Assembly (NCBI GenBank): GCA_947650005.1 | Contig: CANSTU010000007.1 | Location: 1-64,000 of the forward strand | Direction of reading: 5' to 3' | DNA: 64,000 nt | From: an uncultured Lachnospiraceae bacterium | GTDB taxonomy: Bacteria; Bacillota; Clostridia; Lachnospirales; Lachnospiraceae | The notes under the pieces: generated by a model | The model's input: the letters and a program-made list of their open reading frames with translations, nothing else | Database searches by the model: none | What the model was told of the DNA's origin: nothing | Made by a program: the position numbers and the translations under genes | Shown: one piece after another, positions 1 to 64,000 of the stretch | Layout: each line of letters opens with the position of its first letter | Numbering within the stretch: the stretch's first letter is position 1

Positions 1-164
1 CAGCAGCCGGCCTGCAGAAAGGCAGGGACAGCCGCCGGATGGTCATGCGCTTGGCATGTAGGCCGGGGCCCTGGGGGCTGAACTCTGCCTTTCCAAAGGC
101 TTTCTGAAGGTGTATACTATCTATGAATTCAATTTAAGCCGCTTGCGGCGTGATGGGAGGATCA

Positions 165-2012
165 ATGAAAACAGGGATGCTTTGCTCCACCCGCTGGAGC
201 CATCAGGTGACAAATGAACAGGTATGGAAAGAATACCCTAGGCCCGCCATGGTCCGTTCCTCTTACTACAATCTGAACGGAGAATGGGACTATTGTTTTT
301 CCCGTACTACGCACAAACCGGAACATTTCATGGGCCGCATCCTAGTGCCCTTCTCTCCGGAAAGTCCTCTTTCCGGCGTTAAACGCCAACTTCTTCCTCA
401 TGAATTTCTGTGGTATCGCCGCCGTGCGCCCAGACCGTCCCTGAAAAAAGGCCATAGGCTGCTTCTCCACTTCGGAGCGGTTGACCAAAAATGCCGGATT
501 TTCATCGATGGGAAAACAGCCGGCAGCCATATTGGAGGATATCTGCCCTTTTCCTTGGATATCACGGACTTTCTGCCCGACGAAAACACTCCCGATTTTG
601 AACTGCTCCTGTGTGTACAAGATCTGAGCGATACCTCCTGGCACAGCCGCGGCAAGCAGAAGTTAAAACGAGGAGGCATGTTCTATACTGCCCAAAGCGG
701 AATCTGGCAGACTGTATGGATGGAGGAAGTCCCGGCTTCCCACATCTCCTCTGTCCGCATTACCCCGGACTTTGACCATGCCTGCTGCCGTATCCTGGTA
801 CATCTCACGGGAGATAAAAACGCCCCCCGCATCCTGCAGGCTTCCATACGGCCGGAAACAAAACAGGATGCGCTTCTGCGCGACCGCCCCTCGTTTCTCC
901 GCGGCCAAGCCCCGGACTCTGCCCTTTTTACCGTTTCCATCACTGCGGGCAGGGAAACAACCGTCTCCCTGCCCGATTTTCATCCCTGGACACCGGAGGA
1001 TCCCTTCCTCTACCACCTCACCCTGGAGACACAGGAAGACCGGGTGGAATGCTATTTCGCCATGCGCCAATGCGACATACGTACAGACAAACAGGGGCTC
1101 CCCAGACTATACCTAAACCACGTCCCCTATATGCAGACCGGTGTTTTGGACCAGGGCTATTGGCCGGACGGCCTCTACACCGCTCCCTGCGATGCGGCGC
1201 TTCAATACGATATCCTTACCATGAAAAGCTTAGGCTTCAACATGCTGCGCAAGCACATTAAAATTGAACCCCAGCGCTGGTATTACCACTGCGACAGGCT
1301 GGGCATGCTGGTCTGGCAGGACATGGTCTGCGGCGGCACTTCTTACCGCCACTGGTTTGTAACCTATCTTGCCACCCTTTTCAACGCCCTTCACCTCACC
1401 ATCCCGGATGGGCCGGCCAGTTACAGCCTCCTCTCACGTCGGGAAAAAGAGGGACGCAGGCAATTTTACCGCGAGATGAGAGACGCCGTCCGGACCCTTT
1501 TCAACCATCCTTCCATCGTCTGCTGGGTTCCTTTTAACGAAGGATGGGGGCAATTTGACGCCCAGAAAGCTGCCGACATTCTCCGTTCCCTCGATCCCTC
1601 CAGGCTGATCGACCATGCCAGCGGCTGGTTTGACCAGAAGGCCGGAGACCTGGCCAGCCTCCACTACTATTTCTTTTCCCTTAAAATACGCCCGGAAGCC
1701 GAACGCGCCCTGGCCCTTACGGAATTCGGCGGCTATACCTGGCATATCCCCCGCCACAGCTACAGCCGCAGACAATACGGCTACGGAAAATATAAGACCC
1801 GCGCCTCTTTGACCGCAGGATACCGAAAGCTCCTCACCCAAACCGTCCTTCCCGCCGTCAAAAGAGGGATCTCCGCCACTGTATACACCCAGCTGTCCGA
1901 TGTGGAAGACGAGGTAAACGGCCTGCTCACCTACGACCGGGAAATCCTGAAACCCGACGCTGACACAATCAGACACCTGAACCAGGCTCTCAAGGAGGCG
2001 CTCCGCCCCTAA
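165..2012 (+). CDS. Glycoside hydrolase family 2 protein (beta-galactosidase/glucuronidase-like)
   Basis: ORF with GH2 sandwich and TIM-barrel features (YYNLNGEWDYCF, GFNMLRKHIKIEPQRWYYHCDRLGMLVWQDM, WVPFNEGWGQFD, ALTEFGGY). Start at ATG 165 preferred over 150. Confidence 0.9.
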   Translation: MKTGMLCSTRWSHQVTNEQVWKEYPRPAMVRSSYYNLNGEWDYCFSRTTHKPEHFMGRILVPFSPESPLSGVKRQLLPHEFLWYRRRAPRPSLKKGHRLLLHFGAVDQKCRIFIDGKTAGSHIGGYLPFSLDITDFLPDENTPDFELLLCVQDLSDTSWHSRGKQKLKRGGMFYTAQSGIWQTVWMEEVPASHISSVRITPDFDHACCRILVHLTGDKNAPRILQASIRPETKQDALLRDRPSFLRGQAPDSALFTVSITAGRETTVSLPDFHPWTPEDPFLYHLTLETQEDRVECYFAMRQCDIRTDKQGLPRLYLNHVPYMQTGVLDQGYWPDGLYTAPCDAALQYDILTMKSLGFNMLRKHIKIEPQRWYYHCDRLGMLVWQDMVCGGTSYRHWFVTYLATLFNALHLTIPDGPASYSLLSRREKEGRRQFYREMRDAVRTLFNHPSIVCWVPFNEGWGQFDAQKAADILRSLDPSRLIDHASGWFDQKAGDLASLHYYFFSLKIRPEAERALALTEFGGYTWHIPRHSYSRRQYGYGKYKTRASLTAGYRKLLTQTVLPAVKRGISATVYTQLSDVEDEVNGLLTYDREILKPDADTIRHLNQALKEALRP

Positions 2013-2170
2013 AGCACAGCCGTTCTTTCCGTCCATCCCCACATGCTTCACGATATGATATTCACCGCTAAAGCGGCCTGAACCCATATCCCTGCTTTCC
2101 CGGCGGCCGCCCTCTTCCTTCTCACATCATTATCACCCAGGGCTATCCTTGTGTTTTCGAAAACCTAGCG

Positions 2171-2471
2171 CAGAGGAACCGCCTTTCAACAGCAGCTGCC
2201 CCAGCCTGCCGGGACTTTGCCCACAGTGAAACGGCCCAGGGAGAGGTGCGGAGGCCGTGCTATGTTTTTGAACGCATTTCACGCCATGGAGACGAGACAT
2301 GCTTCCCTGGAGGGGCGTTGCCCGACAGAAAAGCGGCCATGGCTCATCGAAACGCCCGACGCGACGGCGTTCAAAAACATAGCACGGGCTCCGCGCCTCT
2401 CCCTGGGCCGTTTTACTGCGGGCAAAGTCCCGGCAGACTGGGGCAGCTGCTGTTGAAAGGCGGTTCCTCTG
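2171..2471 (+). repeat. Long-inverted-repeat element copy 1: 105-nt arms (2171-2275 / 2367-2471) around a 91-nt core
   Basis: Arms align without gaps with 5 mismatches in 105. The core is homologous to copies at 33735-34056 and 57626-57830. Confidence 0.9.
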
Positions 2472-2483
2472 TAACCTCCCCCA

Positions 2484-2512
2484 TTGACACCCATCCCCAT
2501 CTATGCTATTCT
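2484..2512 (+). promoter_or_regulatory. Sigma70-type promoter for the T-box/proS transcript
   Basis: TTGACA (2484-2489), 17-nt spacer, TATTCT (2507-2512). Confidence 0.6.
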
Positions 2513-2619
2513 AGGAAAAATCGATGGAATCTGTGCGGACCAGTCGCCGTTTCCATCCATGTCCCGCCTCAGGCCCATTTTTATTTTGCCTGCTGCCCGC
2601 GGGAAAAGGCGTTGAAGGG

Positions 2620-2870
2620 AAATAGTAGCTATTCCGAATGGCACAGAGAGAAGGCGGCCGGTGCGAGCCTTTGCGGACGGAATAGTAAACCCCTCCCGGA
2701 GCTGTGGGCCGAACCATCCAGCATTTTATGGATGCCAAGTAAGCTTCACCGGGTTCTCCCGTGACAGAGAAAGGTATCGGGCTCTGTCCCCGTACCGTGA
2801 GTGCGGATTATTCCGAATTTAGGTGGTACCACGGACGTATACGTTCGCCCTAAGCTTATCTTTATGTTTC
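2620..2870 (+). promoter_or_regulatory. T-box leader of proS
   Basis: Stem I-like AGTAG...CAGAGAG...GGCCGGTG, and antiterminator T-box AATTTAGGTGGTACCACGG upstream of a tRNA synthetase. A CCC triplet near 2690 could be the proline specifier (inference). Confidence 0.8.
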
Positions 2871-3090
2871 TTAATTGTAGGACTTTCTTCAGAGGAATCC
2901 AAGGAAAGTTTTACACAAAGAGCGGGATAGGTGGAGGGCCTTTTTTATTTCCCGCAACTTACAACGCCGCCTGCGCAGAGAAAAATCGCTTTGCGGCGCA
3001 AACATCCTCTGAACGCACAGAAGGCGTCCGATGCGCATTCTGGCGATCGAGGCATTGGGGAAGCGTGAAAGTTTTTCAATTTTTCATTCA

Positions 3091-3173
3091 CCCTGATTGG
3101 TACACGCGCTGAAGCGCACAGATGGGATTACCCTGATTTGAGTGCGTGCCCTGCACGCAGATAGGAGTTAAGT
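3091..3173 (+). repeat. RBS-hairpin module, two tandem 40-bp units, directly upstream of proS start
   Basis: CCCTGATTGGTACACGCGCTGAAGCGCACAGATGGGATTA then CCCTGATTTGAGTGCGTGCCCTGCACGCAGATAGGAGTTA, followed by AGTATG. Confidence 0.75.
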
Positions 3174-4928
3174 ATGAAACTGTCAGCATTGACTGGGGAG
3201 CGTTTTCGGGAAACTCCCTCCGATTGTGTCATTGAAAGCCACGCTTTCATGCTCCGGGGAGGGTATATGAAATACGTTGCAAACGGAATCTATTCCGTTC
3301 TGCCTCCCCTGAAACGGATCACGGACAAAATTGAAAGAATCATCCGAGAGGAAATGGATGCCTTAGGCGGACAGGAGGTTTTATTTCCCGTAGCGCTCCC
3401 CGCATCCCTCTGGGAAGAATCCGGCCGTCTGCAGACCGTGGGACGGGAGCTTTTGCGCTTCACTGACCGAGGCGGCGCCGATATGGTTCTGGGGATGACC
3501 CATGAGGAAGCAGCCGTCCATCTGGTACGGGAATATGCCTCCAGCCATTCCCGCTATCCTTTCATGATCTATCAGATACAGACCAAATTCCGGGACGAGG
3601 CCAGGCCCAGGGCCGGCCTGATCCGGGTAAGGGAGTTTATCATGAAAGACGCCTATTCCTTCCATACCTCCCAAGAAGACCTGGATGCCTTCTATCAGCG
3701 CTGCCTGCAGGCCTATGAGCGGATTTTCGCCCGCGCTGGAATTCCTCAGGTAGTTTCTGTCGCCTCGGATTCCGGCATGATGGGCGGCAGCCTTTCCCAC
3801 GAATTCATGCTGCTCACCTCCGCCGGGGAGGACAGCATCGTCCTCTGCCCGCACTGCGGATACCGCGCCAATATGGAAGCCGCGGAATGCATCGTTTCGG
3901 ACACCCCAAATCAGACGATGCAGGAGCTAGCGCCCATACACACACCGGATATCTGTACCATTCAGGATCTGTGCAGCCATTTGGACATACCGCCCAAAAA
4001 CCTATGCAAAGCCGTTGTCTATCAAAGGAACCGGGACGATTCCTACGTGATCGTTTTTCTGCGTGGGGATTTAGAAATCAATGAAACCAAACTCACCAAT
4101 CTCCTCGGGGAAGGGATTCATCCTGCCCTAATTACGGAGGATAGCGGCCTGGAAGCCGGTTTCATCGGCCCCTGCGGCCTCTCCTGCGAGAATCCTTCTT
4201 CTCCGAATGCAAAGCACACCGTGCTCTATGACCGATCCCTGCAGGGATCCTGCGGATTGGCCTGCGGAGCCAATCGGAAAGACTTCCATTTCACCGGGCT
4301 TTGCATGGAAAGGGACTGCCCCGATGTATGCTATCACGACCTGGCAAAGGCCGTTTTGGGAGGGACCTGTCCTGCCTGCCGGAAAATCGGCATCAAGGTT
4401 TCACGAGGAATCGAAGTGGGCAATATTTTTCAACTGGGCGCCAAATATACCCACGCAATGCACATGCAGTACATGGATGAAAACGGCGCCCTCAGGGAAC
4501 CTCTGATGGGCTGCTACGGCATCGGCATCGGACGCCTCGCCGCCTCCGTCTGTGAGGCGTCCCACGACGAATTCGGCCCCATCTGGCCCATCAGCATCGC
4601 CCCCTGGCAGGTTCATTTATGCTGTTTGAGAAGCGACAACGAACACGTACATTCTCAGGCGGACAGCCTGTATAATATGCTGCAAGAACAAGGGCTGGAG
4701 GTTCTCTACGACGACAGGGCCGTCAGCGCCGGCGTCATGTTTTCCGACGCAGATCTTCTGGGCGTACCCATACGGCTCACTGTGAGCCCCCGCAACTATA
4801 AGGAAGGGTGCGTGGAACTCTCCCTGCGTCAGGATAAATCCATTTCTGCCAAAATCCCGATGGACGAAGTCCTTCTCCGTGTTATGGAAACGATAAGCAG
4901 GCTGAAGGAGGAGTGCCGTCCGGCCTGA
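3174..4928 (+). CDS. proS: Prolyl-tRNA synthetase (bacterial type)
   Basis: Full-length 584 aa with class II motifs (FRDEARPRAGLIRVREFIMKDAYSFH, GCYGIGIGRLAASVCE); T-box upstream. Confidence 0.97.
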   Translation: MKLSALTGERFRETPSDCVIESHAFMLRGGYMKYVANGIYSVLPPLKRITDKIERIIREEMDALGGQEVLFPVALPASLWEESGRLQTVGRELLRFTDRGGADMVLGMTHEEAAVHLVREYASSHSRYPFMIYQIQTKFRDEARPRAGLIRVREFIMKDAYSFHTSQEDLDAFYQRCLQAYERIFARAGIPQVVSVASDSGMMGGSLSHEFMLLTSAGEDSIVLCPHCGYRANMEAAECIVSDTPNQTMQELAPIHTPDICTIQDLCSHLDIPPKNLCKAVVYQRNRDDSYVIVFLRGDLEINETKLTNLLGEGIHPALITEDSGLEAGFIGPCGLSCENPSSPNAKHTVLYDRSLQGSCGLACGANRKDFHFTGLCMERDCPDVCYHDLAKAVLGGTCPACRKIGIKVSRGIEVGNIFQLGAKYTHAMHMQYMDENGALREPLMGCYGIGIGRLAASVCEASHDEFGPIWPISIAPWQVHLCCLRSDNEHVHSQADSLYNMLQEQGLEVLYDDRAVSAGVMFSDADLLGVPIRLTVSPRNYKEGCVELSLRQDKSISAKIPMDEVLLRVMETISRLKEECRPA

Positions 4929-5190
4929 ACTCGCATGGACAATGCCCAATCCGGGAATAACGGCCGCCCATGCATACCAAACGCATGAACGGTGCAGTCT
5001 GCTCCGCCATCTCTTCCCTGTCTGCTCCTAAACCGCAGGCGAACGCGGTAGCCTCCTTTTTGACCGAATCCTACCGCATTCGCCTGCAATCCGGGAGCAG
5101 ACAGGCAGAGACAGCGGGCACGGCCGAACCATGCGTCTGCCATTCCTCTATAGAAACGGATTCCTGTGGTCTCTCACCCCATTGTCTCCA

Positions 5191-5335
5191 TGACCCAATG
5201 CGCCAGAATCTCGCATCCCATTGCCCCCTTGGCTCAATGCGCCAGAATCTCGCACCCCATTTCCCCTTGGCTCAATGCGCCAGAATCTTGCACCCCATTT
5301 CCCCTTGGTTCAGTGCGCCAGAATCTCGCATCCCT
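5191..5335 (-). repeat. Four tandem 38-39 bp units derived from the 3' end of map
   Basis: CAATGCGCCAGAATCTCGCAYCCCATTKCCCCTTGG, with the shared CGCCAGAATC at 5201, 5240, 5278 and 5316. The unit includes the map C-terminal codons CEILAH-stop. Confidence 0.85.
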
Positions 5336-6182
5336 CTTCAGTCACCAGAATCATGGCCTCCCACTGGGCGGACGGCTTCCCGTCCTCCGTATAGACGGTC
5401 CATCCGTCCTCGTCATCCACATAGATTTCTGCCGTCCCCATATTCACCATAGGCTCAATGGTAAAAATCATCCCAGGAACCATCAACATTTCCGTTCCCT
5501 TCGGCGCCACATAACTGACAAAGGGATCCTCATGGAATTCCAGCCCCACTCCGTGGCCGCCGATCTCCTCCACCACGCTGTAACCGTTTAACTTTGCATG
5601 GCTATTCACCGCATCCGCCATGTCTCCCAAAAAGGCCCAGGGTTTCACCGCGGCGATCCCCTTCTCCATACACTCCCTGGCCACGCGCACCAAGCGCGCA
5701 TCCTCCTCCTTCACGTTCCCTATACAGAACATTCTCGACGAGTCCCCGAAATATCCCCCGTAAATCGTGGACACATCCACATTTACGATATCCCCGTCTT
5801 TCAAAACCACCTTTTCACTCGGAATGCCATGACATACCTGGTTTCCAACGGATGTACATACACTTTTAGGGAATCCGTCATAGCCCAAAGGGGCCGGTAT
5901 TCCCCCCAGTTCCCTCGTTTTCTCGTCTACCATCCTGTCTATCTGCGCCGTAGTCATCCCTTCGCAAATCTGTTGTCCTACATAATCCAGAATAGAGGTA
6001 TTGATCCGGCCGCTTTTACGGATTCCCTCGATCTGCTGCGCGTTCTTTATCATCCCGTATCCCGGCACCATATATCCCTGCAGCTCGTAGTGCCGGATTT
6101 TCTCGTCAAAAGCCGCATGACACTGCTTGTATTTCCTGCCGCTTTTACACCAGCAAGGATCGTTCCTTCCCATTTTTAACAT
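5310..6182 (-). CDS. map: Type I methionine aminopeptidase with N-terminal SEC-C zinc motif
   Basis: NDPCWCKSGRKYKQCH SEC-C motif; MetAP motifs GYDGFPKSVCTSVGNQVCHGIP, GHGVGLEFHEDP, FTIEPMV. Confidence 0.95.
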   Translation of the reverse strand: MLKMGRNDPCWCKSGRKYKQCHAAFDEKIRHYELQGYMVPGYGMIKNAQQIEGIRKSGRINTSILDYVGQQICEGMTTAQIDRMVDEKTRELGGIPAPLGYDGFPKSVCTSVGNQVCHGIPSEKVVLKDGDIVNVDVSTIYGGYFGDSSRMFCIGNVKEEDARLVRVARECMEKGIAAVKPWAFLGDMADAVNSHAKLNGYSVVEEIGGHGVGLEFHEDPFVSYVAPKGTEMLMVPGMIFTIEPMVNMGTAEIYVDDEDGWTVYTEDGKPSAQWEAMILVTEEGCEILAH

Positions 6183-6257
6183 CTCTATCCCCTCTCTATC
6201 GCAGGATTTGCTTGCGATACTGCCGCCAGTAAAGGTTTAACGAAGATCCAAACCTGC

Positions 6258-6298
6258 TTCCATCTGCCTGCTTTATCAGGCACAAATCCATGGGTAAC
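6258..6298 (-). repeat. RBS-hairpin-like module between the ABC-F gene and map
   Basis: Minus strand: CCATGGATTTGTGCCTGATAAAGCAGGCAGATGGAAG. Confidence 0.6.
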
Positions 6299-6318
6299 AA
6301 ATGGCTGAACCACCATTT

Positions 6319-8208
6319 TCAATCTATTTTCTCCGCCGTGATCTTCGCCGCCAGCTCCTCTAAATACATCCACCGTTCCATCTTTTCCTCCAGGGCTGCT
6401 TCCGCCTCTTCCTTTTCCAGCATCAGCCCGTTCAGTTTTGCATAATCCCTGGCAGCCTTTGCAATCTGCTCCTCTAAAGCTGAAATCCGTTCCTCTAGTT
6501 CGCCGATCTGTGCCTCTATGGTCTCATAATCCTTCTGTTCCTGATAGGAAAATTTCAGTTTCCTCGTTTTCATCGATTCGGGCTTTCCCCTTCCGGACGG
6601 GCCGTCCTTCCCCTTTCCTTCCGAAAACCGGCCCGAAGAAGCCGTCTCCGCCCGATCCTTTGCGCCGCCCTCCATCTGTCGGCGCAGCGCATAATCGGTA
6701 TATCCGCCCTCATACTGCCTCAGCCTTCCGCCCTCTTCAAATGCAAAAATCCGGCGTACCACCCGGTCGAGAAAATATCTGTCATGGGATACCGCGATCA
6801 CAATTCCATCAAAATTGTCCAGATAATCTTCCAGGATGGAAAGTGTAGTCACGTCCAGATCGTTGGTCGGCTCGTCCAGAATCAATACATTGGGGGCCTC
6901 CATCAACACCCGCAGCAGGTTCAGCCTCTTTTTCTCACCCCCGGAAAGCTTTCCGATCAGCCCGTATTGATCTTCCCCTGCGAACAGAAACCGTTCCAAC
7001 ATCTGGGAGGCGCTGATGCTTCCTTCGGCCGTACGCACATATTCCGCCGTATCCCGGATATAATCAATCACCCTTTTATCCGGATCCATGGCAGCTGCTG
7101 GCTGCATCTGCGGGCTGTCCAATTCCTGGGCATAATACCCGATCCTGATTGTCCCTCCCACCTTTATCTCTCCTCGGTCCGGCGCAAGCTGCCCTGTCAA
7201 AAGCTTCATGAGCGTGGTTTTACCACATCCGTTGGCGCCGATGAATCCCACCCTGTCCCCTTTTAAAAAGGTATAGGAAAAATCCTCTATCAGCTTCTTT
7301 TCCCCGTATGCCTTTCCAATATGGGACAGCTCTATCGTAGTTTTTCCCATCCGCGTCGTGGCTGAACTCATGTCCACACGGGCCTCCGCTGCCGGAGCCT
7401 GTCTGGAGGAGAGCTCCTCATATCTCTGGATCCGCGCCTTCTGTTTCGTGGAACGGGCCCGCGCGCCCCGCTGCATCCAGGCCAGCTCCACGCGCAGGAT
7501 GGACTGCCTTTTTCTCTCTCCCGCCGCTTCCCGCTCCATCCGCTCCGCTTTTCCCTTCAAATACTCCTCATAATTGCCTGGATAGGAATACAGTTTTCCT
7601 TGGTCGATCTCCACAATCCTCCCGGCAACGCTGTCCAGAAAATACCTGTCATGGGTCACCATCACCAACGTCCCCCTCCATTTTTTTAGGTATTCTTCCA
7701 GCCAATCCGACATTTCATTGTCCAGATGGTTTGTCGGCTCATCCAACACCAGGATATCCGATGGAAAAACAAGGGCGGCCACCAGGGCGAGGCGCTTCCG
7801 CTGTCCGCCGGAAAGTTCCCCGCAGGGCTGGTCAAAATCCGTTACGCCAAGCCGGGTAAGCATGGCCTTTACGTCGCTTTCCGTCACCCATGCACTGCCT
7901 TTTATTTCGCTCTTATCTCCCATCCCGGCCGCATTTTCCGCTGCCAAAACGCTCTCCAGCACCGTATCCTGTGGAGCGAATTTCGCTTCCTGGGACAGGA
8001 AACGTATCACCACATGGTTAGCGCAGGTCCTCTTCCCCCCATCCGGCTCTTCTTCCCCCGTCAACAGGCGGAGCAAAGTGGATTTTCCTGTTCCGTTAAT
8101 CCCGATCAGCCCTACCTTTTCCCCCTCCTGCAGATAAAAGGAAACATCATCCAACAGCTTCCTTTCCCCATAGGATTTCGATATCTGTTCCAATGTGAGT
8201 AAATTCAT
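6319..8208 (-). CDS. ABC-F family ATP-binding protein
   Basis: Two ABC ATPase domains (GINGTGKSTLLRLL, LSGGQRKRLALVAAL, GANGCGKTTLMKLL, LSGGEKKRLNLLRVL). Start placed at MNLLTLEQISKSYGERK. Confidence 0.95.
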   Translation of the reverse strand: MNLLTLEQISKSYGERKLLDDVSFYLQEGEKVGLIGINGTGKSTLLRLLTGEEEPDGGKRTCANHVVIRFLSQEAKFAPQDTVLESVLAAENAAGMGDKSEIKGSAWVTESDVKAMLTRLGVTDFDQPCGELSGGQRKRLALVAALVFPSDILVLDEPTNHLDNEMSDWLEEYLKKWRGTLVMVTHDRYFLDSVAGRIVEIDQGKLYSYPGNYEEYLKGKAERMEREAAGERKRQSILRVELAWMQRGARARSTKQKARIQRYEELSSRQAPAAEARVDMSSATTRMGKTTIELSHIGKAYGEKKLIEDFSYTFLKGDRVGFIGANGCGKTTLMKLLTGQLAPDRGEIKVGGTIRIGYYAQELDSPQMQPAAAMDPDKRVIDYIRDTAEYVRTAEGSISASQMLERFLFAGEDQYGLIGKLSGGEKKRLNLLRVLMEAPNVLILDEPTNDLDVTTLSILEDYLDNFDGIVIAVSHDRYFLDRVVRRIFAFEEGGRLRQYEGGYTDYALRRQMEGGAKDRAETASSGRFSEGKGKDGPSGRGKPESMKTRKLKFSYQEQKDYETIEAQIGELEERISALEEQIAKAARDYAKLNGLMLEKEEAEAALEEKMERWMYLEELAAKITAEKID

Positions 8209-8530
8209 GTTCCCTGCTGCCTTTCCACAAAATGTCTGTCCTAAAATTCCATTTCCCATTATGGCACAATTCAGGAAGAAATGCGAGACTTTCCTTTTCT
8301 CTTTAAGGGTCAAACGCATTCACACTTACTGTACATGCCCGACGGCTCTGCCCGGGAGGGAACCAAACAGCCTCTCTGCCCCCTGCGTCATCCCGTTTCG
8401 GCAGCTGCAGCATGTGGGGGATTCAGCGGGAAGCCTTTATGAAAAAAGACATGCTTTTTTTATTATATAATGGTATACTTACTGAGAAGTTGTGAGATAT
8501 GCTGCCAAGTCGGCGAATCGTCTCTGTTAT

Positions 8531-8639
8531 CAAAGAGGCGCGCAGATGAGAGCACCCTGATTTGTCTGCCCGCTCAAGCGCGCAGATGGGATCGCCCTAA
8601 TTTATACGCGCGCTAAGGCGCGCAGATGGGAGCTAAATT
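8531..8639 (+). repeat. RBS-hairpin module, ~3 tandem ~40-bp units, upstream of SIMPL-domain gene
   Basis: CCCTGATTTGTCTGCCCGCTCAAGCGCGCAGATGGGATCG / CCCTAATTTATACGCGCGCTAAGGCGCGCAGATGGGAGCTAAATT-ATG, with a partial unit before them. Confidence 0.75.
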
Positions 8640-9455
8640 ATGAAAGAAAAACTCGTAGCAGTCCTCCTCGCTTCCTGCGTTGCATTAACTGCATGCAGCG
8701 CAGGCGGTTCCACACAACCGGTTCCTGACACGTCTTTACAGACAGACGTCGTTTCCTTACAGGATAGCGGAAACGGCCAGGCTGGCAGTTCTTTGCCTCG
8801 AACCGTCACCGTCAACAGCCGGGAGTCTGTGCATGTGGAACCCGATATCGCTGAGATCGTTTATTCCATTTCCACGCAAGCCGCGCAGGCCGCGGACTGT
8901 CAGCAGCAAAATTCGCAGGAGGTGGATCAGCTTTCCTCCCTTCTGAAGGAAATGGGCGTGGCAGAGGCTTCTATCCAAACCACGGATTATTATATGAATC
9001 CCCGATATGAATGGGTTAACGATGTCCGGCGTCTGGCCGGTTATGAAGCCTGCACCACCTTGACCGTCTCCGATATCCCCATGGAAGAGGCAGGCACGAT
9101 CTTGGCTGAATCCGTGAAAGCCGGGGTTAATCATATCCAGTCGATCTCCTATCTGTCCAGCCGCTATGATGAGGCCTACCGGGATGCGCTTGCCCTAGCG
9201 GTCAGCGCTGCCGCTGCCAAAGCGCAGTCCATGGCGGATGCCGCTGGATATAGCCTTGGACAGATTTCCTATATGCAGGAAACCAGTTCCTATTCCCAGG
9301 CCAGATATCAGGATAACGCCCTTATGGCCAGGAAACTGACGGACACCGGTGAGCAGGACAGCATAACCATCCTGCCCGGAGAATTGGAAATCGTTGCACA
9401 AGTCATAGTGGAGTATTGTCTGGAAGGAGGTTTGGATGAAAATAGTGGTCATTGA
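8640..9455 (+). CDS. SIMPL (DUF541) domain lipoprotein
   Basis: Lipobox (LTACSAGG); RTVTVNSRESVHVEPDIAEI...; SIMPL family layout. Confidence 0.85.
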   Translation: MKEKLVAVLLASCVALTACSAGGSTQPVPDTSLQTDVVSLQDSGNGQAGSSLPRTVTVNSRESVHVEPDIAEIVYSISTQAAQAADCQQQNSQEVDQLSSLLKEMGVAEASIQTTDYYMNPRYEWVNDVRRLAGYEACTTLTVSDIPMEEAGTILAESVKAGVNHIQSISYLSSRYDEAYRDALALAVSAAAAKAQSMADAAGYSLGQISYMQETSSYSQARYQDNALMARKLTDTGEQDSITILPGELEIVAQVIVEYCLEGGLDENSGH

Positions 9456-9849
9456 CGGACAGGGAGGCCGTATGGGCAGTCTGCTCATGGAAAAGCTGAA
9501 AAAGGCTCCTCTTCCAGAAGCCGAAATCCATGCGGTGGGAACCAATTCCACTGCCACTGCAGCTATGATGAAAGCCGGAGCGGATTATGGGGCCACAGGC
9601 GAGAATCCCGTTCTGGTCGCCTGCCGGGACGCTGACTACATTATCGGACCTCTGGGCATTTTGGCTGCGGATTCCCTGCTGGGCGAGGTCACCCCTTCCA
9701 TGGCTGTTGCCATAGGCCGCAGCCGGGCACAGAAAATCCTTCTGCCTGTCAACCGATGCAATCACCATGTGGTCGGCGTGCAGAATTATTCCCTCTCAGC
9801 GCTGACAGAGCAGGCTATCTCAGACTTACTTACCTGCATCCGGGGATAA
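9436..9849 (+). CDS. DUF3842-like small protein
   Basis: MKIVVIDGQGGRMGSLLMEKLK... as recalled for the DUF3842 family; overlaps the preceding gene. Confidence 0.75.
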   Translation: MKIVVIDGQGGRMGSLLMEKLKKAPLPEAEIHAVGTNSTATAAMMKAGADYGATGENPVLVACRDADYIIGPLGILAADSLLGEVTPSMAVAIGRSRAQKILLPVNRCNHHVVGVQNYSLSALTEQAISDLLTCIRG

Positions 9850-10044
9850 CGTTCACCTCTCCAACGGAATCCCCTTTTGCAATCTCCAAACGAATCTCCT
9901 GTATCAGCGCTTTTCCGGACTGGTGGCGCATCCTGTCCAACACCATTTGCCCCTATTTTCCTGCAAAGGTATGCATATCTGGATGCCATGGCTCATTCCG
10001 GCAGTTTTTCTGCGCATTCTACATCCCAAATACGGAGGCTTTCC

Positions 10045-11040
10045 ATGAAACAAAAGATTACCGCCATCCTCATGCTTTTTCTGCTCTGTCTGTCAATCGC
10101 AGGGATTTCCTATCAAGAATCCGCTCCCGACCAGGATTTCTACCTGCGTCCGTCCATACCCGTCGCTGCAGCTGCCGCTCCCCGCTCCGGACAGGCCAAT
10201 CCCTATCCAACCCTAAGCGTGCCCACTTGCATTACGAAGCTTATGGACACCTATTTCATTGTGGACTGTTATCATGACCAGATCATCTATAGCGATTCCC
10301 TTTCCCGCCCGTTAAAGGAATGGCGGGTGATGACCGACCAGATCAGCCGCGGCCATACGCTGGCCAGCGATGGGCTCGTCTATCTGGCAGATGATACGGA
10401 GAACCACAGCATCCTTGTATTTGAAAAAGCCGGATCTGAGTTCCGGCTCACGCAACGTTTCCCGGAAATCGGGATACGCCCCCACTTTGTGGTGTATGAT
10501 GAAAATACGGCGCTCTTCTACGCCCTCAGCTCCATGACCGGCGAAATCTACGTTTTTGAACGCCTCACGGATTCTACCCAGGTTGTCCTGAAGGATATCC
10601 GCCGGGTGGACAGCCTGAACGGCGTCTATGTCCGTTCGTTCACGATCCTAGAGGATGAGATCTATTTCGTATCCGGCAATTCCTCCATTCTTCGGGCCAG
10701 GCTTTCCGATCTGGAAATCTTGGAAGAATATCGGGTAGGAGCGGAAATCGCCGGCATGATCCAGATGGAAAAAATCGAGGAAGATTACTATATTACCGTA
10801 TCCACCGATCTGTATGGCAGCCAGGACTATGCCACGATCCTCCGCACTCCGGATCTGCATTCCCTGGCCACAGGCGGGTATGAAGACCTCTATTCTTTAT
10901 TCATCGGAGGAGGAACGCCATACTACATCGGGTATATGGACGGGCACTATTACTTAACCGAGCACCGTATCCCCCGCCATAGTGTATGGCAGTTTGATGT
11001 GGAAGGACGGGAAATCCAGAATATAAAGACCGTTTACTGA
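10045..11040 (+). CDS. Secreted/membrane-anchored beta-propeller-like protein of unknown function
   Basis: Signal sequence MKQKITAILMLFLLCLSIAGI and repeated strand-rich segments. Start moved downstream from 9877. Confidence 0.65.
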   Translation: MKQKITAILMLFLLCLSIAGISYQESAPDQDFYLRPSIPVAAAAAPRSGQANPYPTLSVPTCITKLMDTYFIVDCYHDQIIYSDSLSRPLKEWRVMTDQISRGHTLASDGLVYLADDTENHSILVFEKAGSEFRLTQRFPEIGIRPHFVVYDENTALFYALSSMTGEIYVFERLTDSTQVVLKDIRRVDSLNGVYVRSFTILEDEIYFVSGNSSILRARLSDLEILEEYRVGAEIAGMIQMEKIEEDYYITVSTDLYGSQDYATILRTPDLHSLATGGYEDLYSLFIGGGTPYYIGYMDGHYYLTEHRIPRHSVWQFDVEGREIQNIKTVY

Positions 11041-11987
11041 GCCGTTTTCTCCGGCTCCCTTTTCTCCCCGTTCACCACACCGATCCCAATACACACCAGG
11101 ATCAAAGCGATGATTCCTGTCATCCCAAAAGCCTGGCTTCCTTCTCCCAGCAGCAGAGCGGAAAGCAGCACGCCGAAAACAGGATTCATGAATCCGAATA
11201 CGGACACCCTTCCCACCGGATTATATTTTAGCAGAATTCCCCATAACGTATAGGCAGCAGCGGAAATGAATGCCAGATATCCCAGCAGCATCCATCCTGC
11301 TGCCGGAACCGCCTGTACAGCCACACGGCCTCCGCCCGCCACTCCGCAGACGGTCAGCGCCACTCCTCCCAGGAAAAACTGATATCCGCTCAGCACCACC
11401 GGATTTTCCCTCTCGGAGTATTTCCGAATCATCCCTGACGAGAATGCATAACTGAGCGCGGAAAGCAGCAGGAAGCCTTCTCCCGTCAGGGAGAGGCCTC
11501 CGCCTAGATCGCCTCCGTTCCAATTGATCAATACCACTCCGGCAAATCCAATCAGGCATCCTGCCAGTTTTCTCATACTCATCTTTTCCATATGAAAAAC
11601 AGCTACAGCCACAAAAATCGATAAGAACACGTTGGAGGCTCCTATAATGGAAGACTTCACACCCGAAGCATGAGCCAGTCCAATATAGAAAAACAGATAT
11701 TGGGCAACCGTCTGTGCAAGACAGAGACGGAAAATCATGGGGAATGATCCCTTCTTTGGCCTGAGAATACGCCTTTGCAGAAGGCTTCCCAGAAAAATCA
11801 CCAACATCCCAGCCAGGGTGAACCTAAGGCCGGCAAACACAATCTGCGCCATGCTATCCTCTTGCGCAATGTCGAACAAGCCATAGCCTATCTTAATACA
11901 GGGAAATGCGCTTCCCCATAAAAAACAGCATATCAGCGCACAGCCAAATACCATCCCGGTTCGTTCCATCCGTCTTTCCCACTTCAC
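11034..11987 (-). CDS. DMT/EamA-family transporter
   Basis: Ten hydrophobic segments with an EamA duplication; motif SAAAYTLWGILLKYNPVGRVSVFGFMNPVFGVLLSALLLGE. Confidence 0.9.
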   Translation of the reverse strand: MKWERRMERTGMVFGCALICCFLWGSAFPCIKIGYGLFDIAQEDSMAQIVFAGLRFTLAGMLVIFLGSLLQRRILRPKKGSFPMIFRLCLAQTVAQYLFFYIGLAHASGVKSSIIGASNVFLSIFVAVAVFHMEKMSMRKLAGCLIGFAGVVLINWNGGDLGGGLSLTGEGFLLLSALSYAFSSGMIRKYSERENPVVLSGYQFFLGGVALTVCGVAGGGRVAVQAVPAAGWMLLGYLAFISAAAYTLWGILLKYNPVGRVSVFGFMNPVFGVLLSALLLGEGSQAFGMTGIIALILVCIGIGVVNGEKREPEKTAQ

Positions 11988-12078
11988 GTCCGCAAAAGCC
12001 CTTTCAAATTTAATCTCTCCGGCCCTCAGGAAGGGCTAAAGAATGCTATATGTCTTTATTATACACCTGCCTTTCCTG

Positions 12079-12570
12079 TTAGGAAAGATAATTTATAGGC
12101 TCTCGCATCAAATATTCCATTATACCAGAGATAAATTCCAGGTTCGTAGGCCTCTTTCTCTCCTCCTTTCCATAACCGAATAGCTTTTTCTGCAAAGAAG
12201 AATCTCCTTTCTTCCATGCCACTTCTATTGCATGCCTAATGGCATGTTCCACCTTGTCCGCATTCGTATGGTGTTTTCTGGCCACATCGGGATACAACCG
12301 TTTTGTGATACCATCCAATTCTCCCATATCATTGGCGCACATCTCAAAGGATGTTTTCAAATATTGGTAACCTTTCAGGTGAGAAGGTATGCCCAGTCTG
12401 GCAAGAAGCCCTTCCGCACGTTTTACCGAAAATCCTTTCTCCTTCCGAAAGGAATGGGGCACTCCGCGGGATAATACAATTTCTAGTTCTTCATCTTCCC
12501 GCATCATTTGGGCCAGATGACATAGATGAGACTGACTACAATCGGAAAGTGATACCCACATGTAACTCAT
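12079..12570 (-). CDS. Stand-alone Spo0A C-terminal-domain-like DNA-binding protein (no receiver domain)
   Basis: HLKGYQYLKTSFEM...ADKVEHAIRHAIEVAWKKG...RPTNLEFISGIMEYL resembles the Spo0A effector domain; no N-terminal REC. Confidence 0.75.
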   Translation of the reverse strand: MSYMWVSLSDCSQSHLCHLAQMMREDEELEIVLSRGVPHSFRKEKGFSVKRAEGLLARLGIPSHLKGYQYLKTSFEMCANDMGELDGITKRLYPDVARKHHTNADKVEHAIRHAIEVAWKKGDSSLQKKLFGYGKEERKRPTNLEFISGIMEYLMREPINYLS

Positions 12571-12766
12571 AAATGTTTTCCTCCCATTGACATTTTCTAC
12601 AGTTGTATAGTCAATTTACTTTATATATGTATTTTATCAGAAAATTCAAAATAGTAAAGGTACTGAATGGCACCACTTTAAAAATATTTTTAAATTAATG
12701 TAACTTATATGGCCCATAGGGGGATAAATATTTGTAACGGTATTTCAGCATGAAAGGGAGGAGTGT

Positions 12767-13045
12767 ATGAGCGGTATTATGTACGAAATGTTTCCGGAAG
12801 ACTTCCAGGAACGCAGACATCTTGCAGTCACATTAACAGGTCGTATATCTACACAGCTTTCTGTCCACAACTGGTCGCTGAGAATGTTGTCAGACAAATC
12901 AGGTGTCCCGTATGAGACCATCAAGAAGGTCGCCAACGGAAAGATCAGTAATCCATCTCTGAACAGTGTCCTGAAAATTGCATCCGCTTTTGGATGCACC
13001 GTTGACTATCTGGCTGGAAAGTCAGATAACAGTTCCACCTTTTGA
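12767..13045 (+). CDS. Small XRE-type helix-turn-helix regulator
   Basis: LRMLSDKSGVPYETIKKVANGKISNPSLNSVLKIASAFGCTVDYLAG; RBS AAGGGAGG. Confidence 0.9.
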   Translation: MSGIMYEMFPEDFQERRHLAVTLTGRISTQLSVHNWSLRMLSDKSGVPYETIKKVANGKISNPSLNSVLKIASAFGCTVDYLAGKSDNSSTF

Positions 13046-13312
13046 TGGGTTGCCGCCGGACGGAAAGTAGTCCTTCCGGCGGCAACTCTATTTTGGGATT
13101 TCCTTCCTCTTCTCCGGTCAGGAATCTGCGGGGAGCGAACAGGAACACTTTTTATCCAATATGCTAAATTCCTGTGTTTGACGGGCGTCAAACCTGCGTC
13201 CTATTGAATTCATTACGAGAATATGTTAAGATAAGAATGCGGTATAGTCGGCAACGACTGTCCGCCCCTGAAACCGATGCCCTTTCGGCATCCAGAAAGG
13301 AATTCTATTCTT

Positions 13313-14884
13313 ATGAGAAAAGCTCTAATTATCGGCGGCGGCCCCGCAGGCCTTACCGCCGCATATGAGTTATTGAAAAGCGGGCAGTCCCTCGCGCCCT
13401 CCGAACGGTTTGAAGTCATCGTTTTAGAGGAAAGCGATCTGCTGGGCGGAATTTCCAGAACCGTGGAATACCACGGCAACCGCATGGACATGGGTGGTCA
13501 CCGCTTTTTTTCCAAGGATCCGAAGGTAAATGAATGGTGGCGCAGCATGCTCCCTCTCCAAGGTAAGCCTGCCTATGATGATATCATGCTCAACCGCACC
13601 CCTACCCTGGTTCCAGGTGGCCCTGATCCCCAAAAGACGGATCGTGTTATGCTGAATCGAAACCGGGTATCCCGCATCTATTATAATAGGAAGTTTTTCG
13701 ACTATCCCATTTCCCTCAAATGGGAAACCTTTAAAAATATGGGACTGGCAGCCACCATCCAGGCGGGATTCAGTTACCTGGGCAGCGTGCTCCACAAACG
13801 CAGGGAAGATTCCCTGGAAGACTTCTATATAAACAGGTTTGGACGCAAGCTCTACTCCATGTTTTTTGAGAAATATACGGAAAATCTGTGGGGCAGAAGT
13901 CCCAAAGAGATCGCTCCTGATTGGGGTGCGCAGAGGGCCAAAGGGCTTTCCGTCATGACCATCGTGCTGGACATGTTTCGCAAACGCTTTTCCCATAAGC
14001 AGGGCGGGCATGTGGAAACTTCCCTCATCGAGGAATTTAGCTATCCCAAATTGGGCCCCGGACAACTCTGGGACGTGACCGGAGAAGAGATCGAGAAGCT
14101 GGGCGGAAAGATTCTGCGCGGTTGTCGTGTGGTACGGTTCCGGAAAGAGAACGGCCACATCACATCCCTTACCTATGAAAAAGCCGGACAGGAATACGAA
14201 ATGGAGGGGGATATTTTCATTTCCTCCATGCCTTTAAAGGATCTGGTGGGCGGCATGAACGAAGTGCCCGAAAGGGAGGCTGCTATCGCAAAAGGTCTTC
14301 CTTACCGGGATTATATGACCCTGGGCGTCCTGGTTCCCAAACTGAATTTGGAAAATAAGACCAAAATCAAAACCATCAGCAACATTGTTCCCGATGATTG
14401 GATCTATGTCCATGACCGCACCGTATCTATGGGACGTTTTCAAATCTATAACAACTGGTCCCCTTATATGGTTAAGGATCTGGAGCATACCGTCTGGATC
14501 GGCCTGGAATATTTCTGTGCAGAGGGCGACTGGATGTGGAATATGACCGAACAGGAATTTTCGGACTTTGCCGTAAAAGAAATGGTTCAAATGGGCCTGA
14601 TCGACAGCACGGACGTGGTGATGGATACCCATATGGAACGGGTAAAGAAAGCCTATCCCGCTTATTTCGACACCTACAAGGACATCGATGTACTGCGCAG
14701 CTACTTGGATACCATCGACAACCTCTACTGTGTGGGACGCAACGGCCAGCACCGGTACAATAACATCGACCATTCCATGGTTACATCCTTTGAAACGGTG
14801 AAAAATATCCTGAACAATGTCCGAGAAAGGGACAACATCTGGAATGTGAATACGGAAAAGGAATATCTGGAATCCACCTCATGA
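13313..14884 (+). CDS. NAD(P)/FAD-dependent oxidoreductase (protoporphyrinogen oxidase/UDP-galactopyranose mutase-like)
   Basis: N-terminal Rossmann [36 protein letters not shown]. Start at ATG 13313. Confidence 0.9.
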
Positions 14885-14911
14885 GCGGAAAGATTTTTCT
14901 ATACAATACCA

Positions 14912-14951
14912 AAGCGGCAGCATTCCGTTGAACGAAATGCTGCCGCTTTTA
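14912..14951 (+). terminator. Rho-independent terminator
   Basis: AAAGCGGCAGCATTCCGTTGAACGAAATGCTGCCGCTTTT perfect stem with T-tract. Confidence 0.85.
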
Positions 14952-15092
14952 TTGAATCTTTCTTCCTTGCCCTAGGGCGATTGACCCAAGGGACATGGCT
15001 TTCTTGATTTGAATCCCCGCTAAACGGGCAGCTGAGGGACATTCGTGCGTTTAGCGCACGCGTCGTATCAGAAATAGGCCAACGGCTTAGGC

Positions 15093-16049
15093 CTATCTTC
15101 CGCCTTTCCGCTTCTTTTTCAGAATATCATTCACAATATCCATGCGCAGCCCTGCGTCAATGAAGTCGCAGTGTTTGCAGAAGGGGTAATTCTGCCTGCC
15201 GTCCTTCACCGCATTTCTCAGCTTCTGATATGCCGCGCTGTTCCAGGCTTCCTTAAGAGGCATGGTATTCAAATCCCCCACATCCGTGACCTCAAAGTTG
15301 TCGCAGCAACAGATCCCCAACTTACCGCCCGGCGTAATCCACATGTCTGTGTAGGGCATCAGGCAGGTCTCCTTGATCACCTTCTCCGTAGCCGCCTTAT
15401 TGGGCGCACTGCCCGCCCGGTTGGTGAGTACCTCCTTGAGGTAACGCATCTGGATCAGGATATCCACATCCTTGAATTCCTCCGGATGGGCTTTCACATA
15501 CTCGTAAATCACCTGGATATTGTCGTGGAATTTCATATCCAAACAGTAATTGTTGATGATGAGCTGATCCACATAGGGAACGATGGCTTTCACCTTATCC
15601 ACATCCAGCAACAGGCCATTGGTGGACATGAAAATAAATACATCCGGCAGCTGCTGCCTTGCATATTTATGGAATTCCACGATCCTGGTATCCAGCCACG
15701 GTTCGTTGTTCCCATAAAGAGTCAAATGCCCTTTATATCCCCAATCGCGAAGCTGATCAATGATGCTGTAATAGAGCTCCTCCGACATCCTGGCATAGGG
15801 CCGCTTCTCCGCGTTCTTATTTGCCGTACAGAATTCGCAGGTACTGTTGCAGCGGTTGATCGTCTCCAGATTGACCACATTGGGATGAGGAACCGTCTCG
15901 CTCTCCATAAAATACTTGATATATTCCCTCTGGGATTTTCCCCTGGTTAAAAACTGCAGGGTGAGATATCCCTCGCTCGCCAGCTTCGGAAAATATTTCC
16001 GCATATTCCATCCGAATTTTCCGGCGTAATTATGAACCCTGATCGGCAT
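15093..16049 (-). CDS. Radical SAM/SPASM domain protein
   Basis: CNSTCEFCTANKN cluster motif; C-terminal GICCCDNFE and FCKHCDF cysteines. Confidence 0.92.
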   Translation of the reverse strand: MPIRVHNYAGKFGWNMRKYFPKLASEGYLTLQFLTRGKSQREYIKYFMESETVPHPNVVNLETINRCNSTCEFCTANKNAEKRPYARMSEELYYSIIDQLRDWGYKGHLTLYGNNEPWLDTRIVEFHKYARQQLPDVFIFMSTNGLLLDVDKVKAIVPYVDQLIINNYCLDMKFHDNIQVIYEYVKAHPEEFKDVDILIQMRYLKEVLTNRAGSAPNKAATEKVIKETCLMPYTDMWITPGGKLGICCCDNFEVTDVGDLNTMPLKEAWNSAAYQKLRNAVKDGRQNYPFCKHCDFIDAGLRMDIVNDILKKKRKGGR

Positions 16050-16336
16050 CTTTCTATCTCTCCTTTGTCCTTTAGCGTTTCCTCTGTCGGGACGTGTTAT
16101 TCCTCGTTATGGCCAATGCGTTCACTCTTTTGCCCGCAGCGCATCTGGAAATCATTCCCTCAATCTGTACATTTTAGTTTAACATAGTTTTACCAGCCTG
16201 TCCATGCCCGCGCAGTTGAAAAAAAGCCTGAGGACAACCGCCGTTCCTGTTCCCGCGCCATCAGGATTCCGCCCGGAGGAGCTTCCTGTAAGGGGCGCGA
16301 GGACAGGAGGCCACCGCTAAGCAGCAGTCCGGATGT

Positions 16337-18145
16337 CTACCGCATTTCATACACATAAACGGTATACGGAGAATCCCCATACCCGAATCCGCCCAGCAGT
16401 TCAAATCCGAGCTCTTGGGCATTGCTGATTTGAATCCGTGAGAACAGATATCTTCCGCCCAGCTCCCGGAACATCTCTCCGTCAATATACAGACGGTCGT
16501 CCGCTACCTCCATGGTACGCACCGGATTCCAAGTATTCTCCCCAGAGCCGGAGAACAGATAGGCTCTCGCTCCCCAGTCCCAAAAATAGTTGTCCCACTC
16601 CTCCACCTTCCTGGTAGCAGGCTCGATCATAGCGCCGAAACGCTCCTTGTATTCCTGCGGATAGAAACCCAGATAACCGTCCAGCGTGGCAATGCCGTTG
16701 TAGGAAAGGACGGCCGGATGAAATCCGTAGGCCGCAGCATACGCACCATCGTAGCCAATCTCCCGCTTGATCACGTTGAACAAGTCTTCCGAATAGAATT
16801 CCCTGAAATTCAAGTTTTCCACCTGGGTGTGTTTCACCAGACGATAGGCGTTGTAATAGCAGGTGCTGTAAAAATCGTTATACACCGCAGGGGTCAGTAC
16901 CACCACGCATAGCGCCACGAGGGTGAGTGCGCTGCCAATGGCCTTCCGATTCCTGTCATATAGGTATTTCACTGCCAAAAACAGCGCCGCATACCACAGA
17001 AAGGGGTTGAAAAACACCGTCCGGTTGAACTGAAAGCCCTTCAGGGGAGGAAGAAACCATTCAAACAGGTTCCGAAGCCCGCCCCAAAAGTAGAGCCCAT
17101 AGACCAGGCAGTTTGCTATGATAAAATAGAATACCAGGCAGAAGCCGTCAGTTAGTGCGCCTTTTTCTTTTTTCCACAGACGGCAATAGAGCCGATAAAG
17201 AAAAAAAAGCAGGCATACCGGCAGGACGAAACGGGTATGGGAAGGCTGGGCATGGAAAATTCCCAGGGCAAAGGCCTCCCAAACCGCTGCCAGGATCTGC
17301 GCCGCGTCATAGTTTCCTTCCACCATGGTGGAGCGCATAGTCACCACGTCCGAACACAGCATTTCATAGAATAGCCTGTATTCAAAGGCCACGTACCCTA
17401 AGGCCAACACAAACAGGGCGATCAAAAGCCGCATGTTTCGCACCCCGAAAAAGGAGCGAAGCTTTTTCCAAAGGCCCTTCGGAACATCCCTTCCAATCCG
17501 CCTCATTCTGCCGTAGTCCTGAATCCACAGGATCAAAACAGCCAAGGCCAGATAAGCCAAAAGGAAGAAACCGAAGTAGGAAAAATAGGAAAGAAGCGGA
17601 TAGAGGAACAGGAAGAAATAGTCAAGCCTGCTTTCTCCCCGGTAGATTCTGCGCAGCAGATAAATAGCCAGGGGGATGGACGAAAAAGCAATCCCGTAAG
17701 CTGGGAACAGAGGGCATAGCCCATAGATCAGGGCGCAGAGTGCAGCCGCAGGCTCATATTTTTTATAATCCGTTCCATACACATCCTTTGCCAGCAGCAA
17801 CACGGAAACCAGCGCCACCAGGATTTTCAGAAAATAGCCGCAAAGATAGGCCGCAAAGGGCGGCAATAGGAAGAAAAGGATATTGTACAGAGAGAATTCC
17901 GAACTCAGGCTGTTCCTGGTAATCCCTCCCAGAATGGGAACTGTCACAGCTTTCCCAAAAAAGGCGTCAGCATGCTTCATCGCCTGAAAATGTCCCATAA
18001 ACAGATCCAGGTTGTCATGCACCGCAATATAACTGCCCTCCCCGAAAAAAAGAAAGACCGCAGCCTCTCCCAGGATAACGGCCCCGATCAGATACCAATA
18101 CCATCCTTCTCTTATCTTCTGCATCCGTTCCTTCGCCATATCCAT
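16337..18145 (-). CDS. Polytopic membrane protein (DUF6044-like)
   Basis: 602 aa, many TM helices, C-terminal soluble domain. Confidence 0.7.
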   Translation of the reverse strand: MDMAKERMQKIREGWYWYLIGAVILGEAAVFLFFGEGSYIAVHDNLDLFMGHFQAMKHADAFFGKAVTVPILGGITRNSLSSEFSLYNILFFLLPPFAAYLCGYFLKILVALVSVLLLAKDVYGTDYKKYEPAAALCALIYGLCPLFPAYGIAFSSIPLAIYLLRRIYRGESRLDYFFLFLYPLLSYFSYFGFFLLAYLALAVLILWIQDYGRMRRIGRDVPKGLWKKLRSFFGVRNMRLLIALFVLALGYVAFEYRLFYEMLCSDVVTMRSTMVEGNYDAAQILAAVWEAFALGIFHAQPSHTRFVLPVCLLFFLYRLYCRLWKKEKGALTDGFCLVFYFIIANCLVYGLYFWGGLRNLFEWFLPPLKGFQFNRTVFFNPFLWYAALFLAVKYLYDRNRKAIGSALTLVALCVVVLTPAVYNDFYSTCYYNAYRLVKHTQVENLNFREFYSEDLFNVIKREIGYDGAYAAAYGFHPAVLSYNGIATLDGYLGFYPQEYKERFGAMIEPATRKVEEWDNYFWDWGARAYLFSGSGENTWNPVRTMEVADDRLYIDGEMFRELGGRYLFSRIQISNAQELGFELLGGFGYGDSPYTVYVYEMR

Positions 18146-18174
18146 TCCTTTCTATGCAACAAGGCGGCCGTAAC

Positions 18175-18621
18175 TCACATCGCGCCGTCCGCCGGATCCG
18201 TCCGCTCCTTATGCCGTCTGGCCAGATCAGCTATGGTAACGCCGTCCACCACGCCGTCTATGGCCTCTGCCAGGCGTTTCCAAATCTCCATCGTCTCGCA
18301 GGTATCCTGTCTCACACACTCCTGCCCTTCCTCGCATGGCTCCAGACAGGGCGCAGGATTCAAAGAGCCTTCCGTCAAACGGAGGATCTGCCCCACCGTA
18401 TATTCAGAAGGATCCCTGGCAAGCCGATAACCGCCTTGGGCGCCTCTTGTGCTACGCACAAAACCCGCCCTGTTCAATACGGCGATGATCTGTTCCAGAT
18501 ATTTTTCGGAGATTCCCTGCCTGTCCGCGATCTGCTTCACCTTAACATATGCTCCAGCATCATTGACCGCCAGATCCAGCATCACCCGGACCGCATATCT
18601 TCCCTTCGTCGAAATTCTCAT
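18175..18621 (-). CDS. Rrf2-family transcriptional regulator (CymR/IscR-like)
   Basis: MRISTKGRYAVRVMLDLAV...ISEKYLEQIIAVLNRAGFVRSTRGAQGGYRLA; cysteine-rich CLEPCEEGQECVRQDTC. Confidence 0.93.
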   Translation of the reverse strand: MRISTKGRYAVRVMLDLAVNDAGAYVKVKQIADRQGISEKYLEQIIAVLNRAGFVRSTRGAQGGYRLARDPSEYTVGQILRLTEGSLNPAPCLEPCEEGQECVRQDTCETMEIWKRLAEAIDGVVDGVTIADLARRHKERTDPADGAM

Positions 18622-18795
18622 GGCACCCATATCGCTTCCCCATGCCAGGCGCATCCTTATTGGACGCTGCGCTGTTAATCCCTTGTATTCGTTTCCACAC
18701 CCGTACGACCCGGAAGCAGAAAATCCGGGCTGCGAAGAACGCGCCCGGTATTTTCACATCCAGGGACAATGTTTGTCCTTTCCCGTTTTCTATGG

Positions 18796-19716
18796 TCAAT
18801 CTTCAAAAGGGACCACAGAACCCTGGTAGGTATCGTTGATAAACTTCTTGATTTCGTCGGACTTAAGCGCTTCCACCAGCGCTTTCACCCCTTCGTTGTT
18901 TTCATTTCCCTCTTTGACTGCAATCACGTTCACATAGGTCTGGATCGCATCGGAATCAGAGGTCTCCACCGCGAGCGCATCCGTGGCCGCGTTCAGGCCG
19001 GCTTCCAAGGCATAGTTGCCGTTGATCACCGCAAAATCGAAATCCGGAAGGCTTCTGGGAATCTGCGCCGCCTCCAATTCCACAAACTTGATGTTGTGGG
19101 GATTCTCTTTGATATCGTTTATGGTGGCCGTCATGCCCGCCCCGTCGTTCAGCGTGATCAGGCCCTGTTCCTGCAACAGAAGAAGCGCCCTCGCTTCGTT
19201 GGTGGTATCGTTGGGCACTGCCACCTCCGCGCCGTCTTCAATGGCCGACAGGTCGGATAGTTTCCCTGGATAAATGCCGATGGGCTCGTAATGGATGCCG
19301 CCCGCATTTACTAGATGGGTCCCCTTTTCCTCATTAAAGCTGTCCATATATGCGATGTGCTGGAAGTAGTTGGCGTCCATGTCTCCGCCTTCCACCACCT
19401 CATTGGGCTGCACATAGTCTGTAAACTCCGTTACTTCCAGTTCCCATCCCTTGTCTGCCAGCAGAGGCTTCGCCTGTTCCAGGATCTCCGCATGGGGTAC
19501 GCTGGTGGCGGCAACGGTAATCTTTCCTTTCCTTTCTACCGCTTCTTCCTCCCCCGCATCCGCGCTCTCGGCGGGCGCCTCGGATTCCTCCTCGGTCTGC
19601 TCAGGAGCCGCTTCATCGCTCTGCGCAGGCGCGGACGTCTTAGAAGAACCACAACCCGCGAGAAGCCCCGCCGTAAGTACTGCGGCAAGAATGAGTGACA
19701 CTGTTTTGCTTTTCAT
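18796..19716 (-). CDS. metQ: Methionine ABC transporter substrate-binding lipoprotein
   Basis: NlpA/MetQ family: lipobox LAGCGSSK, VAATSVPHAEILEQAKPLLADKGWELEVTEFTDYVQPN. Confidence 0.93.
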   Translation of the reverse strand: MKSKTVSLILAAVLTAGLLAGCGSSKTSAPAQSDEAAPEQTEEESEAPAESADAGEEEAVERKGKITVAATSVPHAEILEQAKPLLADKGWELEVTEFTDYVQPNEVVEGGDMDANYFQHIAYMDSFNEEKGTHLVNAGGIHYEPIGIYPGKLSDLSAIEDGAEVAVPNDTTNEARALLLLQEQGLITLNDGAGMTATINDIKENPHNIKFVELEAAQIPRSLPDFDFAVINGNYALEAGLNAATDALAVETSDSDAIQTYVNVIAVKEGNENNEGVKALVEALKSDEIKKFINDTYQGSVVPFED

Positions 19717-19749
19717 AATAATAACCATGCCTTTCCGTAACCTGAGGAC

Positions 19750-19818
19750 TTAATTGCGAACGTAGTACGCTATGCCGCAGGCACAAATTGCGTGAGAAAA
19801 ATCTGTGATTTTTCTCAT
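19750..19818 (-). CDS. Small ORF (22 aa, MRKITDFSHAICACGIAYYVRN) between metI and metQ
   Basis: ATG preceded by a strong SD (CGGAGGAGGATAATG), ends TAA; cysteine-containing peptide in a sulfur operon. Confidence 0.5.
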   Translation of the reverse strand: MRKITDFSHAICACGIAYYVRN

Positions 19819-19973
19819 TATCCTCCTCCGTTTCATCTGCCGCCTTTTAGCGGCATGATATCCGAAATTGGCAGGCTGCAGGCCTCCCAATCTCCGATCT
19901 ATGAATCATCCGGCCCGAATTTCTGCGAATATCTTTTTCCCATTCCGGCCGGTAATCCGCCTCAGTCCTGCCG

Positions 19974-20639
19974 TCAGCCGGTGATCCGCTTATCCAGCCT
20001 TCTCGCCAGGCGCATACATATGGCCTGCATAATCTGTACCAGCGCCACCAAGAGCACCACAGTTACCATCATAATATCCACCTGGTATCGGTTATATCCG
20101 TATCGGATGGCGATATCTCCCAATCCGCCTCCTCCCACCGCTCCTGCCATGGCGGAATAGCCCAGGATGGTGCCCAGCGCAATGGCCAGATTCGATAGCA
20201 GGGAGGAACGGGCTTCCAACAGCATCACCTTGAGCACGATGGTGGGAATCCCTGCCCCCATGCTCTGCGCTGCTTCGATCACGCCCTTATCCACCTCCAG
20301 AAGGGAGGATTCCACCAGCCTGGCGATAAAAGGCGCTGCCGCCAGGGTTAACGGAACGATGGTGGCGCTGGGACCATAGCTTTTCCCAACGATCGCCCGG
20401 GTAAGGGGAATCACCAAAATCAGAAGAATCAGGAAGGGAATGCTGCGCATCACATTCACGACCATATCCAGAATGCGGTACAGCACACCGTTGGGCCGCA
20501 GTCCCTCTTTCCCGGAAACCACCAGGGCTACCCCGGCCGGAAGGCCGATCACATAGGCCAGCAGAGTGGAAACCAGCGTCATATAAACCGTGGCAAAAAT
20601 GCCTTCCACTATCATCATAATCGTTGCACTATTCCACAT
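19974..20639 (-). CDS. metI: Methionine ABC transporter permease
   Basis: ATVYMTLVSTLLAYVIGLPAGVALV...; MetI family; downstream of metN. Confidence 0.93.
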   Translation of the reverse strand: MWNSATIMMIVEGIFATVYMTLVSTLLAYVIGLPAGVALVVSGKEGLRPNGVLYRILDMVVNVMRSIPFLILLILVIPLTRAIVGKSYGPSATIVPLTLAAAPFIARLVESSLLEVDKGVIEAAQSMGAGIPTIVLKVMLLEARSSLLSNLAIALGTILGYSAMAGAVGGGGLGDIAIRYGYNRYQVDIMMVTVVLLVALVQIMQAICMRLARRLDKRITG

Positions 20640-21660
20640 AATCGTCCAGCTCCTCCACCGTAAGTTTTCTTTCCTTTAGATATCGGATCATCCGTTCCGC
20701 CGTCTGGATATCCTCCGGAAGCTGCAGGACCATCTGCCCTCTGGCAATGCCGCCCACATCCTGGGTATCCGCCAGCAGGATGTTCACAGGCGCTTTACAC
20801 TCCAGCACCATATTGGCGATCACCGGCTCAAAGGAAGAATTCTCCGTGAACACGATACGCACGCAACGCCTGCTGTGCATCCGCGCTATGCCTCTCTCCC
20901 CCTGGAAAACGAGCTTTCTGGCTGCCTTGGACTTCGGCCTGGAAAACACCTCTTCCACCGTACCCTTCTCCGCAAGATTGCCGCTGTCAATGATGGCTAC
21001 ATGGCTGCAGATCTCTTGTACCACGCCCATCTCATGAGTGATAATGACGATGGTAATGCCATATTTCCGATTGATTTCTTTTAACAGTTCCAGGATGGAA
21101 CGAGTGGTGGTAGGATCCAAAGCGCTCGTGGCTTCATCGCACAGAAGGATCCGGGGATTCATGGCCAGAGAACGGGCGATCGCCACCCGTTGCTTCTGGC
21201 CGCCGGAAAGCTGGGACGGATAGGCATCCGCCTTCTCCGAAAGGCCGACAACCTTCAGAAACTCCCTGGCCTCCTGCCTGGCCTCTTTCTTCTTCTTTCC
21301 AAGGATCTCCAAGGAAAAACACACATTGTCCAAAACCGTCCGCTGCATCAGCAGATTAAAATGTTGGAAAATCATGGCCACGCTGTTGCGCACCTTCCGA
21401 AGTTCCCTGTCGCTGCATTCGGACAGTTCTACCCCATCGATGCAGACGGTGCCCTCCGTGGGCCTCTCCAGGAAATTCAGGCAGCGCACCAACGTACTCT
21501 TTCCCGCACCCGACATACCGATAATGCCGTAAATATCCCCTTTATGCACGTCCAAGCTGATATCCTTCAGCGCTTCCACCTGTCCGTCCCTGGTCTGGAA
21601 AGTTTTCGTTACATGTCGAATCTGTATCACAGGCGTTTCCATCTTCGTCCGTTCCCCCAT
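20629..21660 (-). CDS. metN: Methionine ABC transporter ATP-binding protein
   Basis: [40 protein letters not shown]-terminal NIL domain. Confidence 0.95.
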
Positions 21661-21905
21661 CGCCGCTTTAACGGGTTTCCCTTTTTCTCACAATGTCCGC
21701 CTTGTGCGGACACCTGTTTTTATCTCTTTTCTACGAACTGCCCAATAAGAACCAGGCTTTTCAATTTTTTTACACGTTTTCTATCATATCATACTTTTCT
21801 TCTGTCTGCAAACAGGAAACAAACTTTCTTAAAAACCATTTTCTGTTCCAAAGTCATTTCCTCAGGATCTCTTCCTCATAGGCCCGGCGTCCGCTTTCGT
21901 GAATC

Positions 21906-22850
21906 CTAACATTCCTCATCGTACAGAGGCGTGGACAGATAACGGTCCCCGGAATCGGGCAAAAGCGCCACAATAACTTTTCCCTTATTTTCCGCCCTTC
22001 CCGCCAACAGGGTAGCGGCATACAGCGCCGCTCCGGAAGTGATGCCGGTGAGGATTCCCTCCCGTTTCGCCAATTCCCGGCCCGTACGGAAGGCATCCTC
22101 ATTTTCCACGGCGATGATCTCATCATATATTTCCGTATCCAGGATAGACGGTATAAAGCCTGCGCCGATCCCCTGAAGGCCATGGGCTCCCGGCTGGCCG
22201 CCGGAAAGCACCGGCGAAGCGGCGGGTTCTACAGCCACCACCCGGACTGAGGGATTCTTTTCCTTTAAATAGCTTCCAACCCCCGTAATGGTTCCTCCCG
22301 TCCCCACGCCGGCCACAAAGATATCCACCTTTCCGTCCGTATCCTCCCAGATCTCAGGGCCCGTGGACTTTCTGTGTGCCTTGGCATTGGAGGGATTGTC
22401 AAACTGTCCCGGAAGAAAAGATCCCGAAATTTCTCTATTCAGCTCCTCTGCCCTGGCAATAGCGCCTTTCATCCCCTCAGCCCCCGGTGTAAGGACGATC
22501 TGCGCGCCATATGCCTTTAACAGTTTCCGGCGCTCCATACTCATGGTTTCCGGCAGGGTCAGAATGGTCCGATACCCCCTTGCAGCCGCAATGGCTGCCA
22601 GCCCTATGCCCGTATTTCCGCTGGTGGGCTCGATAATCGTCGCCCCCGGCTTCAGCAGGCCGGCTTCCTCCGCATCCAGAATCATCTGCAGGGCTGCCCT
22701 GTCCTTCACGCTTCCCGCAGGATTCAGATATTCCAGTTTCAGCAATATAACGGCATCCCTAATTCCCGCCGCCTTTTCATAATTCACAGGCTCCAAAAGC
22801 GGTGTTTTTCCGATCAGCTCCCACACGCTCTTTTTCAACTTCGCCATATT
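21906..22850 (-). CDS. cysK: Cysteine synthase A
   Basis: [42 protein letters not shown]; start at ATG 22850. Confidence 0.95.
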
Positions 22851-22880
22851 CGCTCCCATCTGCGTTTTTATGCGCATTTA
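22851..22880 (-). repeat. RBS-hairpin module upstream of cysK (short form)
   Basis: Minus strand: AATGCGCATAAAAACGCAGATGGGAGCGAAT-ATG. Confidence 0.6.
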
Positions 22881-22895
22881 TTTCCTTTTTTCTAT

Positions 22896-22914
22896 TCATA
22901 CTATTTCAGTATGA
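22896..22914 (-). promoter_or_regulatory. Candidate Rrf2/CymR-type operator upstream of the cysK-met operon
   Basis: TCATACT-N5-AGTATGA perfect inverted repeat just downstream of the predicted -10. Confidence 0.5.
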
Positions 22915-22927
22915 TTATTTTGAATCG

Positions 22928-22956
22928 AATATACACCCATTCCCTTTTCCTGTCAA
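22928..22956 (-). promoter_or_regulatory. Promoter of the cysK-metNIQ operon
   Basis: Minus strand TTGACA-17 nt-TATATT. Confidence 0.75.
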
Positions 22957-23104
22957 GAGGCCAATCGGCACATTCGGGCGTCTGCCATACGCTGTCCTTC
23001 CGCCTTTCTCTGAATCAGGAACGGATAACCTCTGTGGTGTAAAACCGGATTTCCAATGCTTTGGCGCATTTATTCTTCCTCCCTTGCACCGAGGAACTGG
23101 GCGA

Positions 23105-24409
23105 TCAGTACCGTAAAGCCGCCCTGGCCGCCCCCGCCGCTGCTTCTTCCTGCGTTTCTCCGATAACCACCTTCATGCCAAATCGGCCGGCCACTTCCTG
23201 CGCCAGAAGCGGATTCTTTCTGATTCCGTTTCCGCTGGCCACGATCTCCTGTTTTCCCTTCCTGATTTCAGCTGGGAAACGCTCATACAGCCGGTACAGC
23301 TCATCCGCCATTCCCCGCACATAGGCTCGAATTAGATCCGCAGGATGGAACGTATCGAAGGTCAAGCCATTCATCCCTCCCAATTCCCCGGTATTTTCCG
23401 CTCCGTCTCCCCGCTCTCCGTACAGAAGCGGTCGGATCCGCAGCGCGGTATCCCTTTTCCCACCTCCCAGCCGCGCCATGGTTTCGTAAGCGTTGACCCG
23501 TTCCCCGGTAAAGGCCTCCACCGTTTCCTCAAAAAAAGCCGCAAGCCTCTCATACACCTTCCCGCCGTTCAGAGAAGCGCCCACGTAGAGATAGCCGCTT
23601 CCGAAAAACGGCCTGATCTCCACGCCCTGTGCGGGCATCAAGCGGCTGTCAAATACGGAAACCTGGGATCCCGTGCCCACGTTAATGCTCACCTGCTCCT
23701 CCGGACGATCGACTGCGCCGTAGAAACTGGCCTGATTATCACCGACGGCACAGCAAACCGGAACGCCCTCCCAATCTCCTGCACGTTCTCCCTTTCGGCT
23801 TAATTCGGGATAAAAGCCCACGTCCACACCGGTGCGCGCCAATCTATCCAGGACAAAGCCCCCTTTTCCCAAATCGAATCCGCCAAATCCTGCCGCCATG
23901 GATTCCTCCACCAGCGGCGCTTTCCTTCCGGTCAGCCGCATGGCCACATAGTCTCCGATTCCCGCAAACCGTTCTGCCCCTTCCGGAATCCGCCCTTTTT
24001 TCCCTAGATAAAAATGGGTCACCGTCCCATATCCGGAATACAGGGGCAGCCCGGTGTGCAGACGCAGGAAGGCTTCATAGCTCATGCCGTCCCCCATATG
24101 CTCTTTTCCCTTTTCATCTTTCCACGTATACAGCGGCGAGACCGCCCGCCCCTCCCCATCTATGTATACAATCCCATGCATCTGGCTGGAGATACCAACA
24201 GCATCGATCCGCGACGCCCCAAAGCCCTTCTGCTCCGCCTCCGCCAGCATGTCCATCACTTTATCGATAATCGCCTCCGGATCCTGCTCAAACGTCCCGT
24301 CCAAAAAGGTGTTCTGCCTGTTCGTCACAAAGGGAAGTCCCTCCGCCCCTTCTTCATATCCTGCCATACATATGGAAGTGGTTCCTATATCGATTCCCAA
24401 AGCCCTCAT
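23105..24409 (-). CDS. FGGY-family carbohydrate kinase (sedoheptulokinase-like)
   Basis: MRALGIDIGTTSICMAGYE; GISSQMHGIVYID; ASGNGIRKNPLLAQEVAGRFG. Confidence 0.88.
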   Translation of the reverse strand: MRALGIDIGTTSICMAGYEEGAEGLPFVTNRQNTFLDGTFEQDPEAIIDKVMDMLAEAEQKGFGASRIDAVGISSQMHGIVYIDGEGRAVSPLYTWKDEKGKEHMGDGMSYEAFLRLHTGLPLYSGYGTVTHFYLGKKGRIPEGAERFAGIGDYVAMRLTGRKAPLVEESMAAGFGGFDLGKGGFVLDRLARTGVDVGFYPELSRKGERAGDWEGVPVCCAVGDNQASFYGAVDRPEEQVSINVGTGSQVSVFDSRLMPAQGVEIRPFFGSGYLYVGASLNGGKVYERLAAFFEETVEAFTGERVNAYETMARLGGGKRDTALRIRPLLYGERGDGAENTGELGGMNGLTFDTFHPADLIRAYVRGMADELYRLYERFPAEIRKGKQEIVASGNGIRKNPLLAQEVAGRFGMKVVIGETQEEAAAGAARAALRY

Positions 24410-24673
24410 ATCTTCCTCCCACATAATCGTATATCAAATCCTGCCGCGCTGCACGCTTTCACGTCGGCTTGTCACGCTCCTTATCGTATCATAAAACGGC
24501 AGACTTGTCATCTTTCAGGGCAGCAACGATTGAAGCGGTGTTCCCCGTAGCCCCTATCTTTATCGGTGTACAAACCACCGCCCTTCTGCTATAATTGGGA
24601 AAACACCGATACATGCCAGGCCACGGCCGCTGTTATGACGCCGTGGCCGGCCGGGACGCAGAAAGGCGGCATT

Positions 24674-25621
24674 ATGGACAGTCTGAATAGAAAAAAAAGA
24701 GCGGTCGTTTCCCTGGGCCACCAGGCTCTGGGCTATACCACCACGGAACAATGGGATGCGGTCAAAACCACGGCAAAAGCGCTTGCCGATCTGGTGGAAG
24801 CGGGCTATCAGCTCACCATCACGCACAGCAACGGCCCCCAGGTGAGCATGATACATAAGGCTATGACGGAGCTGCGCCGGGTTTATATCGATTATACGCC
24901 CGCTCCCATGTGCGTATGCAATGCCATGAGCCAGGGCTATGTGGGCTATGATATCCAGAATTCCCTGCGGGCCGAACTGCTCAGCCGCGGCATCTCTACA
25001 CCGGTGAGTGCCATTCTCACACAAGTGACCGTGGATCCCTATGACGAAGCATTCTATGAACCCACCAAGCGTATCGGCCGCCATATGTCGGTCGAGGACG
25101 CTGAAATTGAACTGAAAAAGGGAAACTATGTAGTGGAAGAACCTGGGAAAGGATTCCGGCGCATCGTAGCCGCTCCCAAGCCCATTGACATCCTGGAAAT
25201 CGAGGCCATCCGCACCTTGGCCGAAGCCGATCAGGTTGTCATTGCCTGCGGCGGGGGAGGCATCCCTGTCATCCCGCAGGAACATGCCCTAAAAGGCGCC
25301 TCCGCCGTTATCGAAAAGGATTGCATCGCAGGAAAGCTGGCCATCGATTTGCAGGCCGATTCTCTCATGATCCTCACGGGTGTGAAGCAGGTTTATAAGG
25401 ACTACCGAAAGGAAACGGAAGCTCCCATACGTTCCATGACCGTATCCCAGGCCAGGGCCTATGCGCAGGACGGACAATTTGAGCCGGGAACCATGCTTCC
25501 TAAAATCGAAGCAGCCATCTCCTATCTGGAGGCAGTGCCCTCCGGGGATGTGCTGATCACCTCCTTGGACTGCGTGTCGGACGCCATCCTCCACAGGATG
25601 GGGACGCGGATTACGCCATAA
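24674..25621 (+). CDS. arcC: Carbamate kinase
   Basis: AVVSLGHQALGYTT, TITHSNGPQVSMIHKAM, GGGGIPVIPQ; carbamate kinase family. Confidence 0.93.
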   Translation: MDSLNRKKRAVVSLGHQALGYTTTEQWDAVKTTAKALADLVEAGYQLTITHSNGPQVSMIHKAMTELRRVYIDYTPAPMCVCNAMSQGYVGYDIQNSLRAELLSRGISTPVSAILTQVTVDPYDEAFYEPTKRIGRHMSVEDAEIELKKGNYVVEEPGKGFRRIVAAPKPIDILEIEAIRTLAEADQVVIACGGGGIPVIPQEHALKGASAVIEKDCIAGKLAIDLQADSLMILTGVKQVYKDYRKETEAPIRSMTVSQARAYAQDGQFEPGTMLPKIEAAISYLEAVPSGDVLITSLDCVSDAILHRMGTRITP

Positions 25622-25682
25622 ACTCGGCCGCTTGTATTGTTGGCATGGATGGAAGCGCTTGCGTAGCGGAATGAGAGGAAAT

Positions 25683-26336
25683 ATGAAGCGGGTTATACTT
25701 TTTGATTTCGACTATACTCTGGGTGATTCCACGGACGGGATCGTGGAAAGCATCAGCCATGCGCTGTATAAAATGAACCTGCCATGTCCCTCCAGGGATG
25801 CCATCACAAAAACCATCGGCCTGTCCCTGGCCAGGACTTATGAGGCGTTGACCGGAGAAAAAGAAGAAAAGAAAATCCGAACCTTTGAAGGATATTTTCA
25901 GGAAAAGGCCGACGAAGTCATGGTCTCCAGCGCCGCTCTCTATCACGGTGTCCCGAAGCTGCTGGAAACTTTGCACGAGAAGGGGATCGAAACTGGTATT
26001 GTCACCACTAAATACCATCGGCGGATCCAGGAGATTCTAACCGTAAACGCAGTGGAGCGGCTCGTGGACGCCATTGTCGGCGGAGACGACGTGAAGCGCC
26101 CCAAACCCGATCCGGAAGGAATCCTGAGCCTGCAGGAACGGTTTGACATTCCCCCGAAGGAAATGTTGTACGTGGGCGACAGCGTCGTGGACGCCCAGGC
26201 GGCGCAGGCCGCCCATGTGGACTTCATCGCTGTTTTAACGGGTACATCCACGCCAGAGGAACTCCGGGCATATCCATGCCTTCACATTCTTAGAGCTGTC
26301 GAAGAGTTAATGGCTCTGACAGAGCTTTTTCCCTAA
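25683..26336 (+). CDS. HAD-family hydrolase (phosphoglycolate phosphatase-like)
   Basis: VILFDFDYTLGDS, KRPKPDPEGIL, LYVGDSVVDAQAA. Confidence 0.92.
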   Translation: MKRVILFDFDYTLGDSTDGIVESISHALYKMNLPCPSRDAITKTIGLSLARTYEALTGEKEEKKIRTFEGYFQEKADEVMVSSAALYHGVPKLLETLHEKGIETGIVTTKYHRRIQEILTVNAVERLVDAIVGGDDVKRPKPDPEGILSLQERFDIPPKEMLYVGDSVVDAQAAQAAHVDFIAVLTGTSTPEELRAYPCLHILRAVEELMALTELFP

Positions 26337-26452
26337 CGGCTCTGCCAGAACTTTTCCTAAATCAACAAAATCAACAAGTTATTCAGAAATGGGCAGCGGA
26401 CATCATTTTGCCATGCGTCCGCTGCCCGTCTTTCCGCCCTATTGTGAGGAAT

Positions 26453-26926
26453 CTATCTCTTGCGGCATTCCATGTTCCCTTTCAAAGATACCATCAACGC
26501 CCCGATCAGAATGCAAAAATCCGAAATATTAAATACGATTCGCCGCAGCGGCTTCCACTTCACGGGAAAGCTGAAATAATCCACCACGTATTTCCGCTTC
26601 AGCCTGTCGTAAGTATTGCTGTACGCTCCGCCCAGCAGCAGGGAAAGGCCGGCCTTCATCCATCCGTTCCCGCGCCCAGTCAAGGTTATGGCAAATCCGA
26701 GGGTTAGTGCACTTGTCAGCAGCAGGGAAAGACCGGCCACAGCTGCGCTGTGTGCGCTTCCCACATCGAGGCAGGCTCCTTTATTGTGATACTTCCGTAC
26801 CAAAATCATGCCTCCCAGGATCCTTTTTTCCGTCCCGGCCTGCACGTTCCTCTCCACATGTTTTTTTAAAAACAGCTCCCCGCCGAAAATGGCCGCTGGG
26901 ATTCCCACATAGAAATATTTCATCAT
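26453..26926 (-). CDS. Signal peptidase II (LspA)-like protein
   Basis: GGAYSNTYDRLKRKYVVDYFSF and NISDFCILIGALM match the LspA catalytic-Asp regions. Confidence 0.8.
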   Translation of the reverse strand: MMKYFYVGIPAAIFGGELFLKKHVERNVQAGTEKRILGGMILVRKYHNKGACLDVGSAHSAAVAGLSLLLTSALTLGFAITLTGRGNGWMKAGLSLLLGGAYSNTYDRLKRKYVVDYFSFPVKWKPLRRIVFNISDFCILIGALMVSLKGNMECRKR

Positions 26927-26963
26927 TGAAATCGCTCCTGCCGTACCGCAGCGCGTCCGGCCC

Positions 26964-27782
26964 TTATATCAGCTCCTCCAGCATCCGTTTCGCCGCGAGG
27001 ATATCCTTCTTTTGTTCCTCACCTTCGATCTCACGCTCAATTGTGATATCCCCATCATAACCGATTTCTTTCAGTCTGGCAATAAAAGCGGGATAATTTA
27101 CCTTTCCCTTGCCCAGAGGCATTTCCTCTCCCAGGCAATGTCCGTCCGTGGGATAGCATCCGTCCTTTCCATGGATACCCATCACATATTCCCCAAACAC
27201 ATCCAATGCGTCCACAGGATTCGCCTTCCCATACATGATCAGGTTCGCCGGATCCAGATTGACGCCCAGATTATCCATGCCGATATCCTCAATCGCACGC
27301 TTCAGCGTCACCGGCGTCTCCTGTCCTGTCTCAAAAAGGAACCTCTGCCCGTTCTCCCTGCATTTTCCGGCCAGCTGCCTCAGACACGCCAATACCGCAG
27401 GGTACCTGGGATCGTGGGGATTTTCAGGCATATAGCCTACGTGGGTGACCAGATCCCGCACGCCGATTAAACGGGCAAAATCCGACCCTTCCAGCAGCAT
27501 GGAAAGCCTCTGAAAACGAAACGCCTCCGGCACCAAGCCCAATGTCTCCTGCCCGTCATAAAAATCCCACACCTTCGGCCCTTCCCAGCCACACCAGAAG
27601 GCGGTAACGCATACGCCGTACCGTTCCATGGCCTCCCGCACCCTCTTCGCGGTCTCTTCCGTTAAAAGCTCCCTTTCCCAGCATACCAGCTGGCAGCTTT
27701 CCATTCCCATTTCCACCAGTTCCCGAAAGCTGTCCTCCAACACGCAGTCCCCGGCCAGCCTTACAATCACTCCTACGCGCAT
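26964..27782 (-). CDS. Sugar phosphate isomerase/epimerase (TIM barrel)
   Basis: DNLGVNLDPANLIMYGKANPVDAL, MGIHGKDG, EIGYDGDITIEREI. Confidence 0.92.
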   Translation of the reverse strand: MRVGVIVRLAGDCVLEDSFRELVEMGMESCQLVCWERELLTEETAKRVREAMERYGVCVTAFWCGWEGPKVWDFYDGQETLGLVPEAFRFQRLSMLLEGSDFARLIGVRDLVTHVGYMPENPHDPRYPAVLACLRQLAGKCRENGQRFLFETGQETPVTLKRAIEDIGMDNLGVNLDPANLIMYGKANPVDALDVFGEYVMGIHGKDGCYPTDGHCLGEEMPLGKGKVNYPAFIARLKEIGYDGDITIEREIEGEEQKKDILAAKRMLEELI

Positions 27783-27929
27783 AGCTCCTCCCGTTCTGCC
27801 GCTCCCAGCGGCTGTCAACCACCATCTTTAACCAATTTCTTTCCTTATTTTACTGCATTCCTCTTTGGCGCATACTGAATCCACATCCTGGCTCCTCCAC
27901 CTGCGCCGTTTTGCCTCTTTCATGCGGCA

Positions 27930-29000
27930 TCACCCGTTCGACTTATGCCCCTTTATATATTCCCTGGCGGCTTCCAGTTCCTCCAGTCCCAGCAATACCG
28001 ATTTGACGCCCTCTTCCAATGGCGCCCTGCGCATTTCTTTCCCTGACCGCAGGCATTCCAGGAAATATCTGATTTCCGTATAATAGGGCCCCAGGTCAGA
28101 CAGATTAATGCCGGAAACCGCATCCTGCATCTGATCATCCTTTTTCAGCTCCGGCGCAAATACCTTTCCGTCCTTCTCATATACCAGCAAAGCAGGATCC
28201 TTTGTCCCGTTATAGATCACCGTCGCCTCCTCAAAGCTGGCGCGGAAGGAAGGCTCAAAGGCCACCGCCGGGCTCACATCCCAAAGTCCCTCTGCCACCG
28301 CGAAAATATCCTTGAACTGATAATCCGTAATCACCTGATTGATCAGACCGGTATCGAAAGACGCAGCCTTTACCGTGAAGGAATCCGGTTCCCCCAGCAT
28401 ATATCTCAAAAAGTCCAGATCATGGATATGCAGATCCAGCACCACGCTCCCGCTCTTTTCCTCATCCATGAACCAGTTTTCAAATCCCCAGGCCGCCTTA
28501 CGGCTGAGACGCTGCATCACCACGGATTTCAGCTTCCCATAGGTCTGTTTTTCATAGATTTCTTTCAGGTAACGGTATTCCGCAAAGGAACGTACCACCT
28601 GGCCCACCATCACCTTCACTCCGGTTTCCCTTTGGGTCTGCAGAAGCAGTTCTCCTTCTTCTTTGCTCAGGCAGACCGGTTTTTCGATGAAAACATGACA
28701 ACCCTTCTTCATGGCGCGCACAGCGTGATCCGCATGCAGGTAGCTGGGAAGGCAGATGTGCACGATATCCGGCGATTCGTTCTCCAACAGCTCCATGCCC
28801 GTTCCATATTTATGTACCCCGGGCCATACTGCCGCTCCCTTTTCCAGACATTCTTCCCTGCAGTCGGCTATGGCGATCATTTCCACGTCCATCTCATCGG
28901 ACAGAGCCTTCAATGCCAGGTTGTGCGTCCCTCCCATTCCGCCGCATCCGATTAATGCTACCGTCAGTTTCCGAGTAATTGCATTCTCCCGTTCTCCCAT
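27930..29000 (-). CDS. Gfo/Idh/MocA family oxidoreductase
   Basis: VALIGCGGMGGTHNLAL, HVFIEKPVCLSKEEGE; start at ATG 29000 with RBS GGAGG. Confidence 0.93.
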   Translation of the reverse strand: MGERENAITRKLTVALIGCGGMGGTHNLALKALSDEMDVEMIAIADCREECLEKGAAVWPGVHKYGTGMELLENESPDIVHICLPSYLHADHAVRAMKKGCHVFIEKPVCLSKEEGELLLQTQRETGVKVMVGQVVRSFAEYRYLKEIYEKQTYGKLKSVVMQRLSRKAAWGFENWFMDEEKSGSVVLDLHIHDLDFLRYMLGEPDSFTVKAASFDTGLINQVITDYQFKDIFAVAEGLWDVSPAVAFEPSFRASFEEATVIYNGTKDPALLVYEKDGKVFAPELKKDDQMQDAVSGINLSDLGPYYTEIRYFLECLRSGKEMRRAPLEEGVKSVLLGLEELEAAREYIKGHKSNG

Positions 29001-29464
29001 TTTCTTTTCCTCCTTTATCCTGTGGCTTTTTTGCCCTATGGTCTCCTGTCGTCCTTCTATTTGTACTATCCCATTACAAATACACACTATCATATACGGC
29101 GGAGCCTGTCAACTGCGTTATTTTCTCTTCCATCTGCGTTCTTTATTAACGCCCTCCGGTCAAGGTCGGCCGAATGTTTCTTTCTCTTGGCCCTTTCTAT
29201 AATCATATGCTGGAAAAAAGCCCGACGCCGGAAGGCGCAGACGCTATCCCACATCCCGCATCCGCGGCGTCCGATTCCCCTCCCGAAGCGCTCGCTTCGC
29301 GCCAAACGGGATCCTGTCAAGAGCATGAGAGGTGACAATTTAAAAGCGCTGCCTAAAATCATTTGTAAATATACATTGCAAATAACAATTATCTGATTTA
29401 AAATCAAAGATGCAACTCTAAATTTGGAGAAATGCTTCATAATTTGTAATTATGAGGGTTATAT

Positions 29465-29504
29465 CCTGATTTAAGCGCCTGTTGAAGCAGGCAGACAGGC
29501 GTTA
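29465..29504 (+). repeat. RBS-hairpin-like module in the MATE leader
   Basis: CCTGATTTAAGCGCCTGTTGAAGCAGGCAGACAGGCGTTAG. Confidence 0.6.
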
Positions 29505-29536
29505 GATTAAGAATGTTTTTGCATCTATTTTTCAGC

Positions 29537-29699
29537 CGTGAATTGATGCCTGCTTCTACAGGCACGGAGGGTTCGTGTGAAATAAGCCCGATGGCTTGTT
29601 TTTCACACGCAATTTGCGCCGCAGACGGCCCAAATTGAATCACAGATGAGAAATTGCATGCGCGATTTCTCGTCGCGCTGCCGCGCAGGAGGCGGTATG
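29537..29699 (+). promoter_or_regulatory. Structured leader with several consecutive hairpins upstream of the MATE gene
   Basis: CGTGTGAAATAAGCC/GGCTTGTTTTTCACACG (29574-29609), CAATTTG/CAAATTG (29609-29637), GAGAAAT/ATTTCTC (29648-29671), GCGC-TGCC-GCGC (29675-29686), then AGGAGG. Confidence 0.6.
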
Positions 29700-29710
29700 A
29701 AAGGATTCTT

Positions 29711-31075
29711 ATGAAAGAGAAAAAATCGGAAGTGATGGTGAACAAGAAGGAATTTTATAATAATCTGTCCAGGCTCGCCCTGCCGATCGCGCTTCAAAGC
29801 CTGATGCTCGCATCGGTGGCTGCCGGCGACGCGCTGATGCTCGGGAAAGTCGCGCAAGATGAGATGACAGCCGTTTCGCTGGCAACACAGATCCAGTTCG
29901 TCCAGAACATGTTCCTTGCGGCTATCACAGGGGCCGGAGCCATCCTCGGCGCCCAGTATTGGGGAAAAGGCGACAGGCATACCTTGGAGGATCTTTTTAA
30001 CATGATGCTTCGGTTTTGCGGAGCGGTGTCCATCCTGTTCTTCCTGGCATGCGAATGGATGCCGGAACTGCTCATGCATATTTTTACCCACGATGATCCG
30101 CTGATCGCCCTGGGCAGCTCCTATCTGCGCATTGCAGGCTGGTCCTATCTGCTTACGGGAATATCCCAATGCTATCTGACGATGATGAAGGTATCGGATC
30201 ATGTAAAGCCCGGCGCAATCATCAGTTCCTGCGCGGTGCTTCTGAACATATGCCTGAATGCAGTATTTATATTCGGACTGCTGGGCGCGCCGAGAATGCA
30301 GGCAAGGGGAGCCGCCCTTGCCACTACGATTTCCCGTATCGTAGAGCTGGCCCTATGTATCTTCGTATCGTCGAAATCGTCTTATATCCGTCCGGCCTTT
30401 GAGAGATTTTTCAAACTGCCAAAGCTGCTGAAAGCGGATTTTATCAAACAGTGCCTTCCTCTTATGGGAGGTTCGTTATGCTGGGGGATCGGGTTTACCT
30501 CCTATACTGCGATCATGGGACATATGGGGTCGGATGCAGCGGCGGCGAACTCCGTATCGGCCGTTGTCCGGGATCTGATCTGCTGCATGTGTAACGGGAT
30601 CGGCAGTGCAGCAGGGATCATGGTGGGAAATGAGCTCGGAGCCGGACGCCTTGAGCTGGGAAAAGCCTATGGGATAAAGCTCAAGAATATTTCTTATGTC
30701 ATCGGTTTTCTATCCACCGCTTTGGTGCTAGCGGTAACGCCGCTGATCGTACGGATGGTGATCCTGACAGACCAGGCGCAGGGGTATCTTACGGGAATGA
30801 TGGTGATCATGTCCATCTACATGATCGGACGGTGTGTCAATACCGTCACCATAAACGGCGTGTTGGACGGCGGCGGCGATACGTTGTTCGATATGTACAG
30901 CCTGATCGTCTGTATGTGGATCATAGCCATTCCTCTGGCCCTCCTGGGCGCGTTTGTCCTGCATTGGTCGCCGCTAGCAGTTTATGCCTGTACTTGTCTG
31001 GACGAGGTGGGTAAGATCCCTTGGGTAATGATTCGGTTTAAGAAGTACAAGTGGGTCCAGGATCTGACACGGTAG
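29711..31075 (+). CDS. MATE family efflux transporter
   Basis: 12-TM MatE protein (LMLGKVAQDEMTAVSLATQIQFV, GAGAILGAQYWGKGD). Confidence 0.93.
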   Translation: MKEKKSEVMVNKKEFYNNLSRLALPIALQSLMLASVAAGDALMLGKVAQDEMTAVSLATQIQFVQNMFLAAITGAGAILGAQYWGKGDRHTLEDLFNMMLRFCGAVSILFFLACEWMPELLMHIFTHDDPLIALGSSYLRIAGWSYLLTGISQCYLTMMKVSDHVKPGAIISSCAVLLNICLNAVFIFGLLGAPRMQARGAALATTISRIVELALCIFVSSKSSYIRPAFERFFKLPKLLKADFIKQCLPLMGGSLCWGIGFTSYTAIMGHMGSDAAAANSVSAVVRDLICCMCNGIGSAAGIMVGNELGAGRLELGKAYGIKLKNISYVIGFLSTALVLAVTPLIVRMVILTDQAQGYLTGMMVIMSIYMIGRCVNTVTINGVLDGGGDTLFDMYSLIVCMWIIAIPLALLGAFVLHWSPLAVYACTCLDEVGKIPWVMIRFKKYKWVQDLTR

Positions 31076-31257
31076 ATCCACACCCAGGCGAGCATAGGAC
31101 AACCTTGCGTGGGCCATTCCTGCGTTTAGCGTATCAGGGAAGCGGGCAGGGCCAGTGTAGGAGCCTACGTTCCTGGTTGCAACTTTCCATCTAACCTGCT
31201 ATAATTCGATTAATAAGATGATATTACAATTATGGCTACAACCGGAAAGAAGGCGAT

Positions 31258-32517
31258 ATGAAGCTTGTCAACCAGCAATTGATCAAAAATACGAACCTGA
31301 AGCTGCTCTACAATTCGGTGTTTCACAACCGGGGCATATCCAGGGCCGATCTCGCAAGGCAGACCGGGTTGAGCCGGACGGCCGTATCCGCTCTGGTGGA
31401 CGAGCTGGCCGAGGCTGGTTTTGTCCGGGACGCCGGTTCCTCTGCGGGCTGGGAAGAGATGCAGCGGATGGCCGGCTGCGCAAATCTTTCTTCCGCCGTA
31501 GCGGAAAACGCTTCCGGTGCACGGCGGAAAGCCGGACGCAAACCCAACAGCCTGGAACTTTGTTCCGGAAACTATTATGTGCTGGTTTTCGGCTGGGAGA
31601 CGGACTCCGTCCAGGTGCATCTGGCCGATATTTCAGGCGCCGTTTCCCGGCATGAAGAAATTGGAAAGGGATCTTCCGATTCCTATATACAGTTGTGCCG
31701 GACATGGCTGGACGGGCTTCTCGCTTCCACAGTCACCAGGCGGCAGCTTCTTGGCATCTGTTTTGTCCTGCCTGCCATGCTCGATCCTACGGAACGTACG
31801 GCTTTTTCCACAACAGTCAGTCTGGAATATGACGGCGGCGGTGAAGGGGTCTTTTCCCGCCTTCAGGAAGCCTTTCCGGAACATGCCGTGGCCGTACTCA
31901 ATGATACGGCCTGCGCCGCTTATGCGGAAAAGGTCTATACGGGGGTTACGGAAAAGGATTTTGCTTTCATCCGGTTTGACCGAGGAATCGGCGCTGCCCT
32001 GTTCATTCAGGATCGGCTTCTGGGCGACGCCTGCGCATCCCACACCCAGTTCGGCCATTTCAGCATCTCTCCCGACGGGCCTCCCTGCGCCTGCGGGAAT
32101 CGGGGTTGCCTGGAAATGCTGCTTCGGGAAGACAGGCTGCCAGAACGGCTTCCCCAGAAGAACATCCCCCTCACCTATGAAAGTTTGGGGCAGTCTGCGC
32201 TGTACGGGGATACGGCCTCCATGCAGACCATCCGGGACATGGCCTTTGAATTTTCCCTTGCCCTGGCCAATCTGGTCTGCCTGGTGCATCCATCCCTTAT
32301 CGTACTCGGCGGCAGAATCCGCCGCCTGGGCCCTTTTTTCCTGGAAGAGGTCCGCAGGGCACTGACCGAACACAGCTTTCATAAAATGACGGATACGCTC
32401 CGGCTTCGCTATAGCATCCTGGACTCCAATGCCTGCTATAACGGGGCCATGAAATATTTTTTTGATCGTCACTACCAGTTCACAGCCAATATGGAACACA
32501 CCTTTTTTATTGGCTGA
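31258..32517 (+). CDS. ROK family transcriptional regulator/kinase-like
   Basis: N-terminal HTH (GISRADLARQTGLSRTAVSALVDEL), ROK zinc motif FGHFSISPDGPPCACGNRGCLEM. Confidence 0.93.
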   Translation: MKLVNQQLIKNTNLKLLYNSVFHNRGISRADLARQTGLSRTAVSALVDELAEAGFVRDAGSSAGWEEMQRMAGCANLSSAVAENASGARRKAGRKPNSLELCSGNYYVLVFGWETDSVQVHLADISGAVSRHEEIGKGSSDSYIQLCRTWLDGLLASTVTRRQLLGICFVLPAMLDPTERTAFSTTVSLEYDGGGEGVFSRLQEAFPEHAVAVLNDTACAAYAEKVYTGVTEKDFAFIRFDRGIGAALFIQDRLLGDACASHTQFGHFSISPDGPPCACGNRGCLEMLLREDRLPERLPQKNIPLTYESLGQSALYGDTASMQTIRDMAFEFSLALANLVCLVHPSLIVLGGRIRRLGPFFLEEVRRALTEHSFHKMTDTLRLRYSILDSNACYNGAMKYFFDRHYQFTANMEHTFFIG

Positions 32518-32591
32518 GTCCAAACCTTTGCTGCGCTTGGCAACGGTTCATTGCAGACGGATGCCCGAGGCGGCAGAACGAAAGAAACAAG

Positions 32592-32634
32592 CCTGATTTG
32601 AACGCCCGCTGGTGCGGGCAGACGGGAGCAAAAT
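32592..32634 (+). repeat. RBS-hairpin module upstream of Gfo/Idh/MocA gene
   Basis: CCTGATTTGAACGCCCGCTGGTGCGGGCAGACGGGAGCAAAAT-ATG. Confidence 0.75.
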
Positions 32635-33714
32635 ATGAGTAAATTGAGAATTGCAATCATGGGCTGCGGAAGGATCTCTGCATCCTACGCTGCCGCTTTT
32701 CGGCAGCTTCAAGAAACCGTCCAGTTAATCTGTGCCGTGGATATCGATATCCTAAAAGCAAAGGCTTTTGCCGAACCCTTCGGCGCGGCTTACGGAACCT
32801 GTTTTGAAGATCTGGAAAAACAGCAGATCGACGTACTTCATCTGTGCCTTCCCCACTATCTCCACGCCCCCATGGCCGTCCGGGCCATGCAGGCAGGGAT
32901 GCATGTGCTCACGGAAAAGCCCGTGGCAATGACTTTGCAGGAGGCGGACCAGATGGCCAAAGCCGCAAAGCAGACTGGAAAAAAACTGGGCGTGATTTTT
33001 CAGACCCGTTATGAGGAAAGCGTGATCACGCTGCGCAGGATGATACAGGAGGGAGCCTTTGGCAGGATTCTAAGCGCCCGTTCTTTTCTCACCTGGAACC
33101 GTCCCTATTCCTATTATGAGGGCAGCGACTGGAAAGGCACCTGGGAACGGGAGGGCGGCGGCGTGCTCATCGATCAGGCTATTCACAGCATCGACCGCGT
33201 CCGCCACATGCTGGGAAGTGAAGTGGAATGGATCGATGGAAGCATCCACAACCACTGCCATGACCGCCTGCTGGTGGAGGATAGTGCGGAAGCGGCCATC
33301 CGCTTCAAAAATGGCTGTATCTACAGCCTCTATGCCTGCAATTCCTATGCAGACGATGTTCCCATCTACCTAGAATTCTTTGGAGAAAAAGGCCGCTGCG
33401 GTCTACGGCAGGATGTGGGATTCTATGAGCTCGATGGAAAAATGCACACCATTCCCGTGACTACGCAGACGCCCGACGGAGCGTCTTCCGCCACGCCCTC
33501 CTATTGGGGCGAGAGCCATCCGAAGCAGCTTCTGGATTTCTATACCAGCGTCCTTTCTGATACGCCCGTTGCTGTGGATGTAGAAGAAGGACGGCGCACC
33601 CTGGAGATCATCAAAGGGATTTATCTTTCCTCCCTGAAAAGGGGACGGATTTATCTGCCCTTTGAAGATGTAAAGTATTGCGGTCTGAATCAAATCCAGA
33701 CACAGACGCCATAA
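32635..33714 (+). CDS. Gfo/Idh/MocA family oxidoreductase
   Basis: IAIMGCGRISASYAAAF, HVLTEKPVAMTLQEAD. Confidence 0.95.
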   Translation: MSKLRIAIMGCGRISASYAAAFRQLQETVQLICAVDIDILKAKAFAEPFGAAYGTCFEDLEKQQIDVLHLCLPHYLHAPMAVRAMQAGMHVLTEKPVAMTLQEADQMAKAAKQTGKKLGVIFQTRYEESVITLRRMIQEGAFGRILSARSFLTWNRPYSYYEGSDWKGTWEREGGGVLIDQAIHSIDRVRHMLGSEVEWIDGSIHNHCHDRLLVEDSAEAAIRFKNGCIYSLYACNSYADDVPIYLEFFGEKGRCGLRQDVGFYELDGKMHTIPVTTQTPDGASSATPSYWGESHPKQLLDFYTSVLSDTPVAVDVEEGRRTLEIIKGIYLSSLKRGRIYLPFEDVKYCGLNQIQTQTP

Positions 33715-33734
33715 CCGGATTTCTCCTTATCTCC

Positions 33735-34056
33735 ACGCCAAACACAAAAACGGTTCGATAACACTCCCTTTGGGCCCCTCCCAGGATGCGGGTGGAAACG
33801 GTACGCTCCGGCACGATAGAAAGGGGGAGGTCATGGATCTTTTCAGGTGCCTTCATGCCATGAAGAGGAGACCTGCTTCCCAGGAGGGGCGCCCCCGACT
33901 GGGAGGCGTCCTGGGCTCCTCGGAATGTCGGGCGTGAGCGCGACCGAAAAGATCCATGGCTTTCCTCCTTTCTTCCGTACCGGAGCGTACCGTTTCCATC
34001 TGCATCCTGGAAGGGGCCCAAAGGGAGTGTTATCGAACCGTCCTTGCGTTTGGCAT
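33735..34056 (+). repeat. Long-inverted-repeat element copy 2: ~110-nt arms (33735-33844 / 33946-34056) around a ~101-nt core
   Basis: Arms ~89% identical by eye with one small indel; core homologous to copies 1 and 3. Confidence 0.9.
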
Positions 34057-34065
34057 CCTCCTTTC

Positions 34066-34842
34066 TCATGATCCGGTGGACTTGAATTTTCTGATTCCCA
34101 CCCGGTACAGGGCATAGGACGGTATCACAAACAGGAGAGACAAGAGCGGACAGAGCACATAGAACAACCCTGTCTTTCTGTCGATCAGGTACAGCAGGGG
34201 ATAATACTGGAACAGGGCCAGCGGAACCATGAAGGTCAAAACCTTCAGGATCTCCTTACCATACACGGAAAACGGATATTGGCCGAATTTCCTGGAACCG
34301 TAGGTGAACACGGTCAGGAAATCCATGGACTCGATCAGGAAAAAACTGAAGGAAGCCGTCATCAGAAACAACGCAAAGAACACGATGCTCCCGCAAATGA
34401 TCATCAGGGCCAGCACGAACATTTTATCCACTGTCCACCGGATTCCGCTCGTCCTTACCGCATAGGCCAGCACGATGACCGCCTGAATGGTAAGCCCCAG
34501 TCGCGTGAAGTCTGTATTGGGCGCCAGAACCTGCATCAAGATGCTTCTGGGCCGCACCATGATACGGTCAAAGCTTCCGTCACCGAGTATTCTGGAAAAG
34601 GAAGCCAGGCCGCCCCCGAACAGTTCTCCGATGGAAAAGGACAGCATCACCACCGAAAAGCACAATAATACTTCCTGAAAGGAAAAATCATCCACCCGGT
34701 CGATTCTCCCAAAAAGGAACGCAATGCTGAAGAAAGAAGCAAAAGCCGTAAGAAACTGGCCAAAAGTCGCCAACAAAAACGAGGCCTTGTACTGCATTTG
34801 GCTCTTCAGCTGCATTCCAAAATAACTCATGTATAATCTCAT
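34066..34842 (-). CDS. ABC-2 type transporter permease
   Basis: 6-TM ABC-2 permease (ABC-2_lan/YbhS-like), in operon with a second permease and an ATPase. Confidence 0.88.
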   Translation of the reverse strand: MRLYMSYFGMQLKSQMQYKASFLLATFGQFLTAFASFFSIAFLFGRIDRVDDFSFQEVLLCFSVVMLSFSIGELFGGGLASFSRILGDGSFDRIMVRPRSILMQVLAPNTDFTRLGLTIQAVIVLAYAVRTSGIRWTVDKMFVLALMIICGSIVFFALFLMTASFSFFLIESMDFLTVFTYGSRKFGQYPFSVYGKEILKVLTFMVPLALFQYYPLLYLIDRKTGLFYVLCPLLSLLFVIPSYALYRVGIRKFKSTGS

Positions 34843-34876
34843 ATCAACTTTACCTTTCTACAGCCTGCCTTCCTGT

Positions 34877-35047
34877 AAACTCCCCTCTGCCCGCTTTAGC
34901 GGGCACTCTATTCAGGATCGGGAAATCTCTGATTTCACGTTAACTCCCCTCTGTCCACTTTTAGAGGGCACTCGCGTCAAAATTTTGATCCCATCCGCCT
35001 GCTGTGGCAGGCATACAAGTCTGGACCGGGAAATCGCAGATTTCATG
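34877..35047 (-). repeat. RBS-hairpin module array (about three units) between the two ABC permease genes
   Basis: Minus strand: GTGCCCGCTAAAGCGGGCAGAGGGGAGTTT, GTGCCCTCTAAAAGTGGACAGAGGGGAGTTAACGTGAAATCAGAGATTTCCCGATC, GCCTGCCACAGCAGGCGGATGGGATC. Confidence 0.7.
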
Positions 35048-35851
35048 TTAGCCGCCCTGAACCACCACTCGTTTCAGGGCACAGCCCATGCAGATCCTTC
35101 CTAAAAGATAGAGCGCCGCCAGCCAGAACAGTTGAAATACGATGCCCCACACCGCCTCCATCCCGTTAACCGTTCCTGCAAAAATCTGCAGAGGCATATT
35201 CTGCATGGCGGCAAAAGGAAGCAGCTTCACCACTGCCAGGATCTTTTCCGGAAAGAATACCAGAGGGATTTCCCCTCCGGAAAGAAAGGATACCACGGCC
35301 GTCACGATGATCCGCACGCCCCGCTGGGAAATGATATAAAACAGGGAAATATACATGAGCATGGCAAATGCCACCACCACCAGAAAGGCCAACAAAGCGG
35401 ATAGGAGAAATAGGGCCAGCTGCCAAACCGGAATCTGCAGGGTGAGCCGGTAAGGTTTCGGCATGAGAGCCGCCAGAAAGACGAGAGGCAGACAGTTTAC
35501 GGCCGTGAATGCCACGCGGTTGGCCGCTGACTGGCTGAACCATTTGCCGTACAGCCCGATGGGCCGCACCAAGTCATATACCACGGCGCCGCTGCTGATC
35601 GCAGTATAGATCTCTTCGTCTGAGAATACCACGGTGAACAGAATAATGATGATCTGCCGCATCCATACATAGGATACGAGTTGAGAAAACTCCATGGGCA
35701 GGCGGAGCGCATCCGTGCGGTAGATCGCCGCATATACCAGTATTTCCATTATGCCAAACACATAATTTTTCAGGATATGCCCGATCAGCGCTCCCCGATA
35801 TTGCAGGCTGTTGATAAAACGGATCCGAAATAGAGAAGCATATTTTTTCAT
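35048..35851 (-). CDS. ABC-2 type transporter permease
   Basis: Multi-TM protein translationally coupled to the ATPase gene. Confidence 0.88.
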   Translation of the reverse strand: MKKYASLFRIRFINSLQYRGALIGHILKNYVFGIMEILVYAAIYRTDALRLPMEFSQLVSYVWMRQIIIILFTVVFSDEEIYTAISSGAVVYDLVRPIGLYGKWFSQSAANRVAFTAVNCLPLVFLAALMPKPYRLTLQIPVWQLALFLLSALLAFLVVVAFAMLMYISLFYIISQRGVRIIVTAVVSFLSGGEIPLVFFPEKILAVVKLLPFAAMQNMPLQIFAGTVNGMEAVWGIVFQLFWLAALYLLGRICMGCALKRVVVQGG

Positions 35852-36822
35852 ATTCGATATTCCTTATATAATTCCGCAACGATCTCCTCCGCGGAGAGAT
35901 CGGAAACCGTGATGTCCAGAAGCTCCGTCCGGGAAGCCAGATAGGAAATCGCCTCGGATACCGCGAGCACGTCCGGATCCAGGGACAGGATCAGCTTTCC
36001 GTTCTGTTCCTCCTTCTTCACCATTCCCTCCGGGAAATCCGCGATTTTTCCCCGGTGTTCCACAGTCAGCGTCTTTTGGCTGCCCGCATGCTTTTTCAAT
36101 TCCTCCAGGCTCCCGTCCATCAGGATCCGGCCTTTTCCGATCAACAAGATCCGGGAGGCCAGCGCTTCGATATCCTGCATATCATGGGTGGTCAGCACCA
36201 CTGTGACCTTCTGATCCGCATTTATTTCCTTTATGAATCTTCGCACCGCAATCTTAGATACCGCATCCAGTCCAATCGTAGGCTCATCCAGGAACAGCAC
36301 TTTCGGGTCGTGCAACAGGGAAGCCGCGATTTCGCACCGCATCCTCTGCCCCAGGCTTAAGTTTCTGGCCGGCGTTTTTAGAAGTTCTCCCAGATCCAGC
36401 AGCTGCGTCAAGCGATCCACATTTTTCCGATAGACCTGTCGATCGATTTTATAGATGTCCCGCAGCAGTTCAAAACTGTCGATTACCGGCACATCCCACC
36501 ACAACTGGCTCCTCTGCCCGAAAACCACTCCGATCTCCCGGACATGGGCAATTCTTTCCTTATAAGGGATACGCCCGTTTATAACGCACTCCCCCTTATC
36601 CGGCGTAAGCACCCCGCACATGACTTTAATGGTGGTACTCTTACCCGCGCCGTTCGGCCCGATATAACCCACGATTTCTCCGTCTCCCACCGTAAAGCTC
36701 ACGTCGTTGAGCGCATGGATATCCGTATATTCCCTGGAAAAAAAGGATTTGACGGCATTTCCAAAGCCTGCCTGCCGCTTTGCCACACGGTAGGTCTTTC
36801 TGATGTTACGAAATTCGATCAC
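35848..36822 (-). CDS. ABC transporter ATP-binding protein (ABC-2 exporter)
   Basis: GPNGAGKSTTIKVMCG, LSLGQRMRCEIAASLLHDPKVLFLDEPTIGLD. GTG start with AGGAGG SD preferred; ORF open from ATG 36864. Confidence 0.93.
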   Translation of the reverse strand: MIEFRNIRKTYRVAKRQAGFGNAVKSFFSREYTDIHALNDVSFTVGDGEIVGYIGPNGAGKSTTIKVMCGVLTPDKGECVINGRIPYKERIAHVREIGVVFGQRSQLWWDVPVIDSFELLRDIYKIDRQVYRKNVDRLTQLLDLGELLKTPARNLSLGQRMRCEIAASLLHDPKVLFLDEPTIGLDAVSKIAVRRFIKEINADQKVTVVLTTHDMQDIEALASRILLIGKGRILMDGSLEELKKHAGSQKTLTVEHRGKIADFPEGMVKKEEQNGKLILSLDPDVLAVSEAISYLASRTELLDITVSDLSAEEIVAELYKEYRI

Positions 36823-36868
36823 ACTTTCCTCCTCCTTTCTTTGAAAACATATCTCCCGAGACATTTAC

Positions 36869-37000
36869 ATCCTAACTCCCATCTGCCTGTTTTAGCAGGT
36901 AGACAAATCGTGATCCGGTAATCGCTGATTTCACACGCTCTCCCGCTTGCCCGCTTTAACGGACACCCAAATCATGATCGGGTAATCGCTGATTTCACGC
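36869..37000 (-). repeat. RBS-hairpin module array (two ~65-bp units) upstream of the ABC ATPase gene
   Basis: Minus strand: GCGTGAAATCAGCGATTACCCGATCATGATTTGGGTGTCCGTTAAAGCGGGCAAGCGGGAGAGCGTGTGAAATCAGCGATTACCGGATCACGATTTGTCTACCTGCTAAAACAGGCAGATGGGAGTTAGG. Confidence 0.75.
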
Positions 37001-37724
37001 TATTTTCCAAATATTGATGGATCATTCCCCTGATCTCGTTGCTGCGCGCGCGCCCCAGCGAAAAACGTTCCCCGTTTTGCATCACCAGTTCCCTTACCGT
37101 CACGCGTTTCATCTTTTCCGCGTTGATCACAAGCCCTCTGTTCACCTGTATGAATTGCGCATGGCCTTTCAGTTCCTTTTGAACCATATAGAGAGATCTG
37201 CGTTCAGAGATCTCCCGATAGGTTCCCGGCGTTTCCTCCAGAATAAAAACCGTATTTTTGGCTCTCTTTTCGATGTATACAATGTCGTTGATCCTTACCT
37301 TCTCTATATGTTCCGGCGTATGGATGAGATAGTACTTCTTTCTGTTTTCAGCCAGTACGTTCCGAGCCCTCGAAAGAAAAGCATCCCATACCTCGTCCAT
37401 ACTGTTCTTCAGCAGATAGTCAAAAGCATGCACCCGATAACCATCCAGGGCGTATTCTGGACGGGCAGAGACGAAAACGAGAGGCATTCTGCTGCCTCCC
37501 GCTCGAAGTCGTTCCGCCAGTTCTATCCCCGGCGTCTCCGGCATTTGTACCTCCACAAAGCACAGGTCATATGTGCTTCCCTCTTCCAGGCTCTTTAGAA
37601 ATTCGGAGGCGCGTTCACAGATCACGGCTCTTGCCTGTTCTCCCCATTCCGATTCTTCTTCGACTTTTTTTCGTAATCTCTGTGCAAATTGCAGGTCATT
37701 TTCAATCACCGCGATCCTGTACAT
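36972..37724 (-). CDS. LytTR-family response regulator
   Basis: REC-like N-terminus (RIAVIENDLQFAQRL, FVEVQMPETPGIELAERLR), LytTR domain (IVYIEKRAKNTVFIL, FIQVNRGLVINAEKMKRV). Confidence 0.9.
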   Translation of the reverse strand: MYRIAVIENDLQFAQRLRKKVEEESEWGEQARAVICERASEFLKSLEEGSTYDLCFVEVQMPETPGIELAERLRAGGSRMPLVFVSARPEYALDGYRVHAFDYLLKNSMDEVWDAFLSRARNVLAENRKKYYLIHTPEHIEKVRINDIVYIEKRAKNTVFILEETPGTYREISERRSLYMVQKELKGHAQFIQVNRGLVINAEKMKRVTVRELVMQNGERFSLGRARSNEIRGMIHQYLENSVKSAITRS

Positions 37725-38075
37725 TTTCCTATCCCTCCTATCCCGGCATTCTCCGCGTAACAAGTTTTCATCCGCCTGCCCAAAATCTGCTTCGGATTGG
37801 ATATGAGATCCTTTCTTTACATCATATCGGACAGGAATACGCCATGGGCCTGAGTTTTTATCTTACCATGCTCCCTTGGGATACGCAAGAGGCCGGGAAC
37901 GAATCATGCTTTTTCTGTCCTCGAAAATGCAACTTTTTTTATACGGCCATGGACCAATATATGAAAACCGTTTCCATACCCTCATACACATAGAAATGGA
38001 GAAGGCCTCTGGCCCTCTCCACCCGTTTACCGCTCCATCTGTCTCCCCAGATCGTCCCAGACCAATTTTCTTAAA

Positions 38076-39209
38076 TCAGTCTGATTCCCGCACGCGCTCT
38101 ACGATCTTTACCATCTCCTCCCACTTTTCTTCCATATCCCGCACCAGCTTAAACTGAGTGCGCGCCCGATCCAGGTTATGTTCCTCCCGGTGAATCCGAA
38201 AATAAGTATCCCCCTGGAGATAATCCGTAAGAAAGCGCATGCCGCACTCCAAGGTCATCAACTTGGCGCCCATGGGCAGCATATGGATCTCCTGCTCCGT
38301 CAAGCTGCCGTCACAGCCCTTCAGATATCCCCTCGTATAGGCCTCAAACAGCTCCAGGCTACAGGAGATCTGATCCAAATCCTTCTCATCCTCTGCACCC
38401 GTGCTCGCTCCGAAACGTATGGCATCCCCGAAATCGTACAGCGCAGAACCCGGCATTACGGTGTCCAGGTCGATGACGCAGATCCCTTTTCCTGTAACCG
38501 CATCAAAGAGAATATTGTTCAACTTGGTATCATTATGGGTTACACGAAGGGGAAGGCTGCCGTCCGCCAAGCAGGCGCTGATGGCGGACAGGTCGGCTTC
38601 CCGTTCCCTGATAAAGCGGATTTCTTCCGCCACACGCTCCGCCCTGCCGCATACATCTTCCCGCACCGCCTGGTTAAAATCCTCATATCTGCTGGGCGTA
38701 TGATGAAAGTTTGGGATTACCTCATGCAGGCTGGCCGCCGGAAAATCAGCCAGCAGACGCTGAAAGTTCCCGAATGCAAACGCACTGCTGTAGAGATCTT
38801 CTGGCTTTTCCACATTCTCCAGACATATCGTATCTTCTATAAACAGATACATTCTCCAGTAGTTCCCATACGCATCCTCCAGCAGTGTTCCGCCGCTTTG
38901 CAGGGGGACCAAACTCAAGGTTTCCCGCAGAGGATCACCACCGCTTCGTGCGCTCTTCTTTCTCAAAAAAGAGGTAACGTTCTCGATATTCTCCGTCAGA
39001 AACCAAGGATTTTTAAATACATCCGTATTGATTCGCTGCAAGATATACCTCCGCCGTTCTCCTGTATCCAAACGGAAGCAGACCTTGTATGTCTCATTGA
39101 TGTGGCCGTTTCCATGGGGCCCTATTTCTTCCAAAACCCCCTCTGTCTGAAACGCAGGAACCACCTGCGCCCGGATTTCTTCCATTTCCAATTTTTCTTT
39201 CCTGCTCAC
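38076..39209 (-). CDS. Phosphotransferase (APH-like kinase) family protein
   Basis: RVTHNDTKLNNILFD and CVIDLDTVMPGSALYDFGDAIR motifs. Confidence 0.9.
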   Translation of the reverse strand: MSRKEKLEMEEIRAQVVPAFQTEGVLEEIGPHGNGHINETYKVCFRLDTGERRRYILQRINTDVFKNPWFLTENIENVTSFLRKKSARSGGDPLRETLSLVPLQSGGTLLEDAYGNYWRMYLFIEDTICLENVEKPEDLYSSAFAFGNFQRLLADFPAASLHEVIPNFHHTPSRYEDFNQAVREDVCGRAERVAEEIRFIREREADLSAISACLADGSLPLRVTHNDTKLNNILFDAVTGKGICVIDLDTVMPGSALYDFGDAIRFGASTGAEDEKDLDQISCSLELFEAYTRGYLKGCDGSLTEQEIHMLPMGAKLMTLECGMRFLTDYLQGDTYFRIHREEHNLDRARTQFKLVRDMEEKWEEMVKIVERVRESD

Positions 39210-39374
39210 GATTTCTTCCCTCTCATTCTACCGCCTCGGGCGGCCTTTTCTTTCCGTTCGCATTCTCCGCATATATGCAGGCGCCGCTTATCTTCCCGTA
39301 TCAATCAGGAGTTATAAGCTTACGCCTATGCCTGCAACGTCCTTTCCACAGGCATCATATGCAGCGCTTTGCGC

Positions 39375-40847
39375 TTATTTATCCAGCACCTTTTCCAGTT
39401 CTCCGATTACGATTTTCAACGCCTTAATCCGGGCATATTTCTTGTCCACGGACTCCAAAACATGCCAGGGCGCGTAAACGGTGCTTGTCTTTAGCAGCAT
39501 TTCATTCACCGCCGCCTCATAGGAATCCCATTTTTCCCGGTTCCGCCAGTCTTCGTCAGTGATTTTCCAACGTTTTTCCGGCGTATTCTGTCGTTCGTTG
39601 AATCGTTCCAATTGCGTATCTTTATCGATCTGTACCCAAAACTTGATCACAACTGCGCCCCAGTCCGTCAGTTCCTTTTCAAACTCATTGATTTCATTGT
39701 AGGCGCGCTGCCAGTCGTTTGTACTGCAGAATCCCTCCAACCGTTCCACCATCACCCGTCCGTACCAGGTCCGGTCAAAAATGGCGATATGTCCGGTCTT
39801 AGGCAGACGCATCCAGAACCGCCACAGATAATGCCTGGCCTTCTCCGCAGGCTCCGGGCTGGCAATGGGGTGCACCTCAAATCCCCTGGGATCCAGCGCC
39901 CCTGTGATCCGCTTGATGTTTCCGCCCTTTCCAGCCGCATCCCAGCCCTCATAGGCAATAATCAGCGGCACCCGCTTCCGGTATAGACGATTATGAAGTT
40001 CTCCCAGCTTCTTCTGCAGCCGATCCAGTTCTTTCCGGTATTGCGCCTCTTCCATCTGCTTATCCAGCGGGATTTCCGCGAGCCTGGGGATTTTTTTCAG
40101 CGGCCAGGTATTGGCCAGAAGCGGAACCGCAAGGGCATGGTTGGCCAATGCCGTCTCGATGCCCTGACACATTGCTTCCAACACCTGAAGCTGCGCCCAC
40201 TTCCGGGAAGCCGCATCCACGATATACCAGGGTGCTGCCGGTACATGGGTATCCTTCAGACAACGTTCAAACACCTTCCTGCATTTCCCATAGTGCCGGT
40301 TCTGCCACCGGTCCTGTCCGCTCACGCGCCACGCCGTATCTTTGTCGGCCAGCAGGGCATCCAGCCTTTCCGTCTGCTCCTCTTCGCTGATCTGGAAGAA
40401 AAATTTGAGCACCAAATATCCATTGTCCGTTAGCTGTCTTTCAAACCTTTTTATGCTCTCGATCCTGGCGGAATATCCCTTTCCCATCAGTTTTCCGTCC
40501 AGTACCTCTCCAGCAGTCTGTTCGATCCATCCCCCGTCCAGGAAGGTAAATTTCCCCGCCTCCGGAAGCTGGGCAAAATAGCGGTACAAAAAAGGTCTGC
40601 GCAATTCGTCCTCCGTGGGCGATGCCATGGTGGCAACCTTGAAATGCCTGGGATCAATATTCCGGATGATCTTTCCGATGGTGCTTCCCTTTCCAGCCGC
40701 GCCCCAGCCCTCGAACAAAACCAGCACGGGCAGGCCCCGTTCCTTGATCACCTGCTGCATCCCGTAGAGGCGGGTCCTGGCATCCTCCAGCCTTTTTTGC
40801 ACTTCCTTTCCTTCCGGCTTTTCTTCCAGATATAATTCCTTCAGCAT
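39375..40847 (-). CDS. pap: Polyphosphate:AMP phosphotransferase (tandem PPK2 domains)
   Basis: Two PPK2 modules (LFEGWGAAGKGSTIGKIIRNIDPR; AYEGWDAAGKGGNIKRITGALDPRGFEVHPIASP; FDRTWYGRVMVERLEGF). Confidence 0.93.
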   Translation of the reverse strand: MLKELYLEEKPEGKEVQKRLEDARTRLYGMQQVIKERGLPVLVLFEGWGAAGKGSTIGKIIRNIDPRHFKVATMASPTEDELRRPFLYRYFAQLPEAGKFTFLDGGWIEQTAGEVLDGKLMGKGYSARIESIKRFERQLTDNGYLVLKFFFQISEEEQTERLDALLADKDTAWRVSGQDRWQNRHYGKCRKVFERCLKDTHVPAAPWYIVDAASRKWAQLQVLEAMCQGIETALANHALAVPLLANTWPLKKIPRLAEIPLDKQMEEAQYRKELDRLQKKLGELHNRLYRKRVPLIIAYEGWDAAGKGGNIKRITGALDPRGFEVHPIASPEPAEKARHYLWRFWMRLPKTGHIAIFDRTWYGRVMVERLEGFCSTNDWQRAYNEINEFEKELTDWGAVVIKFWVQIDKDTQLERFNERQNTPEKRWKITDEDWRNREKWDSYEAAVNEMLLKTSTVYAPWHVLESVDKKYARIKALKIVIGELEKVLDK

Positions 40848-41187
40848 CTTCCTCTCCTTCCGCCGCCCGTAACAGCCTATCCATCCGGGAGCTCTATGCG
40901 GCAGCCTGGTTCCTATGCCGCTACCTTTATTTCTATTTTATCATATCCTTTCCAGGAAAAAAATATGGGAATTCGTATCTTTTTCTTGCACCCAACCCTC
41001 TTTTCCACTATCATTAGGGAATACCGATCATTCCTGCAGGCGGAATCCGCCGAATGAAAAAGCGCCCAAGTCAAGGCATCCAGCTATGCAGGCAACGCGG
41101 AATATCTGAATTGGAATGCCTGCCTGCACAGGCAAAGCGAACTGTTGGGCTGGAAAGATCCGCTTACGCGGACAAAGGAGAATCGAA

Positions 41188-42783
41188 TTGAAGAAAAAAG
41201 ACAGGAACTCTTTCATGAGCTGCAGAACGCCAAATTTGTACGACAACAGGCCGCAGGATATGGACGCCCGAGGCGGCCAAACAGCCCGGAAGGCGTGTCC
41301 GTTCGGATGGCTTCCCGCAGGGCTCCTCCGGATGGCTCCATTCCTTCTACTGCTTCTTGCCACAGCCTGTATACCCGCCTGCGGCAGGCAGGATCCTTCT
41401 GCGGATGCCGGCATTCAGTCCCCAGAGGCTTCACAGGAGGATACATCCACGCCGGAAGGTTCCGCCCCGGATGCGGACGTAAATGTCCCCTCCGACCCGG
41501 CCTTTGCTGAAATTCCGAATATGCCCGATGGGGAGACGGGAAACTGGAGCAGGGAAATCCAGGTCTCCAATCCCGGACAGGGCTATTTCTATAACGGAGA
41601 AGGTCCGGCAGACAGCCCGGATGCTTTGCAGCTGGAGCTTCTTACTGAAAAGCCCAATGCCATAACCGACGTGGAAGATTGGTTCGATGCCAACGGCCTG
41701 CCGGATCTGACCGTTCCCGTACCCAATCCGGATTGGAACGAGGCGGGTAATCTGCCTTCGCACATTCCCGAAACGCTGGACAACGGCCTGCGCATCATTC
41801 AGCTGGGAACGGATGAATCCTACGAGTACGCCCTCTACGGAGAGCAGTTTTGGGATGCCTATGTTCTTTGCATTTATGACCGGAGCGCACTTTCCCTTCT
41901 GAGCACGCTGGACTTTTCCGCCTATCGCCATGGAACCCAGGAAAGCGGCCTGGAACAGCGGATCTGGTGGGCCAGAGTATGCGACGACATGCTCGTTTTC
42001 TCCGTAGGCCATGGAACATATGCGGATAGCATGCCCTATCATGCCTACCTTGCGGCGGTCAGCCTGGCAGACGGCTCGCTTCTGTGGAAATCGGAGCCCT
42101 TGGTCAGCAATGCCTATAATTTTGAGATCATAGAAGATGAAATCCTCAGCGGCTATGGTTTCACCGCCGAAGACGACTATCTCTATCAGCTGGATCTGCA
42201 CACGGGGCGCATCCTGAATCAGCTGCCCGTGAAGTCAAAGCCGGATTATCTCATCCGGCTGGGCGATACGCTTTATGTGCGGACTTACAATACCAATTAT
42301 ACGTTCCGGATCTCCGGTTTTGAAGACGGCATGCAGGAAGCTCCGAGCGCTCCTCCCAACGTTGCCCTCACCGACGCATTGTCCAGTACCCTCAACCTTT
42401 TTGAACTTTGCCCCTCTTCTTATACCTGGACACACCTGCTGGGAGAAGAGGCAGTCTCTTCCGTTGCCTGCGGCATCCATCCGTTGGACTATCCCTTCGA
42501 GGATCAGACATTAACCCTGCCCCACTACAACGGCATGGATTCCGTCAGCTACTATTTATCCTGTGACATCCAGCCGGATCTTATTCTGCTGCGCGCATGG
42601 GACAGCGCAGACGCAGGATCCGACCAAAACGGCGAAGCAGAGCCCCTCTCCATACAGATCCAAGAAAATTTCCTGCCGCTTGTCCCGAACAGGATCTATG
42701 AAGCCACCCTGGTCTGGGAAGATGAGAAACTCCAGGAACGCTGTTTCTGCGGCAACGCCTCTTACATTTTTGCCACGAAATAG
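41188..42783 (+). CDS. Secreted lipoprotein of unknown function
   Basis: Likely TTG start 8 nt after GGAG; lipobox LLLATACIPACG; long extracellular domain. Confidence 0.7.
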   Translation: MKKKDRNSFMSCRTPNLYDNRPQDMDARGGQTARKACPFGWLPAGLLRMAPFLLLLLATACIPACGRQDPSADAGIQSPEASQEDTSTPEGSAPDADVNVPSDPAFAEIPNMPDGETGNWSREIQVSNPGQGYFYNGEGPADSPDALQLELLTEKPNAITDVEDWFDANGLPDLTVPVPNPDWNEAGNLPSHIPETLDNGLRIIQLGTDESYEYALYGEQFWDAYVLCIYDRSALSLLSTLDFSAYRHGTQESGLEQRIWWARVCDDMLVFSVGHGTYADSMPYHAYLAAVSLADGSLLWKSEPLVSNAYNFEIIEDEILSGYGFTAEDDYLYQLDLHTGRILNQLPVKSKPDYLIRLGDTLYVRTYNTNYTFRISGFEDGMQEAPSAPPNVALTDALSSTLNLFELCPSSYTWTHLLGEEAVSSVACGIHPLDYPFEDQTLTLPHYNGMDSVSYYLSCDIQPDLILLRAWDSADAGSDQNGEAEPLSIQIQENFLPLVPNRIYEATLVWEDEKLQERCFCGNASYIFATK

Positions 42784-42803
42784 AAGCCTCCTTCCCACAT
42801 AAA

Positions 42804-42863
42804 ACGGGAGGAAAGGATCGGCTGCGCATCACATAAGGGGCGTCGCCGATCCTTTCCTCCCGT
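42804..42863 (-). terminator. Rho-independent terminator (19-bp perfect stem) between convergent genes
   Basis: ACGGGAGGAAAGGATCGGC / GCCGATCCTTTCCTCCCGT; minus strand continues into TTTTAT. Confidence 0.7.
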
Positions 42864-42883
42864 CTTCGCGTCTGCAGAATGGG

Positions 42884-43672
42884 CTATAGTATATTCTTTT
42901 CCAGGCCCGCCGCCACCAGCCGCACGCCCCTGTCCGCAAATCCCTGTGCCACATCCTCCGGCACGTGCCAGTCGGTGACCAGCACATCCACCCCCTCCGG
43001 CGGAGCGATGAGCACCATGGAATCATCGCCAAATTTGCTGTAATCTATCAATACGTACTTTTCTTTAGAGATGGTAAGGATCTTCCGCTTTAATTCCGCC
43101 TCTCCCAGCGTGGGCGTAGAAAATCCCCGTTCCAGGCTGAAATGGTTCGCACTGAGGAAACTCTTATCGAAAAACAGTCCGTTCAATACCTGCCCGGCGA
43201 GGTAACCCACGCAGGAATAAATATTTGTCCGCAGCTCACCGCCGATAATGATGCTTCGGATATCCTCTGCCTTGGCCAATTCCAAGGCCACACGAATATT
43301 GTTGGTACAGGCCACCACATTCCTCTTCGGCCCTTCCACGATCTGCCTTGCCAATTCCAGCGTGGTTGTCCCGCTGTCTAGGAACACCGCATCCCCGTCC
43401 CCGATGAGGTCATAGGCCTCCCTGGCGATCTCCCGCTTCTCCGCGATATTGCGGATCTCATTCTCCTGATGGGAGAATTCCCGCAGCGACCCATAGGCGC
43501 TCACTGCCCCGCCCCAGGTACGCTTCAACACACCCTCCTGTTCCATCCCTGTCAAAAGCTTCCGCACTGAAACCTCGGAAAGGCAGAGCGCCTCCGAAAG
43601 TTCTGCAACCGAAATGGAGGAGCGAACCTGCAGCTGCCCCAATATGTATTTCCGCCGTTCTTCCTGATTCAT
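42884..43672 (-). CDS. DeoR/GlpR family transcriptional regulator
   Basis: ISVAELSEALCLSEVSVRKLLTGMEQEGVLKRTWGGA; DeoR sugar-binding domain. Confidence 0.93.
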   Translation of the reverse strand: MNQEERRKYILGQLQVRSSISVAELSEALCLSEVSVRKLLTGMEQEGVLKRTWGGAVSAYGSLREFSHQENEIRNIAEKREIAREAYDLIGDGDAVFLDSGTTTLELARQIVEGPKRNVVACTNNIRVALELAKAEDIRSIIIGGELRTNIYSCVGYLAGQVLNGLFFDKSFLSANHFSLERGFSTPTLGEAELKRKILTISKEKYVLIDYSKFGDDSMVLIAPPEGVDVLVTDWHVPEDVAQGFADRGVRLVAAGLEKNIL

Positions 43673-43829
43673 CGCGCAATCCCTTTCTTCCAACGGTCTT
43701 TATAAATACCGTTGCTTTTATATTGTTATCATTATATCTCATTCTCCCTCTCTCTTTCAAGTATTCTTTCCTTTTCTTACTTTATTTTACGTTTCTTTCG
43801 ATTTTATTATGAATTATTTTCATTTTCTA

Positions 43830-43858
43830 TGGACAATGTCTCGCCTGCGTACTATAAT
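43830..43858 (+). promoter_or_regulatory. Sigma70-type promoter upstream of the G1P dehydrogenase gene
   Basis: TGGACA, 17-nt spacer, TATAAT. Confidence 0.65.
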
Positions 43859-44000
43859 AATTAATTAGATATAGCTCTTATTCGGGCTATTTATCTAGCT
43901 AAAACGTTTATTTCCATTTGCCCGTATAAACGGACATCCCCATAACAATCCAGGGTTGTAAGTAATACAGCCCCATTCCATTCAAAATAGGAGGTTTTTC

Positions 44001-45251
44001 ATGATTATTGACAGCGCGAAATTAAACGGCCCCTGTTCCTGCGGCAGAAGCCATGAAATGGTAACAAAAGAAGCCGTCATCGAGCCCGGCTGCATGAAGC
44101 GGCTCGACCAATATACGGCCAAATACGGCCTCGCCGGAAAATGTGCGGCCATCTATGATGAGAATACCTACCACGCCCAAAATGGTATCCACCCTTCCGT
44201 CGACCAGGAAATCATCCTGAATCCGGAAAATTTGCATGCCAATGAGATCGCCGTAGGCAAGGTGCAAGAGCAGCTGGCAGAGGATATCGATTATCTGATC
44301 GCCGTGGGAAGCGGAACCATCCATGATACCACGCGCTACTGTGCCAACCAGAGGGGAATCCCCTTTATTTCCTGCCCAACCGCGGCCAGCGTGGACGGAT
44401 TCTGCTCCACCGTCTCCGCCATGACCTGGAAGGGCTATAAGAAAACCATGCCCGGCGTTGCTCCCGTTTTCGTCCTGGCAGACATCGATATCATTAAGGA
44501 GGCCCCTCTCCATCTGGCGCTCAGCGGAGCAGGAGACATTTTCGGGAAATATACGGCCCTGGCAGACTGGGAGGTCGCCCATGCCCTCACCGGAGAATAT
44601 CTGTGTCCCGAAATCGAAAGGATGACGCGGGATGCAGTGGAAGCCGTTACTTCCTGCTGCACCGGGCTCGTTGCAAAGGAGGAAAAGTCCTTTGAACAGC
44701 TTACATACGGTCTGATTCTTTCCGGCCTTGCCATGCAGCTCATGGGAAATTCCCGTCCCGCCTCAGGCTGCGAACACCACGTTTCCCACCTCATCGAGAT
44801 GGGTCCCGCCGCATTCCCCTTCCGCTCCGACGCCCTGCATGGGGAAAAGGTGGGTGTGGGAACCATTCTCGCCTCTCGGGCCTATCATGAATTGGCCGAG
44901 ATCAAAGATATCCGTCCCCATGTACATCCCTATGCATTCCCTGACCAGACCGAGCTGGAGCCCTTTTACGGAACCGCACTCTATCCCTCCGTGGTGGAGG
45001 AAAACACGCCGGACTGCATGAAAGATGTGACTCCGGAAATGTTAGTCGCTGCCTGGCCCAAAATCCGGGAAATCGTTTCCTCCATCCCAACGGCGGAGGA
45101 ACTGGACAATTTATATCAGAAAATCGGGGCGAAATGCACTCTAGAAGATATCCAGGTTCCCTCCGACAGTCTGGAGGATCTACTCCATTTCTCCCCCAGC
45201 GCGCGCAACCGGCTCACACTGATGAGGGTGCGGTGGATGATTTCACGCTAA
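44001..45251 (+). CDS. sn-glycerol-1-phosphate dehydrogenase (AraM/EgsA family)
   Basis: AVGSGTIHDTTRYCANQRGIPFISCPTAASVDGFCSTVSAM, SGAGDIFGKYTALADWE. Confidence 0.9.
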   Translation: MIIDSAKLNGPCSCGRSHEMVTKEAVIEPGCMKRLDQYTAKYGLAGKCAAIYDENTYHAQNGIHPSVDQEIILNPENLHANEIAVGKVQEQLAEDIDYLIAVGSGTIHDTTRYCANQRGIPFISCPTAASVDGFCSTVSAMTWKGYKKTMPGVAPVFVLADIDIIKEAPLHLALSGAGDIFGKYTALADWEVAHALTGEYLCPEIERMTRDAVEAVTSCCTGLVAKEEKSFEQLTYGLILSGLAMQLMGNSRPASGCEHHVSHLIEMGPAAFPFRSDALHGEKVGVGTILASRAYHELAEIKDIRPHVHPYAFPDQTELEPFYGTALYPSVVEENTPDCMKDVTPEMLVAAWPKIREIVSSIPTAEELDNLYQKIGAKCTLEDIQVPSDSLEDLLHFSPSARNRLTLMRVRWMISR

Positions 45252-45428
45252 CTCCTGTCGGCCCGCTTTAGCGGGAGTTTTCACAATATGGAGCGGACAC
45301 GCAATAGACCGCTATGGTAATTATGACAACTTTTCCATCGCTGTCTATTGCGTGAATTTCCTAGTTTCTAACGGTTCTATTCCATCCGAAGCTATTTTTC
45401 TCGCATGCCTTATGCTGTTGCCAGATTC

Positions 45429-46886
45429 TCACTCATTCTCTGCATTTTCCTCGGATTGTGTATCCTCCATATGGATTTCTACCCTGTATTTTCCGTCCTT
45501 TTTAAACGTTATGCGGTTTTCCACCTTCCCATTTATCCGCATAGACGCGATACGGCTTCCCGCTCCTGTTAAATGGATGTCCAATACCGCATCCCGGAAA
45601 CGGATTCCCTCCAACACGGCCGGTCCGAACCCCTCCGGAAGACAGGGCCGGAAGGTAATCCCTTCCTCCCCCAGCGTAATTCCGAACACGCCGAATACGA
45701 TCGCGCGGATAAATCCCGTGGCTGACCAGGCCTGATTCGGCACCGATTTCCAGGATCGTCCGCACTGCCATCCGCCGTCCGCCTTTCCGGTTCCCGCATG
45801 ATAAATCTCGCTGAAGGTTCCGCCGTCCGCCTGTGCCAGGCAGGCCAGGTTCCGAATTTCTTCCCCCACGATCTTATCATAACCATACTTTGCAGCTGCC
45901 GTCACAAAGTAACCGTTGACAAAAGGCCAGATGATATTATTATGGCGCAGCGGTTTTTCCTCCGATGAAATCCCGGCAAAGGGAGGCCAGATGGAAACCA
46001 ACCCCCTCTGACTTCTATAGCAGCCCTGAAGGATCCGTTCCGCCTGCCTGCCGTCACACACGTCAAAGAGGATGGCAAAAGAAATCCCGCATCCCTCCTG
46101 AGAATCGTCCGTACTCCCATCCGGATAGAGGAAATAGGAATAACATCCCGAAGCCTCCCTCCAAAGATACCTGTTGATCGCATCCCGGAGCGCATCCGCA
46201 CGCTTTTGGTATCTCTTCGCCCTTTCTGCGCCCCCCGTGAGCGCCGTCATCCGCTCCAGGATACGGTACGCATGATAATACAGGCAATTGGTGCTCAACG
46301 TCATGATCTGCCCCGGGCCGGGATGGTCTCCCACAAAGGAGGAAAGATTTCCCTCCTCATGCAATGAGGCGGGATAACCGGCGATTCCATCGTTGAAAAA
46401 GGAGCCTCCCGTGAACAGCCCGAATGCCGGATGAAGCTGCTTCTCCTCCAGCATGGCAATGGAATTCTCCGCCGTCTCACAGGCTGACGCCAAAAACTGT
46501 GAATCCCCAGTTGCCAAATAATACGTCCATGCACCCGTCACCCAGACCACCTTATCCCAGCTCTGGTCATCCATCTGGAAACATAGCTTTCCGTCTATCC
46601 TTTCGCAGACCGCCCACAGGGTATCCCTGGCCACCTCAGGCTCCAGAAAACAGGCCGCATTCATCACATTCACCGCCGCATCCCTGGTCCAGGGCGTGGG
46701 ATAGTCTCCCCCGGCCCGGATCATAAGCCCAGGTTCCTCTGCCAGAAGGCCTGTTTTATTGTACTCTTCCCTGGGGCAAGGCACCGTGTTGATCCGCAGC
46801 AGGTTTTCGAGCGCCCAGCCCCAGGCCTGCTCCACCACTTCGTTCTTCATCGCCAATATGGGGCAAACTTCCTTTTGTTTTTCCAT
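45429..46886 (-). CDS. Six-hairpin glycosidase-type protein (trehalase/MGH1-like)
   Basis: PTPWTRDAAVNVMNAACFL, WPPFAGISSEEKPLRHNNIIWPFVNGYFVTAAAKYG. Confidence 0.82.
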   Translation of the reverse strand: MEKQKEVCPILAMKNEVVEQAWGWALENLLRINTVPCPREEYNKTGLLAEEPGLMIRAGGDYPTPWTRDAAVNVMNAACFLEPEVARDTLWAVCERIDGKLCFQMDDQSWDKVVWVTGAWTYYLATGDSQFLASACETAENSIAMLEEKQLHPAFGLFTGGSFFNDGIAGYPASLHEEGNLSSFVGDHPGPGQIMTLSTNCLYYHAYRILERMTALTGGAERAKRYQKRADALRDAINRYLWREASGCYSYFLYPDGSTDDSQEGCGISFAILFDVCDGRQAERILQGCYRSQRGLVSIWPPFAGISSEEKPLRHNNIIWPFVNGYFVTAAAKYGYDKIVGEEIRNLACLAQADGGTFSEIYHAGTGKADGGWQCGRSWKSVPNQAWSATGFIRAIVFGVFGITLGEEGITFRPCLPEGFGPAVLEGIRFRDAVLDIHLTGAGSRIASMRINGKVENRITFKKDGKYRVEIHMEDTQSEENAENE

Positions 46887-46889
46887 CAT

Positions 46890-46925
46890 GCCTCCCATCC
46901 GCCCGCTTTACAGGAGCGGGCTTTC
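46890..46925 (-). repeat. RBS-hairpin module overlapping the SD of the six-hairpin glycosidase gene
   Basis: Minus strand: AGCCCGCTCCTGTAAAGCGGGCGGATGGGAGGCATG. Confidence 0.65.
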
Positions 46926-47437
46926 TTCCTAGCTTCCGCGGTCCGTAAACGGCATCTCCTGCAGCACAGAAAGACCTTTCATGATTCCATTGCGGACAAT
47001 GTTTTCCAGCTTCAAAATCTCGTATGTATTCTTATTGATCTCGTCTTTAGGAGTAGCCGTCATCCCCACCAACGGAACGTCTAAATAACGGAAATATCCC
47101 GGTATTTATTATAAATTGATAAGTTCCTCTGTCAAGGCAAATATATACTTTTCAGTCCTGCATTTTGTACGGAGCCTTCCACAAAACAGATTTTGTTGTA
47201 AAAAACGAGCCGCTAAACCATTCATACACGCTAACTCTCCATACCTGCTTTGGCAGGCATAAATTCACGGTTAAAAAATGGCTGTAAAGACATTTTCCAA
47301 TCTATCCCCTCCATCCGGACAAAGGATGCCTCCAAAAAGAAAACGTCTCCAAGCTTTTATTCTTGAAAACGTTCCCTTCCTGATAAAATATTTTATTTAC
47401 ATCTTTTTTACCTGCTCATACGGCCTCCCCCGCTTCC

Positions 47438-48811
47438 TCACCAATTCAGCTCCGGCAAGATCTCTTTCTGTCTTTCGCACATCTCATCGATGAGCGCCAC
47501 CGCATTATGATAATTTGATATCGTGGGATCCAGCAACATAGCTTGGAGCAGCTTGTTTCTAGATCCTTCCAAACAAGCCTCTATCACCAGCTGATGGATT
47601 GCGCCCTGCTGATTGATCATCGCGGTAACGGCAGGCGGAAGGGCTTCCATCTGTATGGGTTCTATCCCCTTCCCGCTCACTGTGCATGGGCACTCCACGC
47701 ACATGTCCTCCATAACTCCCGGAATCTGCCCTTTGTTCAGGAGATTGACCGCCGGGATCCGAATCAGCCGGTCGAAAGCGATCGCCTCGATAATGGGGAC
47801 ACCATACTCGCCGGATTTCTTCAATCCGTCCTTTCCGATCCGGAACGTTTCCCGGTACTCCGTTTCCTTATCCTTGTCCCTCTCGGTAAACGGGATGCCC
47901 GTGGGGTTGGAGCAAAAATCATATACGAACTGGGGCGGCTTCTTCGTTTCCCAGGGTTTATCCGTTACGGGATCAAAGAAATACTGGATCTTGGTGCTGG
48001 CAAGGAATGCATCGCTCCATGCGATATACTCCCCGCAGTGATTGGTTCCCGGATAGGGATACAGCCCATAGATCCGCATCATCGTCCTGGACAGGGCGAC
48101 TTCATCCCAGCTTGCCAGCCAGTGACTCTCTCTTTCCTTTTTCCGAAGGAGCGGATATAAATCCTCTCCCGAATGTCTATCCTTTATAGACGTGATCCAT
48201 CCAAAATGGTTGAGGCCATATCCCACCACATCCAGTTCATCAGCATTCCGTTCCAGCAGAGCTGCGATCTGATCCACTCCCATGGAAAATCCATGACAGA
48301 GTCCCACCGCGTGTATCTTTGTCTGTTTCAGTATTGCTTCCACGAGCTTTGCTTCCGGGTTCGTATAGTTGAGCAGCCATGCATTCGGACAGAGCGCTTC
48401 CATACGATGGGCGATATGGAGCATGGGAGGCAGATTGCGCAGCGTATGGAACATGCCGCCCGGACCTCCGTTCTCCCCATATACCTGTCTGAACCCATAA
48501 CGCCTGGGAATATGGAAATCCATGGACCAATAATGATATCGATCCACCTCAATTGCCGCTATAACAAAGTCCGCACCTGTCAACGCCTCATCCAGATCGG
48601 TCGTTGCCGACAAACTCAGCTCTCTTTGCGCATAATCTACCAACTCCCTGGCGAAAGTATGGCTAACCGCCAAGGCATGTTCATCGATATCCATCAGGCA
48701 CACTTCCAGATCTAGGGTGTTCAATGCTTCGTTTAACAGGATATCCTGTAGGGTCGCAGGCGTGAAGCAGCAGCTTCCGGCGCCTATCATGACGATCTTC
48801 AGACCTTTCAT
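47438..48811 (-). CDS. Glycoside hydrolase family 4 (alpha-galactosidase/glucosidase type)
   Basis: KIVMIGAGSCCFTPATLQDIL, LLNYTNPEAKLVEAI, GLCHGFSMG. Confidence 0.93.
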   Translation of the reverse strand: MKGLKIVMIGAGSCCFTPATLQDILLNEALNTLDLEVCLMDIDEHALAVSHTFARELVDYAQRELSLSATTDLDEALTGADFVIAAIEVDRYHYWSMDFHIPRRYGFRQVYGENGGPGGMFHTLRNLPPMLHIAHRMEALCPNAWLLNYTNPEAKLVEAILKQTKIHAVGLCHGFSMGVDQIAALLERNADELDVVGYGLNHFGWITSIKDRHSGEDLYPLLRKKERESHWLASWDEVALSRTMMRIYGLYPYPGTNHCGEYIAWSDAFLASTKIQYFFDPVTDKPWETKKPPQFVYDFCSNPTGIPFTERDKDKETEYRETFRIGKDGLKKSGEYGVPIIEAIAFDRLIRIPAVNLLNKGQIPGVMEDMCVECPCTVSGKGIEPIQMEALPPAVTAMINQQGAIHQLVIEACLEGSRNKLLQAMLLDPTISNYHNAVALIDEMCERQKEILPELNW

Positions 48812-48814
48812 CTT

Positions 48815-48995
48815 TAACTCCCATCTGCGCGCTTTAGCGCACGTACAAATCAGGGGAAGGGAAAGATTTGATCAATCTTTCACTCCTTCCATCTATGTTA
48901 CCCTTCCTGCCCGCTTTATCGGGCGCTCTCACCAAAATCGAGAAATCGACGCCTTCACGCTAACCTTCCCGACGCGTCCTTTCATGCAGGCAATT
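48815..48995 (-). repeat. RBS-hairpin modules (about three units) upstream of the GH4 gene
   Basis: Minus strand: CTGATTTGTACGTGCGCTAAAGCGCGCAGATGGGAGTTAAAGATG, and an upstream GCCCGATAAAGCGGGCAGGAAGGGTA unit. Confidence 0.7.
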
Positions 48996-49022
48996 TCTCC
49001 TTTGCTATCCATTTTTCCGATA

Positions 49023-50246
49023 TCAGGAAGAGATGCTAACATCCTCTCCCGCGGCCTGTATCCCGTCCATAACCAATTCCTGTTCCCAATTCAGCAGATA
49101 ATCCGCTATCTCCGTCCTGGACGCGCTGTGCCCATGGGTGACGTAATATCCGCTGGCTGCATTTCCTACCACCATGGCTGATTCCATGTCCAGACCGTGT
49201 ATCAGCCCGAACAACAAGCCCGCGTTAAAATTATCCCCTCCCCCAGTGGAGCAGTTTGGCTCTTTGATGAACCGGGTCATCACACACGCTTCTTTCTCTC
49301 CGTCCATCCCATAGGCCCGATCCGGCAAGTGGATGAAAAGGGACTCTAATCCGCAGTATTCCCGGATCCTCCTGGCCATTTCAGCTTCCTTTCCCATGGC
49401 TCCTCCGTTTCCCGCAGGCGCCTCATCCAAAGTCAGTATTTCTCCAGTCGCCTGGAATTCATTCGCGTTCAGGCTCAAGGTCACCGCAAAATAGCGGGAA
49501 AATGAGTGGATCAATCCCAGCATGTCTAGGATATCCGTTCTGCCCCTGCAGGAACAGTCCGAAAGATCCAGAAACATCCGTTTTCTCTCTCCAGACCGAA
49601 CCTGCGGGAAAATATTTTCAAGAAATCCTCTCCAGATATCACTGCACCCCCGCAGCTCGCTCCAGTTCATGAAAGCAAGGATATCCGCCCCCTCCACGTA
49701 CCGCACCAGCCGCTCTTCTCCTATCCGGGTTTCCAGAAGCCGGTAATCCATTTCATTGATCTCCGAATTATCGCTCAGCATCACTTTTCCGTCGGAAAAT
49801 TCCAGGGCCGAACACTGCCCGGGGGCGCCGATACTGACAAGCTTCAGGTTCTGGTGGTTTCTTGCGAAAACATCCATCACCTGCGGATAGCCGAATGCTC
49901 CCACACAAGTAGTCTCTATCCCCATCCCGGCCAGCGCATCGGCAAACAGAAAGGCATTTCCTCCCGATTTGCGCAGTTCCCGGCTCAGTTCAATCGAACA
50001 CCCCTTCCGCGCCTTTCCCTGCAGGTATTTCCCGAATTCAGCGATCGTGGAGAAATATGCATGGTTTCCATATGTATCGTGTTCTGAGATGGGCCTTACG
50101 ATCGCATCCACGAATCCGTCAAAACCGGCGAATACCCTGAATCCGCTCCCCTCAGTCATTTCCGACAGCTGCTTTTCCGCCCGAATCACCTTTTCCAGCA
50201 ATAATATCCCTCCTTTTCTTGCTGGGATCTCCTGTTTCTCAGTCAT
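49023..50246 (-). CDS. PfkB-family carbohydrate kinase
   Basis: FAGFDGFVDAIVRPI, NCSTGGGDNFNAGLLFGLIHG. Confidence 0.88.
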   Translation of the reverse strand: MTEKQEIPARKGGILLLEKVIRAEKQLSEMTEGSGFRVFAGFDGFVDAIVRPISEHDTYGNHAYFSTIAEFGKYLQGKARKGCSIELSRELRKSGGNAFLFADALAGMGIETTCVGAFGYPQVMDVFARNHQNLKLVSIGAPGQCSALEFSDGKVMLSDNSEINEMDYRLLETRIGEERLVRYVEGADILAFMNWSELRGCSDIWRGFLENIFPQVRSGERKRMFLDLSDCSCRGRTDILDMLGLIHSFSRYFAVTLSLNANEFQATGEILTLDEAPAGNGGAMGKEAEMARRIREYCGLESLFIHLPDRAYGMDGEKEACVMTRFIKEPNCSTGGGDNFNAGLLFGLIHGLDMESAMVVGNAASGYYVTHGHSASRTEIADYLLNWEQELVMDGIQAAGEDVSISS

Positions 50247-50994
50247 CCGCAGCCGCCTTGTCACAATAGATCGATGCATTCTCAAACTCATAGACCGCTG
50301 TCGCCGGCAGGTCGGCCTGAAAACAGGATGCATCCCGTATTTTCCTGCATATATCCCTCTTTTTCTCTCCGCTGATCATCAGCACGCTTCTCCTTGCTTC
50401 CCTAAAGTCCGCCAGGCCCAATGTCAGTCCCGCGCCCAAAGCCGTTGCCTTCTTAAAATACTTCTGGCCCACATCGGCCGTTATTGCATCCAGTGCAGCG
50501 ACGTGCGCCCTTTCGTCCAGCCCGGTCCCCGGCTCGTTTAAAGCAAGATGCCCATTCATCCCCACTCCCAGCACCAGATGATCGATCGTGCCGTAACGAG
50601 AATTTTTCCTAATAAAATCTGCAGCCCTCTCACACTCCCTGGCCTGATCCTGCGCTTTCCCATCCCAAAGGAATACCCGGTCAGCCGGATAATCCACTTT
50701 GGACAGGAATTCCGTCTCGAGCAGCCACCCGCAGCTTCCTTCCGTAGCGGCATCCATGCCAGTCCACTCATCCATAGCCACAAAACTTGCTTCGGAAAGG
50801 TCCATCTCTCCCGCCCGAAAACGTCTGACCAGTTCCCGAAACACACCCAGGGAAGTATGGCCGGCCGCGATGCACAAAAGCTGTCTGGAATTTTCCTTCA
50901 GACTGTCTATGATCTCGGCCGCCGCTTTCTGGCACATCTCCTCCTGGCTTGGAAAAACGATGAGTTCCGTCTTCTCTTCCCGCTTCGTTTTCAT
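50239..50994 (-). CDS. Glucosamine-6-phosphate deaminase/6-phosphogluconolactonase family protein
   Basis: LCIAAGHTSLGVFRELV, FVAMDEWTGM, HLVLGVGMNGHLALNEPG. Confidence 0.92.
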   Translation of the reverse strand: MKTKREEKTELIVFPSQEEMCQKAAAEIIDSLKENSRQLLCIAAGHTSLGVFRELVRRFRAGEMDLSEASFVAMDEWTGMDAATEGSCGWLLETEFLSKVDYPADRVFLWDGKAQDQARECERAADFIRKNSRYGTIDHLVLGVGMNGHLALNEPGTGLDERAHVAALDAITADVGQKYFKKATALGAGLTLGLADFREARRSVLMISGEKKRDICRKIRDASCFQADLPATAVYEFENASIYCDKAAADD

Positions 50995-51077
50995 GAAAAG
51001 ATTCCTCCCCTTCCTTCTCGTCTCTATACTGCATACCCGCAGTTCATGTGATCCTCTTCCGACGGGAAATGCCTCCC

Positions 51078-53207
51078 TCAAGAAATCCATACAGCGCGCA
51101 GAGGCGGTATCCGAAGGAGCCCTTCGTGCGGCCTCCCTTCCTCCTTTGGAGACGTATAGACCGTATGGTGCTCCACGATGCACTGCTGTTCATGGGACAG
51201 GAAATTCACGATAACCTGTCTGCATTCCCCGCTTCCATCCTGCCACCTGGAGGTGAGCAGCGCGGGATAAACCTCCGTACCGCCGCCGCATAGATAAAGC
51301 GTGTAGTCCTCCACGCCCTCCAGCACATAGGGCTTGACCATGCGGCCCTTATGCAGAAACCTCCCATATGCCCGCCTCCACGCGTTCAGCTCCCGGATCA
51401 GCGTCAAGATCGGTTTCTGTTTTGGCATCACAGCGTCCCAGGGAACGTCCCATCCCCAATTGATCACGCCTTTATCGCCCAATGTTATGGTGAGCATATC
51501 GCCCGCCACAAAAGAATAGGCAAGACGGAAAAGCGCAGAATCTTTATTCTTTTCCGGAGCCAGGGCTTCATGGATAATGCACTGGTTCCCCATGAAATTG
51601 TTCACATATTCATGAAATAGATAGGCATAGGCCGGAACCGGCTTCCCAGCGAAGAAGGCGAAATTATAACGCAGGTCATTAAAAGGCAGCCACTCGATGA
51701 ATGGTTCCGCGCAGGCGCACTCGCATCCGATCACCAGATCCCGTCCTGCCTTCTTTAGATCCTCCCGGACTTTTTGGAAAATCCGTATCATGGCTTCATT
51801 CTGCCACAGCCCCGGCCCTCCTGGATGCCCATGCTCTTCCCCGTAGCACAGCGGGCCTTGCCCTCCCAAATTTTGATCAAAATATTGGGCATAGTCACAC
51901 CCGCTCTCCGCAATGGACACAATTTCATCGGATACGATCCGGTCGACTTTTTCCTGCCAGGGACACATGTCCAGGCCGTATCGTATCTCGTCGCCAATCA
52001 CCCTTGACTGCTCGATCGTGCCGGCAGGTGTGCGACAGATCAGGCCTTCATCGTACCGGTCGGACAGATCCAGCGACGGATCCAGGGTACTCTTAACCGT
52101 CCAGCCGATCCCGCTGCAGTAGACTCCCACCAGGTTTCCCTGCTCATGGACTGCTTCCACAAATTCCGTAAACGCCTGCTCTCCTCCGAATGGAGGCCAT
52201 ACATAGGGCGGCGCCCATGGCGCGGTGCCCTCCCAGTGCATCGGGAGCACCAGGAGCCGACTGTCAGTTTCCCTGGCGTATTTCTCGGCAAAGGGAAGGA
52301 TGTTCCGATAGGGATAATAGAGATTGGGCGTCATATCCCCATGATCCACGGTCCCTCTGATCGGGTACAACATGACCACCGGGGACTGCTCCATCCAGCT
52401 TGGAAGTTCGCTCTTCCCCAAAAGTTTCTGTGGCATGGGCACATTTTTCTCCATCCAGCTCCGATACAGCTGCGCCCCGTCATGCCAATCCCCCGCAAAT
52501 CCCGCGGTCACCATGTCGAAGTCCATGGCATAACTGCCCCTTCTGCCTTCCGTAAACAGACGGAATTCCAAGGCGATTCCGTCCTTTTCTTCCCGGAATT
52601 CCACGGTTTTCGGATGATGCTTTCCGTCGTGGGCGGCAAAATAGAGCCCCTTCTCCCCATCGTAAAATGCCATAAACTGCATGGGGCAGCTTCCGGGATA
52701 GAAACCGCCAAAACTTCCCGATTGCCCACCGATCTCCTCGTAAGGGATCTGGGATGCCGCCCGCCTCTTCGTCGTCCCAATGAGCACGCCCTCCATGGCA
52801 GGCCAGAATAGCTCATATTCACCCCCATCCCCTTTCAGGCGGTTCGGCACCGTGATCTGGGGAAACTCCTGCCATTCCAGCCTCAGTCCGGTATTATTTT
52901 CCGTTTGCAGATTCCATCCAAAACCATTTTCTTCCTTTTTTTCTATTTGGACAGCGGCATCCAGCGATCCGGCAATGTTCCTATATCTTATGGTGCACCC
53001 ATCCGGCCTGTGCTCCCACGTGACCTCTTGCGCTTCCAGGGAAGTATGATAAATCCCCTTTCCCTCTTCATCCAGCAGCTTCAATGTGAACAGCGGCCTG
53101 TTTTCTCCCCCCGATGCGCAGACTTCTTTTCCGTTTATCCTATAGGAAAGAATCGACCCCTTCGCTTCCGACAACAGCAAGTCACAGTTTCCGTTTGTCA
53201 GTCTCAT
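51078..53207 (-). CDS. DUF6259-like glycoside hydrolase-type TIM-barrel protein
   Basis: Secondary resemblance to alpha-galactosidase/GH-like proteins (CDYAQYFDQNLGGQGPLCYGEEHGHPGGPGLW). Confidence 0.75.
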   Translation of the reverse strand: MRLTNGNCDLLLSEAKGSILSYRINGKEVCASGGENRPLFTLKLLDEEGKGIYHTSLEAQEVTWEHRPDGCTIRYRNIAGSLDAAVQIEKKEENGFGWNLQTENNTGLRLEWQEFPQITVPNRLKGDGGEYELFWPAMEGVLIGTTKRRAASQIPYEEIGGQSGSFGGFYPGSCPMQFMAFYDGEKGLYFAAHDGKHHPKTVEFREEKDGIALEFRLFTEGRRGSYAMDFDMVTAGFAGDWHDGAQLYRSWMEKNVPMPQKLLGKSELPSWMEQSPVVMLYPIRGTVDHGDMTPNLYYPYRNILPFAEKYARETDSRLLVLPMHWEGTAPWAPPYVWPPFGGEQAFTEFVEAVHEQGNLVGVYCSGIGWTVKSTLDPSLDLSDRYDEGLICRTPAGTIEQSRVIGDEIRYGLDMCPWQEKVDRIVSDEIVSIAESGCDYAQYFDQNLGGQGPLCYGEEHGHPGGPGLWQNEAMIRIFQKVREDLKKAGRDLVIGCECACAEPFIEWLPFNDLRYNFAFFAGKPVPAYAYLFHEYVNNFMGNQCIIHEALAPEKNKDSALFRLAYSFVAGDMLTITLGDKGVINWGWDVPWDAVMPKQKPILTLIRELNAWRRAYGRFLHKGRMVKPYVLEGVEDYTLYLCGGGTEVYPALLTSRWQDGSGECRQVIVNFLSHEQQCIVEHHTVYTSPKEEGRPHEGLLRIPPLRAVWIS

Positions 53208-53260
53208 CCTTATCTCCCCTGCATATCGCAAGCGGATCTTGCGATACTGCCGCTAATAAT
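53208..53260 (-). promoter_or_regulatory. SD-adjacent hairpin, second sequence family (TATCGCAAG)
   Basis: Minus strand: GCGGCAGTATCGCAAGATCCGCTTGCGATATGCAGGGGAGATAAGGATG. A similar GGCGGCAGTATCGCAAG...CTGCGATAGAGAGGGGA lies upstream of map (6183-6235). Confidence 0.55.
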
Positions 53261-53394
53261 GAGTTTGAAACGAAGTTTCAAACGTTTCCCTTTGCCCGTT
53301 TCGTTTCCTCGGAAGGAGGAAGCAAGCCCCCTTCATTATGATTGGCTCCCATCTGCACCCAAGATGCGCTCTCAAGTCAGGACGATTGAAAATA

Positions 53395-55164
53395 TTAGTT
53401 TGCTCTTTCCTCATAGTCCCGATGTGCTGCATCGAACAATGCGATCATCTCTTCTTCCACCATATCGAAGCCCAGCTCCCGGAACTTAGCAATCATACTG
53501 TCCTTTTCCTTTTGAAATTCCTCATCGGAGGATGCAAAGATCAGCTTGGCGATGTTAGAAGCCAGATAGTCTTCCGCCTCTGCCGATATCAGGCTGGCTT
53601 CCTCTGACAGACTACCCAGGGAAGCGACCTTCAACGCTCCTTCCGCCGTCGTGATATCGGTCACAGTCCCTTCCTCAATCCACTTCTCGTAAACCTGGCC
53701 CGGGTAGAAAAGGTCAGAACCAAAATCCTGGGCAAAGGCGCGTTCCGCCGCGTTGACGGTTTGAGAAATGAATTCCGCTCCGGTCGTCAAATCCACCGGA
53801 TACCCGTCGTCCAAGACGATATTTCCAGAAGACATACACCCCTTGCAAAGGGCATCCCCTGTCCTGTCTCTTCTATATTCGTTCTGCGCACCATTCCTAT
53901 AGGCATCCATCATCGGTCCGATCAATTGGGGAACGCCGTCTACCACATCCCAGTCCTCTCCCTGCACGCCGTTTAGCAGGAAACGGGAGCCCTCCGGCGA
54001 ATCGATATAGTCCAGAACCTGCATGGCACGCTCCGGATATGGGCAGCTCGCGCTGATGGCTCTGGACGCTTCCATCTGATATCCGGCAGGATACGCCATA
54101 GCATAGGTCTCGTTCACATTGGGAAAGGCTGTGCCGGGCAGATAGGTCATGACCGCTTCCTCTCCCAACAGGGAAGGATCCAACGGACCCGGTGAATAAA
54201 TGGTAGCGATGTATTTTCCCGTTGCCACCTTGTCATCATACTGTGCAACCTTCTGCATCAGTCCGTCCGGGTCGAACAGCCCCATCTGGTATGCCTTGTT
54301 AAAGAATGCCATACCGTCCCAATAGACGCTGTCCCCATCGGTATAGTTGTTCACCAATTCCCCGGTCACCCGGTCATAAGAGAATCCGGTCTTCGTATCC
54401 ATCAGCCCATACATGAACGGATAGCAGATATAATAGGGCCATGTTCCCCAGTCCGTAAAGGAACCGAAGCAGTAGATGTCATTTTCTCCAGTCCTCTCCC
54501 GCTCATAGTCCTGCATTGCTTTCAGTACGTTGAGAAAATCATCCTGTGACCTGATCTCGGGAGAACCGATCTGTTTGTAGATGTCATAACGCGCCCTAAA
54601 TCCGATATCCGCATTTCTGCGGGGTATGCTACCTGCATCCGATACATTTGTAGGCAGCCCATAGATCTTATCCCCGTTCTCCTTATCCCTGACCGCCTCC
54701 AAAGCATCCGGGATATTTGCCTTGATATGCTGACCGTATTCATCCAGCAGATCATCCAGAGGAAGGATCCCGCCGGAAGCGATCAAGGCCTCCACAGATC
54801 CCGGCGTATTCGTGGTCAGCAGAATAATATCCGTCAAATCTCCTCCAGCGCACATCAGCGCATAGCTGTCCGCGTCATAGATCACGAATTCCAGTTCCAC
54901 TCCGGTCACTTCCTTCAGCCTTTGCAGGAACAGGTTCTTATCCGTATGAATGCCGTTTCCATAATCGCTGTAGGGAACCCCAAAGGTTAAAGTGATCGGC
55001 TCCCTATCCGCTCCGGCTTCTCCTTCCTCCACCATCCCGCTTCCCTGGCCCGAACTATCAGCCTGCCCCTTTTCGTCCGTTCCTCCGCCGCAGGCTACAG
55101 CTGACAGGGCCATCATCAGCCCAAGCCCCAATGCCATGAAACGTTTCCATCCACTCCCCTTCAT
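53395..55164 (-). CDS. Extracellular solute-binding lipoprotein of a carbohydrate ABC importer
   Basis: Lipobox LSAVACGGG; LplA-type SBP in operon with two permeases. Confidence 0.92.
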   Translation of the reverse strand: MKGSGWKRFMALGLGLMMALSAVACGGGTDEKGQADSSGQGSGMVEEGEAGADREPITLTFGVPYSDYGNGIHTDKNLFLQRLKEVTGVELEFVIYDADSYALMCAGGDLTDIILLTTNTPGSVEALIASGGILPLDDLLDEYGQHIKANIPDALEAVRDKENGDKIYGLPTNVSDAGSIPRRNADIGFRARYDIYKQIGSPEIRSQDDFLNVLKAMQDYERERTGENDIYCFGSFTDWGTWPYYICYPFMYGLMDTKTGFSYDRVTGELVNNYTDGDSVYWDGMAFFNKAYQMGLFDPDGLMQKVAQYDDKVATGKYIATIYSPGPLDPSLLGEEAVMTYLPGTAFPNVNETYAMAYPAGYQMEASRAISASCPYPERAMQVLDYIDSPEGSRFLLNGVQGEDWDVVDGVPQLIGPMMDAYRNGAQNEYRRDRTGDALCKGCMSSGNIVLDDGYPVDLTTGAEFISQTVNAAERAFAQDFGSDLFYPGQVYEKWIEEGTVTDITTAEGALKVASLGSLSEEASLISAEAEDYLASNIAKLIFASSDEEFQKEKDSMIAKFRELGFDMVEEEMIALFDAAHRDYEERAN

Positions 55165-55373
55165 TTTCCCTCTCTTTCCGCCGCTCCATGCGGCTTTCCA
55201 CCCTCAAGGACTCCCGTATTCTGTGCGGTTCCTGTCCACCTTTATCTATCCGTGGGAATACCGGTTTTATCCGCATCCCCACTCTTTCATGCAGGAGGAA
55301 TCCTCCTTTTGCATAAAATTCCCCATTCCTGTCAAAGCCAGCGAATTTGAGGAAGCAGGAAGCTACATTATTT

Positions 55374-56276
55374 TCACCCCTTCACCGCCCCCATCATGAT
55401 CCCCTTGGTAAAATATTTCTGGGCAAACGGGTATACCAGCATGATCGGTATGGCAGCCACCATAATGGCCACCATCTGTACGCTCTGCGAAGTAATGTTG
55501 CTCGTCCGGCCCGCCGTCGCTGCGGCTCCGTTCTTGATGCTCTGAGCGATCCTGTCCGCACTTTTCAGAAAATTGTACAGGATCAGCTGAATCGTCTGAA
55601 GCTTACCATCCCGTACCAGGAAGAAATTGTCCTGCCACCGGTTCCACTGCCCCACCGCACAATAGACAGTACAGGTGGCCAGAATCGGCTTGGAAAGGGG
55701 GAGAATAATTCGGAAAAGGATGTCAAAAAATCCCGCCCCCTCCAGCTCGGCGGCTTCCTCCATGCTCTCCGGGATCTGCTCCATATAGGTTTTCATAAGA
55801 ATCATGAAATATGCGTCAATGGCGCCCGGAATGATATACAAAAGAAAGCTGTTATCCAGATGATAGGTCTTCATCAGGATATACCAGGGAATCATGCCCG
55901 CGCTGATATACATGGTAATCACCGTATATCGATATACGAATTTCCTTCCCACCATTTCCTTTCTCGTTACAAGGAAGGCCAAAATAGCTGTGCAGATGAT
56001 CGTGATCGCCGTTCCGATCGTGGTTCTGGCCACGGATATTAGGAAAGCGGACGCAATATCGTTATTCTCGAACAGCTGCCGGTAAGTCTCCAAACTAAAT
56101 CCCTTCGGCCAAAACCAGACCCCCGTCCTCGCCAGGCCCGGATCCGAAATGGAATAAATAAAAATATAATAAAAGGGATAGGCGCACAGAATGGTAAATG
56201 ACACGATGAAAATACGGCATACCGCACCATAGATGCATTCTCCCAAATCCCGCTCCCCTCTTCTTTTCTTTCTCAT
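55374..56276 (-). CDS. Carbohydrate ABC transporter permease (LplC/YtcP-like)
   Basis: EAAELEGAGFFDILFRIILPLSKPILATCTVYCAVGQWN. Confidence 0.94.
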   Translation of the reverse strand: MRKKRRGERDLGECIYGAVCRIFIVSFTILCAYPFYYIFIYSISDPGLARTGVWFWPKGFSLETYRQLFENNDIASAFLISVARTTIGTAITIICTAILAFLVTRKEMVGRKFVYRYTVITMYISAGMIPWYILMKTYHLDNSFLLYIIPGAIDAYFMILMKTYMEQIPESMEEAAELEGAGFFDILFRIILPLSKPILATCTVYCAVGQWNRWQDNFFLVRDGKLQTIQLILYNFLKSADRIAQSIKNGAAATAGRTSNITSQSVQMVAIMVAAIPIMLVYPFAQKYFTKGIMMGAVKG

Positions 56277-56324
56277 GGCACAACTCCTTTCTTCCTGTTT
56301 GCCCGGCCGGATGGCTCCCGTGTG

Positions 56325-57251
56325 TCAGATCAAGGAATACCCGCGGACTTTTTTTGAAATCCAGTTTACAAGACCCAGCATAAAGATACTTACCACGGAC
56401 TTGAGCATACCGATTACGATGGAATAGGAATACAGCCCCGCCCTGAATGCAATCTTGTATACATAGTAATCGAGAACCTCGATCCTGTCCGACACCATGC
56501 TGCTCCAGAAAACATAATACTGTTCAAACCCGTTGCTCAGTAAATTGCTGATGCTAAGAAGCAGCAGTACCAGAAAGGTAGGCATGATCCCCGGAATCGT
56601 GATGTGCCTGATCAGCTGAAGCTTATTGGCTCCGTCCACCTTTGCCGCATCATAAAGCTCCGCGTCGATGCCCGTTATCGCCGCCAGGTAGATGATGCTG
56701 TCCCAGCCCAGGTTCTTCCAGATACTGAGAGCCAGTTGAAATCCCCATACATGCTCCCCGTCTGCGATCAAGCCTCCAGGAGAGGTCGGTAAATGCAGCA
56801 TTCCCAGAATCTGATTAAACAGCCCGTGCGCCGAAAAAACAGTGAACGCCACGCCGAACACCACGATCCAGCTGATAAAATTGGGCAGCGTAGCCACCGT
56901 CTGCACCACCTTCTGCGTCCTCTTCCCGCGTATCTCGTTCAGCATGATCGCAAATGCCACGGGAAGCGGCGACGCCGCCAGATTCAGAAGGCTCATAGCC
57001 AGTGTGTTACGCAAGACCCGGATGATCTGATCATCCTGAAATAATCGGATGAAATTCTTCATGCCCACGAACTTCGCATCCGTGTAAAACTGCCCCACCT
57101 TATAATCTGCAAAGGCATAATACCAGCCCAGAAGAGGCGCATAAGAAAAGGCAAAAATAAAAACCATGAACGGTATTGCCATGAACAGATATCTTATCCC
57201 CCGCCTCTTATGGCCATCCATTTTCCCCCATACCACTGATCTTTTTTTCAC
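56325..57251 (-). CDS. Carbohydrate ABC transporter permease (LplB/YtcP-like)
   Basis: YDAAKVDGANKLQLIRHITIPGIMPTFLVLLLL. GTG start after GGGAGTTCAT preferred. Confidence 0.92.
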   Translation of the reverse strand: MKKRSVVWGKMDGHKRRGIRYLFMAIPFMVFIFAFSYAPLLGWYYAFADYKVGQFYTDAKFVGMKNFIRLFQDDQIIRVLRNTLAMSLLNLAASPLPVAFAIMLNEIRGKRTQKVVQTVATLPNFISWIVVFGVAFTVFSAHGLFNQILGMLHLPTSPGGLIADGEHVWGFQLALSIWKNLGWDSIIYLAAITGIDAELYDAAKVDGANKLQLIRHITIPGIMPTFLVLLLLSISNLLSNGFEQYYVFWSSMVSDRIEVLDYYVYKIAFRAGLYSYSIVIGMLKSVVSIFMLGLVNWISKKVRGYSLI

Positions 57252-57252
57252 A

Positions 57253-57292
57253 TGAACTCCCATCTGCCCGCCTTGGCAGGCGCTCAAATCAA
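57253..57292 (-). repeat. RBS-hairpin module upstream of the ABC permease gene
   Basis: Minus strand: GATTTGAGCGCCTGCCAAGGCGGGCAGATGGGAGTTCAT-GTG. Confidence 0.75.
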
Positions 57293-57374
57293 CCAAAAGA
57301 AACTCCCATTCCTGGAAAACAACAGATTCCACGATATGCCCCTTTTTCTTTATGATTGCCTCACATCAATTATT

Positions 57375-57389
57375 TAACTAACTTAGTTA
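57375..57389 (-). promoter_or_regulatory. Operator-like palindrome downstream of the ABC/GH operon promoter
   Basis: TAACTAA-C-TTAGTTA; AT-rich TTAATTAATTAA also occurs upstream of the ROK gene (~59126). Confidence 0.55.
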
Positions 57390-57402
57390 TTTAATTTACT
57401 TT

Positions 57403-57431
57403 ATTATAGCCTGCTCTTTTTTTAATGTCAA
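57403..57431 (-). promoter_or_regulatory. Consensus sigma70-type promoter of the ABC/GH operon
   Basis: Minus strand TTGACA-17 nt-TATAAT. Confidence 0.85.
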
Positions 57432-57625
57432 CAGATTTCTCATTTTTATGTATTTATATTTATGTATGCGGTTTTCGGCAAAGTGCAACGGTTCAAACAA
57501 GCCTAATTTGTTACATATCCAGCCATCAATCCCTCTGTTCAATGCCCCGCTGGATGTATGGCCGCCGCTACTGCCCAGTTACAATTTACGCTTCCTTGAC
57601 GTTTTGCAAATAGGTTAGAAAACCA

Positions 57626-57830
57626 GCCGGAGAGGCGAATCCCGCGGCAGGAGAGAGGCGGCGACGCCCTATTTTTGAGTGAATTTCGCGCCCTGTAAAT
57701 GAGACCTGTTTTCCTCGAAAGCCGTTTCCCTACAGGGAAGCGTTCAGGGCTCATCGCATTGTCCGGCGCGATGGCGCTCAGAAACAGGGCATGGCCGCTT
57801 CGCTCTTGTCACGGGACTCGCCTCTCCGGC
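57626..57830 (+). repeat. Long-inverted-repeat element copy 3: arms 57626-57692 / 57765-57830, decayed outer extension to ~57610-57846
   Basis: CCGGAGAGGCGAATCCCGCGGCAGG...GCCCTATTTTTGAGTG pairs with CGCTCAGAAACAGGGC...CACGGGACTCGCCTCTCCGG; core homologous to copies 1 and 2. Confidence 0.85.
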
Positions 57831-57912
57831 GTCCGTTCCCCAGTCTATACATGGCCCCAGTTCAGTAACCGATTGAAATATAAACTGCCAACCGGTTATT
57901 CTCATGCAGCCG

Positions 57913-59061
57913 TCATCCATCAACCCCTTCCATCAGGATCTCTCTGATCTTCCTGTCGATCAGCAGCCATGCCATTCCCACCAGCCCCACATCTTCCGAA
58001 CTTTCCCTGCACACAGGCGTATGCCCTCCATACATATCGCTGAGGCATCTGTTGACGGAATCAATCAGCGGCTGCCCCAGCGCCTCCACCATTTTTCCGC
58101 CTAAAATCACATTCTTACAATCCAAGCAGGCATTTATGTTATGGATGCACAGCGCGATCGTCCTGTCCATATAATGGCATATCTCTTCCCGTTCCTTCAG
58201 GGACAGCGGACGCCCGGAATTGATCACGTTTACGCCAAAGTTTTTCTCGATACTCCTCTGCCCAATCACATTTTCCAGCCATCCAGCCTCCTGTCCGTTG
58301 CACTGATAGTCCAGATCAAAGATCGTACTGCCGATCTCCCCACACATATATCGGCTGCCCCGTCTGAGCTTTCCGTCCAGGATGAGGCCCGCGCCCAATC
58401 CCGTACCGATGGAAACGAACAAAATATCATCCTTTTCTCTATATCCCCCGCTTCGGAACTCTCCGATTGCCTGCGCGTTGGTATCGTTTTCCACCATCAC
58501 GATCAGTTTATTCCCTGAAGACAACTCCTCCATATCCGGCACCATGGACAGCTCATCTTCCCGGCTTATCAAAGGCGCATTTGAGATCAGCTTCTTATCG
58601 TCGTCATAGATCACAGGTAGAGCGATTCCTAAGCCGAAAATCTGTTTCCTGGAAATACCTGCTTTTTTCAACAGGTCATCGATTAATTCCCTTTTGATTC
58701 GTTCCATGATATAGCTATAATCCGGTTTTATGCGTATCGTATCCTTGCAGAGAACCTTTCCAAGTATATCGACAATGCCCATACTGAGAAAATCGCCTTC
58801 CAGCACAAAACTGACTGCATACATATGCCGTGTGTTGATCTGAAGCATATGCGGTCTCCTGCCAATCGCCGTCTCCACTTCCCCCAGCATCACCACCAGC
58901 TCTTTTTCCAACAGGAAATTGATAATCTTAATCACCGTGGGAGGACTGATACCGGTCTGCTTCGTAATCTCCGCTTTTGATATCCTTTCCGTATTTTTTA
59001 TCAGTTGATAGACCTGCTGTCGGTTCATATACTTCAGATGGGACGCCACATATGTGTTCAT
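57913..59061 (-). CDS. ROK family transcriptional regulator
   Basis: N-terminal HTH (ISKAEITKQTGISPPTVIKIINFLL), ROK fold (VSIGTGLGAGLILDGKLRRGSRYMCGEIGSTIFD). Confidence 0.93.
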   Translation of the reverse strand: MNTYVASHLKYMNRQQVYQLIKNTERISKAEITKQTGISPPTVIKIINFLLEKELVVMLGEVETAIGRRPHMLQINTRHMYAVSFVLEGDFLSMGIVDILGKVLCKDTIRIKPDYSYIMERIKRELIDDLLKKAGISRKQIFGLGIALPVIYDDDKKLISNAPLISREDELSMVPDMEELSSGNKLIVMVENDTNAQAIGEFRSGGYREKDDILFVSIGTGLGAGLILDGKLRRGSRYMCGEIGSTIFDLDYQCNGQEAGWLENVIGQRSIEKNFGVNVINSGRPLSLKEREEICHYMDRTIALCIHNINACLDCKNVILGGKMVEALGQPLIDSVNRCLSDMYGGHTPVCRESSEDVGLVGMAWLLIDRKIREILMEGVDG

Positions 59062-59335
59062 GGTTCTCCTCTCTTTTGCTTTTCCTATGCTATCCGCTAC
59101 AGGAATATGGGGTTATTTTCCTATCTTAATTAATTAAATTATCGTATCTTCCCAATAAAGTCAATCTTTTCCCGGCAATCCACAGAACAAACGCATGAAT
59201 GTCCTGGCTGGCCCTTAAGCCTCTGCGACATTCATGCGTTTGTCCTCGACAATTCTTTTTTGTATATTTTCAGAGAATCCATACAAACCATAGATCGGCC
59301 GCGCGTCTATCCCGGCATCTTCTTTCCGGCGCTCG

Positions 59336-60022
59336 TCAGCCGCATCCATCCACCCCACAGCAAAAACCAGCCCTTTTCCCTTCTTCCGATGTCTCTCCCT
59401 CCGGCGCATTGCCTCCAGATCTCTTTTCCTCCTGCCGCAAAATCTCCGCCATCTCCTGCCTGGTGTATCTCTCCACGCTTATCCTATTCCCGTTGATATA
59501 AATTGTTGGAACCGTTTTCACCCGGAGCACGTCCTTTGCATACGCCACCGCTTCTTTTTCCTTTGCACAATAGGCTCCTTCCAGCAAGGCTGCGCGGTAC
59601 TCTTTTCCGTCCAGCCCAATCTTTTCAGCCAAACGGACGAGCACCTCCAAATCTCCGATATCACTTTCTTCTATAAAATAAGCCCGATACATGAGATCAT
59701 TATATTCATCCCCGCAATTCTTCTCACAAGCAAAATACCATCCCTCAAAAGCAAGCCGCGTATAGGGACGGGGAATCACAGCAGGAGGAAGCTTCATATC
59801 CAGCCCCAGTTCCCTCGCAGGTTCCACCAGAATCTTGTAATGCGCCTTCCTGTTCTCATCATGATAGGTATCCACCCGCTCCTTTGGCTCCTCGGTCAGT
59901 TCAAATGGCTGCGTGCGGATCCGGGCCTCAATCCCGGTTTCCCCAAGGGCCTGCTCTATTGCCTCTTTGGCTACCAGGCAGTATGGGCAGACATAATCCG
60001 TTACCATTAAAATGTCCAGCAT
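59336..60022 (-). CDS. DsbA family (FrnE-like) thioredoxin-fold protein
   Basis: DYVCPYCLVAKEAIEQAL; VKTVPTIYINGNRISVER. Confidence 0.9.
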   Translation of the reverse strand: MLDILMVTDYVCPYCLVAKEAIEQALGETGIEARIRTQPFELTEEPKERVDTYHDENRKAHYKILVEPARELGLDMKLPPAVIPRPYTRLAFEGWYFACEKNCGDEYNDLMYRAYFIEESDIGDLEVLVRLAEKIGLDGKEYRAALLEGAYCAKEKEAVAYAKDVLRVKTVPTIYINGNRISVERYTRQEMAEILRQEEKRSGGNAPEGETSEEGKRAGFCCGVDGCG

Positions 60023-60126
60023 AGTTCTCCTTTCCCAACGAATACGTATGCTCCTTTTCCGGTAAGTGGCTGGCGTTCCCGCGTTTATCCCACCTCTGCC
60101 CGGAAAAGGAGCATATTACTTAAGGA

Positions 60127-62616
60127 TTATTTCGACTTTGTATCCTTCTTAGGCAGCACCAACTTGTCCAAGTGCCAGATCTCATCCACGTATTCCTGGA
60201 TGGTACGGTCGGAGCTGAATTTACCACAACATGCCACATTCAGAATCGCGCTTCTGGCCCATGCCTTCTCGTCGCGGTAAGCGGCCTCCACCCTGTTCTG
60301 CGTTTCCGCATATGCCTTGAAATCCTTCAGGATAAAGTACATGTCCGCTTTGGATGTGCTCTGGGTGTTCAGCAGAGAATTATACAGCGGACGGAACAGC
60401 TCCGTATCATAGGGAGCAAAGGTTCCGTTAATCAATTCCATCAATACCCTGCGCACATCAGGGTCGTTATTGAAAATATCCATGGGATAGTAACCGCCGT
60501 AGTTCTCGTATTGGATTACCTCATCGGAACTCAGGCCGAAGAGGAATACGTTCTCTTCTCCCACTTCCTCCACGATCTCCACATTGGCGCCGTCCATGGT
60601 GCCCAACGTAAGCGCGCCATTGAGCATGAACTTCATATTACCCGTACCGGAAGCCTCTTTGCTGGCCGTAGAAATCTGCTCGGACACATCCGCAGCCGCA
60701 AAAATCCATTCCGCATTGGACACCTTATAATCTTCGATAAATACCACCTTAATCCTGCCGCCGATGGCCGGGTCGTTGTTCACCACATCCGCCACTGCAT
60801 TGATCAGTTTAATGGTCAGTTTCGCCGTGTGGTAACCCGCCGCCGCCTTGGCGCCAAAGATAAACGTCCTGGGATAGAAATCCCTTTCCGGATGATCTTT
60901 GAGTTCATTATACAGATAAATGATATGCAGGATGTTGAGAAGCTGCCTCTTGTACTCATGGAGCCGCTTCACCTGTACGTCGAAGATGGAACGGGGATCC
61001 ACCTCTACACCGTTGTGCTCCTGGATATATTTGGCCAGGCGCACCTTGTTGCGGTATTTGATGTTCATGAATTCCTTCTGTGCCTTCTCATCGTCTGCAT
61101 AGATCTTTAAACCGCCGATCTTAGACAAATCCGTGATCCAGTCGCTTCCCACATGATCCGTAACCCATCCCGCCAGAAGCGGATTGCCATGGAGCAGGAA
61201 CCTTCTCTGGGTAATGCCGTTTGTCTTATTATTGAATTTCTCCGGCATCATTTCATAGAAATCTTTCAGTTCCTGGTGTTTGAGGATCTCCGTATGCAGC
61301 TTGGCCACCCCGTTTACGGAATAACCTGCTACGATAGCCAGATGCGCCATCTTCACCTGACCGTCATAGATAATAGCCATCTTGGCAATCTTGTTCTGAT
61401 CCCCTGGATACTGCCTAGCCACCTGATCCACAAACCTGCGGTTGATTTCCTCCACAATCTGATAGATCCTGGGCAGAAGCCTTGAAAACAGCTCGATAGG
61501 CCATTTTTCCAGTGCTTCTGACATGATCGTATGATTGGTGTAGGCACAGGTCTTCGTGGTCACGTTCCACGCCTCTTCCCAGGACAGATAATAGTCGTCC
61601 ATCAGGATCCGCATCAGTTCCGCGATCGCCACCGTGGGATGGGTATCATTGAGCTGGAAAGTCACCTTCTCATGGAATTTCCTGATGTCATCGTGGGATC
61701 TCATATACTTGGCCACCGCGGCCTGCACGGAAGCGGAAATGAAGAAATACTGCTGTTTTAAGCGCAATTCCTTTCCCGCATAATGGTTATCGTTGGGATA
61801 GAGCACCTCCACGATATTCTTGGCCAGATTTTCCTGTTCCACCGCCTTCTGGTAGTCCCCTTTATCGAAGGAATCCAGATGGAAACACTCCACTGCCTCC
61901 GCATCCCAGATGCGCAGGGTATTTACGAGGCCGCTGCCATATCCAACAATGGGCATATCGTAAGGCACGGCTTTCACGGACTGATATCCTTCCTGCTTAA
62001 AACAGTTGCGGCCGTTCTCATCCGCATAGACTCTCACATAGCCGCCGAATTTTACTTCCTTGGCATATTCCGGGCGGCGCAGTTCAAAGGGATTTCCGTC
62101 TGCCAGCCAGTTGTCCGGCACTTCTATCTGGAAACCGTCCCGAATCTGCTGCTTGAACATCCCGTAACGATAGCGGATGCCGCAACCATAGGCTTCATAA
62201 CCCAGTGTGGCCAGGGAATCCAGGAAGCAGGCCGCCAAACGGCCCAGACCGCCATTGCCCAACGCCGCATCCGGCTCCTGATCCTCCACCCGATTGATAT
62301 CCAGGCCCAGTTCCTCCAGAGCCTCCGCCACGCCCTCATAAGCCTGCAGATTGATCAGATTGTTGCCCAACGCACGTCCCATCAGGAATTCCATGGACAT
62401 ATAATACACCATCTTGGGATCCTGCTTCTCGAATTCCCGCTGGCTTTCCATCCAGTTATCCACAATCTCATCCTTGATGGTATACGCCACAGCCTGGAAT
62501 ACCTGCTGTTGCGTGGCCTCCTCAAGGGTTTTGCGATACAGAGTTTTTACATTGTCTCTGACATCTTTCTTAAAAAGTTCTTTGTCGAAGTTCCGGGATG
62601 TTGTTCTATTGAGCAT
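60127..62616 (-). CDS. glgP: Glycogen/starch phosphorylase
   Basis: EASGTGNMKFMLNGALTLGTMDGANVEI (PLP region), LGNGGLGRLAACFLDSLATL. Confidence 0.97.
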   Translation of the reverse strand: MLNRTTSRNFDKELFKKDVRDNVKTLYRKTLEEATQQQVFQAVAYTIKDEIVDNWMESQREFEKQDPKMVYYMSMEFLMGRALGNNLINLQAYEGVAEALEELGLDINRVEDQEPDAALGNGGLGRLAACFLDSLATLGYEAYGCGIRYRYGMFKQQIRDGFQIEVPDNWLADGNPFELRRPEYAKEVKFGGYVRVYADENGRNCFKQEGYQSVKAVPYDMPIVGYGSGLVNTLRIWDAEAVECFHLDSFDKGDYQKAVEQENLAKNIVEVLYPNDNHYAGKELRLKQQYFFISASVQAAVAKYMRSHDDIRKFHEKVTFQLNDTHPTVAIAELMRILMDDYYLSWEEAWNVTTKTCAYTNHTIMSEALEKWPIELFSRLLPRIYQIVEEINRRFVDQVARQYPGDQNKIAKMAIIYDGQVKMAHLAIVAGYSVNGVAKLHTEILKHQELKDFYEMMPEKFNNKTNGITQRRFLLHGNPLLAGWVTDHVGSDWITDLSKIGGLKIYADDEKAQKEFMNIKYRNKVRLAKYIQEHNGVEVDPRSIFDVQVKRLHEYKRQLLNILHIIYLYNELKDHPERDFYPRTFIFGAKAAAGYHTAKLTIKLINAVADVVNNDPAIGGRIKVVFIEDYKVSNAEWIFAAADVSEQISTASKEASGTGNMKFMLNGALTLGTMDGANVEIVEEVGEENVFLFGLSSDEVIQYENYGGYYPMDIFNNDPDVRRVLMELINGTFAPYDTELFRPLYNSLLNTQSTSKADMYFILKDFKAYAETQNRVEAAYRDEKAWARSAILNVACCGKFSSDRTIQEYVDEIWHLDKLVLPKKDTKSK

Positions 62617-64000
62617 TTCCTTCCTCCTTCTCTATTCCGATCATAACCTTTTCTCCGTTCACGTTCCATTCCTTCTGGATTTTTAGGCCTTCTCCTGCGC
62701 CGATGGACTCAGCAAGCACCTTGCCTGCAATCACTTCCCGATTGGCGGAAGCGATTTGCGCGATCTTTTCATTTCCGGCAAAGGACACCCGGATATGATC
62801 CATTACTTCTAGTCCGGAATCCTTTCTCATGGTCTGGATCTTGCTGATGATCTCGTATACGAAGCCTTCCTCAATCAATTCGTCCGACAAATTGGTATCC
62901 AGCACCACCGTCAGCTGATTGTCCGCCTCGGATACATATCCCTCTTTCTGGGACATCTCGATGAGCAGGTCTTCTTTTGTCAGGCGCACCTCCACGCCGT
63001 TCACCTCAAAGGCCAAAGCCCCGTTTTCATTCAGCTCATCCATGGCCGCGTTTCCGTCCAGAGCGGACAGGGTTTTCTGGATGCCGCCCAGCTGTTTGCC
63101 GTACTTCGGCCCCACTGTGCGCAGCTGCGGTTTGAAGGTATAAGTGGTGAAATCTCTCACGTCCTGTGTGAAAACCACTTTCTTCACATTCAGCTCCTCT
63201 TCCACAATTTCTTTATAGAAGTCATCCAACGCGCCACTCGCCTTCACAAACATGGTGCCAATAGGCTGGCGGTTCTTGATGTTGGCGGTATTCCTGCAGG
63301 CGCGTCCCATGACCACCAGCTTCACCACCTCGTCCATATCCTTTTCCAGCTTTTCATCCACCTGCGCCGCATCCGCCGCGGGGAAGTCGCACAGATGCAC
63401 GCTTTCCAAAGCTGCCTTATCCAGGCTTCTCACCAAGTTCTGATAGATTTCCTCAGCCATGAAGGGAATCATGGGCGCGCACAGCTTGGACAATGTCACC
63501 AGCGCGGTATACAGGGTCATATAGGCGTTGATCTTATCCTGCTCCATGCCCTTAGCCCAGAAACGTTCCCTGCTTCTTCTCACATACCAGTTACTGCATT
63601 CGTCCACGAAATCCTGCAATGCCCTGGCTGCCTCCGGAATCTGGTAGCCGTCCAAGCGGGTGTCCACCTCAGTAATCAGCGTGTTCAGACGGCTTAAGAG
63701 CCATTTATCCATCACGGACAATTTGTCATATTCCAGCGTATATTGTGAAGCGTCGAAGCCGTCGATATTGGCGTATAACACGAAGAAAGCATAAGTGTTC
63801 CAAAGCGTTCCCATGAACTTCCTCTGCCCTTCCACCACCGCTTTGCCGTGGAAACGGCTGGGCAGCCAGGGCGCGCTGCTGGAATAGAAATACCAGCGTA
63901 TCGCGTCAGCCCCGTAATCCCGCAGGGCGTCGAAGGGATCGATGGCGTTCCCCTTGGACTTACTCATCTTCTGTCCGTTCTCATCCTGCACAAGCCCCAG
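62606..64000 (-). CDS. ileS: Isoleucyl-tRNA synthetase, C-terminal part (truncated by window edge)
   Basis: KMSKSKGN motif, DECSNWYVRRSRERFW anticodon-binding domain; frame open to 64000. Confidence 0.95.
   Translation of the reverse strand: MGLVQDENGQKMSKSKGNAIDPFDALRDYGADAIRWYFYSSSAPWLPSRFHGKAVVEGQRKFMGTLWNTYAFFVLYANIDGFDASQYTLEYDKLSVMDKWLLSRLNTLITEVDTRLDGYQIPEAARALQDFVDECSNWYVRRSRERFWAKGMEQDKINAYMTLYTALVTLSKLCAPMIPFMAEEIYQNLVRSLDKAALESVHLCDFPAADAAQVDEKLEKDMDEVVKLVVMGRACRNTANIKNRQPIGTMFVKASGALDDFYKEIVEEELNVKKVVFTQDVRDFTTYTFKPQLRTVGPKYGKQLGGIQKTLSALDGNAAMDELNENGALAFEVNGVEVRLTKEDLLIEMSQKEGYVSEADNQLTVVLDTNLSDELIEEGFVYEIISKIQTMRKDSGLEVMDHIRVSFAGNEKIAQIASANREVIAGKVLAESIGAGEGLKIQKEWNVNGEKVMIGIEKEEGNAQ

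Follow-up and report, generated by a model that had tools for sequence, protein, structure and literature searches.

A mobile fold-back hairpin with a conserved core at its tip, probably a MITE-like element of Lachnospiraceae

In the 64,000-nt stretch of DNA analyzed here (the window), positions 2171–2471 form a long hairpin, and the questions raised are what kind of element this is and how its arms stay complementary. As first described, a left arm (2171–2275) and a right arm (2367–2471) of 105 nt each, 95% complementary (inverted repeat I1), enclose a core of 91 nt (2276–2366). The core is matched by covariance model R2 at 2257–2387 (100 bits, E = 3.8e-29) and is conserved in related genera. 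The initial annotation placed further cores near 33.85 and 57.69 kb, and copies 2 and 3 are indeed located there, both as inverted repeats and by the covariance model. In copy 2, the arms (33737–33828 and 33963–34054; repeat I2, 92 nt, 89%) flank a core at 33831–33961 (R2, 91.7 bits, E = 1.8e-26). In copy 3, degenerate arms (57626–57679 and 57777–57830; repeat I3, 54 nt, 81%) accompany a core at 57664–57794 (R2, 81.3 bits, E = 3.7e-23). All three are on the + strand, and they are the only matches of the window to the core model. The RNA folding z-scores against shuffled sequence are −24.6, −23.8, and −9.95 for copies 1, 2, and 3, respectively.

Copy 1 sits between the preceding gene and the T-box leader (2603–2855; Rfam RF00230, 98.5 bits) that lies 5′ of proS, and the promoter-like site announced upstream of proS is present at 2484–2512. 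The outer arms had been thought not to match between copies. This is incorrect: throughout the genome the arms are homologous but strongly diverged, and copy 1 aligns with C15:41502–41792 over 7–295 at 72% identity.

The host genome is assigned to the genus Eisenbergiella (Lachnospiraceae), as its genus includes a genome with loci identical to those of Eisenbergiella tayi DSM 26961; it comprises 3.59 Mb in 138 contigs, with the window on contig C7. The census of this genome (G000; other G and L codes denote the genomes and loci compared) is based on searches, with 47 matches by blastn and 94 by the covariance model, the latter counting reverse-strand matches and partial ones at contig ends. 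Distinct cores obtained as sequence number at least 66, which is a lower bound because at least 12 contig ends fall within the core. Lachnospiraceae bacterium CE91-St56 (G012, AP025576.1), of the same genus, yields 37 distinct cores and 44 covariance-model matches; the other genomes of the genus have 11 (G003), 10 (G001), 2 (G002), or, in eight of them, none. The wider covariance-model search proposed by the initial annotation does return homologues: Related cores occur in 22 of 397 Lachnospiraceae genomes, corresponding to 18 of the 334 genera sampled. Among 394 genomes sampled across the class, the positives are all Lachnospiraceae, with no core in any other sampled family. The plasmid, phage, and viral-contig collections searched gave no match to the element.

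Against all Rfam families, no match of the element reaches the gathering score, whether in the window, in copy 1, or in ten loci of relatives. The known RNA classes initially put forward for comparison (skipping-rope, ROOL, GOLLD, OLE, and HEARO) are all excluded by this search. Sub-threshold matches to miRNA families and to TD-2 (32 bits for a cut-off of 48.7) align generic stems only. The absence of coding potential also holds, with no ORF belonging to any copy. A coding core was considered, with ATGs in one frame, and rejected: Many copies have TAG as the first NAG codon, and the CE91-St56 cores run into a TGA after ~10 codons.

The ends of the element are best seen in CE91-St56. There, the element is ~256 bp long, starts with the terminal inverted repeat CTCAAACTTCGCAGG, and ends with its complement. 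Exact 7-bp flanking duplications, mostly T.....A, are found in 22 of its 41 elements (mean 0.8 and maximum 4 with shuffled pairing). At locus L069 of this genome, the relative G003 (L034) keeps the corresponding intergenic sequence; the element is absent from this site, and the target sequence is present only once. Shared insertions were considered for L034/L069 and for L062/L301; once aligned, each pair proves to be two separate insertions within one intergenic region. In G211, the copies are ~281–284 bp long, with a different terminal repeat (TAGGCAATTGCGAAAC) and duplications of ~11 bp. Since both the ends and the lengths of the duplications differ between G012 and G211, the same core is present in two dissimilar shells. 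Core-free elements of 28–90 bp with the G012 ends also have 7-bp duplications, so that the core is either dispensable for mobility or lost afterwards through hairpin deletion; internal deletion of the hairpin is a plausible origin of these short forms.

The arms in the window's genome form inverted repeats that lack a clear common end, and target duplications are mostly unrecognizable, with only two 7-bp candidates (about chance level), which would fit older copies. No autonomous insertion sequence with a transposase was found beside the G012 terminal repeats examined, and none is present among the end pairs listed for G211 and G427. A single transposase does not explain two shells with differing ends and duplication lengths. 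In CE91-St56, ~4 of 19 Rpn-like genes (PDDEXK_2 / Transposase_31) are located no more than ~0.7 kb from an element end, above expectation (L220, L086, L223, and G012:C1:875388). Such PDDEXK/Rpn-like genes are not required as mobilizer: The window's genome has ~66 elements but only one weak PDDEXK_2 match and no Transposase_31.

The elements are thus short, without a transposase gene, and bounded by terminal inverted repeats, with target duplications in G012 and G211, as in miniature inverted-repeat transposable elements (MITEs). The suggestion of a hairpin-type mobile DNA, made from the window, is supported by the dispersed copies, the terminal repeats, the fixed-length duplications, and the pre-insertion intergenic form surviving in a relative. 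In integrons, the attC site functions as a folded single strand that carries extrahelical bases; in the present case, neither an integrase nor a gene cassette is seen. A transposon of folded single-stranded DNA, of the IS200/IS605 or attC type, in which the core would be the hairpin that a Y1 transposase or a tyrosine recombinase recognizes, would agree with a conserved folded tip containing extrahelical bases and with the divergent core pairs of some genomes. We consider it improbable, because such systems are not known to produce target duplications of fixed length, here 7 bp and ~11 bp, or to have true terminal inverted repeats.

How the arms stay paired is a separate matter. In the window's genome, the arms have a median length of 93 bp and a maximum of 152 bp, and arms of at least 40 bp free of mismatches and gaps are present in 18 of 59 intact copies; the complementarity in other copies often exceeds that of copy 1. 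The initial annotation argued that arms that differ between copies yet stay complementary imply selection on pairing. A role for independent compensatory mutations, selected for pairing of RNA or DNA, could be read into the mismatch-free arms of at least 100 bp and into the two-sided changes of the core helices described below, but the comparison of related copies makes it very unlikely. Among 13 near-identical copies of CE91-St56, 12 arm changes are mirrored in the opposite arm and 17 are one-sided; independent mutation, at the rate estimated from the one-sided changes, would give well under one mirrored change in that set. When the set is widened to 20 copies, the counts are 94 mirrored and 22 one-sided. 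At the orthologous insertion L187/L357, where the flanks are 91%–92% identical, 7 of 7 differences in the ~21-bp arm, counted by hand on the alignment, are mirrored, and one of these is an indel. At another orthologous site, L285/L288, the flanks are 97% identical, and the two copies have the core between their arms in opposite orientations; L008/L268 is possibly a further case of inversion, with arms too diverged for certainty.

The mismatches themselves point the same way. In the arms of the window's genome, there are 47 G–T and 74 A–C mismatches in total; with the core-proximal stem left out, 27 G–T and 68 A–C remain, the reverse of what is expected for pairing in a + strand RNA. Judged from the mirrored substitutions, the mirrored indel, and the inverted core, the arms are kept paired by copying or recombination between them at the DNA level, and not by compensation in RNA.

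Two side observations concern mutation in the arms. The excess of A–C over G–T outside the core-proximal stem (68 vs. 27 in the G000 arms, read on the + strand of the core) suggests strand-asymmetric mutation. At L187/L357, the arms differ at about one-third of positions and the flanks at ~8%, which suggests that the arms are mutation hot spots.

The core is built of a short helix, an asymmetric internal loop (ATGNA / GGAATGTCC), a helix GATGAG/CTCATC, and a terminal helix. In the terminal helix, the sequence varies freely, the bulge is conserved, and a tandem G·A, read by inspection, occurs in many lineages. Many unpaired positions of the core are invariant across genera. In 22 diverse cores from across genera, 29 of 37 pairs have changed on both sides, and the covariation score is 0.558, versus at most 0.16 when slid. 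The covariation that the initial annotation called for as a check on a structured RNA is therefore there, but it does not discriminate: Arm-to-arm copying of DNA yields the same signal, so that any test of the R-scape type is confounded by compensatory changes that the copying itself creates. A selected core fold draws its support instead from the conservation of unpaired bases across genera and from the tandem G·A; for unpaired bases to be conserved, a folded or bound form must be under selection.

That form may be RNA or DNA. The main rival to a folded DNA is a structured noncoding RNA (a trans-acting sRNA or a cis element), transcribed and dispersed by MITE-type mobility, comparable to the pneumococcal BOX elements, with arms that protect or present the core. 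The unpaired motifs, the tandem G·A, and the helices of variable sequence are what such an RNA would show, and in the core-proximal stem of the window's genome G–T exceeds A–C (20 vs. 6), which favors a + strand RNA there. On the other hand, the core helices P1b, P2, P3, and P4 of the 22 diverse cores contain 510 Watson–Crick cells with only 6 G–T and 9 A–C, whereas a small tRNA control of only four genes has 7 G–T and no A–C in 48 pairs. Moreover, the orientation relative to the neighboring genes is near random (60 opposite and 36 codirectional, a modest excess of opposite), the sole promoter-like site within 2000–3200 is outside copy 1, and Rfam offers no match. The near-absence of G–U pairs is nonetheless compatible with RNA, because DNA copying could also clean the inner core helices. 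We regard the RNA reading as possible but rather doubtful, and a folded DNA recognition module is slightly favored because the core helices are nearly free of G–U pairs.

The element is probably a non-autonomous, MITE-like mobile DNA in the form of a long fold-back hairpin, with arms that are copied or recombined one from the other and with a core at the tip that would be recognized in folded form. In such an element, a transposase supplied in trans would cut the ends; the arms would be copied by template switching in replication (quasipalindrome correction) or exchanged by intramolecular recombination; and, upon extrusion of the hairpin or cruciform, or upon transcription, the ~70-nt tip core would fold. 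Recognition of the folded core by a mobilizing or host factor would then be the reason for its retention. More tentatively, these elements could form a new class of mobile elements, in which the hereditary core is not a protein gene but a conserved folded nucleic-acid module that moves between unrelated terminal-repeat shells within the Lachnospiraceae, a self-correcting DNA hairpin whose folded form a dedicated factor recognizes.

Comparison with known systems gives partial likenesses. With MITEs in general (reviewed in PMC10969869), the elements share small size, lack of ORF, terminal inverted repeats, target duplications, intergenic location, and many copies. They differ by ~100-bp arms kept near-perfect through arm-to-arm copying, by a folded core whose conservation extends over 18 genera, and by the occurrence of this core in two shells that differ in their ends and duplication lengths, with no parent insertion sequence found. 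The BOX repeats of Streptococcus pneumoniae (PMC3049150) are likewise dispersed and intergenic, with a conserved RNA-like structure and no known transposase of their own. Compared by description and not by alignment, the present element has no modular boxA-B-C arrangement but one long hairpin with a conserved tip, and it is found in a different host family. REP and REPIN sequences with tyrosine transposases (PMC2817692, PMC3116915) are palindromic and numerous as well, and they sometimes occur as inverted pairs; REPs, however, measure 20–40 bp and the elements here ~250–300 bp with target duplications. Quasipalindrome correction by template switching, a known process in E. coli, perfects imperfect inverted repeats (PMC7202029) and predicts mirrored substitutions and indels like those observed. 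It is described as mutation at resident palindromes; in the present case, an entire family of mobile elements would be shaped by it.

The novel features are a folded core conserved family-wide, its presence in different shells, and the concerted evolution of the arms. Neither an Rfam family nor a paper in the open library, an incomplete one in which an earlier description may be missing, was found to describe this element family. With their high copy number, the elements are a record, in nature, of how the arms of palindromes copy each other, at a scale for which reporter genes are the usual means of study. They also carry a warning for the discovery of structured RNAs, as "compensatory" covariation in long hairpins can stem from DNA copying and mislead. 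Finally, this apparently undescribed repeat family breaks the genome assemblies of common gut bacteria.

Other repeats and arrangements were seen. Divergent pairs of cores ~300–750 bp apart are present in Clostridiaceae bacterium C65_88 (L122, L138, L144, and L160) and in G267 (L327–L329). In these pairs, every hairpin carries arms of a sequence of its own, and the same arm cassettes of C65_88 recur among different pairs. In the window, a ~38-nt unit (CCCATTGCCCC...CAATGCGCCAGAATCTCGCA) is repeated four times in tandem at 5178–5342. A second, unrelated family of ~58–64 nt (CTGCCCGCTTTAGCGGGCA...GGGAAATCGCTGATTTCAC) is dispersed at 34880–35052, 36876–37004, 45237–45286, 48813–48964, and 57242–57291, and inverted at 3114–3153 and 8538–8637. 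Elsewhere in the window's genome, stretches resembling this ~58–64-nt repeat adjoin the hairpin elements.

Follow-up and report, generated by a model that had tools for sequence, protein, structure and literature searches.

A long hairpin that nearly fills the gap between two convergent genes, designated copy 2, was analyzed in a window of 64,000 nucleotides from an uncultured Lachnospiraceae bacterium (the host genome below). Copy 2 is, in our assessment, probably a non-autonomous Lachnospiraceae mobile element of the foldback/MITE type, in which the arms are homogenized with each other and the tip of the hairpin is selected during propagation. The tip of this element family is conserved across genera and the arms are not.

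Fold, gene setting and tip architecture

When the 342 nt at positions 33725-34066 were folded, a single long hairpin of -252.2 kcal/mol was obtained (z -21.1), and none of 100 shuffled sequences was as stable; the opposite strand was similarly stable (-240.8 kcal/mol, z -20.4, 0/100 shuffles). A sequence-only reading had described arms of ~110 nt with ~89% complementarity, and such arms were recovered, being 89% complementary over 92 nt without gaps and 88% (96/109) with gaps. That reading also held that the core of copy 2 aligns with that of copy 1 and that the arms of the two copies are unrelated. Both statements stood, as the tips (33852-33934 against 2278-2352) are 77% identical and no arm alignment extended past the innermost bases. 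The P2 stem was recovered with the sequences that had been proposed (Table 1), and the two neighboring genes, now backed by Pfam matches, are separated by 351 bp, of which copy 2 takes up about 318. Near the ends of copy 2, only an imperfect 6-bp repeat was found.

Table 1. Positions of the elements, tip components and neighboring genes in the window
Feature	Positions	Strand	Basis or partner
Gfo/Idh/MocA oxidoreductase gene, upstream of copy 2	32635..33714	+	PF01408 2.5e-30
Left hairpin arm, copy 2	33737..33845	+	88-89% complementary to 33945-34054
Tip of the copy 2 hairpin, with core (conserved) and junctions, sense strand GAGGAGACC...GGGCTCCTC	33846..33944	+	CM/BLAST family, covariation
P1 5' side TTCATGCC	33852..33859	+	partner 33931-33937 GGCGTGA
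5' side of the conserved internal loop, ATGAA (family ATGnA)	33860..33864	+	family alignment
P2 5' side GAGGAG	33865..33870	+	partner 33916-33921; T-A, C-G and G-C variants among copies
P3 5' side CTTCCCAG	33876..33883	+	partner 33899-33906
P4 hairpin GAGGGGCGCCCCCGA, flanked by GA/GA	33884..33898	+	equivalent GGA..GA loop in other genera
P3 3' side CTGGGAGG	33899..33906	+	partner 33876-33883
P2 3' side CTCCTC	33916..33921	+	partner 33865-33870
3' side of the conserved internal loop, GGAATGTCG (family GGAATGYCC)	33922..33930	+	family alignment
Right hairpin arm, copy 2	33945..34054	+	pairs with left arm
ABC-2 type permease gene, convergent neighbor of copy 2	34066..34842	-	PF06182 5.3e-40
Copy 1, 105-bp arms, 95% complementary	2171..2471	+	arm and tip search
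Copy 3, 54-bp arms, 81% complementary; shorter, more diverged	57626..57830	+	arm and tip search

Across genera, the tip follows one consensus, in which CCATGGARATGAGAC(C/T) leads into P3, with its GGA..GA loop and P4, and then through a bulge into GGCTCATYGGAATGYCCGG; the base pairs of P2 vary in step (A-T, G-C; T-A, C-G, G-C). Among the host copies, covariation was found at 23 of 39 tip pairs against 11.1 in shuffles, and it exceeded that in slides too, although this comparison carries the caveat that homogenization can act in the tip as well. The internal loop is unpaired in nearly all copies despite homogenization, which suggests that the internal loop matters. No tip reversed in orientation relative to the arms was seen in G203. 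In G012, a 16-nt palindromic insertion, ATTACTTTAGTAATTT, occurs at one shared tip position (L088-L091 and L101).

Copy number, distribution and mobility

Across the family, element length ranges from about 200 to 320 bp. A BLAST search of the host genome with the tip gave 40 matches, and a covariance model built from 31 tips gave 103 strand matches, a count that includes antisense matches to the palindrome and that corresponds to about 70 distinct copies. The host genome therefore carries at least 70 copies, and the true number is probably higher because many host contigs end inside a tip; the contigs C97, C29, C53, C48, C93, C108 and C6 terminate in this way, and the elements appear to break the assembly. 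Of 54 intergenic host copies, 18 are in convergent, 26 in tandem and 10 in divergent settings. With one representative genome compared per species, 5 of 13 genomes of the genus were found to be carriers, with at least 70 (host), 43, 11, 9 and 3 copies, and the other eight had none. G012, a complete genome of 7.29 Mb, has 43 copies, and G203 has about 40. Further Lachnospiraceae genera carry the tip, and no other family was found to do so in samples of 299 genomes of the family and 392 genomes of the order, for which the counts are lower bounds since few candidates were scored per genome. No Rfam family matched the element at gathering or relaxed thresholds, the only hits being eukaryotic miRNA hairpin models below the gathering score. 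The element was also without a match in viral contigs and plasmids, and no description of it was found in open-access papers.

The elements in relatives are plainly mobile. In G012, the 260-bp copies have common ends, ACTCAAACTTCGCAG, and perfect 5-bp target duplications lie outside these ends at 14 of 25 copies, as compared to at most 4 in 1000 shuffles. Duplications of 8-13 bp were found outside shared TAGGYAATTGCGAAAC ends at about half of the 30 copies examined in G203. Duplication evidence from the host genome is weak overall (at least 6 bp at 8 of 54 copies, with 1.7 expected and 1000 shuffles peaking at 8), and one copy, L012, is flanked by a 9-bp duplication, GGATTTAAG. The sequence-only reading had called for a comparison of presence and absence among relatives; this was run on another host copy, L043, whose insertion site proved cleanly empty in eight relatives. 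Terminal inverted repeats are clear in G012, G203 and G110, and the host consensus is degenerate and not uniform. Moreover, G012 and G203 contain mini-derivatives that keep the element ends. Some of those in G012 (L110, L112, L113, L115 and L116) consist of about 26-70 bp with both ends only, and some duplications are still visible; these very short derivatives are likely to be palindrome deletions that occurred after insertion.

An autonomous partner with the same ends, which MITEs usually but not necessarily have, was not found in G012 or G203 by a terminal-repeat pattern search, which returned full copies and mini-derivatives only, and ordinary genes, not a transposase gene, lie between paired G012 copies. 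A weak Transposase_31-like (YhgA) ORF beside one G012 end repeat was rejected as a candidate, as no pair of ends flanks this ORF.

Other repeats were seen at or near element positions. At the position of L012 in the host, another REP-like unit, TTTCATACTATTGAATTTATGCCCGCTTTAGCGGGCATGGGGTGTAAG, is repeated in tandem in G002 (L174, contig C194), and unrelated palindromes (e.g., GGTAACAGTTCGGCCACCCGGC...) were found in G002 at intergenic positions that bear an element in the host (L173 and L171). A conserved box resembling CCRTAACCTTCC is found just beyond the left arm, at a distance of a few bases, in G110 (L208, L227, L235 and L236) and G001 (L150, L158 and L159) and is absent from most host copies; a ACACAACCT-like box was found outside the arm in G259 and G003.

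Evolution of arms and tip

Among 55 host copies, the arms (median length 100 bp) were 96.6% complementary, with 19 copies perfect, and pairing within copies was flat with distance from the tip. Between copies, by comparison, arm identity fell from about 0.6 to the random value of 0.25 beyond about 80 nt from the tip. Global arm identity with free gaps was uninformative, as random sequence scored equal; in a gapped alignment, copies differed by a p-distance of 0.147 in the tip, 0.40 in the innermost 60 nt of the arm and 0.53 in the outer arm. Because the arms are paired within copies yet diverged between copies, they must have changed in step many times. Paired changes were already present in 14 recent G012 copies, where all 14 two-sided changes were complementary and none was non-complementary, in addition to 35 one-sided changes. 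In one copy, L090, the tip loop GGA has become TCC, the complement of the opposite side. Counted on the tip-sense strand, mismatches in the arms of the 55 host copies were G.U in 55 cases and A.C in 82, and those in the tip were G.U in 31 cases and A.C in 30.

The lack of a G.U excess, together with the paired changes in recent copies, indicates that the co-change of the arms takes place at the DNA level. Homogenization of arms by polymerase template switching has been established elsewhere (PMC8604942, PMC8794818), and we infer that it is the most likely process in this family as well. Near-perfect arm pairing alone is no proof of a working RNA. What the sequence-only reading implied, that pairing is kept as a structure under selection, thus holds at most for the tip, and for the arms homogenization at the DNA level fits better. 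These long palindromes are natural and abundant in Lachnospiraceae, and in them pairing within copies and divergence between copies can be measured together. This allows a direct test of how far template switching, as opposed to RNA selection, gives rise to compensatory changes, which are frequently regarded as proving an RNA structure.

Alternative explanations, related elements and the role of the tip

The hairpin could instead represent a structured RNA or bidirectional terminator, which, when transcribed, would end convergent transcripts, be processed by RNase III or carry a regulatory tip. The extreme fold stability, the covarying tip stems with their tandem GA loop and the position of the intergenic host copies, which often lie within 0-40 bp of stop codons and are convergent in 18 of 54 cases, are consistent with such a role. 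However, 10 of these copies are in divergent settings, neither the arms nor the tip show an excess of G.U over A.C, no T-run follows the copy 2 arms, the copies are patchily distributed, with relatives that do not have them, and an Rfam match is lacking, making this explanation unlikely. Snap-back synthesis, in which every insertion event would generate new arms as flanking or distant DNA is copied onto the other side of a fixed core, would account for arms that look copy-specific and near perfect. Yet the outer arms of 26 copies matched only their own partner and the family, with no donor elsewhere in the genome, the empty site of L043 is free of arm sequence, the arms align to a common consensus, and the G012 and G203 copies have shared arms; we therefore consider this origin very improbable.

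Likeness to REPINs and the REP-RAYT system is seen in the many extragenic copies, each an inverted-repeat hairpin with compensatory changes (cf. PMC3116915), and an element of this type would be mobilized by a Y1/RAYT transposase. Y1_Tnp (PF01797) is, however, absent from the host and from the carriers G002, G110, G124, G225, G259 and G203, whereas a Y1_Tnp protein is present in some genomes of the same genus that have no element copies. In addition, conservation is found at the tip and decays outwards, and is not located in repeats at the base of the hairpin, and the target duplications found in relatives, 5-13 bp in length, speak for a staggered cut of the DDE type, so that a REPIN-type origin is extremely unlikely.

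The element shares several features with MITEs, namely short, non-coding sequence, many intergenic copies, inverted termini, mini-derivatives, no transposase of its own and target duplications, which were seen in G012 and G203 and are weak in the host. Unlike MITEs, which have terminal inverted repeats of ~4-30 bp (PMC10969869), the element has arms of 70-155 bp that span nearly its whole length. Its center is more conserved than its ends, and one tip is combined with terminal repeats and duplication lengths that differ by lineage, which also sets it apart from MITEs. The Foldback (FB) transposons known from eukaryotes consist for the most part of inverted repeats that surround a loop at the center. 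The element described here shares this layout, but is bacterial and much shorter, and its loop is structured and conserved. ERIC, Correia/nemis and BOX are also intergenic repeats that are mobile and form strong secondary structures; in these, the whole unit or the ends are conserved, and no sequence relation to the element was found (no Rfam match).

Under the preferred explanation of a non-autonomous mobile element, the arms, once inserted, would be repeatedly copied onto each other through hairpin-templated template switching, a step that is strongly supported, and would thus remain near-perfectly paired within a copy even as the arms of different copies diverge. Selection during propagation would act on the tip, comprising P1, the ATGnA/GGAATGYCC internal loop, P2 and P3/P4, and a putative mobilizing enzyme may read it as folded DNA, either in a cruciform or in a lagging-strand hairpin. 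The function of the tip is probably that of a folded-DNA signal for mobilization. Among recent G012 copies, the rates of change in the tip (19 events at 74 sites) and in the arms (57 at 185) were not clearly different; since the tip is not clearly slower, selection during propagation appears more likely than a function for the host at the individual sites. Conservation from the inside out points to mobilization by reading of the tip, for which no counterpart was found among described small bacterial mobile elements.

Lineages differ in the end repeats on which this tip sits and in the length of the duplications, so the tip does not act simply as a recognition site for a single transposase. The tip could, as a tentative possibility, represent an independent conserved folding module that hitched onto several unrelated types of transposon across Lachnospiraceae or was acquired by them. 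Such a module might, as folded ssDNA or RNA, recruit a mobilizing factor or cap the palindrome against hairpin nucleases. If this were true, the tip module would constitute a new mobile element design that is defined by its center and not by its ends.

Two other features were observed in the window. A separate inverted repeat of 35 bp with a 19-bp loop (83% complementary) lies at 5017-5105 and has, as far as seen, no relation to the tip family. A T-box leader (Rfam RF00230, 98.5 bits) is located at 2603-2855 on the plus strand and begins about 130 bp past copy 1.

Follow-up and report, generated by a model that had tools for sequence, protein, structure and literature searches.

A partly decayed copy of a putative small mobile palindromic element with a conserved mispaired core in an uncultured Lachnospiraceae bacterium

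Genomic context of the element

The DNA analyzed here, referred to as the window, is a stretch of 64,000 nucleotides from an uncultured Lachnospiraceae bacterium (assembly GCA_947650005.1, contig CANSTU010000007.1, positions 1 to 64,000). It contains three copies of a long palindromic repeat, the third of which (copy 3, plus strand) is located between two genes encoded on the minus strand, namely a ROK-family gene with a winged helix-turn-helix (57913..59061; Pfam PF00480, E 9.7e-28), the 3′ end of which faces the repeat, and an ABC transporter permease gene (56325..57332; Pfam PF00528, E 2.6e-18). The limits of traceable arm pairing, deduced from the arm alignment and from a self-match of 57626-57830 on the opposite strand, place the whole palindromic element at 57626..57830, so that the perfect sigma-70-like promoter of the ABC operon (TTGACA-17-TATAAT; 57403..57431, minus strand) lies outside of it. 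This arrangement agrees with the initial annotation of the locus.

The core of copy 3, including an outer helix of 13 bp, occupies positions 57669..57787 (plus strand; match to model R1, 97.3 bits). On the same strand, the left conserved block CCCTGTAAATGAGACCT, which is diverged here from the family form GCCATGNAGATGAGAC, was found at 57691..57707, and the right conserved block GGGCTCATCGCATTGTCCGGC (family form GGCTCATCGVAATGNNNGG) at 57747..57767. The strings previously quoted for its helices (TCGCGCC at 57686-57692, ATGAG-A-CCTG at 57699-57708, the proposed helices P3 and P4, and the 3′ partners) were confirmed at their positions, and the helices P1 and P2 are real. Its outer arms, already described as shorter and decayed, comprise 54 paired columns with 10 mismatches, whereas in 48 copies of the source genome the arms have a median length of 99 columns, 2.4% of all columns being mismatched. 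Copy 3 is among the most decayed copies, and its flanks gave a usable match in no congener.

Copy 1 (2171..2471, plus strand; core 2262-2380) and copy 2 (33737..34054, plus strand; core 33837-33953) possess arms that are 95% and 89% complementary, respectively. At the orthologous site of copy 1 in the congener G002, the full element is absent; the left intergenic side is not alignable, and a target duplication is unreadable there. Copy 1 ends just 5′ of a promoter-like sequence kept in G002, and a T-box leader (2603-2855, 98.5 bits) is located between this copy and the gene for a class II tRNA synthetase that possesses an editing domain (3174-4928). The window also harbors a second, shorter intergenic repeat family (approximately 37-59 nt, containing ...CTCCCATCTGCCTGCTTTAGCAGGCA... 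and a small palindrome of its own) at 34880-35046, 36873-36998, 48813-48855, 57254-57290, 8538-8637, and 6254-6290, parts of which match many places in G002, as well as a unit of 38-39 bp present in four tandem copies at 5178-5342.

Conserved core, family size, and distribution

The repeat family features a core of approximately 103 nt, in which the inverted, non-identical blocks GCCATGNAGATGAGAC and GGCTCATCGVAATGNNNGG surround a self-pairing spacer, mostly 42-46 nt long; copy-specific arms of approximately 100 bp extend outside of the core. Over 136 distinct cores, the left sequence GCCATG-N-AGATGAGAC and the right sequence GGCTCATCG-V-AATG-NNN-GG were near-invariant, whereas the stems varied; in part, this conservation follows from the search pattern, which did not, however, prescribe the flanking GC and GG or the free variation at the N positions.

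In the source genome (3.6 Mb), 41 places were recovered by BLAST, and a covariance model built from 34 cores matched at least 59 places (97 matches counting both strands). The proposal that the sequence represents a repeated long-hairpin element was thereby borne out far above chance. The elements are approximately 200-320 bp long. More than ten contigs of the source assembly (G000) end inside a core (e.g., C10, C29, C33, C53, C87, C93, C97, and C119), suggesting that the hairpins break the assembly and that the true copy number may be higher. Among the 27 source-genome copies with usable context, 25 were intergenic, two were unclear, and none was located inside an ORF according to a simple ORF model; these copies showed no fixed orientation relative to the neighboring genes.

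The element was detected in four of twelve congeners (9, 2, 11, and 42 matches), the remaining eight being devoid of it. In public genomes, the degenerate core pattern matched at least 99 stretches, the listed records being Lachnospiraceae or Clostridia-level bins, including Eisenbergiella tayi and E. porci, Hungatella MAGs, Lachnospiraceae bacterium CE91-St56 (AP025576.1), and other gut MAGs. An element of one congener (G003) is identical to one of E. porci (L075 and L213), which makes Eisenbergiella the probable genus. Within the family, the pattern occurred in 7 of 397 genomes (5 of 334 genera), with no matches for a reversed control pattern, and a class-wide scan of 391 genomes yielded only two genomes with matches, both from within the family. 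A different genus yielded one diverged core that retains the conserved blocks but has almost no arms (L066 and L168 in G024; the same core sequence in G372 of that genus), which could be an old or domesticated copy. A phage or plasmid origin was rejected, since copy 1 had no blastn match in phage and plasmid records and the core pattern had none in viral contigs. Rfam recovered only the T-box elsewhere in the window, the best match for the element (E 4.4) being below its cut-off, and no description was found in a limited literature search; the family is thus undescribed.

Mobility and erosion of the copies

Evidence for mobility was obtained from a complete congener genome (G012), in which 25 young elements of 255-274 bp are bordered by A/T-rich target duplications of 7 bp, 14 of them exact. 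The mean match of the 7-bp flanks was 5.88, compared to 3.57 ± 0.22 for shuffled flanks. In the source-genome copies, target duplications were not detected, which is consistent with the age of these copies, and we infer movement in the source species from its relatives. A replication-strand bias was not evident in G012 (most extreme diametric split 15/42).

Ends of the form CTCAAACTTCGCAG are shared by 97 places in G012 (control: 1). Many further sites in this genome are eroded copies, i.e., palindromes of approximately 28-100 bp that retain the ends, e.g., CTCAAACTTCGCAGGTGCCAAGTTTGAG flanked on either side by TTTTTTA. Palindromic scars of 28-44 bp with element ends, some of them with a 7-bp duplication, were seen at L149, L157, L158, L161, and other G012 loci; these short scars are footprints of hairpin deletion. 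An autonomous transposon with CTCAAAC ends was considered and rejected, as each of the examined solo ends proved to be either an eroded copy or an isolated short match. Likewise, tandem genes next to a truncated element in G012 (L135, 1128-3414), which we take to resemble Rpn-family PD-(D/E)XK nucleases, look like a coincidental partner of the solo arm, because the site is still found empty in the second copy of the gene.

Shared terminal inverted repeats and constant duplications are what an ordinary MITE would leave behind, in which the terminal inverted repeats alone are read by a DDE transposase, the core being carried along as a passenger. This explanation appears unlikely, since it is the interior that is conserved between genomes and subfamilies, and the ends, although common within G012, are not common between the source-genome copies. 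Moreover, core-deleted copies keep the ends but resemble decay products rather than a spreading subfamily. A MITE would be expected to have conserved terminal inverted repeats in common with a parent transposon, but neither such repeats nor any parent transposon were found. The interior being most conserved and the ends least, in reverse of a standard MITE, suggests that the core is the recognized signal.

Cores arranged as inverted pairs were also observed, both in a mouse MAG and, to some extent, in Hungatella MAGs; their spacing is most often approximately 384, 410, or 735 bp, and their arm modules differ. In MGBC000181, they are located at L171, L181, L187, L190, L199, L227, and further loci, and the two hairpins of the pairs inspected carry different arm modules. 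Neither coding potential nor a coding ORF was seen in these composites.

Fold of the core and origin of the covariation

Folded alone as RNA, the core of copy 3 was predicted to form a three-way junction of -45.6 kcal/mol, compared to -35.9 kcal/mol with the family rod forced. The well-resolved junction reported by the initial annotation is, according to this prediction, the fold of minimum energy only for the divergent copy 3 and not the family structure. The consensus fold does not branch but forms a single rod, in which 96.2% of cells were paired (shuffled: 87.1%; 34 cores), and the whole rod features 133 both-side changes vs. 35 in shuffled data, with none of 500 shuffles as high. Its apical stem alone reached 94.1% paired cells (shuffled: 88.1%) and 24 both-side changes (0/500). 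For P3 and P4, 77.9% of cells were paired vs. 78.0% shuffled, and their single both-side change was equaled in 373 of 500 shuffles (34 cores). The junction was therefore rejected as the family fold: when more homologues were included, covariation emerged along the rod but not in P3 and P4. The comparison of P4 with copies 1 and 2 had paired non-homologous positions of the alignment.

Covariation of this strength would be expected from a functional structured RNA (a riboregulator or sRNA) that is spread by mobility and the rod fold of which is maintained by selection. In favor of such an RNA, the same rod recurs with other stem sequences in other genera, its conserved internal loops are like RNA motifs (e.g., a tandem GA in the apical stem of many copies, among them copies from several other genera), and the plus-strand fold is the more stable one in 35 of 39 source-genome cores. 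However, the plus strand is more stable in just 7 of 17 G012 cores, and the lack of an Rfam match, the lack of a fixed orientation to adjacent genes, and the patchy presence among congeners also speak against it. Selection on an RNA strand is expected to leave more G.U than A.C mispairs, but the mismatches were strand-symmetric, with 38 G.U vs. 58 A.C in the arms and 17 vs. 23 in the inner core. Since G.U is not in excess, the covariation fits homogenization of the arms at the DNA level better than selection on RNA, and we regard the structured RNA as quite improbable.

The arms themselves provided further indications. Within the 48 source-genome copies, only 116 of 4781 arm columns (2.4%) were mismatched, whereas the same arm segment was merely 58% identical between copies (shuffled baseline: 42%; cores: 85%). 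In an orthologous pair (L176/L241; flank 90% identical), 5 of approximately 57 paired columns had changed identically on both sides. At L219 (RGIG3866, near position 2116, plus strand), one arm holds the last codons and the stop of the adjacent gene (...AQKKADLLSKL*), and the other arm contains their inverted duplicate. The arms of inverted repeats are known to be homogenized by template switching during replication (PMC8604942), a process through which hairpins can also arise and be preserved (PMC8794818). This process accounts for the mismatch pattern of the arms, the two-sided changes in orthologous copies, and the inverted gene end at L219. Arm complementarity is most likely kept by DNA copying in which one arm corrects the other, even though sequence alone does not fully distinguish template-switch homogenization from selection for pairing. 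The implied reading as a structured RNA was weakened by the free variation of the arms, by the missing G.U preference, and by the both-sided changes in orthologous arms; since the same signal is expected from DNA homogenization, the covariation of the rod should not be taken to prove that the RNA is functional.

On the predicted rod, the conserved blocks read as a symmetric GNA/GNA loop, an A.G mismatch, and a three-base bulge. These core mispairs persist, although spacer and arms are homogenized. Homogenization of the apical spacer indicates that the process reaches the tip, and the persistence of the mispairs in the blocks despite this process points to selection on the core. The core may thus be regarded as a putative cis-acting recognition site, probably read in its folded form; a double-stranded binding site is a possible alternative mode of recognition.

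Search for a mobilizing enzyme

In the source genome (97.7% complete), neither a Y1 transposase (PF01797) nor a reverse transcriptase (RVT_1, PF00078) was matched, so the REPIN/RAYT and retro routes are left without an enzyme in this genome today; the enzyme may, however, have been lost after the copies spread. No recurrent protein was found beside the element, the neighbors being only common transporters and regulators, along with spurious ORFs from within the element itself.

A REPIN-like mode of movement, with a RAYT / Y1 transposase working on single-stranded DNA in its folded state, would match the two inverted conserved blocks, the variable pairing spacer, and the compensatory changes known from REPINs (PMC3116915), but is very improbable in view of at least 59 copies in a genome without Y1_Tnp and of the 7-bp target duplications. 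Three congeners devoid of the element do possess a Y1_Tnp match, and all twelve have an RVT_1 match. Constant-length duplications of 7 bp are atypical of target-primed reverse transcription. Together with the absent RVT_1 match and the arm changes of orthologous copies that occurred without new insertion, this makes hardly credible a retro-element that would restore perfect arms with every insertion through reverse transcription of a folded RNA, although such a mechanism would account for perfect arms and the conserved folded core.

Proposed nature of the element and comparison with known systems

We consider it reasonably probable that copy 3, itself partly decayed, belongs to a family of small mobile DNA elements of Lachnospiraceae that are non-coding and non-autonomous. 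In this model, the arms would be kept complementary by template-switch (quasipalindrome) correction at the DNA level and not by selection on RNA, and the core would serve as the cis-acting signal for a mobilizing enzyme, probably in the form of a hairpin with mispairs, made either of extruded single-stranded DNA or of RNA. The fixed 7-bp duplication would point to a DDE-type transposase acting in trans, and the copies would erode through loss of the hairpin center. As a tentative and rather doubtful extension, the family might represent a new class of mobile elements, in which the signal is an internal conserved mispaired hairpin instead of the ends, the arms are free to drift, to homogenize, and to take up host flank, and the enzyme is neither a RAYT nor a reverse transcriptase.

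The family adds an undescribed mobile element, numerous in some gut Lachnospiraceae, e.g., Eisenbergiella and Hungatella. Carrier genomes, which can harbor tens of separate near-perfect palindromes, represent a natural experiment on how palindromes are created, corrected, and eroded in bacteria, and they caution that template switching of DNA, instead of RNA function, can underlie strong covariation in a bacterial repeat. The conserved mispaired core also offers a testable bait for an unknown recombinase.

Bacterial MITEs, e.g., MITEAba12, are reportedly small and non-autonomous, with terminal inverted repeats and target duplications of constant length. The element is likewise short, multi-copy, and without coding capacity, with a target duplication of constant length (7 bp in G012); unlike MITEs, it consists nearly entirely of inverted repeat, with a conserved interior, variable ends, and no parent transposon found. 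Integron attC sites are recognized as a folded strand and feature conserved mispaired or extrahelical bases, the remaining sequence being variable. The element resembles them in its conserved mispaired bases, its variable remaining sequence, and, by analogy, its presumed folded recognition, but differs in that its conserved part is interior and not at the ends, in having no link to an integrase, and in its target duplications. REPINs and REP sequences (PMC3116915) are similar in being short intergenic non-coding repeats with inverted conserved blocks, some of them forming higher-order clusters; in contrast to REPINs, the element is much longer (~200-320 bp), carries long free arms outside the blocks, shows 7-bp target duplications in G012, and resides in a source genome without a Y1 transposase. 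With template-switched quasipalindromes (PMC8604942, PMC8794818), it has in common that the arms change together and that hairpins are made or repaired by arm copying, but it comprises tens of dispersed mobile copies, and its core resists this process. Overall, the family is a variant of the MITE/REPIN kind.
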